Origin: Sulfobacillus benefaciens
GTDB lineage: Bacteria > Bacillota > Sulfobacillia > Sulfobacillales > Sulfobacillaceae
Direction of reading: 5' to 3'
DNA length: 44,867 nt
NCBI GenBank assembly: GCA_003023725.1
Contig: PXYT01000027.1
Location: 1-44,867, forward strand
The notes beneath the pieces were generated by a model that was not told where the DNA came from, did no database searches, and saw only the letters and a program-made list of their open reading frames with translations. The number at the start of each line of letters is the position of its first letter. The first letter of the stretch is position 1. A program made the position numbers and the translations under genes. This document shows positions 1 through 44,867 of the stretch, piece after piece.

Positions 1-2
1 AA

Positions 3-119
3 ACAAATCTCGACTGGGTGGACTGTCTTCTGCTCGCATATTCGCCGGAAATCCCCGTCTACACCTTCGACCAAGCCATGGTGGCTGCAGGAGGAGTTCA
101 CCCTCATCACGCCGAGTGA
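3..119 (+). CDS. PIN-domain protein, C-terminal fragment (5' end outside window)
   Basis: An open frame enters from the left edge and stops at TGA 117-119, giving 38 residues. The fragment reads LDWVDCLLLAYS, then IPVYTFDQAM. This is the usual end of VapC-like PIN nucleases, where an acidic residue in DxxL and the Asp of a TFD motif complete the metal site. In that family the protein is a toxin RNase, usually encoded just after its antitoxin; neither the rest of the protein nor an antitoxin is in the window. The frame is chosen on motif content, since the start is missing. The downstream DNA is decayed, so it is unclear whether the gene itself is intact. Confidence 0.6.
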   Translation, partial: TNLDWVDCLLLAYSPEIPVYTFDQAMVAAGGVHPHHAE

Positions 120-413
120 CGTCATCAATTAGAGCAAATCCGGTTCCATACAAGGAGATCACAACTTTCGTCGACGGTCAGAGGATGCAAAGCAGCCATC
201 CAGCAGCAAGAGATCATAGCGGGTCCACCCTTAACACGGCTGGCCAATCCTTGGGACGGAACATCTGGCACCAAAAGCCACGGCTTATTGGTTGCTCCGC
301 GCCCGGTCCCCGGCCTTCTTTATATACGCCGCTCAACGGTGTCGGGTCTATTCTCGTACTTGCCGTTTGGCCACAGAGACCTCCTTCTCCCCGGCTACCC
401 ACACACAACAAAA
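120..413. other. Gene-free stretch, nothing recognised
   Basis: Short open frames exist on both strands here, but none has a credible ribosome binding site, a recognisable motif or a family-like composition. I see no tRNA, repeat or clear promoter. It lies between the PIN fragment and the hairpin/repeat cluster and may be part of the same decayed insertion. Confidence 0.5.
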
Positions 414-451
414 GCACCGTTGAAACAATCAAACATTTGTTTCAACGGTGC
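414..451. repeat. Perfect 15-bp inverted repeat, 8-nt loop
   Basis: The arm GCACCGTTGAAACAA (414-428) is exactly complementary to 437-451, with an 8-base loop. No T-run follows on the plus strand, so it is not an ordinary terminator in that direction. It lies 20 bases before the 20-bp-periodic repeats and may be part of the same mobile-element end. It could also be a protein-binding dyad. Confidence 0.75.
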
Positions 452-471
452 CGTGTTGCTTACAGTCAAGC

Positions 472-531
472 TAATTGTTGTCCAGTTAAGATAATTGTTG
501 TTCAGTAACCGTAATTTGTCATTGAAAAATT
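472..531 (+). repeat. Three 20-bp-periodic repeats, possible transposase-binding array
   Basis: Units begin at 472, 492 and 512, exactly 20 bases apart. They start TAATTGTTGTCCAGT, TAATTGTTGTTCAGT and TAATTTGTCATTGAA. A weaker fourth unit at 452-471 shares only the second half (TTACAGTCAAG against GTCCAGTTAAG). Spacing of about two helical turns is typical of arrayed protein-binding sites. The base pattern resembles the TnsB-type sites at ends of Tn7-like elements, but that comparison is from memory. An alternative is an operator array. Confidence 0.5.
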
Positions 532-787
532 TGGTGGATTCGAAAAAAGATCGTAATGTTTGCTCACTTGATAACCCGACCTTCGAAAAAACTGCGTACT
601 AAGCAGGACCTTCAGTGGCCACCTTCCACCGTACAAAATGTCTCGAACTGCTTGCGGGGCTCTCCCCCCGGAAGGAAACCTGATATATCCTGAATTTGGT
701 AGAGCGATAATCGACGGACTTATAAATGGAGTTTAATGTAAAAGAGGGACAAATCACATACTGCGACAAAGTGAGATGATAACCACC

Positions 788-1107
788 GTGAATTATGAGG
801 AATTTCACAGAACACGCCAAGCCATTACTCCGTTGGCATGGAAAGCTAATCAGGAGTTCGCCGCCAGATTGCAACGTCTAGCCGAGCCCCACCCAACCCT
901 CGAGTAGATTGGAAGACGACAACCCCTTGGGGTCTCAATATATTTTTCTTACAATGCATTCAAACCGCCAACTTGGCGCCACATCCACGCCGAATTGAAG
1001 TGCTCAATGAGTTGGTTGATCAACATTATCATTCGCACCCAGATCAATCAGTAGATCTATCTTTTCCCGAGGAAAACGGATGGGTTTGTATCGTAAAGAA
1101 CCGGTGA
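788..1107 (+). pseudogene. Decayed ORF, weak resemblance to TnsB/Mu-type transposase N-terminal region
   Basis: One frame runs 788-1054 with a single internal TAG at 905-907. A second frame runs 988-1107. Joined, they contain TPLAWKANQEFAARLQRLA, then a segment with LGVS, then IEVLNELVDQHYHSHPDQS. A helix-turn-helix with a short LGVS motif followed by a helical linker is the layout seen ahead of the catalytic core in TnsB/TniA-like transposases. No DDE catalytic residues can be placed. The assignment is mostly contextual (next to the 20-bp repeats) and could be wrong. Confidence 0.2.
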
Positions 1108-1245
1108 TCTCGGCCACAAAACTTTATCACGGGATTCAAGCGCACCTTTTCAGACCCACATGAGCTCCTTCCCTCGCTACAATCTTTAAATTCTTGCTGC
1201 TTACGGGGATTCGCGCAACTTCGTCGTGGATGGCCTACAACGAAA

Positions 1246-2100
1246 GTGGCAGACACACAAGGCAAGGTACTCGAACGCCTCGATTGGAATTGGATAGTCG
1301 AACAGCATAGTCTCACCCCGACGTCTATCAACATTCAGAGTATCTACGTTCAAGAATACGGCGAGTTTCTAGCCGCAAATTTGTGGTTGGACTGCGCGCA
1401 CGGTCCTGTGGATCCCGACAAACGTCAGAGTTGGTGGTTGGAACTCACCGAATCTTGTCTCCCAACGGGAGATTCGTAAACCAGATTTCGATGCCGCATC
1501 GCCAAACGTTCCTTGAAGAAGCCGCGCAGCACCTTCTGTCGGAGCGTTCCTTAGTCGGGTGGGATTCTGAACGGAAGAAGCAAACGGCCAAAGTCGCTGT
1601 TGCCCACAACAAACTTCACTCTGATGATGCCGCGAGTCAACTGTTGCCGTCGCCTAGCAATGATGATATAAGTCGCCTGCAATGGTGCGAAAATCCGATT
1701 ATCGCCGCTACTCCGCATCGGGACGATGCCCGGGATGACGAGTGGAGACTTTTGTGCTACGTTCTATATTCAGAAGGAGAAGCAACATGCGGCAACCATC
1801 TCCTTTTGACACACGTCATCGACGCCGCACCCGATCGTCCCTCGGTGTATTGCCACCTTCATTCTGCCTGCCTGGACTACGCCCTAAGCATTATCGCAGA
1901 CCTTATTGCTTCAGAAAGATTGGAAATGGGAGTCGTTCTACTATCTCTCCTGATACAGGACCACGTTCGCCAGGCTGATCTCGGCCTGCTACCCAAAACT
2001 ACCGACAAACTTGATGTCTTATGGGAAACCGCTTTAGCTTATGCTATATTAATGCAAATTAATTTTCCCACAATTATCTCATCTCAAAGGATTCGACCTC
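1246..2100 (+). pseudogene. Frameshifted coding remnant of unknown family
   Basis: One frame covers 1246-1479. A second frame, open from 1383, takes over near 1460-1476 and stays open for about 210 codons until it merges into the transposase fragment at about 2103. So long an open frame is unlikely by chance in this stop-rich area, suggesting real former coding sequence. Joined, it reads through YGEFLAANLWLDCAHG, SWWLELTESCLP, then FLEEAAQHLLSE, and later DYALSIIADLIASERLEMG. I do not recognise the family. There is no clear start codon with a Shine-Dalgarno site. Confidence 0.3.
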
Positions 2101-2102
2101 TG

Positions 2103-2619
2103 ATGCTGCAAAGTCTTCGCTCGGGAAGAGTGTCGAATGGGCAAAATCAGAAACACCCACGGTTATCCGGCAGGGCCACCCAAAACGGGCCCCCACCGGA
2201 CACCATGCTGCCGCCCGCCATCCTCTTTGGTGCCGTCACGCCCGCGACAGGCCAAGTCGTGATTACCCAAGCAGACCCAGCCACTGCCCAAACCTTTCAA
2301 GCGTGCTTAGACACGCTGGCGACGTGCCCGAACAAGACCATCCACCTAGTCTTGGACAATGCGAAAATTCACCACGCCAAGATTCTTGCACCTTACGTGG
2401 CAGCCCATCCTCAACTCGATTTACGGTTTGTACCCTCGTATTCCCCAAACCTCAATAACGTGGAACGGTTGTGTTGAAGCGGCTCCCCGAGAAGGTAATT
2501 CTCAACACGTATTTCCCCAATTGGGCGGCCTGAATGGCCGCCCAATTGACCGCTTTCTCGAATATCTGTCCACCATGCCGGACGAAATTCATTCGCGCTT
2601 AGGGCGATTACCGGAATAA
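2103..2619 (+). pseudogene. IS630-family transposase, C-terminal half, frameshifted
   Basis: The part up to 2477 encodes the central DDE core: AILFGAVTPATGQV, then HLVLDNAKIHHAK (the second catalytic Asp) and RFVPSYSPNLNNVERL (just before the final catalytic acid region). The frame then stops at TGA. The expected continuation appears in other frames: LKRLPEKVILNTYFPNWA from about 2475, then DRFLEYLSTMPDEIHSRLG up to the TAA at 2617-2619. At least two frameshifts and one stop lie within about 70 bases, so it cannot make an active enzyme. The N-terminal DNA-binding half and the first catalytic Asp are missing, and no terminal inverted repeats are evident. Confidence 0.8.
2518..2548. repeat. Perfect 13-bp palindrome at the transposase frameshift
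   Basis: The arms CAATTGGGCGGCC (2518-2530) and 2536-2548 are exactly complementary around a TGAAT loop. The palindrome lies inside the decayed transposase, exactly where the reading frame is broken and an in-frame TGA occurs. Confidence 0.8.
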
Positions 2620-2691
2620 ACAGAGAAAATTGAAGCTCATTCCTATAGCCAATTTTTTACTCTCAACAGGCCGGTTCACCAGATTTACCTG

Positions 2692-4506
2692 TTATTCGAC
2701 AGTTACCGACTTTGCTAAATTACGCGGTTGATCGACATCCTCACCCCGGGCCACCGCCGTATAGTAGGCCAGCAACTGCAAGGGAATAGCCGCCAAAACC
2801 GGTGCCAACAAAGTGTCCCCAATGGGGATCGGAATATAGTGATCGATAGGAAGAGTGGCGGGAAACCTTTCGTCGACTATTCCCCACACCTCAGCGCCGC
2901 GTGCCTTCACCTCCAAAATATTCGACACCGTCTTTTCCCACACATCATGTTCCGTCAGAATCGCCACAACCGGTACGCCTTCTTTGATTAGAGCTAATGT
3001 TCCGTGCTTTAATTCCCCCGCTGGATATGCCTCGGCATGAAGATAAGAGATCTCTTTAATCTTCAACTGACCTTCCATCGCCAAGGCATAGTCCAGTCCC
3101 CGACCGATATAAAAGACGTCGTGAGTCCCAGCCATGCGTTCCGCCATGGTCGTTATCCCGTCTATGCCCTTCAATACCTTATGCCCAAGAAATGGAAGTT
3201 GCAGCATACCCTGAACCAGATCGGGGCGCGCTCTCCCCTTGATCCTGGCCAAAAGAAGCGCCAAAAGGGAGAGAACCAAAATTTGGGTCGTGTAAGCTTT
3301 GGTGGAAGCCACCGCTATTTCAGGTCCTGCCAACGTATAGGCAACCGCATCGGATTCCCGCGCCACGGTGGATCCCACAGTATTGGTGATACTGTACGTA
3401 AAAACGCCCTGCTCCCGTGCCAAGCGCAGACACGCCAACGTGTCTGCTGTTTCCCCGGACTGAGAGATGGCCATAACCATGGTGCCTCTATCAAGAATCG
3501 GACTCGCGTAACGAAATTCCGAGGCCACATCCACGTTAACCGGGATTCGGGCCAAACGCTCAATTAGGGCTTTCCCAATGAGACCAGCGTGGTAAGCCGT
3601 TCCGGCAGCCACAATCTGAATGCGTTGATATTCTGCAAGCTGGTCCCATGTCAGTCCGATTTCTTGCGGGACTACCTCGTTGTCGCGGATACGTCCTAAA
3701 AGACAATCCCCCCAGACATCCGGTTGCTCCATAATTTCTTTTAGCATAAAGTGCGGATATCCTCCGCGTTCTGCCTGTTTGATATCCCAATCCACGGTGA
3801 TAACCGGGCGGTCAATACGGGATCCAGCCTTATCCGTAATAACGACCGAATGCGGTGTCACGACGGCCATGTCCCCATTTTCCAGAATTTGCGCTCGTTT
3901 GGTTGCGGCGAGAAAGGCACTGAAGTCCGATCCCAAATAATTGGCATTGGTCCCCAATCCAATAATGAGAGGGCTTGTGCGCCTCACAGCCACAATTCTT
4001 TCGGGGTCCCTGGATGAAATGGCCAGAAACGCATAGGCTCCCTGCAACCGGGTTTCTGCCTGTCGGACCGCACCCACCAAGTCTTCGGCCCCTCCATACT
4101 CTTCCAAAAGATGGGGGATTACCTCGGTGTCGGTGTCAGATTGAAAGCGGTGTCCCTTGGCTATGAGTTCCTCACGTAAGGTCTGGAAATTTTCAATGAT
4201 ACCGTTATGAACCGTCGCAATTTCCCCCTGACAGTCCGTGTGAGGATGCGCGTTTTCATTGGTAGGTCGCCCGTGAGTTGCCCACCGAGTATGCCCGATC
4301 CCGCAAGGAATACCAGAAGGCAGAGCTTCCAACAATTCCCCTAAAGCAGCGAGTTTTCCCTGGGTTTTCTGAATTGCAATGCCGCTTTTCGATGCCAAAG
4401 CGATGCCTGCCGAATCGTATCCGCGGTATTCCAGACGTTTCAATCCATTAAAAATAAAGGGGAGAGCATCTTCCTTCTCCCCGACAAAGCCAACGATTCC
4501 ACACAC
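2692..4506 (-). CDS. glmS: Glutamine-fructose-6-phosphate aminotransferase (isomerizing)
   Basis: GlmS makes glucosamine-6-phosphate from fructose-6-phosphate and glutamine, the entry step to UDP-GlcNAc and peptidoglycan. The protein has 604 residues, a normal length. The N-terminal glutaminase domain begins Cys-Gly-Ile-Val-Gly, with the catalytic Cys directly after the start. Two SIS sugar-isomerase domains follow (ISQSGETADT, STKAYTTQ), and the end is NLAKSVTVE. The start is GTG at 4504-4506: the catalytic Cys must be residue 2, and TTGGAGGCG lies just upstream. An upstream in-frame ATG at 4546-4548 would bury that Cys. The gene is last of the cdaA operon and is preceded by a glmS ribozyme. 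No convincing terminator is visible after it. Confidence 0.97.
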   Translation of the reverse strand: MCGIVGFVGEKEDALPFIFNGLKRLEYRGYDSAGIALASKSGIAIQKTQGKLAALGELLEALPSGIPCGIGHTRWATHGRPTNENAHPHTDCQGEIATVHNGIIENFQTLREELIAKGHRFQSDTDTEVIPHLLEEYGGAEDLVGAVRQAETRLQGAYAFLAISSRDPERIVAVRRTSPLIIGLGTNANYLGSDFSAFLAATKRAQILENGDMAVVTPHSVVITDKAGSRIDRPVITVDWDIKQAERGGYPHFMLKEIMEQPDVWGDCLLGRIRDNEVVPQEIGLTWDQLAEYQRIQIVAAGTAYHAGLIGKALIERLARIPVNVDVASEFRYASPILDRGTMVMAISQSGETADTLACLRLAREQGVFTYSITNTVGSTVARESDAVAYTLAGPEIAVASTKAYTTQILVLSLLALLLARIKGRARPDLVQGMLQLPFLGHKVLKGIDGITTMAERMAGTHDVFYIGRGLDYALAMEGQLKIKEISYLHAEAYPAGELKHGTLALIKEGVPVVAILTEHDVWEKTVSNILEVKARGAEVWGIVDERFPATLPIDHYIPIPIGDTLLAPVLAAIPLQLLAYYTAVARGEDVDQPRNLAKSVTVE

Positions 4507-4544
4507 TGCTATCGCCTCCAATGATATTGGAGTCGGTCCCGGCC

Positions 4545-4690
4545 ACACGTTTTTGTGTCGCCTTCACAAGCGACCTTTGTTCGTGATTTATCGACTGCCG
4601 GGAAGCCGGAGGTCACCCGCCGAAGATCTCGAGATCCCTCACCTCGTCAACCTTTCTCTTGCTCGATCCGAAAGGTTCCGGCGCTAATAA
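4545..4690 (-). ncRNA. glmS ribozyme/riboswitch
   Basis: Reading the minus strand from 4690, the leader shows ATTA followed by GCGCCGGAACC. It continues with GGTTGACGAGGTGAGGG, a GGCGGGTGACCTCC segment and a stem GTCGC/GCGAC (about 4557-4574) near the glmS start. These are the conserved blocks of the glmS ribozyme in the correct order. By homology, cleavage falls between A at 4685 and G at 4684. In the known family, glucosamine-6-phosphate is the cofactor for self-cleavage and the cut mRNA is degraded, giving feedback on glmS. The element begins about 13 bases after the glmM stop, so it could cut both a glmM-glmS read-through transcript and any shorter one. Confidence 0.9.
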
Positions 4691-4702
4691 AAAATTTGCA
4701 GT

Positions 4703-6043
4703 TTATGCCTTAGCCGACTCCAAAGCATTCTGCAGGACCGATTCCAACCGGTCGGCCCACTGTTCAATCTCACTAAGGTTTCGCCCTTCAATCATAATAC
4801 GTAAAAGCGGTTCAGTTCCAGAAGGCCGAATAAAGACACGGCCATCCCGCCCCAAACTTCTTTCGGCCTCTTTTACCAAGCCCACAAACTCCGGAATTTT
4901 TTCCCAATCAATCAGCGTCCGTTCCACCTTGATATTACGCAAAATCTGCGGATAACGCTCGACCGGACTGACTAACTCAGCCAACGAACGTTGTTGACGG
5001 CGCATTTCTGCCAACAGAGCCAAAGCTGTCAAGAGCCCGTCGCCTGTTGACGCATATTGGGATAAGATCACATGACCCGACTGTTCCCCGCCCAGCACAA
5101 TATTTTCCTCTCGCATCAACTGAGCCACCCATCTGTCCCCCACCGGCGTTCTTTTAAGTTGAATTCCCTCTTTTTCGAGAGCGCGTTCCAACCCAATATT
5201 CGACATGACGGTGGCAACCACCTTGTCATCTGCTAACAAATCTTGCTGTTTCAACCCGGTAGCCAGAACATACAAGATCTCATCCCCGTCCACGAGACGG
5301 CCGGTGTGATCCACTGCAATTAAACGGTCCGCATCGCCGTCAAAAGCCAGTCCCAAATCCCAATGATTGAGTAGAACCTGTTTCTGAAGTACACAAGGCT
5401 CGGTGGCTCCGCAATGCACGTTGATGAGAGATCCTTCGGGCTCACTAAATAAAGGATGAACATGCACGCCAAGATTCCTCAACACCGTTTCGGCCGTTGC
5501 ACTAGCCGCCCCATGTCCCAAATCCAGTCCCACATGAAGTTCCGGAACAAGACCCGCAAATAAACTCTCCAGATACCGATGATAGTGGGCGAGAGCGGTG
5601 GTTTCATAATGGAAGACCCGGCCAATGCGATTTTCCGGAACCTCGGAAATCTGTTTACTGGCAATTCTTTGCTCTACGGCAATTTCCTGTTCCATGGGCC
5701 ACTTTCTTCCTTGATGGTCCAGCAACTTGATGCCATTATACTGAGGAGGATTGTGAGACGCCGAAATCATAACACCCGCCTGAGCCCCCATCTTACCAAT
5801 CAAATAGGCCAAAGCGGGAGTCGGCAGCATTCCCACCGTCAATACGTCAATCCCCATCGAGGAAAATCCCGCTGTCAAGGCCGCCTCAAACATTGGACCC
5901 GAAATTCGGGTGTCCCTGCCAATTAACACGCTCGAACCCAGCGGGAGAGACTCTGCTGCCGCCCGCGCAATGTTTACGGCTAAATCAACCGTCAGCTCGG
6001 TGTTGGCGATGCCCCGAGCACCATCCGTTCCAAACAAAGACAT
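4703..6043 (-). CDS. glmM: Phosphoglucosamine mutase
   Basis: GlmM converts glucosamine-6-phosphate to glucosamine-1-phosphate, the step after GlmS, via a phosphoserine intermediate in the cytoplasm. The protein has 446 residues, as usual. The phosphoserine loop ISASHNP is at about 93-99 (Ser96). The Mg-binding loop DGDADR is at 235-240. The phosphate-binding RPSGTEP loop is near the C-terminus. The start ATG has AAGGGA upstream. It lies between cdaR and glmS on the same strand. In other Bacillota, GlmM binds and inhibits the diadenylate cyclase CdaA encoded in the same operon. Confidence 0.97.
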   Translation of the reverse strand: MSLFGTDGARGIANTELTVDLAVNIARAAAESLPLGSSVLIGRDTRISGPMFEAALTAGFSSMGIDVLTVGMLPTPALAYLIGKMGAQAGVMISASHNPPQYNGIKLLDHQGRKWPMEQEIAVEQRIASKQISEVPENRIGRVFHYETTALAHYHRYLESLFAGLVPELHVGLDLGHGAASATAETVLRNLGVHVHPLFSEPEGSLINVHCGATEPCVLQKQVLLNHWDLGLAFDGDADRLIAVDHTGRLVDGDEILYVLATGLKQQDLLADDKVVATVMSNIGLERALEKEGIQLKRTPVGDRWVAQLMREENIVLGGEQSGHVILSQYASTGDGLLTALALLAEMRRQQRSLAELVSPVERYPQILRNIKVERTLIDWEKIPEFVGLVKEAERSLGRDGRVFIRPSGTEPLLRIMIEGRNLSEIEQWADRLESVLQNALESAKA

Positions 6044-6099
6044 AATCGACAGTCCCTTCGATCCTGTTGTGCCAAGCTTTTGCCTTTACCGCTATCCTA

Positions 6100-7038
6100 T
6101 TATCCCGTTTTCGCAATCGTGACACTCACACTCACATCTTGCTTCCGTAGCCCGGAGACTCCTGAGGGAAATACCAGGGGCACGGCAGCGGACACTGAAC
6201 CGGTGTCACCGGAAACATTTATCGGAACCGTATATATCACGTTAACCGGACTGATCGCACTTTGGGATCCGGTAATAGTAACGGTGGCGGGTCGCACCAC
6301 GATATTTGTGACGGTGTATCCTGCCGCCGGGTGGCCCGTGAGTTTCGCCACCACACCCGCACTTTTTTGCGGCGGTCGCTTTTTAATAGTCGCCGACGCC
6401 GAAACCATGGCCGGAGAAACCTGCACCTTCTGCACAGTACGATCATCCGCGTTTAAGGGTAACAGAACAACTTGTTCTTGAAAACTTGCATTGCGTCCTC
6501 CCACGGGAACCTCCGCCACCACCTTGCGCACCTTGTTTAATTCGGATGTGGGCCCAGACAATGTCGCCGTTTTCGTATTAGCCGTCAAGCTTTTGAGCTC
6601 ATAGCCAGGTGCCGGAGATCCACTCGGTGCCAAATCTAAGTTCATACGGCGAGAGCCCAGGCGGTCTATCACAACAGTCACCTTACTGGGAACCACACTG
6701 ACGAAGCTTGTTCCCGTTGGCACCGACACCCGGACCGGCAACGTATAAGTCCCGGAATGGGTCAGGCCTTGCATATCGACAAATGCCGCAATTGAATGCG
6801 GACTGGTGCCATTAATCTTTTGCACAGATCCCCTCAGTTCTACCGTTACCGTATTAGGATTCAGAGACATTACCGTCAGGCTCGATTTACTGGGAGGCTG
6901 GTATTCCAGGGGAATAGGGCCGAATGGGCGGTCTGCCGCTGCCTGTGAATTGGTTGACATGACCCCAACCCACAAAATCAACCCCACCACGAGCGACAAA
7001 ATTTTTAAAATCGTGTCGTTTTCCAGCAACCGATCCAC
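6100..7038 (-). CDS. cdaR: YbbR-domain membrane protein, regulator of CdaA
   Basis: CdaR (YbbR) is an extracytoplasmic protein anchored by one N-terminal helix; it modulates the c-di-AMP synthase CdaA. From the chosen GTG start (7036-7038) the protein has 312 residues: a short cytoplasmic DRLLENDTILK segment, a membrane helix at roughly 10-30 (ILSLVVGLILWVGVM), then about three beta-rich YbbR repeats. The GTG overlaps the cdaA TAG by one base and has GGAGAAGGGG at proper spacing. An upstream in-frame TTG at 7059 lies inside the likely Shine-Dalgarno and is less plausible. Translational coupling with cdaA is likely. Confidence 0.9.
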   Translation of the reverse strand: MDRLLENDTILKILSLVVGLILWVGVMSTNSQAAADRPFGPIPLEYQPPSKSSLTVMSLNPNTVTVELRGSVQKINGTSPHSIAAFVDMQGLTHSGTYTLPVRVSVPTGTSFVSVVPSKVTVVIDRLGSRRMNLDLAPSGSPAPGYELKSLTANTKTATLSGPTSELNKVRKVVAEVPVGGRNASFQEQVVLLPLNADDRTVQKVQVSPAMVSASATIKKRPPQKSAGVVAKLTGHPAAGYTVTNIVVRPATVTITGSQSAISPVNVIYTVPINVSGDTGSVSAAVPLVFPSGVSGLRKQDVSVSVTIAKTG

Positions 7039-7895
7039 TAATTCACACCCCTTCTCCAAATTTTTAACGGGGTATGTGGCTTGGTGATCAACAGCCGACT
7101 TAACATTTCTCGCAGTCCCCGATCATCCAGCCGACGATATAGTTGCCCCTCCAAGGCCACTGAAATCCATCCGGTCTCCTCCGACACTGCCACACTGACG
7201 GCATCGGATTGTTCGCTAATCCCAATGGCCGCACGGTGACGGCTTCCCAGTTCGCTGCCCGGCTGCGCGCTGTCGGTCAACGGTAAAAATGCTGCGGCAG
7301 CAATCACTCGGTCTCCTCGAATGATACATGCCCCGTCATGCAAGGGTGTGTTGGGAACAAAAATATTTTCCAGTAGCGGAGCCGATACCACCGCACCGAT
7401 GGGCGTGCCCGTGGCGGCATATTCATTCAGCCCCGTAGTCCGTTCGATGACAAAGAGCGCACCGGTACGGTTGCGGGAAAGATGATCACAAGCCCGTGAC
7501 AATTCGTCGACAGCCTTAGCCACATTGGTTTCGTCATGAACCAAAAGCCCTTCCGCAAAGAACCGCCCTTGTCCAATATGCTCCAACGCCCTCCGAAGCT
7601 CCGGTTGAAATACGATGGGCAAGGCCACTACCAGCATCACTTGAATTTGCTGCAACAGAAAGTGCGTGGTGTAAAGGTGAAGCCAACTGGAAACCGGAAC
7701 GGCAACCAATAGAATAATAATTCCTTTAATCAGCTGCACGGCTCGAGTACCCCGAATGAGCAAAAAGAGTCGATAAAGGCCATACGAAACAATAGATATG
7801 TCAACCACCGACAGGAGCCACGATGACCACGACATATTTTGCACAAATGACAGAAATGACAGCACCGGTTCCACCCCATTTACCGGACACCCCAA
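7038..7895 (-). CDS. cdaA: Diadenylate cyclase CdaA
   Basis: CdaA condenses two ATP to c-di-AMP, the messenger for potassium, osmotic and cell-wall homeostasis. The protein has 285 residues. Three membrane helices occupy roughly 25-47, 52-74 and 78-97. The cytoplasmic DAC (DisA_N) domain follows with both catalytic motifs: Asp-Gly-Ala at 187-189 (TPLHDGACII) and Arg-His-Arg at 219-221 (LGSRHRAAIG). The start is TTG at 7893-7895 with AAAAGGA nine bases upstream; a later GTG (residue 8) has a weaker site. It is first of a four-gene operon with cdaR, glmM and glmS, a conserved Bacillota arrangement. I could not identify a convincing promoter in the 128 bases before it. Confidence 0.93.
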   Translation of the reverse strand: MGCPVNGVEPVLSFLSFVQNMSWSSWLLSVVDISIVSYGLYRLFLLIRGTRAVQLIKGIIILLVAVPVSSWLHLYTTHFLLQQIQVMLVVALPIVFQPELRRALEHIGQGRFFAEGLLVHDETNVAKAVDELSRACDHLSRNRTGALFVIERTTGLNEYAATGTPIGAVVSAPLLENIFVPNTPLHDGACIIRGDRVIAAAAFLPLTDSAQPGSELGSRHRAAIGISEQSDAVSVAVSEETGWISVALEGQLYRRLDDRGLREMLSRLLITKPHTPLKIWRRGVN

Positions 7896-8023
7896 TGTCC
7901 TGTATCCTTTTTAGCGTACCACATTCTTGGTGCCAAATCCTCGGGTCATTGCAGCAAGTCATCCAAAAACCCGCTTTGCATGTCTACCTGCTATGATAGA
8001 CTAGCCGGGAGGGGGGAAATCAC

Positions 8024-9703
8024 GTGGCAGCAAAAACGCGCGAAACCGAAACAGCGATGCCTGCGGCAGAGCTCAGCTGGATTTCCGTTGTGTACCGCAT
8101 TTACCGGGTTGTTACTCTATTTGTTGGCATCATTTTGCGAATCGGATGGGCCGGATTCTGGCAGCGCAACCGTCCCGACAGTCCGGAAAAAGAGGCCTTT
8201 TTCAATGACCTTTTTACCCGCCAAGCCATCAAGTTCCGCCAGACAGCCGAACAGTTGGGCGGTTTGGTGATTAAGGTGGGCCAGTTTCTTTCAAGTCGCG
8301 TGGACCTCCTGCCCAAACCCTTTATTGACCAACTTCAGGCTCTGCAAGACAATGTGAGAAGTGCCCCGTGGCCACACGTTCGGCTCATTCTCGAACAAGA
8401 ACTGGGACCTTTGCATGAGTCATTTCTCGTTTTTGACGAAAAGCCGATCGCGGCAGCATCTTTGGGCCAGGTTTATCGGGCGGCTTTGCATGATGGGACG
8501 GAAGTCGCCGTCAAAATTCAAAGGCCTTATATCGAAAGTACGGTTCAAGCCGATCTGAAAGCCCTGTCAATCGTTGTCAATCTGCTGACGCGTTTTACAC
8601 GCTTTGGGCGGGTCTTCGACCTGTTTACCGTGCTTCGGGAGTTTCGGCGCGTTGTCACCCAAGAACTTAACTATCGCCAGGAATTGGCGAATACCGAACT
8701 TATTCGCAAGGATGTCGTCCGCCTGGGTTATGTTATCGTGCCGAAAACGTACGCCGAGTACTCAACGTCGCGCGTCTTAACGATGGAATTTCGCGACGGA
8801 ATTAAGATCAACCGACGGGAAGAACTGCAGGCACATAACATCAGCCCCACCGTGGTGGCCGAGGAAGCTATTCATCTGTACTTACATATGGTTATGGAGG
8901 CAGGGGTTTTTCATGCTGACCCGCATCCCGGCAACATTCTGGTGAATCCGGATGCCAAATTGGTGTTGCTCGACTACGGCATGATTGGAATGCTGGATCA
9001 GGCTTCGCGCAAGCAAATGCGCCGGCTGTTTGTGGCGGTGTCCAAGCGCAATCCCATGGAGCTTCAGGGCAGTATGGAAGCGCTGGGAATGGTACGTCCC
9101 GATGGAGACCGGGCTCAGCTCAGACGGCAAATTCAATATTTGCTGGACCGGTATTATGCGGAAACCTTGGACGAACTCAAGTCGCTGGACCTGCTCGGTC
9201 TGTTACGGGATTTCGAAAATTTGCTGCGAACTCAACCCATTCAAATTCCCGGGCAATTTGCTTTTCTGGGACGAGCCATTGCCATTCTGGTGGGATTGGC
9301 CACTGGACTCGATCCCGACATCAACCTGGTCGAATTGTTTGCACCTTACGCCAAACGCTTTGTAACGGAGGACCACGGCGGCACATTAGGCTATGCCAAA
9401 CGCATGGCCGTGGACATGGCGCACACTTTGCTGGACCTCCCTGAACTTTCTAGCCGTATTCTCAAGCAAGTCGAAAACGGTGAAATCGAAACCAAGGTGG
9501 AATGGAAACAGGGTATAGGGCAACTGCGGCTCATGCACAAAGGGTTACGAAGCTTGACCCAGTCCGTTTATGTGGTAGGCTTTTCCCTTATCGGCACATT
9601 GCTTTTCCTCCATCACTTTACCTTCCTGAGTGTCGCTTTTTATATTCTCTCCGGATTGATTCTGCTTTATGGCTTTTTGATCCGCTGGCGCCACGTCGAT
9701 TAA
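8024..9703 (+). CDS. UbiB/ABC1/AarF-family atypical kinase-like protein
   Basis: This is a 559-residue member of the UbiB (ABC1/AarF/ADCK) family, ancient protein-kinase-like ATPases tied to isoprenoid-quinone biosynthesis or membrane-lipid handling. Family marks are visible: the KxGQ motif (VIKVGQFLSSR, about 84-95) that replaces usual kinase features, the Ala-rich nucleotide loop AAASLGQVYRA with VAVKIQRP after it, the catalytic HADPHPGNILVN, and the metal-binding LLDYGMIG. Two hydrophobic C-terminal helices (about 512-555) would anchor it in the membrane. The start GTG follows GGGAGGGGGG. Its exact substrate is unknown. Complex I and a quinone-tail synthase elsewhere in the window suggest a role in menaquinone metabolism, which is only inferred. 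Confidence 0.9.
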   Translation: MAAKTRETETAMPAAELSWISVVYRIYRVVTLFVGIILRIGWAGFWQRNRPDSPEKEAFFNDLFTRQAIKFRQTAEQLGGLVIKVGQFLSSRVDLLPKPFIDQLQALQDNVRSAPWPHVRLILEQELGPLHESFLVFDEKPIAAASLGQVYRAALHDGTEVAVKIQRPYIESTVQADLKALSIVVNLLTRFTRFGRVFDLFTVLREFRRVVTQELNYRQELANTELIRKDVVRLGYVIVPKTYAEYSTSRVLTMEFRDGIKINRREELQAHNISPTVVAEEAIHLYLHMVMEAGVFHADPHPGNILVNPDAKLVLLDYGMIGMLDQASRKQMRRLFVAVSKRNPMELQGSMEALGMVRPDGDRAQLRRQIQYLLDRYYAETLDELKSLDLLGLLRDFENLLRTQPIQIPGQFAFLGRAIAILVGLATGLDPDINLVELFAPYAKRFVTEDHGGTLGYAKRMAVDMAHTLLDLPELSSRILKQVENGEIETKVEWKQGIGQLRLMHKGLRSLTQSVYVVGFSLIGTLLFLHHFTFLSVAFYILSGLILLYGFLIRWRHVD

Positions 9704-9869
9704 TCTCTTGGTATGCCGTCTGCTGTTCGTCTGAGTTTAGTTCAGCGAGAGAATCTACACTTCTCGGGCGTCATTCCCGGACTTTCTCTGGCCGAGCGGC
9801 AGAATGGATCACATAAATTGTGCCGCACCGGGGCAACATCACTCAAGACACTGAGTGGAGGAGCGGGAA

Positions 9870-11336
9870 ATGATGTTTTGGGAAATGCTTGCAGCTGCCC
9901 TATTGTCCCTCGTAATTTTTAGCCTCGTCATCGCACTGCTGCTGCCCCCCATCAAGCAGGCCCTATGGAAACGATTGTCGGACCAGGCTTGGAACAAAGT
10001 GACGAACACTCGCTATATGACAAGCCTGACTTCAATGTGGTCAACACTGCAGCGTGCCAACCCGCAAATTTTTCTGGAAAATTCACTGCGGGCGTCTCAA
10101 GATCACGCCATCGAGAGACCAATCGGAACCCCGTTGGTTTTCTCGCACTGGGAGCAACTCGTGTTCAACCCAGCCCAGTTAAGCCGTATCCCCGCACGGC
10201 GCCGGCAAGAAATCGCACTAAAAACAACCATCGGTCAGCACACGGAACGGCCCTTAACTACGGACATTCCTATTTTGATTGCCGGCATGAGCTATGGCAG
10301 TGCTCTATCGATGAAGGCTAAAATCGCCTTGGCTTTGGGGGCCAACATGGCCGGAACCGCAACCAATACCGGGGAATCCTTTCTTCCCGAAGAACGGGAC
10401 GCCGCCAAACGCCTGATTGTTCAGTATCATCGCGGAACTTGGCCTTTGTCTGTTCAAAATCACCCCCGGTTTCTAGAGTCCGCCGATGCTATCGAAGTAC
10501 AGATTGGGCAGGGAGCCCAAGGGGCGGGGGCTATGGTCACGCATCACGTCGATCCGGAGATGCGGAAATACTTTGGCTTAAAAGATGGCGATCGAGCGGT
10601 TGTTGCGTCCCGCCTTCAAGGCGTCGAAAGCTCTCACGATTTCGTTCGCCTGATTCGTCACCTCAAAGCCCGCTACAGTGTGCCTGTTGGCGTCAAGCTC
10701 GCTGCCTCCGGTTGGCTGGAGGAAGATTTGGAAATCATCATGGAAGCAAACGCCGACTTCATTGTGCTGGATGGAGGGGAAGGTGGAACCCACGCCGGCC
10801 CCCCCATATTGCAGGACGATTTCGGGCTGCCCACCATGGCGGCAATTTCTCGGGCCGACCAGTTCTTACGGAACAAACAATCCCGTGAACGTATGAGTCT
10901 CGTTGCAGGCGGCGGTCTGAGGAGCCCCGGCGAATATCTCAAAGCCATCGCTCTGGGGGCCGACGCGGTGTACATCGGCTGCGCCGCCTTGATGGCGTTA
11001 TCCGCTTATCAGATACGAAAAGTTCTGCCCGGATCGCCGCCTGAGGACCTCCTTTTTCAAAAGGGCCGGCATCGACAGGAACTGGATGTGGATCAGGCGG
11101 CGAGACATCTCGCTCAGTTCCTGCGCTCCTCCGCGGACGAACTCCGTTACGGCGTCCAGACCTTGGGAAAACCGTCTGTACACGACGTCAACCGCGACGA
11201 TCTTATTGCCCTCGACTCGGCAACAGCGGAACTAGCTCAGGTCAGAAGCCTAGTCAAAACGCACGAAAGTCCCGGCCAGGCACCGGCCTTTCACTTCCGC
11301 TCCCGCACCGATGTCAAAAAGCATCCCGTTCACTGA
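9870..11336 (+). CDS. FMN-binding glutamate synthase family protein
   Basis: The 488-residue protein matches the FMN/glutamate-synthase core domain alone. It has an N-terminal membrane-like helix (WEMLAAALLSLVIFSLVIALL, about 4-25), then the region IPILIAGMSYGSALSMKAK and IGQGAQGAGAMVT. The FMN-barrel end follows with LDGGEGGTHAGPP and VAGGGLRSPGEYLKAIALGAD. It lacks the glutaminase domain of full GltB. Stand-alone members are often annotated as glutamate synthase, but the donor and true reaction are uncertain. The start is ATG 9870, six bases after GGAGGAG; the GTG at 9855 would place the Shine-Dalgarno inside the gene. Its stop abuts the opposing transporter gene with no gap. A CACTCA/TGAGTG dyad (9840-9857) overlaps its ribosome binding region. 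Confidence 0.88.
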   Translation: MMFWEMLAAALLSLVIFSLVIALLLPPIKQALWKRLSDQAWNKVTNTRYMTSLTSMWSTLQRANPQIFLENSLRASQDHAIERPIGTPLVFSHWEQLVFNPAQLSRIPARRRQEIALKTTIGQHTERPLTTDIPILIAGMSYGSALSMKAKIALALGANMAGTATNTGESFLPEERDAAKRLIVQYHRGTWPLSVQNHPRFLESADAIEVQIGQGAQGAGAMVTHHVDPEMRKYFGLKDGDRAVVASRLQGVESSHDFVRLIRHLKARYSVPVGVKLAASGWLEEDLEIIMEANADFIVLDGGEGGTHAGPPILQDDFGLPTMAAISRADQFLRNKQSRERMSLVAGGGLRSPGEYLKAIALGADAVYIGCAALMALSAYQIRKVLPGSPPEDLLFQKGRHRQELDVDQAARHLAQFLRSSADELRYGVQTLGKPSVHDVNRDDLIALDSATAELAQVRSLVKTHESPGQAPAFHFRSRTDVKKHPVH

Positions 11337-12221
11337 CTAATCTGTATAAGTGGCCCGGGGTGAGGACGGCGGGGTTCTTAACCGAAAGACTCCTTCGGCG
11401 ACACTCACCCCGAAAATTATCAGAAGAGCTCCCGCGCCCTCTAAGATGTTCAAAGACTCCCCGAGTATTACCCACCCCGCCGCCGCGGCTATAACTGGAA
11501 TGAGATAAAGGTAAAGACTGGCTTTACCGCCACCAACGCTTAACACGGCATTCTGCCATAAGGACAGGCCCATGATGGTCACAAAAAGCACCGTATAGGT
11601 CAAAGGGAGGGAAACGGAAAAGCTATGCGGTACGATCCCATGCCATGTCATCAGAGGCATGATACCCACAGTTCCAAAGAGACTCATCCAGCCAGTGAGT
11701 GCAATGCCTTTCACAGGCACACGAAACTTGTCGGTCAGGATGGTGAAAACGCTCCATGCAAACGCCGCCAACAGAGCCATAGCATCTCCCTGCAGAGAGC
11801 CGCCTCGTGATGCCCCCATCAGCAATGACACACCTGCCAGAGACACACCTGCCCCGACAAACATTCCTGGAGTGGATGCCCGCAACCGCAAAAGGCGCTG
11901 CCCCGCCAGCGTCATCAACGGCGACACATCAAATAAAAAGGCTACGTTTGCGGCCAACGTCTGGTGCAGAGCCTGGGTAAAAGCCCACTGATAGAATGAC
12001 ACGCCGATGAGGCCCAAAATGGCAACTTTCCCGTATTGCAGCAGCGTATTAGGACGTGTTCTGACCATCCACGGCAGGCAAAGAATCGCGGTCGCCAAAA
12101 ACCGCCAAAACACAAAGTCGGCTGGAGCAAAATGCCCCACGCCGATTTTGGTGATCACATAATTTAAACCCCAGCTAAGAACGACCAAGAACATACCGAA
12201 ATAAAATCCGCGTGCATTCAT
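11337..12221 (-). CDS. EamA-family (drug/metabolite transporter superfamily) permease
   Basis: This is a 294-residue integral membrane protein with about ten hydrophobic segments and the internal duplication of two EamA domains. The first covers about 8-135 (FGMFLVVLSWGLNYVITKIG at the start); the second covers about 145-285 (LLAAFAWSVFTILTDK, LIPVIAAAAGWVILGE). Members export amino acids, nucleosides or other metabolites; the substrate cannot be told here. The start ATG overlaps the rex stop as ATGA, indicating coupling to rex. Its stop (TAG, 11337-11339) directly abuts the TGA of the converging glutamate synthase-like gene. Confidence 0.9.
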   Translation of the reverse strand: MNARGFYFGMFLVVLSWGLNYVITKIGVGHFAPADFVFWRFLATAILCLPWMVRTRPNTLLQYGKVAILGLIGVSFYQWAFTQALHQTLAANVAFLFDVSPLMTLAGQRLLRLRASTPGMFVGAGVSLAGVSLLMGASRGGSLQGDAMALLAAFAWSVFTILTDKFRVPVKGIALTGWMSLFGTVGIMPLMTWHGIVPHSFSVSLPLTYTVLFVTIMGLSLWQNAVLSVGGGKASLYLYLIPVIAAAAGWVILGESLNILEGAGALLIIFGVSVAEGVFRLRTPPSSPRATYTD

Positions 12222-12856
12222 AGCCGATGAGGAGCCTTTTGGCCCACAAAATACGACAAAGCTTGCATTTCCAATGTCAGGTCAATCGGTTGGACAAAAA
12301 CGTCAGGATAGTGGGTGCATACGCTCACGGGCGCAAAATTCAATATAGCCCGAACCCCTGCCTCGGCCAGCCGATCTCCAACTATGACGGCTGCTTCCTT
12401 GGGTACGGTGAGCACACCAATCCCGATGTCATACTGATGGACGAGCTCCTCCAGACGATCCACGGATTCTACCCGAATAGAACCCACTTGGGTTCCGATA
12501 ATCACAGGGTTATTATCGACAAGTGCCATAATTTTGACATCATGGCGCACTTGATGTCCCTGATCGACGTACCGCACCAAGGCTGTACCTAGATGTCCCG
12601 CTCCCACGACAATGGCTCGTACACCTTGATCCAGCTTCAGTATCCGATAAATTTCATCACGCAAGGCCCCCACGTCGTAACCGACGCCACGAGTTCCGAA
12701 CGCCCCAAAATAGGCCAGATCCTTACGAACCTGTTCTGACGAGTAACCTGTAGCTTGACCCAGCATGACCGACGTCACGCGTTCTTCCTCACATTCGGTA
12801 AGCCAACGCAAATAAGCAGGCAGACGCCTGATGGCCGCATCGGGAATACGTTGCAA
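12218..12856 (-). CDS. rex: Redox-sensing transcriptional repressor Rex
   Basis: Rex senses the NADH/NAD+ ratio and represses respiratory and fermentative genes when NADH is low. The protein has 212 residues, as usual. The N-terminal winged helix (about 1-75) includes VTSVMLGQATGYSSEQVRKD and the family hallmark YFGAFGTRGVGYDV. A Rossmann fold starts with VVGAGHLGTAL (85-90 is the GxGxxG-type loop). The C-terminal end supports dimerisation. The start is TTG at 12854-12856, eight bases after AAGGAG; no in-frame ATG is better placed. It lies behind the nuo operon and a polyprenyl diphosphate synthase and overlaps the EamA gene by four bases, so it may be co-transcribed with complex I. Confidence 0.95.
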   Translation of the reverse strand: MQRIPDAAIRRLPAYLRWLTECEEERVTSVMLGQATGYSSEQVRKDLAYFGAFGTRGVGYDVGALRDEIYRILKLDQGVRAIVVGAGHLGTALVRYVDQGHQVRHDVKIMALVDNNPVIIGTQVGSIRVESVDRLEELVHQYDIGIGVLTVPKEAAVIVGDRLAEAGVRAILNFAPVSVCTHYPDVFVQPIDLTLEMQALSYFVGQKAPHRL

Positions 12857-12883
12857 GACAATCGCTCCTTATTGCCACTCCCA

Positions 12884-13849
12884 TCAATACTCTCGAGCCA
12901 ATACAAACTCTGCCAGTTCTTCCAACGCTTGTCTCGCAGGACCATTTGGCAATTGCCGACACACTTCCAGGGCCTGATCGATATGGCGCCCGGCTTGAGA
13001 TTTTGCATATTGTAAGGCTCCGCTTTTGTCCAACAAATGCCGAAGCTCTTCCACTTGGGTCTCGGGATGGGGCCCCGATAAGATTTTCTCTATCCGGCTG
13101 CCTTGACGATCCGACGCCAAGGCATAAATAATAGGCAGGGTGTAGACCCCAGCCGCCACATCTTCTCCCACAGCCTTACCCAACGTTTCCGGAGTGGCCA
13201 GCCAGTCCAGCAAATCATCGACCACTTGGTACGCCAATCCAATATGGTGCCCATACTGACCCAGCAACATCTCAATGCCTTCCGGGGCGCCTGTTGCTAT
13301 GGCTCCTAACCGACAACTGGTCTCGAGAAAAAATCCGGTTTTGGCTTCAATACGCCGCCAGTAAGCGTCTTCGGAAGCCACTTGTCCGTGGTCCATGTTT
13401 TGGTGTATTTCACCAACACACATGACATGAACCACTTTGGCGGCTATATCCACAATAGCCAAATCTCCCGCCGAAGAAAAGAGGCGGAAGGCCAGAGCAA
13501 AAAGAAAATCTCCCGCCAATACTGCAACGGTATCGTTAAACTGACTCCGGACGGCGGGAATTCCCCGCCGTAACACCGCGTCATCAATGATATCGTCATG
13601 AACCAAAGTGGCCATGTGGATCATTTCAACCGCCGTAGCTACCTGCACAAGTTTGCGGGTGCGAGCCGAAGTCAGCTCAGAGCCAAACTGCCCCGATAAG
13701 AGCACCAACGCTGGTCGTAGCCTTTTCCCACTCGCCACCAGAAGGTATTGGGCCACATTTTCAATGAGTTCATTTCCCGTCAACAATTGTTCTTCCAACA
13801 AACTGTTCACCTGACGAAGATAGGGTTCGACCAACGAAAAAAACCTCAA
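12884..13849 (-). CDS. Long-chain trans-polyprenyl diphosphate synthase (heptaprenyl/hexaprenyl type)
   Basis: The enzyme extends allylic diphosphates with isopentenyl diphosphate to make a long prenyl tail, probably that of menaquinone. From the chosen start there are 321 residues. The first aspartate-rich motif DDIID is at 85-89 with AVLRRG after it; the second is VVDDLLDW at about 210. GKRLRPALVLL is the substrate-binding block. The start is TTG at 13847-13849, six bases after GAGGAG; an upstream TTG at 13900 has no ribosome binding site. It follows nuoN by 95 bases on the same strand and precedes rex. Product chain length cannot be read with certainty from sequence alone. Confidence 0.9.
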   Translation of the reverse strand: MRFFSLVEPYLRQVNSLLEEQLLTGNELIENVAQYLLVASGKRLRPALVLLSGQFGSELTSARTRKLVQVATAVEMIHMATLVHDDIIDDAVLRRGIPAVRSQFNDTVAVLAGDFLFALAFRLFSSAGDLAIVDIAAKVVHVMCVGEIHQNMDHGQVASEDAYWRRIEAKTGFFLETSCRLGAIATGAPEGIEMLLGQYGHHIGLAYQVVDDLLDWLATPETLGKAVGEDVAAGVYTLPIIYALASDRQGSRIEKILSGPHPETQVEELRHLLDKSGALQYAKSQAGRHIDQALEVCRQLPNGPARQALEELAEFVLAREY

Positions 13850-13944
13850 AATAATCTCCTCTCTACCTGAGAAGGGTGTGAAATGGGCACCACCAATCAA
13901 CCCAATTTTAACACACGATGAGACATTCTTAATCCATCTCTCAT

Positions 13945-15366
13945 TTAGTGAAGCCAGAAAAAGTTGGCAGACTGGCTCACCCAGTGAACAACCGGGGTCG
14001 GATACACCCCGAGTCCTACCGTGCCGACTACCGCCACAACCAACACAACTACGTGGCTCCAGTTAACGTTCCAACCAGCCATGTTCGACTCACCCTGACG
14101 AGTTCGAAACATTGCCTGTAAAGGTCTCAAATAGGCCCCCAAACCAAGAAATGTTCCCAACACCAGACCAATGGCCAGGCCGGGCTGGTGAGCAAACAAC
14201 GCAGCCTGCAGTAAATAAAGCTTACCTACGAATCCTCCCGTTAAGGGAATGCCGGCAAACGAGAACATAAAGACAATAAATAACGCGGCCGCCCACGGTT
14301 TTTGCCGTGCCATACCGGCTAAGTCGCTAATAGTCACCGTTTCCTTGTCTGTTCCCATCATGGTCAAAATGGCAAAGGCGCCTATGACAGCCAAACCGTA
14401 CGGCAACAGATAAAATAGCATAGCCTTAGCTCCCACCACACTATGCACTGCCACCCCAATGAGAAGAAATCCGGCATGACCAATACCTGAATATCCAAAC
14501 AGCCGTTTCAAATCATTTTGAGGCAACGCCAACAGATTGCCGACAATCATGGTCAACAAGGCCAAGTACCCAAGCGCTGGCCCCCAGTCCTGGGGAGACA
14601 TATAAAATCCGTACGCCAACAGCCTTAACAGAATAACCGCTGCCCCCACTTTGGTTCCGAAAGCCATAAAATTGGTAACGGGCATCGGAGAGCCTTCGTA
14701 AACATCGGGAACCCACATATGAAATGGCACAATTCCCAGCTTAAATAACAGCCCAACCAGCGTCAACATCAATCCGGCGGCCAGCAGAGGAGAGTGAACG
14801 TTAACCGACGAGGCAAAATCCACGAAATTCATGGTTCCGGTGGCACCATAAACCAAAGCTAAGCCGAAGAGAAGAATTCCTGATGAAAAGGCTCCCAAAA
14901 GCAAATACTTGAGTCCCGCTTCTCCGCCGAGAACGGTCCGGTGCGATGCGGACAGCACGTAAAGAGGCAGTGACAAAACTTCGATTCCCAGGAATAGTGC
15001 GATGAGATTGCCAACCATGCCCAGGCTCATCATACCCAAGGCCGCTATCAGCACAAGAATGGGAAACTCCTCGTGTTCCCGTTCTCCTGTCCATCCCAAC
15101 AGCAATGTGGAACTGGCTGCGATAAGAACCAGAACGTTAACAAACAAGCTGTAATTGTCAACCGTTAAACTCTGATTAAAGAAAACCGCAGGATGAATGT
15201 GCATGGTCCACAAATCGATCGTGGCCCACAGCGCCCCCAATATCCCAATCAAGGCAACCCATGACGCTACCGTACCCCCTGGGCGGCGAATCATTGCGGC
15301 AATCATCGTTACCAAAACGGCTACGACCACGATATATTCCGGCAATAATGCCGTAGACGCGCTCAT
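13945..15366 (-). CDS. nuoN: NADH-quinone oxidoreductase subunit N
   Basis: This is one of three antiporter-like proton-pumping membrane subunits of complex I. The protein has 473 residues from ATG 15364-15366, whose ATG overlaps the nuoM TGA (ATGA). An upstream in-frame extension overlaps nuoM by 200 bases and is rejected. About 14 hydrophobic helices are visible, with the family blocks LIALFLGIEVLSLPLYVL, GIVPFHMWVPDVYEGSP (ion-channel Lys/His region) and AGIPLTGGFVGKLYLL. It is the last nuo gene; the polyprenyl diphosphate synthase follows. Confidence 0.95.
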   Translation of the reverse strand: MSASTALLPEYIVVVAVLVTMIAAMIRRPGGTVASWVALIGILGALWATIDLWTMHIHPAVFFNQSLTVDNYSLFVNVLVLIAASSTLLLGWTGEREHEEFPILVLIAALGMMSLGMVGNLIALFLGIEVLSLPLYVLSASHRTVLGGEAGLKYLLLGAFSSGILLFGLALVYGATGTMNFVDFASSVNVHSPLLAAGLMLTLVGLLFKLGIVPFHMWVPDVYEGSPMPVTNFMAFGTKVGAAVILLRLLAYGFYMSPQDWGPALGYLALLTMIVGNLLALPQNDLKRLFGYSGIGHAGFLLIGVAVHSVVGAKAMLFYLLPYGLAVIGAFAILTMMGTDKETVTISDLAGMARQKPWAAALFIVFMFSFAGIPLTGGFVGKLYLLQAALFAHQPGLAIGLVLGTFLGLGAYLRPLQAMFRTRQGESNMAGWNVNWSHVVVLVVAVVGTVGLGVYPTPVVHWVSQSANFFWLH

Positions 15367-16805
15367 AGTCCGTGGCCCCCTTTCGTGGCTACAAGGTGCA
15401 CCGCATGGTACAAGCTCGGCGCCGCATGTAACGTTATTCCGGCTGGATATACTCCCAGAAAGACAATGAGAAGGGCCAACGAAGCAATATACCCCACTTG
15501 CAGGGCATTGATGTCTCCAATCGGACTCCCACGGCGCTGTGCCTGCATGACGCCTTGAAACAACCGCACCATGTACCATGCCGCGACAATCAAAACCACT
15601 GCTGCTATTAAGGCAAATACCACATCATGCGCAACCAGCCCCTGAATAATGAGATACTCTCCGACAAATCCCGGAAGTCCGGGCAAACCCAAAGCCGCGA
15701 GGGCAAAGAACAGGAAATAAGCTCCCAGCCTTGGCGCATCGTCATTGAGACCCCCCATCACCTCAACCTCCCGCGTCTTGGTTTTGTCTTCAAGTATCCC
15801 CAGAACAATGAAGAGCCCGCCCACAATTAAACCGTGAGCGACCATAAGAAAGGTCGCGCCCAAAATTCCCGCCGCTGTCAGCGAAAATACCCCCAGCGCC
15901 ATCATTCCCATGTGGGACAGTGAGGAATAAGCACTAATCATCTTCATGTCCGTCTGCCTGAGAGCCATAAATGCACCGTATGCCAGACCAATCACGGCAA
16001 AGATTAACAGTCCGACCTGATAGTGCCGCAACTGCGGCATGAACAGCGGCAACATGATTCGCAGGAACCCGTAAATCCCCGCCTTGGACATGACACCGGA
16101 CAGCAAAGCGGTGACAGGCGGCGGGGCCTCCCGGTATGCATCCGGCATCCATCCATGAAACGGCCACAAGGGAGCTTTGATGGCAAATGCGACGAAGAAA
16201 CTGGCAAAAATCCACGGCGCCACAGCCGGCCCCAATTTCACATCGGTCAGCCGACTAATTTCAAAAGTCAAAGAACCAAAAGGCTGAGCATGAATCACGG
16301 CCACAGCCACAATGCCAATCAACATAAATAAACTACCCACCAGATTCATGATCAGCCACTTCATGGCAGCGGGGCGGCCCTTCTCACCCGAATAGCCCGT
16401 AAGCAGAAAGAAAATCGGAACCAGGATGACTTCCCAAAAGACATAGAACAACACCAAATCCAGTGACTCAAACAACCCGACCATGCCAAATTCCAGAAAT
16501 AGGACCCAAAAGAAATAGGCTCTGCCGAACGAGCCTCGGGATGCGAATATTGCCATAAGCGTTAATACCGCTGTCAAACCGATCAGGAATAAGGACAGCC
16601 CGTCGGCACCCACATGAAATCTCACACCCCAAGCAGGAATCCAACGATAATTCAAAGCCACCGGTCCATGAGCCAATAATACAATAAAGGCTATCAGTTC
16701 AATGACACCAATCCCTGCGCTTAGCCCTTTTGCTAATCGGCCTCCCGCAATCAACACGACAAAACTCCCAATGAGGGGAATTGCCATTAACCACAATAAA
16801 ACCAT
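15363..16805 (-). CDS. nuoM: NADH-quinone oxidoreductase subunit M
   Basis: This is the second antiporter-like subunit of the complex I membrane arm, 480 residues with about 14 helices. Family blocks are GADGLSLFLIGLTAVLTLM, VLFYVFWEVILVPIFFL (the conserved Glu of helix 5), APLWPFHGWMPDAYREAPPP, HMGMMALGVFSLTAAGI and GLPGLPGFVGEYLI. The start ATG has GGAGGCTAGG upstream. It overlaps nuoN by four bases and follows nuoL by 40 bases. It transfers protons through buried Lys/Glu residues coupled to quinone reduction in the NuoB/D/H module. Confidence 0.96.
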   Translation of the reverse strand: MVLLWLMAIPLIGSFVVLIAGGRLAKGLSAGIGVIELIAFIVLLAHGPVALNYRWIPAWGVRFHVGADGLSLFLIGLTAVLTLMAIFASRGSFGRAYFFWVLFLEFGMVGLFESLDLVLFYVFWEVILVPIFFLLTGYSGEKGRPAAMKWLIMNLVGSLFMLIGIVAVAVIHAQPFGSLTFEISRLTDVKLGPAVAPWIFASFFVAFAIKAPLWPFHGWMPDAYREAPPPVTALLSGVMSKAGIYGFLRIMLPLFMPQLRHYQVGLLIFAVIGLAYGAFMALRQTDMKMISAYSSLSHMGMMALGVFSLTAAGILGATFLMVAHGLIVGGLFIVLGILEDKTKTREVEVMGGLNDDAPRLGAYFLFFALAALGLPGLPGFVGEYLIIQGLVAHDVVFALIAAVVLIVAAWYMVRLFQGVMQAQRRGSPIGDINALQVGYIASLALLIVFLGVYPAGITLHAAPSLYHAVHLVATKGGHGL

Positions 16806-16845
16806 TACCTAGCCTCCTCGCCTTGATGCGCCTCGACTCCGGGAT

Positions 16846-18711
16846 TTAGACCCGAATGAGATAATACGCCAGTAATGCGCCCAAACCGACCATGATGGAC
16901 AACGCATAACGCCGGATATAACCGGTCTCAAGCGGACGCAAATCCTGGGCCCAATCCCAGACGACCGTGCCAAGTCCTTTAACTCCGGCCAGAATGCCCA
17001 CCTCGGCCTGCCTTACGCTGTTCCCGATAGCCTTAAAGGGCACTACGGCCAAATACGTCCACATGGCGTCCACATACCAAGCGTTGAATGCCCATCGTCC
17101 CACGCCTTTTTCGGTGGCGGCATTGGTCGAGGTGCCTTTGCGGATGTAGAGGATAAAGGCAATGATAAAAGCCACCACCGCGAGCCCCAACGTAAAACCA
17201 GTTGTCCACAACGGGCCATACTGAATCGCTGCATAAGGCGCTCCTTTATACATGCGAAAAGCCGGCAAGAGCCAATGATTCAGCCATGTCCCCAAAAATC
17301 CGCCGAATACCGCGCCAATCCCCAGAATCACAATCGGCACGGTCATCACGGCCGGAGCTTCATGGGCATGTTCATATAACTTCTCATCCCGCGGTTTCCC
17401 GAAGAAGGTCAGGAAGAACAATCGAAACATATAGAACGTGGTCATTCCTGCAGCAACCGCGCCGATTAACCACAAAAAGGGATGCCCAAGGTTAAACGTT
17501 TCCCCTAATATGGCTTCTTTGGAATAATATCCGGAAAAGGGAGGGATTCCCGATATCGCCAACGTTGCTGCCAAAAACGTCCATGTTGTCCATGGCATTT
17601 TTCGCCATAATCCGCCCATTTTGTTCATATCCTGTTCCCCGCCCAGAGCATGAATGACACTCCCGGCGCCCAGGAACAAGAGCGCCTTGAAAAAGGCGTG
17701 CATCATGAAATGGAACACCCCTGCGGTAAAGGCCCCAACGCCTACGGCTAGGAACATATATCCCAACTGACTCACAGTGGAATAAGCCAGCACTTTCTTG
17801 ATGTCGCGCTGAAAAATGGCGCTGGATGCCGCCAGAATTGTCATAAGTGCTCCAATTGCAGCAACAATGTAGGCCAGCACGGGCGCAACCCGTAACAGAG
17901 GATAGAGGCGAGTCATGAGATAGACCCCGGCCGTCACCATGGTTGCAGCGTGAATGAGAGCGGATACGGGAGTCGGGCCTTCCATCGCGTCGACAAGCCA
18001 CATGTGCAATGGAAATTGTGCCGACTTAGCCATGGCGCCCAGGTACAACAGAAATGCTGTCCACTCGAAAAATGCTGAGGAATGCGACGCGTCAAATATG
18101 CGGAAGAGTCCTGAATAGGATACCGTGTGGAAGTGAATGTACAACAGAGCTAATCCTACCAATATTCCCGCGTCTCCTACGGTATTCATCACAAAGGCTT
18201 TTTTCGCGGCTCGAACCGCCGAAGGCCGATGATACCAGAACCCAATTAGAAGGTAGGACGCCAGTCCTACCAGTGCCCAACCAATTAGCAGGATCAGAAG
18301 ATTGCCTGCTAAAACCAGAAGAAGCATGGCAAAAACGAAGAAATTGAGATAGGAAAAATACCGAGCCTTGTGAGGATCGTCGTGCATGTACCCAATCGAA
18401 TAGATATGGATTAGCATTCCCACTCCGGTAATGATAAGTATCCATATCCCTGACAGAGGATCCAGGTAATAACGCCAATCGATGGCTGGCCCAAAACCTG
18501 TAATCCAGGGAAAAAAGATTCCGGAAATCACCCGATGTCCAGGCGGCAACGACGCTAATTTCAAATCCATTCCAATACTCACCAAAAAGCTGATGCCGAC
18601 GAGAAGGCTGGCCCAAATCCCAGGCAACTTCTTTGGCATAATTCCTTTAAACAATCCGATGGTTATTGCGCCTAACAGAGGCAATAGCACAATTTCCGCC
18701 ACACCTTGCAT
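16846..18711 (-). CDS. nuoL: NADH-quinone oxidoreductase subunit L
   Basis: This is the distal antiporter-like subunit with the long lateral helix, 621 residues. Conserved blocks are WRYYLDPLSGIWILIITG, LIGWALVGLASYLLIGFW, FPLHMWLVDAMEGPTPVSA, AYSTVSQLGYMFLAVG and ISGIPPFSGYYSKEAIL. The C-terminus continues with the amphipathic and final transmembrane helices (ALSIMVGLGALLAYYL). It is encoded between nuoK and nuoM. Length and helix count are within the family norm, so the lateral arm appears complete. Confidence 0.96.
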   Translation of the reverse strand: MQGVAEIVLLPLLGAITIGLFKGIMPKKLPGIWASLLVGISFLVSIGMDLKLASLPPGHRVISGIFFPWITGFGPAIDWRYYLDPLSGIWILIITGVGMLIHIYSIGYMHDDPHKARYFSYLNFFVFAMLLLVLAGNLLILLIGWALVGLASYLLIGFWYHRPSAVRAAKKAFVMNTVGDAGILVGLALLYIHFHTVSYSGLFRIFDASHSSAFFEWTAFLLYLGAMAKSAQFPLHMWLVDAMEGPTPVSALIHAATMVTAGVYLMTRLYPLLRVAPVLAYIVAAIGALMTILAASSAIFQRDIKKVLAYSTVSQLGYMFLAVGVGAFTAGVFHFMMHAFFKALLFLGAGSVIHALGGEQDMNKMGGLWRKMPWTTWTFLAATLAISGIPPFSGYYSKEAILGETFNLGHPFLWLIGAVAAGMTTFYMFRLFFLTFFGKPRDEKLYEHAHEAPAVMTVPIVILGIGAVFGGFLGTWLNHWLLPAFRMYKGAPYAAIQYGPLWTTGFTLGLAVVAFIIAFILYIRKGTSTNAATEKGVGRWAFNAWYVDAMWTYLAVVPFKAIGNSVRQAEVGILAGVKGLGTVVWDWAQDLRPLETGYIRRYALSIMVGLGALLAYYLIRV

Positions 18712-18765
18712 ATCCGCCGCTCCTTACCGGACACGGACCCGCCGTGTCCTCTGTTGTTAATCCGC

Positions 18766-19068
18766 TTACCCTTTCAGACGGGAAATCTCATCAACATCCA
18801 ATCGGTGCCGTTTGTGGTAGACACTGACGATGATTGCCAAACCAATGCCAACCTCGGAAGCAGCTGTGGCAATGATGAGAAATGCCATGACTTGTCCATT
18901 CATGTCGTGGTATTGCCGGGCAAAGGCAATGAATGCCAGTGCTGCTGCATTCCACATCATTTCCGATGCCATGAACATGATCAACGGATTGCGCCGAAAC
19001 ATCACCCCGATAGCTCCAATGGCAAAAATAATACCCGCTAGAGCCACAACCCAGTTGGTATAAATCAC
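18766..19068 (-). CDS. nuoK: NADH-quinone oxidoreductase subunit K
   Basis: This is a small MrpC-like complex I subunit of 100 residues with three membrane helices. The GTG start at 19066-19068 overlaps the nuoJ TGA as GTGA. With this start the two essential buried glutamates fall at Glu36 (FMASEMMWN) and Glu72 (TAASEVGIG), the same numbers as in E. coli NuoK, which strongly supports it. A 61-residue upstream open frame is an artefact of overlap with nuoJ. The gene follows nuoJ and precedes nuoL. Confidence 0.96.
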   Translation of the reverse strand: MIYTNWVVALAGIIFAIGAIGVMFRRNPLIMFMASEMMWNAAALAFIAFARQYHDMNGQVMAFLIIATAASEVGIGLAIIVSVYHKRHRLDVDEISRLKG

Positions 19069-19652
19069 GAGCCTGTCCCCTCCCGCTCTTTTCTTGTTGT
19101 TTCGGGCGAAGCCTTGCTTTCTGCTCGTTGCTCCCGTGCCTCTGCTTCCTGCTGCCGCCGCTTTCTCGGAGGGTTCAAAACCAGAACCCCCAAAGCAGCA
19201 GAAACCAGCATGATGGCGATAGCGACCAGGTAGATAAAGTCCGGTCCCCAAAGCAGGCGTCCAATACCCGTCAGGTCCCCGAAATGGGAAGGCAGGGGCG
19301 CTTTAAGAGTTGGCCCCGGATATTTGATAGCCAACGCCACAAACACCCCGCCAACGATAACCGACAAAATGCCTGCGACAATCCTTTGTCCAGGAAGATC
19401 TTCCGGAAGTTCCCGTTCTTCCTTTCCCGCCGTAAGCAAGGTCACCACGAACAGGAAGAGGACCATGATCGCCCCAGCATAAACAATGACCTGCGCAGCA
19501 GCCAAGAATTCTGCCTTCAACATCAGATAGAGCAAAGCCAGCGACAAAATATTGCCGACTAAATATAGAGCGCTATGTACAGGCTGACGCGCTGTCACAA
19601 CACCGACTGACGCACTAATGGCCAATATGGCCAATATGACTATGCCGACCAT
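19065..19652 (-). CDS. nuoJ: NADH-quinone oxidoreductase subunit J
   Basis: This complex I membrane subunit has 195 residues and five helices. The conserved LYLMLKAEFLAAAQVIVYAG and IMVLFLFVVTLL block (about 42-72) holds the pi-bulge helix involved in coupling. A charged C-terminal tail of about 35 residues (NPPRKRRQQEAEAREQRAES) is Arg/Glu-rich and probably cytoplasmic. The start ATG follows GAGGTGAT. It overlaps nuoK by four bases. Confidence 0.95.
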   Translation of the reverse strand: MVGIVILAILAISASVGVVTARQPVHSALYLVGNILSLALLYLMLKAEFLAAAQVIVYAGAIMVLFLFVVTLLTAGKEERELPEDLPGQRIVAGILSVIVGGVFVALAIKYPGPTLKAPLPSHFGDLTGIGRLLWGPDFIYLVAIAIMLVSAALGVLVLNPPRKRRQQEAEAREQRAESKASPETTRKEREGTGS

Positions 19653-19666
19653 ATGCGGTAATCACC

Positions 19667-20104
19667 TCATTTTCTCACGGGCGGATGAAGCAATTCTTCT
19701 TTATCTGCAATCATGTCGAGACGGTCTCCAGCGGCCAGCTCATTAAACGGCGTCAGACGAACCGCATTGGTTGGACACGCCTCCTCGCACATTCCGCAGA
19801 AAATACACCGAATTAAATCCACCTCATAATCCACAGCATAACGATTGGTCCAGGAAACATTGCTGCCTTCGGGGGCCTGCGCGGCCACAACACGAATGGC
19901 ATGAGCCGGACACACGGCCTCACATAGGCCACATCCGACACATAATTCATGACCATCGGCATCTTTCGCCAACATGTGCTTGCCACGGAACCGCGGCGAA
20001 TACTCCCGTCTTTTCTCAGGATATTCTATAGTGTCACGTGGCTCACCCAGTGCCTTAAACGTCGTTCCCAGTCCTTTGGCTAAAGCCTTTATTCCATCCA
20101 GCAT
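19667..20104 (-). CDS. nuoI: NADH-quinone oxidoreductase subunit I (8Fe ferredoxin)
   Basis: NuoI carries clusters N6a and N6b, which pass electrons from NuoG to NuoB. The protein has 145 residues with two CxxCxxCxxxCP motifs. The first has Cys55, 58, 61 and 65 (CVGCGLCEAVCP); the second has Cys100, 103, 106 and 110 (CIFCGMCEEACP). EYPEKRREYSPRFRGKH is the conserved N-terminal strand. The ATG start is eight bases after AAGGAGGG. It follows nuoH with a gap of about 100 bases, the widest within the nuo cluster. Confidence 0.96.
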   Translation of the reverse strand: MLDGIKALAKGLGTTFKALGEPRDTIEYPEKRREYSPRFRGKHMLAKDADGHELCVGCGLCEAVCPAHAIRVVAAQAPEGSNVSWTNRYAVDYEVDLIRCIFCGMCEEACPTNAVRLTPFNELAAGDRLDMIADKEELLHPPVRK

Positions 20105-20207
20105 CCAATAATCCCTCCTTAAACCAACAAACCAACTATGTCATCTTCGGCCGCTTGCCCTTGCATCCATAGTTCAGGAGCCCTCGACCGCTACACTCAC
20201 CATAATC

Positions 20208-21197
20208 CTATAGCACCCCGGAAACAAACGCCGCCGTGGCTAGAAAGTAGACAAAAGCGACAGGTACGAGAAATTTCCAGCCAAACGACATCAGCTTGTC
20301 ATACCGGAAGCGAGGAAAAGTAGCTCGAACCCAGATAAAGATGAACATCGATATCCCCACTTTTAACAAAAACCAGATGATGGGAGGCAAGAATCCTGGT
20401 CCAAGCCAGCCACCAAAAAACAGAGTGACGGCCAGTCCGCTGACGGCAATCATGTTGATGTATTCGGCAATATAAAACATGGCAAAACGAAAACCGGAGT
20501 ACTCTGTATGATATCCCGCAACCAATTCCGATTCGGCTTCTGGCAAATCAAAGGGCGTTCGGTTGGTTTCAGCAACCGCTGTTGTGTAGTAAATCAGAAA
20601 CGGAATGATTTCAGGCACAAAGAACCACCCATGTTCTTTTTGAGCCAGCACTATATTCTCCAAGTTCGCGGTGTGTGCCAGCATTAAAACACCCAGAATA
20701 GACAGTCCCATAGCCAGTTCGTAGGAAATCATCTGGGCCGAAGCGCGAATCCCCCCTAATAGAGAATACTTATTTTGGGAAGCCCATCCTCCCAAAACAA
20801 TGCCATAGATTCCAAGTGAACTGAAAGCAAAGGCAATGAGAAGGCCAATGGAGGGATTAGCAATGTCCAGTGAGATACTTGTTCCGAATAAGTGGATAGG
20901 AGCCCCAAATGGAATAACCGCGTCTACGCACAAGGCGGCAAAGAGCGAGAATACCGGAGCCATGCGGAATACAAATCTGTCGGCTCCTGCAGGCATCAAG
21001 TCTTCTTTCAGAGCCATTTTCAGTCCATCCGCCAGAGGCTGCAACAGGCCCCATGGCCCAACACGGTTAGGGCCCAAACGCAGTTGCATGAAACCCAGCA
21101 GCCGACGTTCGAGCAATGTGGTGTAGGCAAATCCCCCCATCAGTATAGCGATAAGCAATATGATCTTTACAATTAAAATGATCAAAAGCAAAATCAC
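20208..21197 (-). CDS. nuoH: NADH-quinone oxidoreductase subunit H
   Basis: NuoH forms the quinone-access chamber and links the peripheral and membrane arms. The protein has 329 residues and about eight or nine helices. Hallmarks are LLERRLLGFMQLRLGPNRVGPWGLLQPLADG, followed by DLPEAESELVAGYHTEYSG, where acidic residues of the coupling channel sit, and RFRYDKLMSFGWK near the end. The start is GTG 21195-21197, overlapping the nuoG TGA as GTGA. Confidence 0.96.
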   Translation of the reverse strand: MILLLIILIVKIILLIAILMGGFAYTTLLERRLLGFMQLRLGPNRVGPWGLLQPLADGLKMALKEDLMPAGADRFVFRMAPVFSLFAALCVDAVIPFGAPIHLFGTSISLDIANPSIGLLIAFAFSSLGIYGIVLGGWASQNKYSLLGGIRASAQMISYELAMGLSILGVLMLAHTANLENIVLAQKEHGWFFVPEIIPFLIYYTTAVAETNRTPFDLPEAESELVAGYHTEYSGFRFAMFYIAEYINMIAVSGLAVTLFFGGWLGPGFLPPIIWFLLKVGISMFIFIWVRATFPRFRYDKLMSFGWKFLVPVAFVYFLATAAFVSGVL

Positions 21198-23518
21198 AGG
21201 CTTTTCACTTCCTCACGCCTTTTGAGCTGTTTTACCCCGTTCAAGGAAGCAATCCACTCGTAATGGCCGCTTCTAGGTACCCACAACGTCCTCTCGGGGA
21301 TGGATTCGTCGGCACGAACGCCGATCGTTATAGTACCTGAAGAGGTTTCCACATCCACATAACCGCCCTCGGCAGGGATATGCAGTGCTTGCGCCTCATC
21401 GGGATGAATACGTCCTACAAAGAGACTGATGCGCGGCTCAAGAATTTCGGAGGGTATGCCGTTTTCCAGAACCAACTCGCCCCGGATCACCCGCCACTGT
21501 GTAGGATCTTCTACGGGGTCAGGTCGTTTCAGAGGCTGAGGCGTCATGTCTTCCTCGTCTGCATTGCGGGGTATAAGATCCCCTTCAATGTCCTCAAACA
21601 GGTCCCATTCTGCTTCGACGCCAAAAGTCTGCTGGAACAAGCGTGCCCAGCCTACCATATAGGTTTTGGTCGGGCGGGATTGCGCCGGCGGTTGTACTCC
21701 GGCGGCGGCTACGGCAACGCGCCCCTCCATATTCACATAGCTGCCCTCAACCTCTCCCCACGCCGCCACAGGAAGTAAAGCATCGGTATAGGGCAAATCC
21801 AGAGGAGGACGAATCTGGGCGGACACAACGTAATCTACCGCTTCCAAGGCTTCTCGAGCCAAATCCCGGTCAGGAAAATCCCGCAGTAGGTCGGCCCCCC
21901 ACAGCACTAACATCCGGATATCACCGTTCCTGGCCTTCATAAGAAGGTTACGCAAATCCTCATAACGCACAGGGATTCCTGCCTTTTCATAGCCTCTCCA
22001 GTTGACCGGACCGAAGGACGGCAAAACGGCTGTGCGACCCTGGCGCAATATGGTTAACGCCTTGAAAATTTGTTCCATCTCAGGATTTTCTCCATCCCAC
22101 AGCATCGTTAAATGTGTGGCGTTCAATAAAGTTTCTCCCAGCGTCTTCAGAGTCTCCGAATCCACCGGCAACGGATAGTCCGCAACATTCCGACCGAGCA
22201 TTTGCACCGTTGGATCGTCGCCTTTGGCCAAGAGTAACGCTTGAGCAAAGACTACCGCCTCATCTTCCCCAAGCACCTGGTAATCAATCCCGGGCAAGGT
22301 ACCGGACGTCAGCTTTCTGGGCCCCACACCGATAACCCGCAACCCGGGAAAATGTCGGATGCGGTCCCGCAGTTTTAAGTGCACAACGGGCACAGCCTCA
22401 TAAGGGTCCACCCCCACGAACACTACGGTATCGGTTTGGTCAATATCTTCGAATGTCCCATTGAGCGAAATAGGCAGGTATCCGGGCACATTGCGAAGTG
22501 TAGCCATCTCCGAGGTGTGAACCACCTCTTCGGCGAATTTCTTTATCCAATAGGCTTCCTCGGCTGTGAAATGGCCGCCCATGACGACACCGATACTACC
22601 GAACCCATGCTCGCGGATAGTTTCCTTCATCCATTGTGCCGTGTCGCGCATCGCCTGAGCACTGGACAAGGATTTCCCTTGAACCGTCGAATCCAGAACT
22701 CTTAAAGGATGATAGCCGAAATCGTAACCGAACCGTCCCCGGTCGCACAGCCACCCCCAGTCCCTGTCCGGTACGGGCCGTCCTTCCATACGAATGATGT
22801 GGCTTTCCCGGGTTGTCATTTTGCTTGGACACCCAACGGGACAGTGAGGGCAAATTGTCGTTTGGCGGTCAATATTCCACGGCCGCCCTTTGTGGTTATA
22901 AGGGGCCGACAATAACGCCCCGACCGGGCACAGATCTATCACGTTGCCCGTGAATTGACTGGTGGCAGGTTCATGCTCGACAGTAGTTACAACCGTCTCC
23001 ACCCCCCGTCCCTCCAAAAGCAACTGTTCTTCTCCCACATACTCGCTCATAAACCGGACGCAACGCTGGCACAACACGCAACGTTCCTGGTCAATCAAAA
23101 CAAACTCGTTAATCGGGCCGTCTTTGACTTTTTGAATCTTGGGTTCCTGGAAACGTCCCTTAGCGGGTCCGTATTCAAAGGCGTAATCCTGGAGATAACA
23201 TTCGCCTCCCTTGTCACACACGGGACAGTCCAGCGGATGGTTTATCAAAAGAAATTCCAGAACACCCTTCCGCCCTTTTTCCACTTCCGGCCCTTGGGTG
23301 TGAACAACCATCCCTTCACTGACAGCGGTTGTACACCCCGTTGCCAACTTGGGCATTTTCTCCACCTGCACCAGGCACATGCGGCAGGCGCCCAATGGAC
23401 CCAAAGACTGGTGATAACAATAGATGGGCACGTCAATTCCCAGTTTAGCCGCCGCATCCACAATCGTGGTGCCTTCGGGGACACTGACCTCCTGATCGTC
23501 AATTGTTAATCGTATCAT
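21194..23518 (-). CDS. nuoG: NADH-quinone oxidoreductase subunit G
   Basis: NuoG is the large iron-sulfur subunit of the NADH module, 774 residues from ATG 23516-23518. An N-terminal [2Fe-2S] ferredoxin domain has YCYHQSLGPLGACRMCLV with GCTTAV. The His-Cys motif HPLDCPVCDKGGECYLQ and the ERCVLCQRCVRF motif bind 4Fe clusters. CPHCPVGC followed by a fourth Cys exactly 27 residues later matches the CxxCxxxC-x27-C motif of cluster N7, found only in some lineages. The rest is a molybdopterin-oxidoreductase-like fold. The start overlaps nuoF by 20 bases and has GGGAGAGAG upstream; the longer upstream frame lies inside nuoF. Confidence 0.95.
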   Translation of the reverse strand: MIRLTIDDQEVSVPEGTTIVDAAAKLGIDVPIYCYHQSLGPLGACRMCLVQVEKMPKLATGCTTAVSEGMVVHTQGPEVEKGRKGVLEFLLINHPLDCPVCDKGGECYLQDYAFEYGPAKGRFQEPKIQKVKDGPINEFVLIDQERCVLCQRCVRFMSEYVGEEQLLLEGRGVETVVTTVEHEPATSQFTGNVIDLCPVGALLSAPYNHKGRPWNIDRQTTICPHCPVGCPSKMTTRESHIIRMEGRPVPDRDWGWLCDRGRFGYDFGYHPLRVLDSTVQGKSLSSAQAMRDTAQWMKETIREHGFGSIGVVMGGHFTAEEAYWIKKFAEEVVHTSEMATLRNVPGYLPISLNGTFEDIDQTDTVVFVGVDPYEAVPVVHLKLRDRIRHFPGLRVIGVGPRKLTSGTLPGIDYQVLGEDEAVVFAQALLLAKGDDPTVQMLGRNVADYPLPVDSETLKTLGETLLNATHLTMLWDGENPEMEQIFKALTILRQGRTAVLPSFGPVNWRGYEKAGIPVRYEDLRNLLMKARNGDIRMLVLWGADLLRDFPDRDLAREALEAVDYVVSAQIRPPLDLPYTDALLPVAAWGEVEGSYVNMEGRVAVAAAGVQPPAQSRPTKTYMVGWARLFQQTFGVEAEWDLFEDIEGDLIPRNADEEDMTPQPLKRPDPVEDPTQWRVIRGELVLENGIPSEILEPRISLFVGRIHPDEAQALHIPAEGGYVDVETSSGTITIGVRADESIPERTLWVPRSGHYEWIASLNGVKQLKRREEVKSL

Positions 23519-24791
23519 ATAATCTCTCTCCCATCGGACAAGCATGTTGCGCAACGTGTGCCTCAAATTCCTCACGGAAATACTTAAGAGCACTAACCAA
23601 CACCCCAAGAGAAGCGTCGCCCAAGGGGCAAAAGCACTTGCCGCCAATATTGTCCGCCACGTCCGCAAGGGTATCCAAATCCTCGGGCGTACCCAATCCA
23701 TGTTCCAGCCGGTCCAAAACATCTGTCATCCAATACGTTCCTTCACGGCAAGGAGTGCATTTACCACAAGATTCCTCACGATAAAACCGCACGAGACGCG
23801 CTGTGGCCCCCACAATACAGACATGGTCGTCAAGCACTATGCACCCACCGGATCCCAGCATCGATCCGGCTTGCAATATAGATTCGTAATCCAAAGGAGT
23901 GTCCAGTTTGTCAGGAGTCATCAAGGGGACCGAACTCCCTCCCGGGATAACCGCTTTAAGCTGGCGTCCCGGAAGCATACCACCCGCATAATCTTCAATG
24001 AGTGTTCTCAAAGGCGTAGCTAGCGGAATTTCATAGTTACCTGGCCGTTGTACCCGGCCGCTCACACTGAAAATCTTTAACCCCGGACTTTTTGCCGTCC
24101 CCATACTGGTGTACCAGTCCGCTCCCTTGGTCACAATAACAGGGACATTGGCAATCGTTTCGACGTTGTTAATCACGGTCGGACCACCATACAGCCCCGC
24201 GACCGCCGGAAAGGGGGGTTTTAGACGCGGATTTCCCCGCTTGCCTTCCAAGGACTCCAGTAATGCGGATTCTTCGCCGCAGATATAAGCCCCAGCTCCC
24301 CGATAGACCTCAAGATCCAGTGAAAACCCGGAGCCTAGAATATTTTCGCCCAGAAATCCCTGCTCATAGGCTTCGCGCACGGCACGTTTCAATTGCTCCG
24401 ATCCGAAAAGGAATTCTCCACGGCAATAAATAAAAGCTTCTCGGGCCTTGGTCGCATAACTGGAAATTATGATCCCCTCTATTAACTGGTGAGGATTGTG
24501 TTCAATAATTTCCCGGTCCTTGAATGTTCCAGGTTCAGCCTCATCGGAATTGACCACTAGATAACGTTTGCGTCCGTCATTTGGAAGAAATCCCCATTTC
24601 ATTCCAGTAGGAAACCCGGCACCACCACGACCCCGCAAACCGGATTTTTTAACCATATCGACGAGTTCTTCCGGTTTAAAGTCGTTCAACGCCTTTCTGA
24701 GTGCCTGGTAGCCGCCATGAGCCAAATACACCGGCATTTCGTCGATATTGGGCACTTCCCGATTCCGTAACAAGTAATATTGCTGACTCAC
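23499..24791 (-). CDS. nuoF: NADH-quinone oxidoreductase subunit F (NADH/FMN-binding)
   Basis: NuoF oxidises NADH with FMN and cluster N3. The protein has 430 residues. The FMN/NADH fold has GLRGRGGAGFPTGMKWG (about 50-66) and GAGAYICGEESALLESLEGK. The N3 cluster motif is ESCGKCTPCREG, plus a downstream Cys in GGKCFCPLGD. The GTG start overlaps the nuoE TGA as GTGA, with AGAGGTGA upstream. Its presence with nuoE and nuoG shows that this complex I takes electrons from NADH, unlike 11-subunit versions. Confidence 0.97.
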   Translation of the reverse strand: MSQQYYLLRNREVPNIDEMPVYLAHGGYQALRKALNDFKPEELVDMVKKSGLRGRGGAGFPTGMKWGFLPNDGRKRYLVVNSDEAEPGTFKDREIIEHNPHQLIEGIIISSYATKAREAFIYCRGEFLFGSEQLKRAVREAYEQGFLGENILGSGFSLDLEVYRGAGAYICGEESALLESLEGKRGNPRLKPPFPAVAGLYGGPTVINNVETIANVPVIVTKGADWYTSMGTAKSPGLKIFSVSGRVQRPGNYEIPLATPLRTLIEDYAGGMLPGRQLKAVIPGGSSVPLMTPDKLDTPLDYESILQAGSMLGSGGCIVLDDHVCIVGATARLVRFYREESCGKCTPCREGTYWMTDVLDRLEHGLGTPEDLDTLADVADNIGGKCFCPLGDASLGVLVSALKYFREEFEAHVAQHACPMGERLYDTINN

Positions 24792-25264
24792 GAGTTCACC
24801 TCTTTTCCGTCATCCGTCAAGAGCGCATCCAATTTGGTGGCATCGACCCGTCCCCGAAACCGCAAATTGCGCTGAACGACAGGCGCCAGATCGCATGCTG
24901 CGAGACATTCCGCCTCCAGCAAGGTGTACTCTCCGTCAGGGGTTGTCTGTCCTTCACGGATTCCAAGTTTGTGCTCCAGCTCCTCCATCACGTGATCTGA
25001 TCCCGCCAGTGCGCAAGACAGGCCGACACAAACGTGGATGACATTCTTGCCCACTGTTTGCCGGTAAAATAACGAGTAAAATGACGCTACCGATTCCACA
25101 TACTGGGGGGTTAGTCCTAGCAACGACGCAACATCATGGATGGTTTCGTCCGACAGCCAGCCCTCCGCGTCTTGAATGCGGTGCAATAGCGGCAATAAAC
25201 TCGAATTGGCCTCCGGGAACTGCTTTTTTGCTTCCTGAGCCCACTGACTCCACTCCGGCTTCAT
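24788..25264 (-). CDS. nuoE: NADH-quinone oxidoreductase subunit E
   Basis: This is a thioredoxin-fold [2Fe-2S] subunit holding cluster N1a, 158 residues from ATG 25262-25264, which overlaps the nuoD TGA (ATGA). Helical N-terminal blocks are LLPLLHRIQDAEGWLS and VASFYSLFY. Cluster ligands are the Cys-x4-Cys pair in HVCVGLSCALAGS and the Cys-x3-Cys pair in LEAECLAACDLAP. An upstream 25-residue Arg-rich extension is out-of-frame nuoD sequence and is excluded. Confidence 0.95.
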   Translation of the reverse strand: MKPEWSQWAQEAKKQFPEANSSLLPLLHRIQDAEGWLSDETIHDVASLLGLTPQYVESVASFYSLFYRQTVGKNVIHVCVGLSCALAGSDHVMEELEHKLGIREGQTTPDGEYTLLEAECLAACDLAPVVQRNLRFRGRVDATKLDALLTDDGKEVNS

Positions 25265-26469
25265 TTGTCGACATCTCCCAACATTATGTCTATGCTGCCG
25301 ATGGCTGTAATCACGTCGGCGACGAGGCCGCCTTTGCACATAACCGGCATGGATTGCAGATTATAGAAAGATGGTGTCCGCGCCCGCCATCGGTACGGCT
25401 TGGATCCACCATCGGACACGATATAAAATCCCATTTCGCCCCGAGGACCTTCGACAGCCTGATAGACTTCTCCCGGCGGAACCTCAAACCCCTGGGTCAC
25501 CAATTTGAATTGGTGAATCAACGCTTCCATGTTCCCGTAAATTTCATCCCTCGGAGGCAGGCTAACTTTCCTGTCGGACGTCGTATACTCTCCTTTTGGC
25601 TCAATCTTGAGAATGGCCTGTTCGATGATTTTCATCGATTCGTACATCTCATCGATTCTCACCCAAAAGCGTGCGTAAGCGTCGCTTTCCGTACGCAGTG
25701 GCACATTAAAATCAAAGTCTTCATAAGAAGAGTAGGGTTCAACCTTGCGGAGATCCAAAGGGATTCCTGTTGCCCGCAAGTTCGGACCGGTCACCGACAA
25801 TGCCAGAGCGTCTTCCTGCGTCAGGATGGCAATGCCCTGAAGTCGTTCATTAATCAGGGGATTCCCATCAAACATGTGACGGTAGGTTTTCATCCATCGC
25901 GGAAAATCTTTGATAAAAGCCTGGACTTTCTCGTGAAATCCGTCGGGAAGATCATAGGCCAAGCCGCCAATTCGAAAATAACTGGGGTTCATTCGCACCC
26001 CGGACGCGGCCTCAATCAAGTCCAAAATGACCTCGCGTTCCCGCATCGTGTAAAAAAACAAACTCATCGCGCCCAAGTCCATAACATGTGTTCCCAGCCA
26101 AACCAAGTGGCTGGCCACACGGGTCAATTCAGCGAATAGCACCCGGATATATTGCGCCCTTTTCGGCACCTCAACGTTAAGCAATTTCTCAACCGCAAGC
26201 ACATAGGCTAGATTATTGGTCATCGGAGCGAGATAATCCAGCCGGTCGGTAATCGTATTGCATTGTTGATATGTTAAACTTTCGGCCGTTTTTTCAAACC
26301 CGGTATGCAGATAACCTATCACTGGTTCGGCGTGCACCACCCGTTCGCCGTCAAGTTGCAAACGCACTCGTAGAACGCCATGGGTGGATGGGTGTTGGGG
26401 ACCCATGTTAATGATCATGGGTTCATCCGATTCCGGGGTGTCTAGCAATTCGGGTTTCTCGGTAGCCAT
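25261..26469 (-). CDS. nuoD: NADH-quinone oxidoreductase subunit D
   Basis: This subunit is related to the [NiFe]-hydrogenase large subunit and forms the quinone-binding site with NuoB. The protein has 402 residues. Conserved segments are INMGPQHPSTHGVLRV (quinone-site His), ERVVHAEPVIGYLHTGFEK, LVWLGTHVMDLGAMSLF and the C-terminal DVITAIGSIDIMLGDVD. The start ATG 26467-26469 is placed after GAGAGGTGA; an upstream in-frame TTG at 26484 precedes that site. The nuoC stop is 12 bases away. Confidence 0.96.
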   Translation of the reverse strand: MATEKPELLDTPESDEPMIINMGPQHPSTHGVLRVRLQLDGERVVHAEPVIGYLHTGFEKTAESLTYQQCNTITDRLDYLAPMTNNLAYVLAVEKLLNVEVPKRAQYIRVLFAELTRVASHLVWLGTHVMDLGAMSLFFYTMREREVILDLIEAASGVRMNPSYFRIGGLAYDLPDGFHEKVQAFIKDFPRWMKTYRHMFDGNPLINERLQGIAILTQEDALALSVTGPNLRATGIPLDLRKVEPYSSYEDFDFNVPLRTESDAYARFWVRIDEMYESMKIIEQAILKIEPKGEYTTSDRKVSLPPRDEIYGNMEALIHQFKLVTQGFEVPPGEVYQAVEGPRGEMGFYIVSDGGSKPYRWRARTPSFYNLQSMPVMCKGGLVADVITAIGSIDIMLGDVDK

Positions 26470-26480
26470 ATCGTCACCTC

Positions 26481-26942
26481 TCAATCCACTCGTGTACCCG
26501 TTAAGGGGTAGTCTTTCCGCAATGGATGTCCATCCCAGTCATCAGGCAAATAAATTCGCCGTAAATCCGGATGTCCCTCAAACTGAATGCCAAATAAATC
26601 GTATGCTTCCCGTTCCGGCCAATTTGCCCCAGGCCAGATAGACGTCACGCTGGGCACTTTTTCGTTAATCTTCACGCGAACCTTAACACGCAGCCGAGCA
26701 TACTTCCAGGGATTGTATAGGTGATAGACCAGTTCGAAGCGGGGCCGATCAGGCAAATAGTCGACAACAAGAACATCGAGGCAAATACGGTAATTCTCCT
26801 CGTCCCGCACGTACTGCATCAAACTGATCATTGTGTCAATCGATGTCACAATAGTGGGCTGGTCGATACTGTCCACTTTGGTGAATTCTTCGGGAAACCG
26901 AGACGTTAACCTCTCCAGAATCTCCGGGTCGTTCCGGTTCAT
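26481..26942 (-). CDS. nuoC: NADH-quinone oxidoreductase subunit C
   Basis: This peripheral-arm subunit of 153 residues stabilises the NuoD-NuoI interface and is not fused to NuoD here. Family blocks are [43 protein letters not shown] and [23 protein letters not shown], the complex I 30-kDa signature. The ATG overlaps the nuoB TGA as ATGA. Confidence 0.96.
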
Positions 26943-27457
26943 ACTGTCCGTCCCTCCTCCATAGCCAGCCGTTGATATTTCGGAGGGATACCCTGAATGA
27001 TTTGTTCCTGCAGTTTCAGGATGCCGAACATTAAGGCCTCGGGATTCGGCGGACAGCCTGGAACATAAATATCCACGGGGACAACGTGGTCCACGCCCTG
27101 GATAATGGCATAATTGTCAAAGACCCCTCCGGATGATGCGCATGCACCCATCGATATGACCCATTTCGGCTCCGGCATCTGTTCCCAAATGGTCCGTAAC
27201 ACGGGTGCCATTTTCTGACTTACACGTCCGGCTACAATCATCAAGTCGGCTTGTCGCGGAGAAGCCCGGAAGACTTCGGCACCAAAGCGGGCAAGGTCAT
27301 AGCGCGAATTGGTCACGCTCATCATCTCAATGGCACAACACGCCAGGCCGAAGGTTGCAGGCCACACAGATGACTTTTGCGCCCAGCGTCCCATTTTTTC
27401 GACGGTCGTCAGAAGCAAGGACTTTTCCGCCTCTTTTTGTGTGAGATTCAATCCCAT
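26939..27457 (-). CDS. nuoB: NADH-quinone oxidoreductase subunit B
   Basis: NuoB carries N2, the terminal cluster that reduces quinone. The protein has 172 residues. Ligands are the adjacent Cys40-Cys41 ([10 protein letters not shown]), Cys106 ([11 protein letters not shown]) and Cys135 ([12 protein letters not shown]). The start ATG overlaps the end of nuoA by 10 bases, and the stop overlaps nuoC. All cluster residues are intact. Confidence 0.97.
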
Positions 27458-27801
27458 TGAAATCCCCCTTTATTCCAAACATAGGCAAAGGCTAAGGCCA
27501 CAACCACGAGAAAGACTAATGCTTTCACAAAACCTGCCTGATGTAAAGTCCCTAGGGCAATCGCCCATGGATATAAAGCCGTCACCGCCACATCGAATAT
27601 CATAAAGAACATTGCAACTCGGTAAAACCTGACGGAAAAGTATCCTACCGGTGCTTCCGGGATGATCCCAGATTCGTACGTCGTGCGTTTTAGTCCCCCC
27701 GGGGCCTTTGGCCCCAGTAAATTCGAAGTAAAGGACATTCCGAACGCCACTAGGAAGGCAACGATCACATAAATCAAAAGTGCACTATAACCGGTCAGCA
27801 A
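27448..27801 (-). CDS. nuoA: NADH-quinone oxidoreductase subunit A
   Basis: NuoA is a three-helix subunit near the quinone chamber. From the TTG at 27799-27801, preceded by GAGGGGGG at five bases, it has 117 residues, close to the family norm. An ATG at 27814-27816 would add five residues, and a much longer open frame starting at 27909 would run through the putative promoter, so both are less likely. Family blocks are [20 protein letters not shown] and [17 protein letters not shown]. The second is unusual: the motif is normally FDVE, and here Glu is replaced by Ala while the Asp is kept. It is the first gene of the nuo operon. Confidence 0.9.
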
Positions 27802-27858
27802 TTTAACCCCCCTCATCCAGCCCAGGTCACGGCCCATTGAATAACTTAACGTTATCAG

Positions 27859-27876
27859 ATTCACAAAGAAATTATA
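27859..27876 (-). promoter_or_regulatory. Putative nuo operon promoter (-10 box TATAAT)
   Basis: On the minus strand a perfect TATAAT lies at 27876-27871, about 70 bases before the nuoA start and just after whiA. No good -35 hexamer sits at 16-18 bases. TTGTGAAT (27866-27859) directly follows the -10 and resembles one half of a Rex operator, but the second half is poor. The assignment rests on position and the -10 box. Confidence 0.4.
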
Positions 27877-27991
27877 CGCTGTGGATGGCAATTCCGTCGA
27901 CACGGTCAAGACTGTCTTCGCAGTTCTCTAACAATTCACCATTATGCCAAAACACAGCCGGAAACGGTAGCCTTTTGACGAAATTGCAAAG

Positions 27992-28858
27992 TCAGGACTC
28001 ACGGGAGGTGTGGAGATCATAGCCATGCAAAAGACGGCGCATACGGTGATTTACCGCGGATTTGCTTAAAGGTGGGTGCAAGGCCATACCCAGTTCCTTG
28101 AGAGACCAGTCAGGATGCGCAATGCGCAGAAGAGCCAGTTCTCGGAGAGATGGCGGAATAACGTGGCTGGGCGTATCCAGAAGAAGTTTCAGAATCCGCG
28201 CCTGCTCAAGCCCAGATTCCACGGCTCGCCGTAAATTGGCTGTTTCCGAGTTGACGAGCCGATTGACCTGATTTTTCAGAGTTTTGACCACCTGGGCACT
28301 TTCCAGAGCGAGAACCGCCCGATGAGCGCCAATGTGCGCGAGAAACCTCCCGACTTGCTCCGCATCTTTTAAATAAAAAATAACCCGGCCTCGCCTTGTG
28401 GAAGTTTTAGGGCGGATTTTTAAGGACGTCAGGATTTCTCGCACTTGTTCAAAGTGCCCAGCATCATTCAGCCAAATTTCCAAGTGAATGGCACGCTCCG
28501 GTTCCGCCAAATAACCGCGCGACAAAAAAAGTCCGCGCAGATACGCCTTGGGACAAAGTCTGACGGGATCCCCCTGTGCATAGGGTGAATAGGAAGGCTC
28601 GATGCGCGGCAGTACATGAAAAACCAGACGTCGCCGGGATTTTTGAACCGCAATATGCGGTGAAAGTTCGAGCCATTTCATAATCTGATAAGCACGTCTC
28701 GCCACAACCGCGTTTCCGGCGTCCAAACCCTGGGACAAGTCGGCGAAGGTGGTATACGCGCCCAAGCCAAATAACTCGGCCCATATACAGGTGTGCTGCG
28801 GCGAGCGGGGAACCCGCCCTAATTCCGCTTTAACCTGTCTGGCATATGACCATCCCAT
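27992..28858 (-). CDS. whiA: WhiA-type DNA-binding regulator
   Basis: WhiA combines an N-terminal degenerate LAGLIDADG homing-endonuclease fold with a C-terminal helix-turn-helix. In Bacillota it affects cell division and chromosome segregation; in actinobacteria, sporulation. From ATG 28856-28858 it has 288 residues. The N-terminal block is SYARQVKAELGRV; the C-terminal block is LRELALLRIAHPDWSLKELG and SKSAVNHRMRRL, the typical WhiA HTH ending. The start overlaps yvcK by 40 bases. The gene completes the conserved rapZ-yvcK-whiA trio. Confidence 0.94.
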   Translation of the reverse strand: MGWSYARQVKAELGRVPRSPQHTCIWAELFGLGAYTTFADLSQGLDAGNAVVARRAYQIMKWLELSPHIAVQKSRRRLVFHVLPRIEPSYSPYAQGDPVRLCPKAYLRGLFLSRGYLAEPERAIHLEIWLNDAGHFEQVREILTSLKIRPKTSTRRGRVIFYLKDAEQVGRFLAHIGAHRAVLALESAQVVKTLKNQVNRLVNSETANLRRAVESGLEQARILKLLLDTPSHVIPPSLRELALLRIAHPDWSLKELGMALHPPLSKSAVNHRMRRLLHGYDLHTSRES

Positions 28859-30153
28859 TTTGGCTGATGTCGCTCCCGTAAACGATTTTCCAACCATAAC
28901 GCGTCGATTAAACGCCCCTCGGCCCACTTTGGACGAAAATTTATGAGAATGCGCAATAGCCCAGGAGCCAGCTTATCCGGATCATGACGAACAACACCGT
29001 CCGCTAACAGTAGGTTATCATAAATGACCACCGGCTGTGATCCATGCCAAAGCTCTTCTCCTTGAAAGGCGACCTGCTCGGCTCCTTCACGCCAGTACTT
29101 TTCCAGAAGAGGTTTCGGAACCGGCTCACGATTCACTAACACCACGTCAATGAGCCCGGAACCGACATGGTCTTCAATAGCCTGCAAATGATCCCGAACG
29201 GAAAAGTTCGCAGTCTCTCCCGGCTGCGTCATGATGTTTGCAACATAGACGCGAATGCCCTTCGTCTGCCGTATCGCGTCTTGAATGGCCGGAATCAAAA
29301 GGTTTGGCAAAATGGAGGTGTAGAGACTTCCGGGTCCCAGAACCACCATGTCCGCGGCTAGAATCGCTGCCACGGCTTCACGCAAAGGCGTGGCATCAGA
29401 AGGATCCATCCAAATTCTTTCAATCCGCTCCGGACTCTGCCCAATAGCGCTTTCCCCTTCCACATGTGCCCCGCTCGCCAATGTCGCATGTAGGGTGACA
29501 TGTTCCAAGGTAGCAGGCAGCACAGTTCCGCGCACCGCTAAGACCCTGCTGGATTCGCGAAGTGCGGTGACGAAGTCCCCGGAGGCCTGTTCCATGGCCG
29601 CCAAGAACAGGTTGCCAAAACTGTGACCTTTCAATTCGCCGCTCTGAAAACGGTGTTGGAATAGCTGTTCCATCAAAGGCTCCGTGTCGGCCAGCGCCAC
29701 CATGCAGTTTCGAATATCGCCCGGGGGCAGCATACCCAATTCACCGCGCAGGCGGCCGGAGCTGCCGCCATCATCCGCTACCGTTACAATGGCGGTTAAA
29801 TTTGACGTAAAGTGTTTGAGCCCCCTCAACACGGAAGGCATGCCTGTCCCCCCTCCCAGCGCCGCCACATGGGGACCCCGGGCTAGTTGCCGCCGGGAAT
29901 ATAAAAGTCCCGCCCAGCGGTCCGAACCCAACACTTCGTTAATGGAACGCCATAATCCAAAAAAGCCTAATATCACCAAGGCCACTCCGGACACCAGCAA
30001 TATCGTCTCCAAAACGGGACGGCGCCAATAGGGCAGAAGATGAGGGTCGGTCCAGACCGACAACCCAATAGCAACGCCAAGAGCCATAAATCCCACAGCA
30101 ATCAGCGCAAGGAAGCGCTTAAGCTTTAATCCCGGAGCCAACAAACGCCACAT
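28819..30153 (-). CDS. yvcK: YvcK/GlmR-family uridylate-binding protein with N-terminal membrane segments
   Basis: YvcK (GlmR) is a CofD-like protein that binds UDP-GlcNAc and stimulates amino-sugar synthesis in B. subtilis. The 444-residue protein has the core blocks VAALGGGTGMPSVLRGLK, TVADDGGSSGRLR, MLPPGDIRNCMVAL, GHSFGNLFLAAM and VLGPGSLYTSILPNLL. Ahead of it lie about 90 extra residues with two hydrophobic helices (FLALIAVGFMALGVAIGLSV and ILLVSGVALVILGFFGLW). The start is ATG 30151-30153, four bases after GGGAGGAG and one base past the rapZ stop. Given the glmM-glmS genes in this window, a link to cell-wall precursor flux is plausible. Confidence 0.93.
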   Translation of the reverse strand: MWRLLAPGLKLKRFLALIAVGFMALGVAIGLSVWTDPHLLPYWRRPVLETILLVSGVALVILGFFGLWRSINEVLGSDRWAGLLYSRRQLARGPHVAALGGGTGMPSVLRGLKHFTSNLTAIVTVADDGGSSGRLRGELGMLPPGDIRNCMVALADTEPLMEQLFQHRFQSGELKGHSFGNLFLAAMEQASGDFVTALRESSRVLAVRGTVLPATLEHVTLHATLASGAHVEGESAIGQSPERIERIWMDPSDATPLREAVAAILAADMVVLGPGSLYTSILPNLLIPAIQDAIRQTKGIRVYVANIMTQPGETANFSVRDHLQAIEDHVGSGLIDVVLVNREPVPKPLLEKYWREGAEQVAFQGEELWHGSQPVVIYDNLLLADGVVRHDPDKLAPGLLRILINFRPKWAEGRLIDALWLENRLRERHQPKWDGHMPDRLKRN

Positions 30154-30154
30154 G

Positions 30155-31024
30155 CTACTCCTCCCGTAAGTCCAAGTCACGATGTTCAGTGAGCGCTTGG
30201 TGCCCCGATGCCGCCAATAATTCTTTTAGGAGGTTCGCAAAAACGACCGACCGGTGCTGTCCGCCTGTGCAACCAATTCCAATGGTCACCTGAGGTTTTC
30301 CTTCTTGCTGGAATTGAGGTATTAGGAATTCCAGCAAATTATTCAGCCGTTCCAGCGTTTCGTTGGATTGGGGGAAACGCATCACATATTGCTCGACTTC
30401 CGGATCATTGCCAGTTTTCCCCCGCAACTCCTCGATATAATAGGGATTCGGCAAGTAACGCACATCGAAAACCAGATCGGCATCTTTGGGCAGCCCATGT
30501 TTAAACCCGAACGAAACTAAACGAACCTGAAACAAGGATCCTGTCCCATCCAAGCGAAACACATCGGAAATCCGCTGCCGAAGTTGAAGAACACTCAACC
30601 CCGACGTGTCGATAATAACGTCGGCCTTGCCACGCAACTCCCTCACCGCATTTTTTTCCTTGCGCAAGGCTTCAACCAGTCGGCCCTGTTTTTCTAGCGG
30701 ATGGCGCCTTCTGGACATTTTGTAGCGTCTGATCAGTGTCTCCTCATCCGCCTCAAGATATAAAATTTGGTACGGCAGTCGGCTCGCTTCCAGCTCTTGC
30801 AACGATCCCTGCAGTTGTCCGAAAAAAACGCCGCCGCGAATATCCATGACCAGGGCCGCACCTTGAACTTCAGGGCTCTTTTGCAGCAGTTCGGCAAATT
30901 TGCTAATCAAATTGGGCGGCAAGTTGTCAACGCAAAAATATCCCAAGTCTTCAAATACCCGCATGGCTTCACTGCGCCCGGCACCGGACAAGCCGGTGAT
31001 AATCACTAACCGTACATGTTCCAT
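30155..31024 (-). CDS. rapZ: RapZ/YvcJ-family nucleotide-binding protein
   Basis: The 289-residue protein has a Walker A motif GLSGAGRS (11-18) and the family blocks FEDLGYFCVDNLPP and DTSGLSVLQLRQRI. The C-terminal domain has FGFKHGLPKDADLVFDVRYLPNPY, the GCTGGQHRSV loop and a VEQYVMRF segment. In Gammaproteobacteria RapZ controls decay of a small RNA regulating glmS; Bacillota homologues (YvcJ) hydrolyse NTPs and their role is less clear. The start ATG follows GCGGAGTG. It is first in the rapZ-yvcK-whiA operon. Confidence 0.95.
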   Translation of the reverse strand: MEHVRLVIITGLSGAGRSEAMRVFEDLGYFCVDNLPPNLISKFAELLQKSPEVQGAALVMDIRGGVFFGQLQGSLQELEASRLPYQILYLEADEETLIRRYKMSRRRHPLEKQGRLVEALRKEKNAVRELRGKADVIIDTSGLSVLQLRQRISDVFRLDGTGSLFQVRLVSFGFKHGLPKDADLVFDVRYLPNPYYIEELRGKTGNDPEVEQYVMRFPQSNETLERLNNLLEFLIPQFQQEGKPQVTIGIGCTGGQHRSVVFANLLKELLAASGHQALTEHRDLDLREE

Positions 31025-31116
31025 CTATTTCACTCCGCTTTTCGTTAACCCCCGAAGCTGGCAGATTCTCTGTCATCGTCTACACAGTGCAATTTAGTGC
31101 CAGGCGAAACAGGAGA

Positions 31117-31135
31117 ATTCGAATATTTGTCGAAT
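31117..31135. repeat. Inverted repeat in the rapZ / small-ORF divergent intergenic
   Basis: ATTCGA (31117-31122) and TCGAAT (31130-31135) form a perfect 6-bp dyad with a 7-base spacer in the 145-base divergent intergenic between rapZ (minus) and the small plus-strand ORF. It could be an operator for either gene. No regulator is suggested by the sequence. Confidence 0.35.
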
Positions 31136-31169
31136 AATAACTCATGATGTCAACATGTAGGAGGGCCTC

Positions 31170-31412
31170 ATGGCAACTGAACTTTCACGGCGGGCACAAC
31201 GTCGGCAAACCGGATCTGCCTCAGCACCCGAGCCGGCATCGCGGGCAGCATTGAAACGCTTGGCAAACGAACGTCGAATGGAAAGGGAATTTGCTTGGGC
31301 CTTTGCCATCACCTTGAGCCTGACCACTCTCTACCTGATTTGGCGCCTTCCTTGGGGCCATCACATTCCTGCGCTAGTGCTTCACTTTATGAAGTCCATG
31401 CAACGGATCTAA
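31170..31412 (+). CDS. Hypothetical small single-pass membrane protein
   Basis: This 80-residue ORF has a near-consensus Shine-Dalgarno (GTAGGAGGG) six bases before the ATG. Residues 1-40 are basic and Ala-rich (SRRAQRRQ, AALKRLANERRMER). One membrane helix follows (about 42-62, FAWAFAITLSLTTLYLIWRL), with a short C-terminus. By the positive-inside rule the basic end is cytoplasmic. I do not recognise a family. It is alone on its strand, divergent from rapZ, and its last 39 bases overlap antisense with the 3' end of the HAD gene. Confidence 0.6.
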   Translation: MATELSRRAQRRQTGSASAPEPASRAALKRLANERRMEREFAWAFAITLSLTTLYLIWRLPWGHHIPALVLHFMKSMQRI

Positions 31413-32222
31413 TAGCCAGCGGCGAATAGCGTATGCCGCACCGTCCTCTTCCACGCTCCGGGTAACCACATCAGCAGCCTGTTTCACAAAATCCGGAGCC
31501 TGCCCCATGGCTACACCCAGTCCAGCCAGCCGAAGCATATCCACATCGTTTTCGGCATCCCCAATAGCCATGATTTCCTGCGGGTCGATATGCAGTCGCT
31601 TGGCGACTTTTGCCAGTGCTGGTCCTTTACCCACACCAGCGGGCACAATTTCCAGATAGTCTGCCTGGGACTTAAAAATCCTCCCCTGTAATCCTAACAC
31701 GGTCTGTGAAATATGGGCGCGAAATTGGTCAAGTTTATCCGAATCGTCTTGCAACAGAAGCTTGATGGGTGGAGACGGCCACTTTAAAATACTGTCCCGC
31801 GACTTCACCTCGCCAGGAATATGATTAACTCGAATATAATGCTGAGCCCGCTCATCTTCTTTGGACAGCCACAATTCGTTTCCAACATACACCTGCGTTA
31901 AAATATCCGCATCCAACGCCTCGTTGATAACCACTTGAGCCACATCATCGGTCAGGTGCCAAGAAAACCACGGATTTTTGCGGGGCATCTCAACCACCAT
32001 GCTCCCGTTATACGCAATCAAGGGACCGGGGCCCAAACCCAGCTGAAGCCAGGCCGGTTCGGCAGAACGGACCATGCGGCCCGTAGCCAGCATCACCGTT
32101 ATGCCAAGGCCCCTCACCTCTCTTATTGCATCCATCAGAGCGTCCGAGAGGGATCCATCCCCCCGCAACACCGTGCCATCTAAATCCAGCACCAACAATT
32201 TTATAGGTATCTGATTATCCAA
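31374..32222 (-). CDS. Cof-type HAD-IIB family phosphatase
   Basis: The 282-residue protein has all HAD motifs. Motif I LLVLDLDGTVL has the nucleophile Asp, motif II is MLATGR, the motif III Lys lies in the AGVGKGPALAKVAKRL region, and motif IV is IMAIGDAENDVDMLRLAGLGVAMG. The C2B cap lies between about 90 and 190. Such enzymes dephosphorylate sugar phosphates, pyridoxal phosphate or nucleotides; the substrate is unknown. The best start is TTG 32220-32222 after GGGGG, overlapping the upstream membrane-protein gene by 22 bases. The first ATG-like extension would sit wholly inside that gene. Confidence 0.88.
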   Translation of the reverse strand: MDNQIPIKLLVLDLDGTVLRGDGSLSDALMDAIREVRGLGITVMLATGRMVRSAEPAWLQLGLGPGPLIAYNGSMVVEMPRKNPWFSWHLTDDVAQVVINEALDADILTQVYVGNELWLSKEDERAQHYIRVNHIPGEVKSRDSILKWPSPPIKLLLQDDSDKLDQFRAHISQTVLGLQGRIFKSQADYLEIVPAGVGKGPALAKVAKRLHIDPQEIMAIGDAENDVDMLRLAGLGVAMGQAPDFVKQAADVVTRSVEEDGAAYAIRRWLLDPLHGLHKVKH

Positions 32223-32542
32223 CCCACAACCCCCGATATGATCGATAATAGGATGGCTCCCCAAAAAGCGGCACCAAACCCGCTCACCGCGAATCCCGGA
32301 ACGACTGACGACACCAGCCACAACATGAACGCATTAATCACCAATCCAAAGAGTCCGAACGTCAACAGATTAATCGGCAGTGTCAGTAGTTTGACGATGG
32401 GTCTAATAAACGTGTTCACCAGGCCCAATACCAACGCGGCGACCAGAATAGCCTGGGCGCTGCTGGCCGTAATGCCTAAGTGTATATGGCTTATCACCGC
32501 GAGTCCCACCGCGGTTGCCGCCCAAATTGTCAACCACCGCAT
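32201..32542 (-). CDS. Phage holin family (superfamily IV, YvlD-like) membrane protein
   Basis: This 113-residue protein has four hydrophobic helices. It carries the family signature VNTFIRPIVKLLTLPINLLTFGLFGLVINAF, seen in YvlD-type proteins. Despite the family name, these chromosomal genes are not phage lysis genes, and their function is poorly known. The ATG overlaps the uvrC stop (TAATG), suggesting translational coupling to uvrC, and its stop lies within the start region of the HAD gene. Confidence 0.88.
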   Translation of the reverse strand: MRWLTIWAATAVGLAVISHIHLGITASSAQAILVAALVLGLVNTFIRPIVKLLTLPINLLTFGLFGLVINAFMLWLVSSVVPGFAVSGFGAAFWGAILLSIISGVVGWIIRYL

Positions 32543-34476
32543 TATCCATCCCCCACCTTCTCGGTCTGTGATTCAACCTCAGCTCCAGCATTTCTCCTCC
32601 CGAGTGAACCAGCATCTCCTTCAATACGATTAAAATATTCATCGAGATATCCCTTGACCGCTTCCGCCGACGCTCGCGTCATTTTGGGCAGGCGGGCCAG
32701 TTCCTCGACACTGGCCTGGCGGATGGAACTCAAATCACCGTAAGTCTGCCGCAACACCTTCTTGCGAGTAGGTCCAATCCCGTCAATGTCATCCAATATT
32801 GAGGCCAGATTGCGCTTCGTCCGTAATTTCCGGTGATACGTAATGGCGAAACGGTGTGCCTCATCACGCAAGTGCATCAAGAGTTTGAGGGCTGCTGAAT
32901 CTCGGTCCAGAATAATCGGCTCGGCACGCTCCGGCTCAAACAGCCATTCATGCTGTTTTGCCAATCCAAAAACCGGGATCGTCTCAACATGCAAATCCTG
33001 CATGGCCTGGTACGCATATCCCAATTGCCCCCGTCCCCCGTCAATTATCACCAAATCCGGAGTCTTGGCGAAATGGCCTTTCCCAAGTTGTTTCGCGTCT
33101 TCAGCCTGATGCCGGAAGCGACGATCAATCACTTCTTTCATCGACAAAAAGTCGTTGGGCCCCTCAACCGTCTGGATTTTGAAGCGCCGATACTGACTCT
33201 TGTCGGGCCGGCCGTCCGTGAACACCACCATGGACGCCACGGACTCTGTGCCCTGAGTATTGGAAATGTCGTAACACTCCATCCGGTAAGGGAACCCATC
33301 CAGGCCCAGAGTCTGTTGAATTTCCAGCAAGGCGCGTTCTTTGTCCCGCTCCTTAATTTCCATGCGTCTCAAAGCTTCATCCCGGGCGATCACGGCATTT
33401 TGCCGGACCATAGCCAGTAGGCGCTGCTTCTCGCCTCGGATCGGCACCTTCAATTCTACTTTACCTCCGCGTTTCTCACGAAGCCATTCGCTAATTTGCC
33501 CACCATCGGGAGGAAGCCTGTCAATGAGAATTTCCTGCGGTATGTCTCGAGTCCGGTCATAATACTGCATTAAGAACGCGTGAGCCAAGTCACTTTCATC
33601 CGATCCGTCCATTCCGGTCAGAGTAAAGGATTCACGGCCGATCAGTCTCCCGTCGCGCACCATAAACACTTGCAAGTAGGCATCGGATTCACCTAGTGCC
33701 CAACTAATTGCATCCAAGTTCCGTCCCGCATCAGCCGAGACTTTTTGCTGAGCGGTAATCTCTCGGACCGCCATGACCTGGTCTCGAAGTTTTGCCGCTT
33801 TTTCAAATTCCATAGCCTCGGCCGCCTGGTTCAATTCGGCGACCAAGGTCTTTTCAACGACATCGACCTTGCCCTCAAGAAACAATTCCACAGTCTTCAT
33901 CATCTCCCGGTAGCTACCCTTGTCAATTAATCCCTGACATGGTCCGGGACACCGCTTGATATGATATTCCAAACAAGGTCTGGCCGCATTTTTAAATTTT
34001 TGGTTGGTGCAGTTGCGAATAGGAAAAATGTGACGCAGCAGGCGAATGGTTTCATGTACGCTTTGAGCCCGGGTATAGGGTCCAAAATACCGACTGCCGG
34101 CAATGTCGGGACGTCTGGAAATCAAAATCCGGGGGAAATCCTCCTCCCAAGTCAGGCGGATATACGGATACGCCTTATCATCCTTCAAACGGATATTGTA
34201 ATGCGGCCGGTGTTTTTTGATGAGGGTGGCTTCCAAAATGAGAGCCTCAACTTCGGTATCGGTGGTAATAATTTCAAAGTCCTGCACATGGCGCATCATC
34301 GCCGCAACTTTGGGCAAAAGCCGGTTGGCATCCTGAAAATAGCTGCGCACGCGGTTTTTCAGATTAACGGCCTTCCCAACATAAATAATCTCGCCTTTTC
34401 CATCCTTCATCAAATAGACGCCGGGCTTGTCGGGAAGGAGTTGCCGTTTTTCATCCAGATTTTCGGATAACGCCAT
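32542..34476 (-). CDS. uvrC: UvrABC system protein C (excinuclease subunit)
   Basis: UvrC makes the two incisions of nucleotide excision repair. The 644-residue protein has the GIY-YIG nuclease at the N-terminus (PGVYLMKDGKGEIIYVGKA), a UvrB-interacting UVR segment (ELNQAAEAMEFEKAAKLRDQ, about 205-225), the RNase H-like 5' nuclease (CYDISNTQGTESVASMVVF, then DLVIIDGGRGQL) and a C-terminal double helix-hairpin-helix (LDDIDGIGPTRKKVL). A charged tail follows. It lies 42 bases after uvrA in a uvrB-uvrA-uvrC cluster. Confidence 0.97.
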   Translation of the reverse strand: MALSENLDEKRQLLPDKPGVYLMKDGKGEIIYVGKAVNLKNRVRSYFQDANRLLPKVAAMMRHVQDFEIITTDTEVEALILEATLIKKHRPHYNIRLKDDKAYPYIRLTWEEDFPRILISRRPDIAGSRYFGPYTRAQSVHETIRLLRHIFPIRNCTNQKFKNAARPCLEYHIKRCPGPCQGLIDKGSYREMMKTVELFLEGKVDVVEKTLVAELNQAAEAMEFEKAAKLRDQVMAVREITAQQKVSADAGRNLDAISWALGESDAYLQVFMVRDGRLIGRESFTLTGMDGSDESDLAHAFLMQYYDRTRDIPQEILIDRLPPDGGQISEWLREKRGGKVELKVPIRGEKQRLLAMVRQNAVIARDEALRRMEIKERDKERALLEIQQTLGLDGFPYRMECYDISNTQGTESVASMVVFTDGRPDKSQYRRFKIQTVEGPNDFLSMKEVIDRRFRHQAEDAKQLGKGHFAKTPDLVIIDGGRGQLGYAYQAMQDLHVETIPVFGLAKQHEWLFEPERAEPIILDRDSAALKLLMHLRDEAHRFAITYHRKLRTKRNLASILDDIDGIGPTRKKVLRQTYGDLSSIRQASVEELARLPKMTRASAEAVKGYLDEYFNRIEGDAGSLGRRNAGAEVESQTEKVGDG

Positions 34477-34517
34477 GCAAACACCTCTGCCTTTCTCGCC
34501 ACTCAGAGCAGTTCGCC

Positions 34518-37355
34518 CTAAGGTTGAACCATGGTTCGCCGGTTAAGATGCCGTGCCAGAAACTGACCCGTATAAGAATGTGGATCGGAAATAATATCAA
34601 TAACCGGACCTTGCGCCACGATTTCTCCTCCCAGATCGCCGCCTTCCGGTCCCAGGTCAATGATCCAGTCGGCCGTTTTCACGACATCTAGATTGTGTTC
34701 GATGACCAACACGGTATCACCTTGAGACACCAAACGCTGCAACACAGCAAGGAGGTGGCGGATGTCTTCTTGATGCAGGCCGGTGGTTGGTTCGTCAAGA
34801 ATATATAATGAGCGCCCATCTGATCGTCTGGAAAGTTCCGTTGCCAGTTTCACCCGCTGAGCCTCGCCGCCCGACAATGTGGTTGCGCTCTGACCAAGCC
34901 GCACGTACCCCAGTCCGACATCACGCAGAGTCTGTAATTTTCGCTTCAGCCGCGGATGATGCTGAAACAAATTCAACGCCTCGTCAACCGTCATGTTCAG
35001 AACATCCGCAATGGTTTTACCGCGATAATGGACATCCAGCGTTTCCCGGTTATAGCGGGTCCCTTTGCAGACTTCGCAGGGAACATAGATGTCGGGCAAA
35101 AAATGCATTTCGATCTTTAATATACCATCGCCTTTGCAGGCTTCACAGCGGCCGCCCCGCACATTAAACGAAAACCTGCCAGCCTTGTATCCCCGAATTT
35201 TGGCCTCCGGCGTATTAGCGAAAAGTTCGCGAATAAGATCAAAGGCCCCGGTATATGTGGCTGGATTGGACCGAGGAGTTCGTCCAATCGGACTTTGATC
35301 GATGGCAATCACCTTATCGAGGTGTTCCAGTCCGGAAATCGACTGATGTTGTCCGATGCGTCGGTTACGGGCTTTGTTGAGGGACACCTCTAACTGTTTA
35401 CGGATAATCTCATTGACCAAGGTCGATTTGCCGGATCCGGAAACCCCTGTTACCGCCACTAACAGTCCCAGTGGAATGTCAACAGTAACATTTTTGAGAT
35501 TGTGCTCACAAGCCCCTACAACCGTTAGCCACCGTCCTTGAGGTGTTCTCGGGTGAGAAGGTTGCGGAATTTCCTTCTGTCCCGACAAATATTGGCCCGT
35601 CAAGCTCTCCAGATTGTCCATCACTTCCCGGGGAGTTCCATGGGCCACAATGTGGCCCCCGTAAATTCCGGGTCCCGGCCCCACGTCAATCAAATAATCA
35701 GCGGCCAGCATGGTATCCTCGTCATGTTCCACCACCAGCACCGTGTTGCCCAGATCACGCAGCCGCTTTAAGGTCGCGATCAGCCGCTCGTTATCGCGCT
35801 GGTGCAGCCCAATTGACGGTTCATCCAAAATATAGAGCACGCCAACCAGAGACGATCCAATCTGGGTGGCCAGCCTAATGCGCTGAGCTTCACCGCCAGA
35901 TAAAGTACCCGCAGCGCGGGACAGGGTAAGATAGCCTAAACCGACATCAATTAAAAAGCTTAACCGTTCGTGCACTTCTTTCAAGATCGGCCCTGCAATC
36001 ATTTGTTCTCGTTCGTTCCAGGTCAGAGACCGCAAAAACTCCCGGGCATTGCGCACAGACAAGTCGGTCAAATCGGCGATTGACAGCCCACCTATGGTGA
36101 CGGCCAAAATTTCGGGTTTGAGCCGTTTACCGTGGCAGGTCGCGCACGGTTTCGAACTCATATATTCCTCCACATCCTGCCGTGCACTTTCCGAACTCGA
36201 TTCTTTGTGCCTCTTGGCTAAGATCGGAATCACCCCTTGATACCGTGTCGCATGTACATGATTGCCGAAAACACCCTCGTAATGAAAAGGCAATGTCTTA
36301 TCGTAGCCGTATAGCACAATCTGCCTGGCCTCCACCGGGAGTTCGTTAAACGGCATATCCACGGAATAACCGGCATCTGCAAAGACATGCGTCAAGAGGT
36401 TCATGTAAAAACGGGTAGGAGCCCGAAAAAACGGGGCCACAGCCCCCTCACTGATGGATAAATCCGAATCAGGAATGATTAAGTCGGGATCGGGTTCCAG
36501 TTTAAATCCTAATCCCATGCATTCCGAGCATGACCCGTAGGGCGCGTTAAACGAAAACATGCGAGGAGTCAGCTCTTCCAACGAGATACCGCAGTGCGGA
36601 CACGCCAACTCTCTGGAATAAATATCGGTAGGGCCATCAGGCTCCCCCACCTCAGCAAGTCCTCCGCTAATTTCCAGAGCTTGTTCTAAGGATTCAGTCA
36701 GACGGTGCTGAATATTTTCTCGGATTACGATCCGGTCCACAATGGCCGAGATATCATGTTTCTTGTTCTTATTTAATGTCGGCGGAATTTCCACCTCAAC
36801 CAAAGTCTGGTCGACCCGTGCCCGGGGAAAGCCTAATTGCCGTAATTGATCAAAAATCTTTTCGTGGCTCCCCTTGCGTCCCCGTATAACCGGTGCTCGT
36901 ATTTCCAGCCGGGTACCCATAGGCTTTTCCAGGATTCTGTCAACCATTTGTTCGATCGTTTGTTGCGTGATGGGCTGTTTGCATTGAGGGCAATGGGGCG
37001 AACCCACACGGGCATACAGCAGCCGGAGATAGTCATAGATCTCGGTCACGGTTCCCACTGTACTGCGGGGGTTGTGGCTGGTTGTCTTTTGATCGATGGA
37101 AATGGCAGGGGACAACCCCTCGATGCTGTCAACATCAGGTTTGTCCATCTGACCCAAAAATTGACGGGCATAGCTAGATAAAGACTCGACGTATCGTCTT
37201 TGTCCCTCGGCATAGATCGTATCAAAGGCTAAGGATGACTTGCCCGACCCAGACACTCCCGTAATAACCACCAATTGGTCACGGGGAATCTCCACGGAAA
37301 TGTTTTTGAGATTGTGTTGCCGGGCTCCGTGAATGGCAATCACATGTTTCGCCAT
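34518..37355 (-). CDS. uvrA: UvrABC system protein A (damage-recognition ATPase)
   Basis: UvrA is the dimeric ABC-type damage sensor that loads UvrB. From ATG 37353-37355 it has 945 residues. Two Walker A motifs are visible ([14 protein letters not shown] and [13 protein letters not shown]). Two ABC signatures read LSGGEAQRI and LSGGEAQRV, with Walker [13 protein letters not shown] and [12 protein letters not shown]. Zinc-finger cysteines include CPHCG with CSEC, and CEAC with CEVC. An upstream 30-residue in-frame extension lies inside uvrB and is rejected. The uvrB stop is one base away. Confidence 0.97.
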
Positions 37356-37356
37356 C

Positions 37357-39360
37357 TTATTTCTTCTTCCCCCCCGACACTGCCTTGATCGGACGCTCAT
37401 TTTCCAGTTCCATGAGCATGTCTCGCAATAGAGCCGCACGCTCAAACTCCCAATTGCGACTCGCCTCTTTCATTTCCTTGCGCAATTTCTTGGCCAGAGT
37501 CATGCGTTCTCTCAGCGTCATGTCTTTGACGGGTTTATCCACACGCTTTTCATCTTCCACGGCTTTAGTCGCCTGAATAACATCCCGCACCTCTTTGACA
37601 ATACCTTTGGGAACGATATGATGCACCTCATTATATTCCTGCTGGATTTCCCGCCTGCGTTCGGTTTCATCAATGGCCCGACGCATGGAATCGGTCATTT
37701 TATCCGCATACATAATCACTTGCCCATCCAGATTCCGAGCCGCTCGGCCAATCGTTTGCACCAATGACGTCACAGATCGCAGATATCCCTCTTTATCCGC
37801 ATCCAAAATCGCCACCAGTCCCACTTCAGGCAGATCCAGCCCTTCCCGCAACAAGTTGATACCAACCAGCACGTCGAATTCGCCCAATCTGAGATCGCGA
37901 ATAATGGCCATCCGTTCCAAGGCATCAATATCCGAGTGCAAATAGCGAACACGCACCTGGTTCTCCCGGAGATACTCGGTTAAATCTTCGGCCATGCGTT
38001 TGGTTAATGTGGTCACCAAAACTCTTTGTGATTTTTGCACCCGCTGGCGAATTTCCGCCAGCAGATCGTCAATTTGTCCCGTTGTGGGCTTGAGGGTAAT
38101 CGGTGGGTCAACCAACCCGGTGGGTCGAACAATCTGTTCCACCACCTTATCCGCCACCTTCAACTCGTAAGGTCCGGGAGTCGCCGATACATATACGATC
38201 TGGTCGATACGCTGAGAAAACTCGTCGAACTGCAACGGCCGGTTATCCACTGCCGAAGGCAGCCGAAACCCATACTCAACCAAAGTGGTTTTTCTGGAGA
38301 TATCCCCGGCATACATACCCCGAATTTGAGGAACCGTCACATGCGATTCGTCGATGATGGTCAGAAAGGGATGAGGAAAATAGTCCAAAAGCGTATAGGG
38401 AGGCGATCCCGGCGGTAAACCGGTAAAGTGCCGGGAATAGTTTTCAATTCCAGAGCAAAATCCCACTTCCTCCAGCATTTCCAAATCGTAACGGGTACGC
38501 TGTTCGAGACGTTGGGCCTCTAAATCCTTCCCCTGGTCTTTTAATTCTTTTAGCCGCTGCTCCAACTCCTGTGAAATACTTAAAATAGCCGGTTGCAAAC
38601 GGCTTTGACCCATCACGTAGTGCGATGCCGGATAGATAGCCACGTGTTCTCTCTCGCCCAGAATTTCACCTGTCAGCGGATCAAATTCCCGAAGGCGTTC
38701 AATTTCATCTCCGAACATTTCAACCCGCAAGGCCTGTTCACTTTGGTTAGCGGGAAAAATTTCAATCACGTCGCCCCGTACCCGAAATTTTCCACGAATG
38801 AAGTTTACGTCATTGCGATCGTATTGAATCTCGACCAATTTCCGCAAGATATTGTCACGATCCCGTTCCATTCCCACGCGCAAAGACAAGACGAGTTCCC
38901 GGTAGTCTTTTGGCGACCCTAACCCGTAAATACACGAGACGCTTGCCACGACGATTACATCCGGTCGTTCTAAAAGAGATGATGTGGCCGAGTGCCGCAA
39001 CTTGTCAATCTCGTCATTAATTTGAGAATCCTTTTCAATGTACAAGTCGGTTTGTGGCACGTAAGCTTCGGGTTGGTAATAGTCGTAATAACTAATAAAA
39101 TATTCCACTGCGTTATGCGGGAAAAATGCTTTCAATTCACCCGCAAGTTGCGCGGCCAACGTTTTGTTGGGCGCCATCACCAATGTCGGCCGGTCAACCC
39201 GTTGAATGATGTTGGCCATGGTAAAAGTTTTTCCGGATCCGGTAACCCCTAATAGAACCTGTTGACGCAGGTTCTGCTGGATGCCTTCGACTAAACTATC
39301 AATGGCTTTGGGTTGGTCCCCCTGGGGTTCGTAAGGACTGACTAACTGAAATACACCCAT
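37357..39360 (-). CDS. uvrB: UvrABC system protein B (excinuclease helicase subunit)
   Basis: UvrB is the damage-verifying helicase that recruits UvrC. The 667-residue protein has Walker [14 protein letters not shown] (about 39-51), the beta-hairpin region [14 protein letters not shown], motif [11 protein letters not shown], and helicase motifs V-VI ([23 protein letters not shown]). A C-terminal UVR domain ([20 protein letters not shown]) contacts UvrC. The ATG follows AAAGGA. It is first of the uvrB-uvrA-uvrC cluster. Confidence 0.97.
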
Positions 39361-39501
39361 TGTTTTTCCTTTCTCAACGGTTTGCCGATCTGCGCTATGT
39401 CGGACCCAAGGACGAGACTCTTGCCGCCGGACTACTTAAAGCTACTTGAAGACTCCCTGATCCCCTCCGAGAGTTACCCCAGGATGATTTTAACCCACAA
39501 T

Positions 39502-39540
39502 CCCATATTAAAGGACCTTCACATTATCAACCAAGGTTCC
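39502..39540 (-). promoter_or_regulatory. Candidate uvrB promoter with LexA-like dyad over the -35
   Basis: On the minus strand TTGATA (39530-39525) and TATGGG (39507-39502) are spaced 17 bases, about 140 bases before uvrB. The -10 is only a partial match. GAAC-CTTG-GTTG (39539-39528) overlaps the -35. It resembles the Bacillota LexA/DinR site, GAAC-N4-GTTC, with one arm base off and a non-ideal core. SOS control of uvrB is known in related bacteria, but this site is imperfect. Confidence 0.35.
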
Positions 39541-39554
39541 AGGGTGGCACCGTG
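39541..39554 (+). promoter_or_regulatory. T-box-like motif on the plus strand, no downstream gene
   Basis: AGGGTGGCACCGTG matches the conserved T-box sequence AGGGTGGNACCGCG at all but one defined position. About 170 bases of gene-free sequence precede it, roughly a T-box leader length. However, the complementary 3' strand needed for the antiterminator is not evident after it, and no plus-strand gene follows within 2 kb. It could be a relic or chance. Confidence 0.2.
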
Positions 39555-40117
39555 CTTCTCCGTCAAGAACACCTGGTCGCGAAAAATCCCCACATAAACA
39601 GCTGTAGCGGTCGATTCACACCGACAATCTACTGGTGTTTTACCCAAAATTATCCACGGCGCACCATTGACATATTATGGTGGTTAAACAAAGACGTGGA
39701 GTCACCGGTTGCCAATTCCGCCCTGGAGTGTCAGAGACACCATAAATACCTTCCGACACATTTTCCCTTGAGATTCCGACGACGCTGTCCCCATCCGACG
39801 AAATTCACGAACAAAAAGTCTCATGAAATGGCACCGACCCATTTACTTCCCTGCTCTTGTCGACTTAAATCGCAATCTGCAGGGCCCAGGGCTCTGTCAT
39901 TTTGGCACAGGACGTGTAAACAATCCCCGGAGTCTCCGGGGGGAGTAATGAACTTTCCGGATGAAAAAGAATCCGGAAGCCGGGTCCGAGACCCCTTTAA
40001 CGCCCTTGACACGGGTCTTGGCCCGTCACCAGCCGCGGCCACTTTTCCGCGAGCACGCCTAAAAAATACGGAGAACCCTCCAGCAAGTGGCGGGTATCTC
40101 TAAAATGCTTCACGGCT
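39555..40117. other. Gene-free interval with several inverted repeats; possible structured transcript on the minus strand
   Basis: No credible coding region is seen; open frames here lack a ribosome binding site and protein-like composition. Perfect or near-perfect dyads are present: CCCCGG/CCGGGG (39925-39930 and 39936-39941, followed on the minus strand by ATTGTTT), an 8-9-bp CCGGAT stem just right of it (about 39953-39979), GGGTC/GACCC, ACGGG/CCCGT, and GCCACTT/AAGTGGC (40038-40044 and 40085-40091) enclosing GGAG/CTCC (40070-40081) followed on the minus strand by a T-rich run. The last may simply be the ftsX terminator. Together with the promoter at 40118-40126 it could encode a structured RNA of about 200 bases. 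I could not match it to 6S, tmRNA, RNase P or SRP RNA. Confidence 0.3.
40070..40081 (-). terminator. Possible weak ftsX terminator
   Basis: On the minus strand GGAG-GGTT-CTCC is followed by GTATTTTTT, about 60 bases after the ftsX stop. The stem is only 4 bp, so it is a weak intrinsic terminator on its own. The outer GCCACTT/AAGTGGC pairing would include the T-run. Confidence 0.3.
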
Positions 40118-40126
40118 ATTATACCA
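40118..40126 (-). promoter_or_regulatory. Extended -10 promoter directed into the ftsX-uvrB interval
   Basis: The minus strand reads GTGGTATAAT just after the ftsX stop: a perfect TATAAT (40123-40118) with a TG extension. The -35 region (TCTGAA at 17 bases) is poor, which extended -10 promoters tolerate. It would start a transcript near 40111 running into the gene-free interval and possibly toward uvrB. Confidence 0.45.
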
Positions 40127-40140
40127 CGGGTGCAAATACT

Positions 40141-41028
40141 TCAGACACGAAGGAAGCGCCGCAATGCCACCATGCTCGCCAATCCTCCCACGAGCAGTCC
40201 GCCGCCCAGTGTGAAATCCACCGTTTTTTGCATGACCTGGTGAAGGGTTGCCATGGGCCAAAACGGCAAGGCGCTGCTGGCTTCAACAAGCAGCCAGTGA
40301 TAGCCCTGGCCAACCACAAGATCTGCTACAATGGCACCGGCCAAACCCAGTGTCAATCCTTCCAGCACGAAAGGCCAGCGAATAAACCAGTCTGTGGCCC
40401 CCACGAGTTTCATCACACTGACTTCCCGGCGTCTGGCGAACACCGCCAGACGAATCGTGTTGACAATGATAAAGAGCGTGGCCAAACCTAATAATCCTTC
40501 GATGCCCCAGCCCGCCCATTTTAATACCACCGATAAGCGGGACAAACGGCTCACTACCTGTCCTTCATAGATTACATTGTGCACAATGTGCTGTTTTCGG
40601 AACCGGCTAGCCAAAGCCGGTATCTGATTGGGATTCTTGGTGTAAACATTGTACCCGTCAAAGAGGGGATTAGACTTGGAGATCAATGTCAACAAATCCT
40701 TTTGGTTGGGAAACTCTTTCTTGAGGGCGTCCGCCGCTTCCTGTTTCGTAAAAAACTGTACTTTCTTGACGCCGGGCCAATGCCGTGATTCTTGGAGCAA
40801 GGTCATCTCTTGAGTCCGCGGCACATGAGGATTAATAAAGACCCGCATTTCCACCTGGCTTTGCAACACCCTCGTCACGTGATTCATATTCACGGTCAGC
40901 ACCAGAAAGAAAGAGAGTACAAACATCGAAATGGCTACAGTGGATACCGAGGCCAAAGTCATCCAGGTATTGTAGACCAAATTCCGTCCGGTTTCTTTGA
41001 TGATGTAGCATATGCTGCTAAGGCTCAT
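40141..41028 (-). CDS. ftsX: Cell-division protein FtsX (permease-like)
   Basis: FtsX is the membrane partner of the ATPase FtsE; together they activate peptidoglycan hydrolases at the division site or, in Bacillus, the elongation hydrolase CwlO. From ATG 41026-41028 the protein has 295 residues. There is a first helix at about 24-46 (VSTVAISMFVLSFFLVL), an extracellular domain of about 100 residues (VEMRVFINPHVPRT onward), then three further helices with RREVSVMKLVGATDWFIRWPF and FVLEGLTLGLAGA. The start nine bases after GAGGAG is preferred over an ATG two codons upstream, which is too close. It overlaps ftsE by 11 bases. No hydrolase gene follows. Confidence 0.93.
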   Translation of the reverse strand: MSLSSICYIIKETGRNLVYNTWMTLASVSTVAISMFVLSFFLVLTVNMNHVTRVLQSQVEMRVFINPHVPRTQEMTLLQESRHWPGVKKVQFFTKQEAADALKKEFPNQKDLLTLISKSNPLFDGYNVYTKNPNQIPALASRFRKQHIVHNVIYEGQVVSRLSRLSVVLKWAGWGIEGLLGLATLFIIVNTIRLAVFARRREVSVMKLVGATDWFIRWPFVLEGLTLGLAGAIVADLVVGQGYHWLLVEASSALPFWPMATLHQVMQKTVDFTLGGGLLVGGLASMVALRRFLRV

Positions 41029-41704
41029 ACCCATAGACTCCTCTCGCTTCGTCTCGGACAATTCGCCCGTTTTCCACCGCCACAACCCGCTTGTGCATTT
41101 GATTGACAATATCCTTGGCATGCGTCGCCATGATAATTGTGGCACCGCGCCTATTAATTTCGTTCAGCAATTTGATAATGCCGAAAGAGGTTTCCGGATC
41201 CAAATTTCCCGTCGGTTCGTCCGCAATGATATATACGGGGTTGTTGACCAAAGCCCTGGCAATACCGACACGCTGCTGCTCGCCACCGGACAGCTGGTGG
41301 GGGTAGTTATTGCGGCGTTTAGACAAACCAACCAGTTCCAAGACCTGAGGGACCCGTTTATGAATATCGTGACTGGAAGCCCCGACCACTTCCATTGCGA
41401 AAGCCACGTTTTGATATACCGTACGGTTGCTTAAAAGTTTTCCATCTTGAAAAACCACCCCCAGCTGGCGCCTCAATCGCGGCACCTGCCGCTTTCGCAG
41501 CTGCGACAGCCGAAATTCGTCAAGATAGATTTCTCCGTGTGTCGGCACGTCTTCGCGGTATAGAAGCCGAATCAACGACGACTTTCCCGCCCCCGAAGGT
41601 CCCACCAGAAAGAGAAACTCGCCGCGACGTATTTCCAGATTGATGTCGATTACGCCATAATGCCCATTCGCGTACCTTTTGCTGACATTTTCAAACCGTA
41701 TCAT
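41018..41704 (-). CDS. ftsE: Cell-division ATP-binding protein FtsE
   Basis: This 228-residue ABC ATPase pairs with FtsX. Walker A is GPSGAGKSS (35-43), the signature is LSGGEQQRVGIARAL, and Walker B is IIADEPTGNLDPETS. The early FtsE-type block is MIRFENVSKRYANGH. The start ATG lies after TTAGGAGG. It uses ATP to drive conformational change in FtsX rather than transport. Confidence 0.96.
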   Translation of the reverse strand: MIRFENVSKRYANGHYGVIDINLEIRRGEFLFLVGPSGAGKSSLIRLLYREDVPTHGEIYLDEFRLSQLRKRQVPRLRRQLGVVFQDGKLLSNRTVYQNVAFAMEVVGASSHDIHKRVPQVLELVGLSKRRNNYPHQLSGGEQQRVGIARALVNNPVYIIADEPTGNLDPETSFGIIKLLNEINRRGATIIMATHAKDIVNQMHKRVVAVENGRIVRDEARGVYGYEP

Positions 41705-41757
41705 ATTAGCCTCCTAATCTAATAAAATACGACACAAGTCACCAAATTCCTGCTCCC

Positions 41758-41786
41758 ATGACACAAGAGTGCTAACATGGTATAAT
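41758..41786 (+). promoter_or_regulatory. Promoter of the ccdA operon
   Basis: ATGACA (41758-41763, one mismatch to the consensus -35) and a perfect TATAAT (41781-41786) are spaced 17 bases, with an extended TGG just before the -10. The start of ccdA is 30 bases downstream after GGGAGGAG. This is the clearest housekeeping-type promoter in the window. Confidence 0.8.
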
Positions 41787-41815
41787 TGCGGGCAGCATAA
41801 CAGGGAGGAGAAGCT

Positions 41816-42520
41816 ATGAGTCTTTCCCTTGTTTCGCTTGGTGTGGCTTTTGGAGGCGGTTTGGCCTCGGTTCTTTCGCCCTGTGTTTTGCCTTTGATTC
41901 CGTCCTATCTCACTACGATGGCCGGAACAGCGTTAACTCGCGAGGCGGTTGAAAACCGCCGGATTCAACGCCGAGTGATGCAAAATGCGATATTGTTTGT
42001 CGCCGGCTTTTCAACGGTTCTGGTGTTGGCAGGGTTGGGTGCCAGTGCTCTGGGACAGTTTTTCCAATTCCATCGTCATGTCATTGCTCAACTCGGAGGC
42101 TTGGTCACTATTGTTTTTGGCTTGGAGATTCTGGGCCTTATTCAAATAGGACTGATGAATAGAGATGCCCATTTGCCCTTGGCTGCCCCAAAAGCTCAAG
42201 GGTTGTCGGCGGCTTTGTTAGGTATTGTGTTTGCCGCAGGATGGACGCCTTGTGTTGGCCCCATTCTCACCAGCATTTTGCTCCTGGCAGCTCGCTCGGA
42301 CACCTTGGGAGCCGGGGGAGTTATGCTAGCCTTTTATTCTCTGGGTTTAGCCGTTCCATTCTTAATTCTGGCTTTTTTCCTCGGAAAAGCTGCTCAACTG
42401 ACGCACCGAATGGGGCAATACCTTCCATGGATCGAACGGGTTTCCGGGGCCCTGTTGGTCATATTAGGTGTCATGTTGTTGACAGGCTGGTTCGACAGGA
42501 TTCCAAACATTGTAGCTTAA
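41816..42520 (+). CDS. ccdA: CcdA-family thiol-disulfide membrane transporter
   Basis: CcdA moves reducing power from cytoplasmic thioredoxin across the membrane to extracytoplasmic thioredoxins. The 234-residue protein has six helices. The two redox cysteines are Cys23 in LSPCVLPLIPSYL and Cys146 in GWTPCVGPIL, the standard Pro-Cys pairs. The start ATG follows GGGAGGAG, and the promoter lies 30 bases upstream. It heads a three-gene operon with a TlpA/ResA-like protein and an Lgt-like membrane protein, so the electrons likely go to the next gene's product. Confidence 0.94.
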   Translation: MSLSLVSLGVAFGGGLASVLSPCVLPLIPSYLTTMAGTALTREAVENRRIQRRVMQNAILFVAGFSTVLVLAGLGASALGQFFQFHRHVIAQLGGLVTIVFGLEILGLIQIGLMNRDAHLPLAAPKAQGLSAALLGIVFAAGWTPCVGPILTSILLLAARSDTLGAGGVMLAFYSLGLAVPFLILAFFLGKAAQLTHRMGQYLPWIERVSGALLVILGVMLLTGWFDRIPNIVA

Positions 42521-42542
42521 CCGACAAGGATAGTGCGAAGAG

Positions 42543-43049
42543 ATGCTGATATCGCGAAATCTCCTGGGACTCATTTTTATCCTCGTGCTCGCCCTGAGTA
42601 TTATCATCAAACCCCCTCGCCCTTCTGGTTTTATGGCCCAGAACGGACAGACCGTTAATAATATGATGGTAATCACGGCCTCGGGGCAGCGAAAGACCTT
42701 GGGGCAAGTACTGAACCACCGCCCCGGGTTGCTCAACTTCTTTGCCACATGGTGTCCTGCATGCCGGATGGAATTGCCTGATTTGCACGAGGCCATTTTG
42801 TCACATGACAAATTAATTTTATTGAGCCAGGGTACCCCAGCCGCCACGGCGGTTTTCCTTCGGCAATATGGTATTTCGCCGACATCGAGCTTCTACGATC
42901 CGTCGGGTCGTCTGTTCAATAGTTTTTTTGTCACGACGCTTCCCACCTCATACTTCGTCAACCGGAACGGAAGGATTGTCAGCAAGGTGATCGGTCCTAT
43001 GACTCCAGCTCTCCTCCGGGAAAACCTCAGGCGCGCCAATAAGAGTTAG
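42543..43049 (+). CDS. TlpA/ResA-like membrane-anchored thioredoxin
   Basis: This 168-residue extracytoplasmic thiol-disulfide protein has an N-terminal signal-anchor (about 5-22, RNLLGLIFILVLALSIII) without a lipobox cysteine. A thioredoxin fold with FFATWCPACRMELP follows (Cys71, Cys74), with the cis-proline loop TTLPTSYFVN (Pro134). WCPAC is typical of TlpA/ResA reductases used in cytochrome c or oxidase assembly. It starts 22 bases after ccdA; the ribosome binding site is weak (GAAGAG close to the ATG), which suggests coupling. Its physiological target cannot be told. Confidence 0.9.
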   Translation: MLISRNLLGLIFILVLALSIIIKPPRPSGFMAQNGQTVNNMMVITASGQRKTLGQVLNHRPGLLNFFATWCPACRMELPDLHEAILSHDKLILLSQGTPAATAVFLRQYGISPTSSFYDPSGRLFNSFFVTTLPTSYFVNRNGRIVSKVIGPMTPALLRENLRRANKS

Positions 43050-43061
43050 GAGGGATTGTCG

Positions 43062-43757
43062 GTGTATCTGCCCTCCATGATTTTTGTGGGGCCCTTGCCA
43101 TTGTTTTCGGTGTTAATGATTCTTGGCATTCTTGTTACCTCCTTCGTTTTATCCCGCTACCGGGCGCCTGAACGTGTTCAAGACTTGTTGTGGGCCGTGA
43201 TCGTGGGTGCAGTGTTAGGGGAAAAGGGTCTCTATATTGTTACCGGATTTCACTACTATCTCGCCCACCCGACTCATTTGCTCTTTACACCCCAAAGTTC
43301 TTTAGGAACGTGGGGCTTAGGAATCGGCGCAGGTACCGGTGCCATCATTGTCCTTATCCATGCCCGATCGCAGTGGAGGCGTACCGACTGGGATTATGTC
43401 TCCTTAGCCTTGAGTCCTGGGTTGGCACTCTCGAGTTTAGGTTTCAATTGGTTAGGTATGGCCAGTCGGATCCCGGTTTTCAGCATTTCTTATCATCACT
43501 TGAACCGCTTTGCCACATTTTTTCTCTTTTTCCTGTTGATGAGCGCAATCAGTCTCCTGTTGTTCCTCTTTTACCGCAGCCATCGTTATGCGCCTGGACA
43601 GCTCGCTGGAATATTTGCCTTATTAACCGCCATCGCGTTGGTCATCGCTCAGATGACTGCCGTCCGCTACCAGTTTCGGCTCCAGGGCCTGGACTGGATG
43701 GCCATGGTCCTGGCGATGACAGGCTACCTTTTGATGGGCCGCACTCCAAACCGCTGA
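43062..43757 (+). CDS. Lgt-like polytopic membrane protein lacking recognisable Lgt catalytic motifs
   Basis: The 231-residue protein has about seven hydrophobic helices. The N-terminal half resembles prolipoprotein diacylglyceryl transferase (Lgt): FVGPLPLFSVLMILGILVTS, then LLWAVIVGAVLGEKGLYIV. The Lgt signature with the catalytic Arg and Asn-Gly-Glu segment is replaced by LALSSLGFNWLGMASRIPVF. It is therefore unlikely to lipidate proteins and may be a divergent paralogue or unrelated. The start GTG 43062 lies eight bases after GGAGG; a TTG at 43056 is too close. It follows the TlpA-like gene by 12 bases, and its stop overlaps the ispH promoter. Confidence 0.6.
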   Translation: MYLPSMIFVGPLPLFSVLMILGILVTSFVLSRYRAPERVQDLLWAVIVGAVLGEKGLYIVTGFHYYLAHPTHLLFTPQSSLGTWGLGIGAGTGAIIVLIHARSQWRRTDWDYVSLALSPGLALSSLGFNWLGMASRIPVFSISYHHLNRFATFFLFFLLMSAISLLLFLFYRSHRYAPGQLAGIFALLTAIALVIAQMTAVRYQFRLQGLDWMAMVLAMTGYLLMGRTPNR

Positions 43758-43783
43758 CATTGCCAAGTGCGGTACAATATAGT
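43754..43783 (+). promoter_or_regulatory. Candidate ispH promoter
   Basis: CTGACA (43754-43759) and TATAGT (43778-43783) are spaced 18 bases, each with one mismatch to consensus. The -35 overlaps the stop codon of the preceding gene. The ispH start is 31 bases downstream of the -10. Confidence 0.6.
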
Positions 43784-43814
43784 CAAGACCGGAAACTGTA
43801 GAAGGAGCGAACGT

Positions 43815-44702
43815 ATGGACGTCATCAAAATTCATCCCCGCGGCTATTGTTACGGTGTCGTTGATGCCATAACGATGGCCAAACGCGTTGCACAAGATCC
43901 CAATATTCCCCGACCGATTTATGTTTTGGGACAGATCGTTCATAATCGGCATACCGTATTGGAACTCGAAAGTTTCGGGATTCGCACCTTGGACGGTTCT
44001 TCCCGCCTGGAATTGCTGGATCAAGTGCCCGAGGGCTCCACGGTCATCTTTACAGCTCACGGCATTTCGCCTGCAGTCAAGACCCGGGCACAAGAACGGC
44101 ATCTGACATTTTTTGATGCCACTTGTCCCGATGTTACCAAGACTCATACCCTTATTGAGGAAAAAATACGCCAGGGTTATTCCATTATTTATATCGGAAC
44201 CAAGGGCCATCCAGAGCCCGAGGGGGCCATGGGAGAGGCGCCACAGGGAAGAGCTTTTCTGGTCACTCATGTTCAGGATGTAGGCAACGTGCCCTTTGAT
44301 ACCAAAACACCCCTGGCCATCGTAACTCAAACGACCTTGAGTCAGTGGGACACCCAGTCCATTATTGAAGCCTTGCTGGTAAAATACCCGCAAGCCGAGG
44401 TTCATAACGAGATTTGTTTAGCCACACAACTGCGCCAGGAAGCTGCTGTTCAAACGGCCAAAGACGTGGACATGGTGGTCGTCGTGGGGGACAGGCGGAG
44501 CAATAACTCCAATCGCCTGGTTGAAGTTGTAGAGCAAATTGCCCACAAACCGTCCATCCGCGTAGAAAGTGTGGACGACCTCAGACCAGAATGGTTTGAG
44601 GGGGTCACGACGGTAGGCGTTACAGCGGGATCATCGACACCAAGCCGTATTACGCGTGAGGTCATTCAACGCCTCGAAACCTTGGACCAGCGTGGAGATT
44701 AG
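43815..44702 (+). CDS. ispH: 4-hydroxy-3-methylbut-2-enyl diphosphate reductase (LytB)
   Basis: IspH performs the last step of the methylerythritol phosphate pathway, making IPP and DMAPP. The 295-residue protein holds the three iron-sulfur ligands Cys12 (GYCYGVVDA), Cys104 (DATCPDVTKTH) and Cys201 (NEICLATQ). Substrate-binding blocks are QIVHNRHT, GHPEPEGAMG and TQTTLSQWDT. The start ATG follows GAAGGAGCG; a longer in-frame start at 43767 lacks a site and would span the promoter. It supplies precursors for the polyprenyl diphosphate synthase in this window. Confidence 0.97.
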   Translation: MDVIKIHPRGYCYGVVDAITMAKRVAQDPNIPRPIYVLGQIVHNRHTVLELESFGIRTLDGSSRLELLDQVPEGSTVIFTAHGISPAVKTRAQERHLTFFDATCPDVTKTHTLIEEKIRQGYSIIYIGTKGHPEPEGAMGEAPQGRAFLVTHVQDVGNVPFDTKTPLAIVTQTTLSQWDTQSIIEALLVKYPQAEVHNEICLATQLRQEAAVQTAKDVDMVVVVGDRRSNNSNRLVEVVEQIAHKPSIRVESVDDLRPEWFEGVTTVGVTAGSSTPSRITREVIQRLETLDQRGD

Positions 44703-44723
44703 AACCCAGGGTTTTTATTTTTT
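44703..44723 (+). terminator. Possible ispH terminator
   Basis: AACC-CAG-GGTT directly after the ispH stop is followed by TTTATTTTTT. The U-rich tail is good but the stem is only 4 bp, so termination may be inefficient. Confidence 0.35.
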
Positions 44724-44755
44724 CGGCATTCTTTTCACCCTTTGGAACCCTGACG

Positions 44756-44786
44756 TAAAAAACCTCTCACAACTGGGTGAGAGGTT
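44756..44786 (-). terminator. Rho-independent terminator for a minus-strand transcript from the right
   Basis: AACCTCTCAC (44761-44770) pairs perfectly with GTGAGAGGTT (44777-44786) around a 6-base loop. On the minus strand the hairpin is followed by TTTTTA. The 10-bp stem and T-run face away from an incoming minus-strand gene at the right edge. Confidence 0.8.
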
Positions 44787-44789
44787 GTA

Positions 44790-44867
44790 TCAAAAAGCGC
44801 GTCGGCACGCCTGGGCCTCCCGGATCCCGACGGATCCAGTACCACCAGGAGCAGGAGGGAGGACGAC
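44790..44867 (-). CDS. Possible 3' end of a minus-strand gene (edge fragment)
   Basis: All three minus-strand frames are open here, so the coding frame is undecided. One frame ends in TGA at 44790-44792, three bases before the terminator stem, which is a natural spacing. A second frame, with better third-position composition (reading WWYWIRRDPGGPGVPT), ends inside the hairpin. No family is recognised from 25 residues. The only strong evidence is the adjacent terminator. Confidence 0.25.
   Translation of the reverse strand, partial: VVLPPAPGGTGSVGIREAQACRRAF

Follow-up and report, generated by a model that had tools for sequence, protein, structure and literature searches.

The gene at positions 43062..43757 (forward strand) of the window, by which we mean the whole stretch of 44,867 nucleotides of Sulfobacillus benefaciens DNA analysed here, probably encodes a pseudoenzyme that is derived from the prolipoprotein diacylglyceryl transferase Lgt and that serves as a membrane subunit of an extracytoplasmic thiol-disulfide reductase of the TlpA type. 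We call this protein of 231 residues, and the family to which it belongs, LgtL. The genome of the window (labelled G000) is 98% complete.

Near the end of the window the genes ccdA, tlpA, lgtL, and then ispH follow each other on the forward strand. CcdA (41816..42520, 234 residues) is a membrane thiol-electron importer of the DsbD_TM type (PF02683, 64 bits, over the cut-off) and the only PF02683 match that a profile search found in the genome. TlpA (42543..43049, 168 residues) is ResA/StoA-like (PF00578, 41.3 bits, over the cut-off) and contains one hydrophobic segment, residues 7-25, as an N-terminal anchor helix. Given these two family matches, the active site WCPAC of TlpA, and Cys23 and Cys146 of CcdA, which are invariant in ten aligned CcdAs, the two proteins belong to the CcdA/TlpA thiol-reduction pair. 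The gaps of 22 nt between ccdA and tlpA and of 12 nt between tlpA and lgtL bear out the tight linkage that the initial annotation had described. We place the start of lgtL at the GTG at 43062, which fits better than the alternative TTG at 43056 in the open reading frame list because AGGAGG is found just upstream of it and the starts of the homologues (MY[LIV]P[SA]) coincide with it. Concerning the one strong promoter that had been proposed, there is a promoter-like site, ATGACA-17-TATAAT with a TG before the second hexamer (41758..41786, forward strand), 5' of ccdA that matches 11 of 12 positions. However, the scan found two promoter-type sites in the region compared to a mean of 2.5 in shuffled sequences, and the site is therefore only suggestive of a ccdA promoter. 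The housekeeping gene ispH (lytB; 43815..44702, forward strand), a conserved neighbour in the genus, is probably not part of the LgtL module and may have its own promoter, for which a promoter-like site at 43754-43783 is a candidate. Upstream of ccdA, frames run in the opposite direction that, named from their sequences, are presumably ftsE/ftsX and uvrB. The genome encodes a second TlpA-like frame away from ccdA (G000:C68, L158:4536-5234), whose neighbours we take, also from their sequences, to be ClpB- and DnaJ-like.

The match of the window LgtL to PF01790 covers residues 13-199 and scores 20.5 bits (E 3.3e-4), which is below the curated cut-off of 24.9, and five orthologues from the same genus are over the cut-off with 30-42 bits. 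Pfam did not detect PF01790 in the LgtLs of G018, G011, and G056, and the window protein is only 17-24% identical to members outside its own genus (g11, G035). A profile of 11 LgtLs, in contrast to a decoy comparison with CcdA as another membrane family (probability 0.3), aligns by hhalign to 12 catalytic-type Lgts over 218 columns with a probability of 98.6 and an E-value of 1.2e-15. At the level of sequence, these profiles establish that LgtL is homologous to Lgt over nearly its whole length. Thus, the kinship noticed initially is real, but the likeness is not limited to the N-terminal half to which it had been assigned. A structural model, built from an alignment of three rows with a mean pLDDT of 43, predicts seven helices at low confidence. 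LgtL accordingly resembles Lgt in the whole-length profile match, in these predicted helices, and in a framework of glycine, proline, and aspartate positions, but it is shorter (about 230 residues), is almost always accompanied by TlpA, and lacks Arg143, His103, Tyr235, and mostly also Arg239 and Glu243. In addition, a true lgt is present elsewhere in G000. This gene, for which the initial annotation had suggested looking, is of the catalytic type, scores 126.7 bits, and lies on a separate contig beside a frame that, from its sequence, we take to be glutamate-1-semialdehyde-aminotransferase-like; tblastn did not find ccdA or tlpA within the 10 kb read around it.

Aligned to E. coli Lgt and 31 further catalytic-type Lgts (E. 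coli numbering), 20 LgtLs confirm that the catalytic signature is replaced, as had been supposed. Arg143 is found in all 32 Lgts but in none of the LgtLs, Arg239 in all 32 Lgts and in only two LgtLs, and neither a histidine at column 103 nor Tyr235 in any of the 20; retained catalytic residues, which would have spoken against the initial reading, did not occur, and Glu243 is mostly absent. The window LgtL has neither of the two arginines that mark the enzyme, with serine at 143 and leucine at 239. In the larger table of 35 rows without Arg143, Tyr235 is gone in all 35 and Arg239 in 26, while nine have kept Arg239. His103 alone is no clean test because 15 of the 31 catalytic-type Lgts have aspartate and one has glutamine at this position. 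These 15, which comprise the true Lgt of G000 itself (L032:3867-4694, GGLAYDGA) and those of 14 relatives, still keep Arg143, Arg239, and Glu243. The positions preserved in LgtL are Pro13, Gly67, Gly71, Pro89, Gly104, Gly108, Asp129, and Gly145.

The conservation of these glycines, prolines, and aspartate and the subgroup with Arg239 would fit an active acyltransferase of altered specificity. However, this is improbable given that Arg143 and Tyr235 have disappeared from 35/35 and Arg239 from 26/35 proteins, and that the best-conserved columns of LgtL do not contain a new polar set beyond Asp129. A study of E. coli Lgt found that the enzyme cannot do without Arg143 and Arg239 and that His103 does not tolerate replacement (PMC4728403). 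That LgtL has lost every activity of Lgt is nevertheless inferred rather than demonstrated because of the nine rows with Arg239. A role of LgtL as thiol or electron relay was considered and rejected. The window LgtL is free of cysteine and no alignment column has cysteine in more than three of the 35 family members, so that LgtL itself is no relay of thiols.

The constant partner of LgtL is TlpA, while CcdA is frequent but not obligatory. In 154 genomes of the same class we compared 35 domains that lack Arg143 with 31 that keep it; the domains of the window, G030, and G026 are additional to the 35. Three loci in which no domain reached 110 residues (G026 C154, G049 C12, G024 C26) were dropped before the count, as was L209, which repeats L107. 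TlpA is fused, or lies on the same strand no more than 300 nt away, in 34 of the 35 Arg143-less domains but in only four of the 31 others (Fisher 3e-13), where, as for the p-value below, the rows are related to each other and independence is overstated. In the one remaining case (G135) TlpA is found at 441 nt. Restricting the comparison to loci fetched from LgtL-profile matches gives 15/16 versus 3/20 (p 4e-6); this subset comprises 40 places that were selected manually among about 155 matches listed, partly the top ones and partly new places, and a few of them came from other profile searches. Without the six loci for which a ccdA or tlpA neighbour was known beforehand (G132 C62, G134, G135, G057 C93, G063, G082) the ratio is 10/10 versus 3/20. 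The linkage of Arg143-less LgtLs to TlpA extends across 11 families of the class sample. Since no match to ccdA was found up to 1.5 kb from several TlpA-LgtL loci (G008, G035, G140, G062, G093, G142, G063), TlpA alone, and not the CcdA-TlpA pair, has to be regarded as the constant partner. The initial proposal of a repurposed Lgt fold working with CcdA and TlpA is thus partly supported: this linkage, the fusions, and the common clade described below speak for it, but CcdA is a frequent rather than a constant member. A TlpA-profile match is also found no more than 300 nt from four of the 31 Arg143-keeping Lgts, so that the linkage may in part be older than the loss of Arg143. Catalytic-type Lgts beside a thioredoxin-like or ccdA frame are known from other Bacillota genomes (G059, G069, G078, G380, G395). 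They share the TlpA-profile or CcdA neighbour with LgtL but differ in having kept Arg143 and Arg239, and their linkage is occasional, as these four of 31 in the class sample illustrate; no TlpA match lies within 300 nt of any of the 38 Arg143-keeping Lgts in the phylum sample.

Among 30 frames flanking 19 loci, a further partner family recurring across most families was not found. Local neighbours are MFS transporters at three loci of f40 and in G008, polysaccharide deacetylases in G142, G140, and G143, amine oxidases at both f47 loci, and, as single cases, a heavy-metal ATPase in G048 and a multicopper oxidase in G063. Separately, some catalytic-type Lgts with cysteine in place of Asn146 adjoin thioredoxin- or TlpA-like frames (L030 in G043, L215 in G059, L208 in G069, L227 in G078, L222 in G092), and in four Bacillota genomes Lgt-type proteins with an RxGCD[VI] motif and both Arg143 and Arg239 lie 33-808 nt from a CcdA match (L248 in G380, L238 in G395, L240 in G173, L233 in G216).

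In ten open reading frames LgtL and TlpA are fused, and both domain orders occur. LgtL precedes TlpA in G048, G126, G134, G056, and G057 (two frames), and TlpA precedes LgtL in G062, G093, and G142 (one genus) and in G143. The fusion of G062 is encoded in a genome assembled into one contig of 3,566,135 bases. Both domains are over the Pfam cut-offs for AhpC-TSA and LGT in G048 (95 and 53 bits), G057 C18 (82 and 35 bits), G142 (74 and 33 bits), and G134 (96 and 64 bits). The LGT part of the second G057 fusion scores 18.5 bits and that of the G056 fusion has no LGT match, and the fusions of G062, G093, G126, and G143 were identified with profiles built in this analysis instead of Pfam. An additional hydrophobic segment is found before TlpA if LgtL comes first, and none is found between the domains if TlpA comes first. 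The body of Lgt is arranged with its N-terminus outside and its C-terminus inside. If LgtL has the same arrangement, this pattern of hydrophobic segments would put TlpA outside in both fusion orders. One LgtL-TlpA frame, L197 of the draft genome G135 (about 3066-4306), is broken within LgtL, and intact relatives of it exist.

The order ccdA-tlpA-lgtL-ispH, divergent from ftsE, is conserved in six of the seven other genomes of the genus, which rules out the concern of the initial annotation that the linkage to ccdA might be peculiar to this strain; in the seventh, which is 61% complete, no match to the set was found. In genus g11 of the same family, five genomes carry the lgtL module, one of them split over two contigs. 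In many other members of the family and the order, the ccdA gene adjoins ispH without tlpA-lgtL in between (G011, G012, G022, G029, G031, G036, G037), or ccdA and ispH are slightly apart, with no recognised tlpA-lgtL (G009, G018, G041). A tlpA-lgtL pair is located elsewhere in the genomes of G008, G011, and G018. In G035 the order is tlpA-lgtL-ispH, and the PF02683 match of this genome is at a distant place. In total, LgtL was found in 36 genomes with 11 family labels, namely in the genome of the window, in 32 genomes of the class sample with Arg143-less domains, in G094, where it is beside TlpA and which belongs to the same class, and by synteny in G026 and G030. The broad LgtL profile matched at least 294 of 398 genomes of the phylum. 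Of the 40 places read, 39 are outside the class and 38 of these have kept Arg143; in the exception, G452, no match to TlpA lies closer than 1.5 kb. Searching the same 398 genomes with an LgtL-TlpA fusion profile, with which the TlpA-LgtL order would not appear at full length, gave only matches to the TlpA part among the matches listed. LgtL thus looks restricted to the class in the class (154) and phylum (398) samples.

A maximum-likelihood tree of 59 rows separates 20 LgtLs from 39 Lgts across one branch (support 100/99), which was recovered in 100% of 200 bootstrap trees, although long branches may inflate this split and eight rows are of odd composition. Drawn with midpoint rooting, the LgtLs of G048 and G132 are placed adjacent to the Lgts, and the remaining 18 form a group. 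As far as such a tree can tell, a single origin of LgtL is favoured but not proved. It is hard to believe that LgtL is a chance neighbour or a decaying copy of lgt. The gene is indeed the fastest-changing one of the operon, with 57-67% identity to the closest four, while CcdA is 82-83% identical in three of these. However, the pairwise dN/dS values of lgtL (0.106, 0.168, 0.134, and 0.160 for four of five pairs, the fifth being saturated in dS) contradict decay, as do the gene order in the genus, the linkage in 11 families, and the ten fusions. Compared to 0.10-0.15 for tlpA, 0.03-0.09 for ccdA, and 0.03-0.06 for ispH, they show that lgtL is under purifying selection and changes at a pace like that of tlpA.

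For the initial annotation, cytochrome assembly was an option next to extracytoplasmic thiol transfer. In G000 this option is not supported, and it was rejected there as a role of the module. ResB was not detected in G000-G007 by profile search, and it is present in only 19 of the 154 class genomes. The single Cytochrom_C_asm protein among the matches listed for G000 (G000:C66, L270:5160-5966) is a HemX-like frame of 268 residues, whose flanking frames presumably are hemA-like (glutamyl-tRNA reductase) and hemC-like (porphobilinogen deaminase); between hemA and hemC is the usual place of HemX. Neither ResB plus ResC of System II nor, among the matches listed, CcmF plus CcmC of System I is found, so that G000 has no recognised system for cytochrome c maturation or heme ligation, and the module is nonetheless present. 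More generally, LgtL could be an accessory of cytochrome c maturation in which TlpA, like ResA or CcmG, would keep the thiols of apocytochromes reduced. There is a precedent in Bacillus subtilis, where, according to passages in PMC9145763, CcdA serves cytochrome c maturation together with ResA. ResB is encoded in the LgtL genomes G062, G093, G142, G140, G143, and G074, and Cytochrom_C_asm also matches frames of about 680 residues in the same-genus genomes G001, G003, G004, and G005. However, the rarity of ResB in the class and the HemX-like character of the G000 match render this role very improbable, and where G062 and G093 encode ccdA-tlpA next to ResB, this pair is separate from the locus of the TlpA-LgtL fusion.

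The operon might instead be a StoA-like system for thiol reduction in the spore or cell envelope, in which LgtL would be just a structural anchor without any function of its cavity. Among the NCBIfam models, StoA matches the window TlpA best (59.9 bits, E 2.6e-16; ResA 54.8 bits, both below their cut-offs), and passages of PMC9145763 describe StoA of B. subtilis as important for the synthesis of the spore cortex and as reduced by CcdA. However, 59.9 bits is far below the curated StoA cut-off (NF041202) of 210 bits, and an additional anchor seems unneeded because TlpA, both in the window and in the fusions, is still anchored by a helix of its own. We regard this explanation as unlikely, though not far-fetched.

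For LgtL as a subunit of a TlpA-type reductase, the part of the initial idea that concerned a partner in extracytoplasmic thiol transfer is supported beyond the window, except that LgtL, having no cysteine, would not pass on thiols itself. In the most likely arrangement, LgtL would contact TlpA on the external side of the membrane and would hold and position it there. TlpA would be re-reduced by CcdA or, in genomes with ccdA at a different place, by another donor. LgtL would neither transfer diacylglyceryl groups nor carry electrons; instead, a thiol substrate embedded in the membrane might dock in its old Lgt cavity and so be presented to TlpA. In E. coli Lgt the cavity opens outward and sideways into the bilayer, as passages of PMC4728403 describe. 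Co-occurrence and fusion do not by themselves prove a complex of LgtL and TlpA. A more specific and rather doubtful suggestion is that the module is a thiol-repair step of lipoprotein maturation that reduces an oxidised lipobox cysteine. In that case LgtL would use the former Lgt cavity to capture the signal-peptide and lipobox region of the prolipoprotein, TlpA sitting on LgtL would reduce the cysteine, and the precursor would then pass to the true Lgt, which needs the free thiol. Two operons would fit this suggestion because a catalytic-type lgt follows the module on the same strand, in the order ccdA-lgtL-tlpA-lgt in G132 (L089) and ccdA-lgtL::tlpA-lipoprotein-like-lgt in G057 (L087).

Compared to the described systems of CcdA with ResA, StoA, or TlpA, the module consists of the same two types of proteins with intact CxxC and CcdA cysteines but contains a third, Lgt-derived membrane protein, and its genome G000 has no ResB match. 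To our knowledge, such a third protein is not part of any described CcdA/ResA/StoA/TlpA system, and membrane pseudoenzymes whose new role can be traced are rare. In the full-text literature searched, whose scope comprises few of the subscription papers, no title or beginning of an abstract points to a relative of Lgt that works with TlpA or CcdA. PMC3914529, PMC10543277, and PMC9145763 treat known CcdA systems, and in PMC9145763 Lgt is mentioned separately as a lipoprotein enzyme. If LgtL and TlpA form a complex, LgtL would represent a kind of membrane partner that is new for TlpA-type reductases, and it would make it possible to ask what the cavity of Lgt can bind when no chemistry is performed, including the possibility of a reductase for lipobox cysteines. 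In addition, naming genes by PF01790 alone as prolipoprotein diacylglyceryl transferase would lead to misnamed genes in these bacteria.
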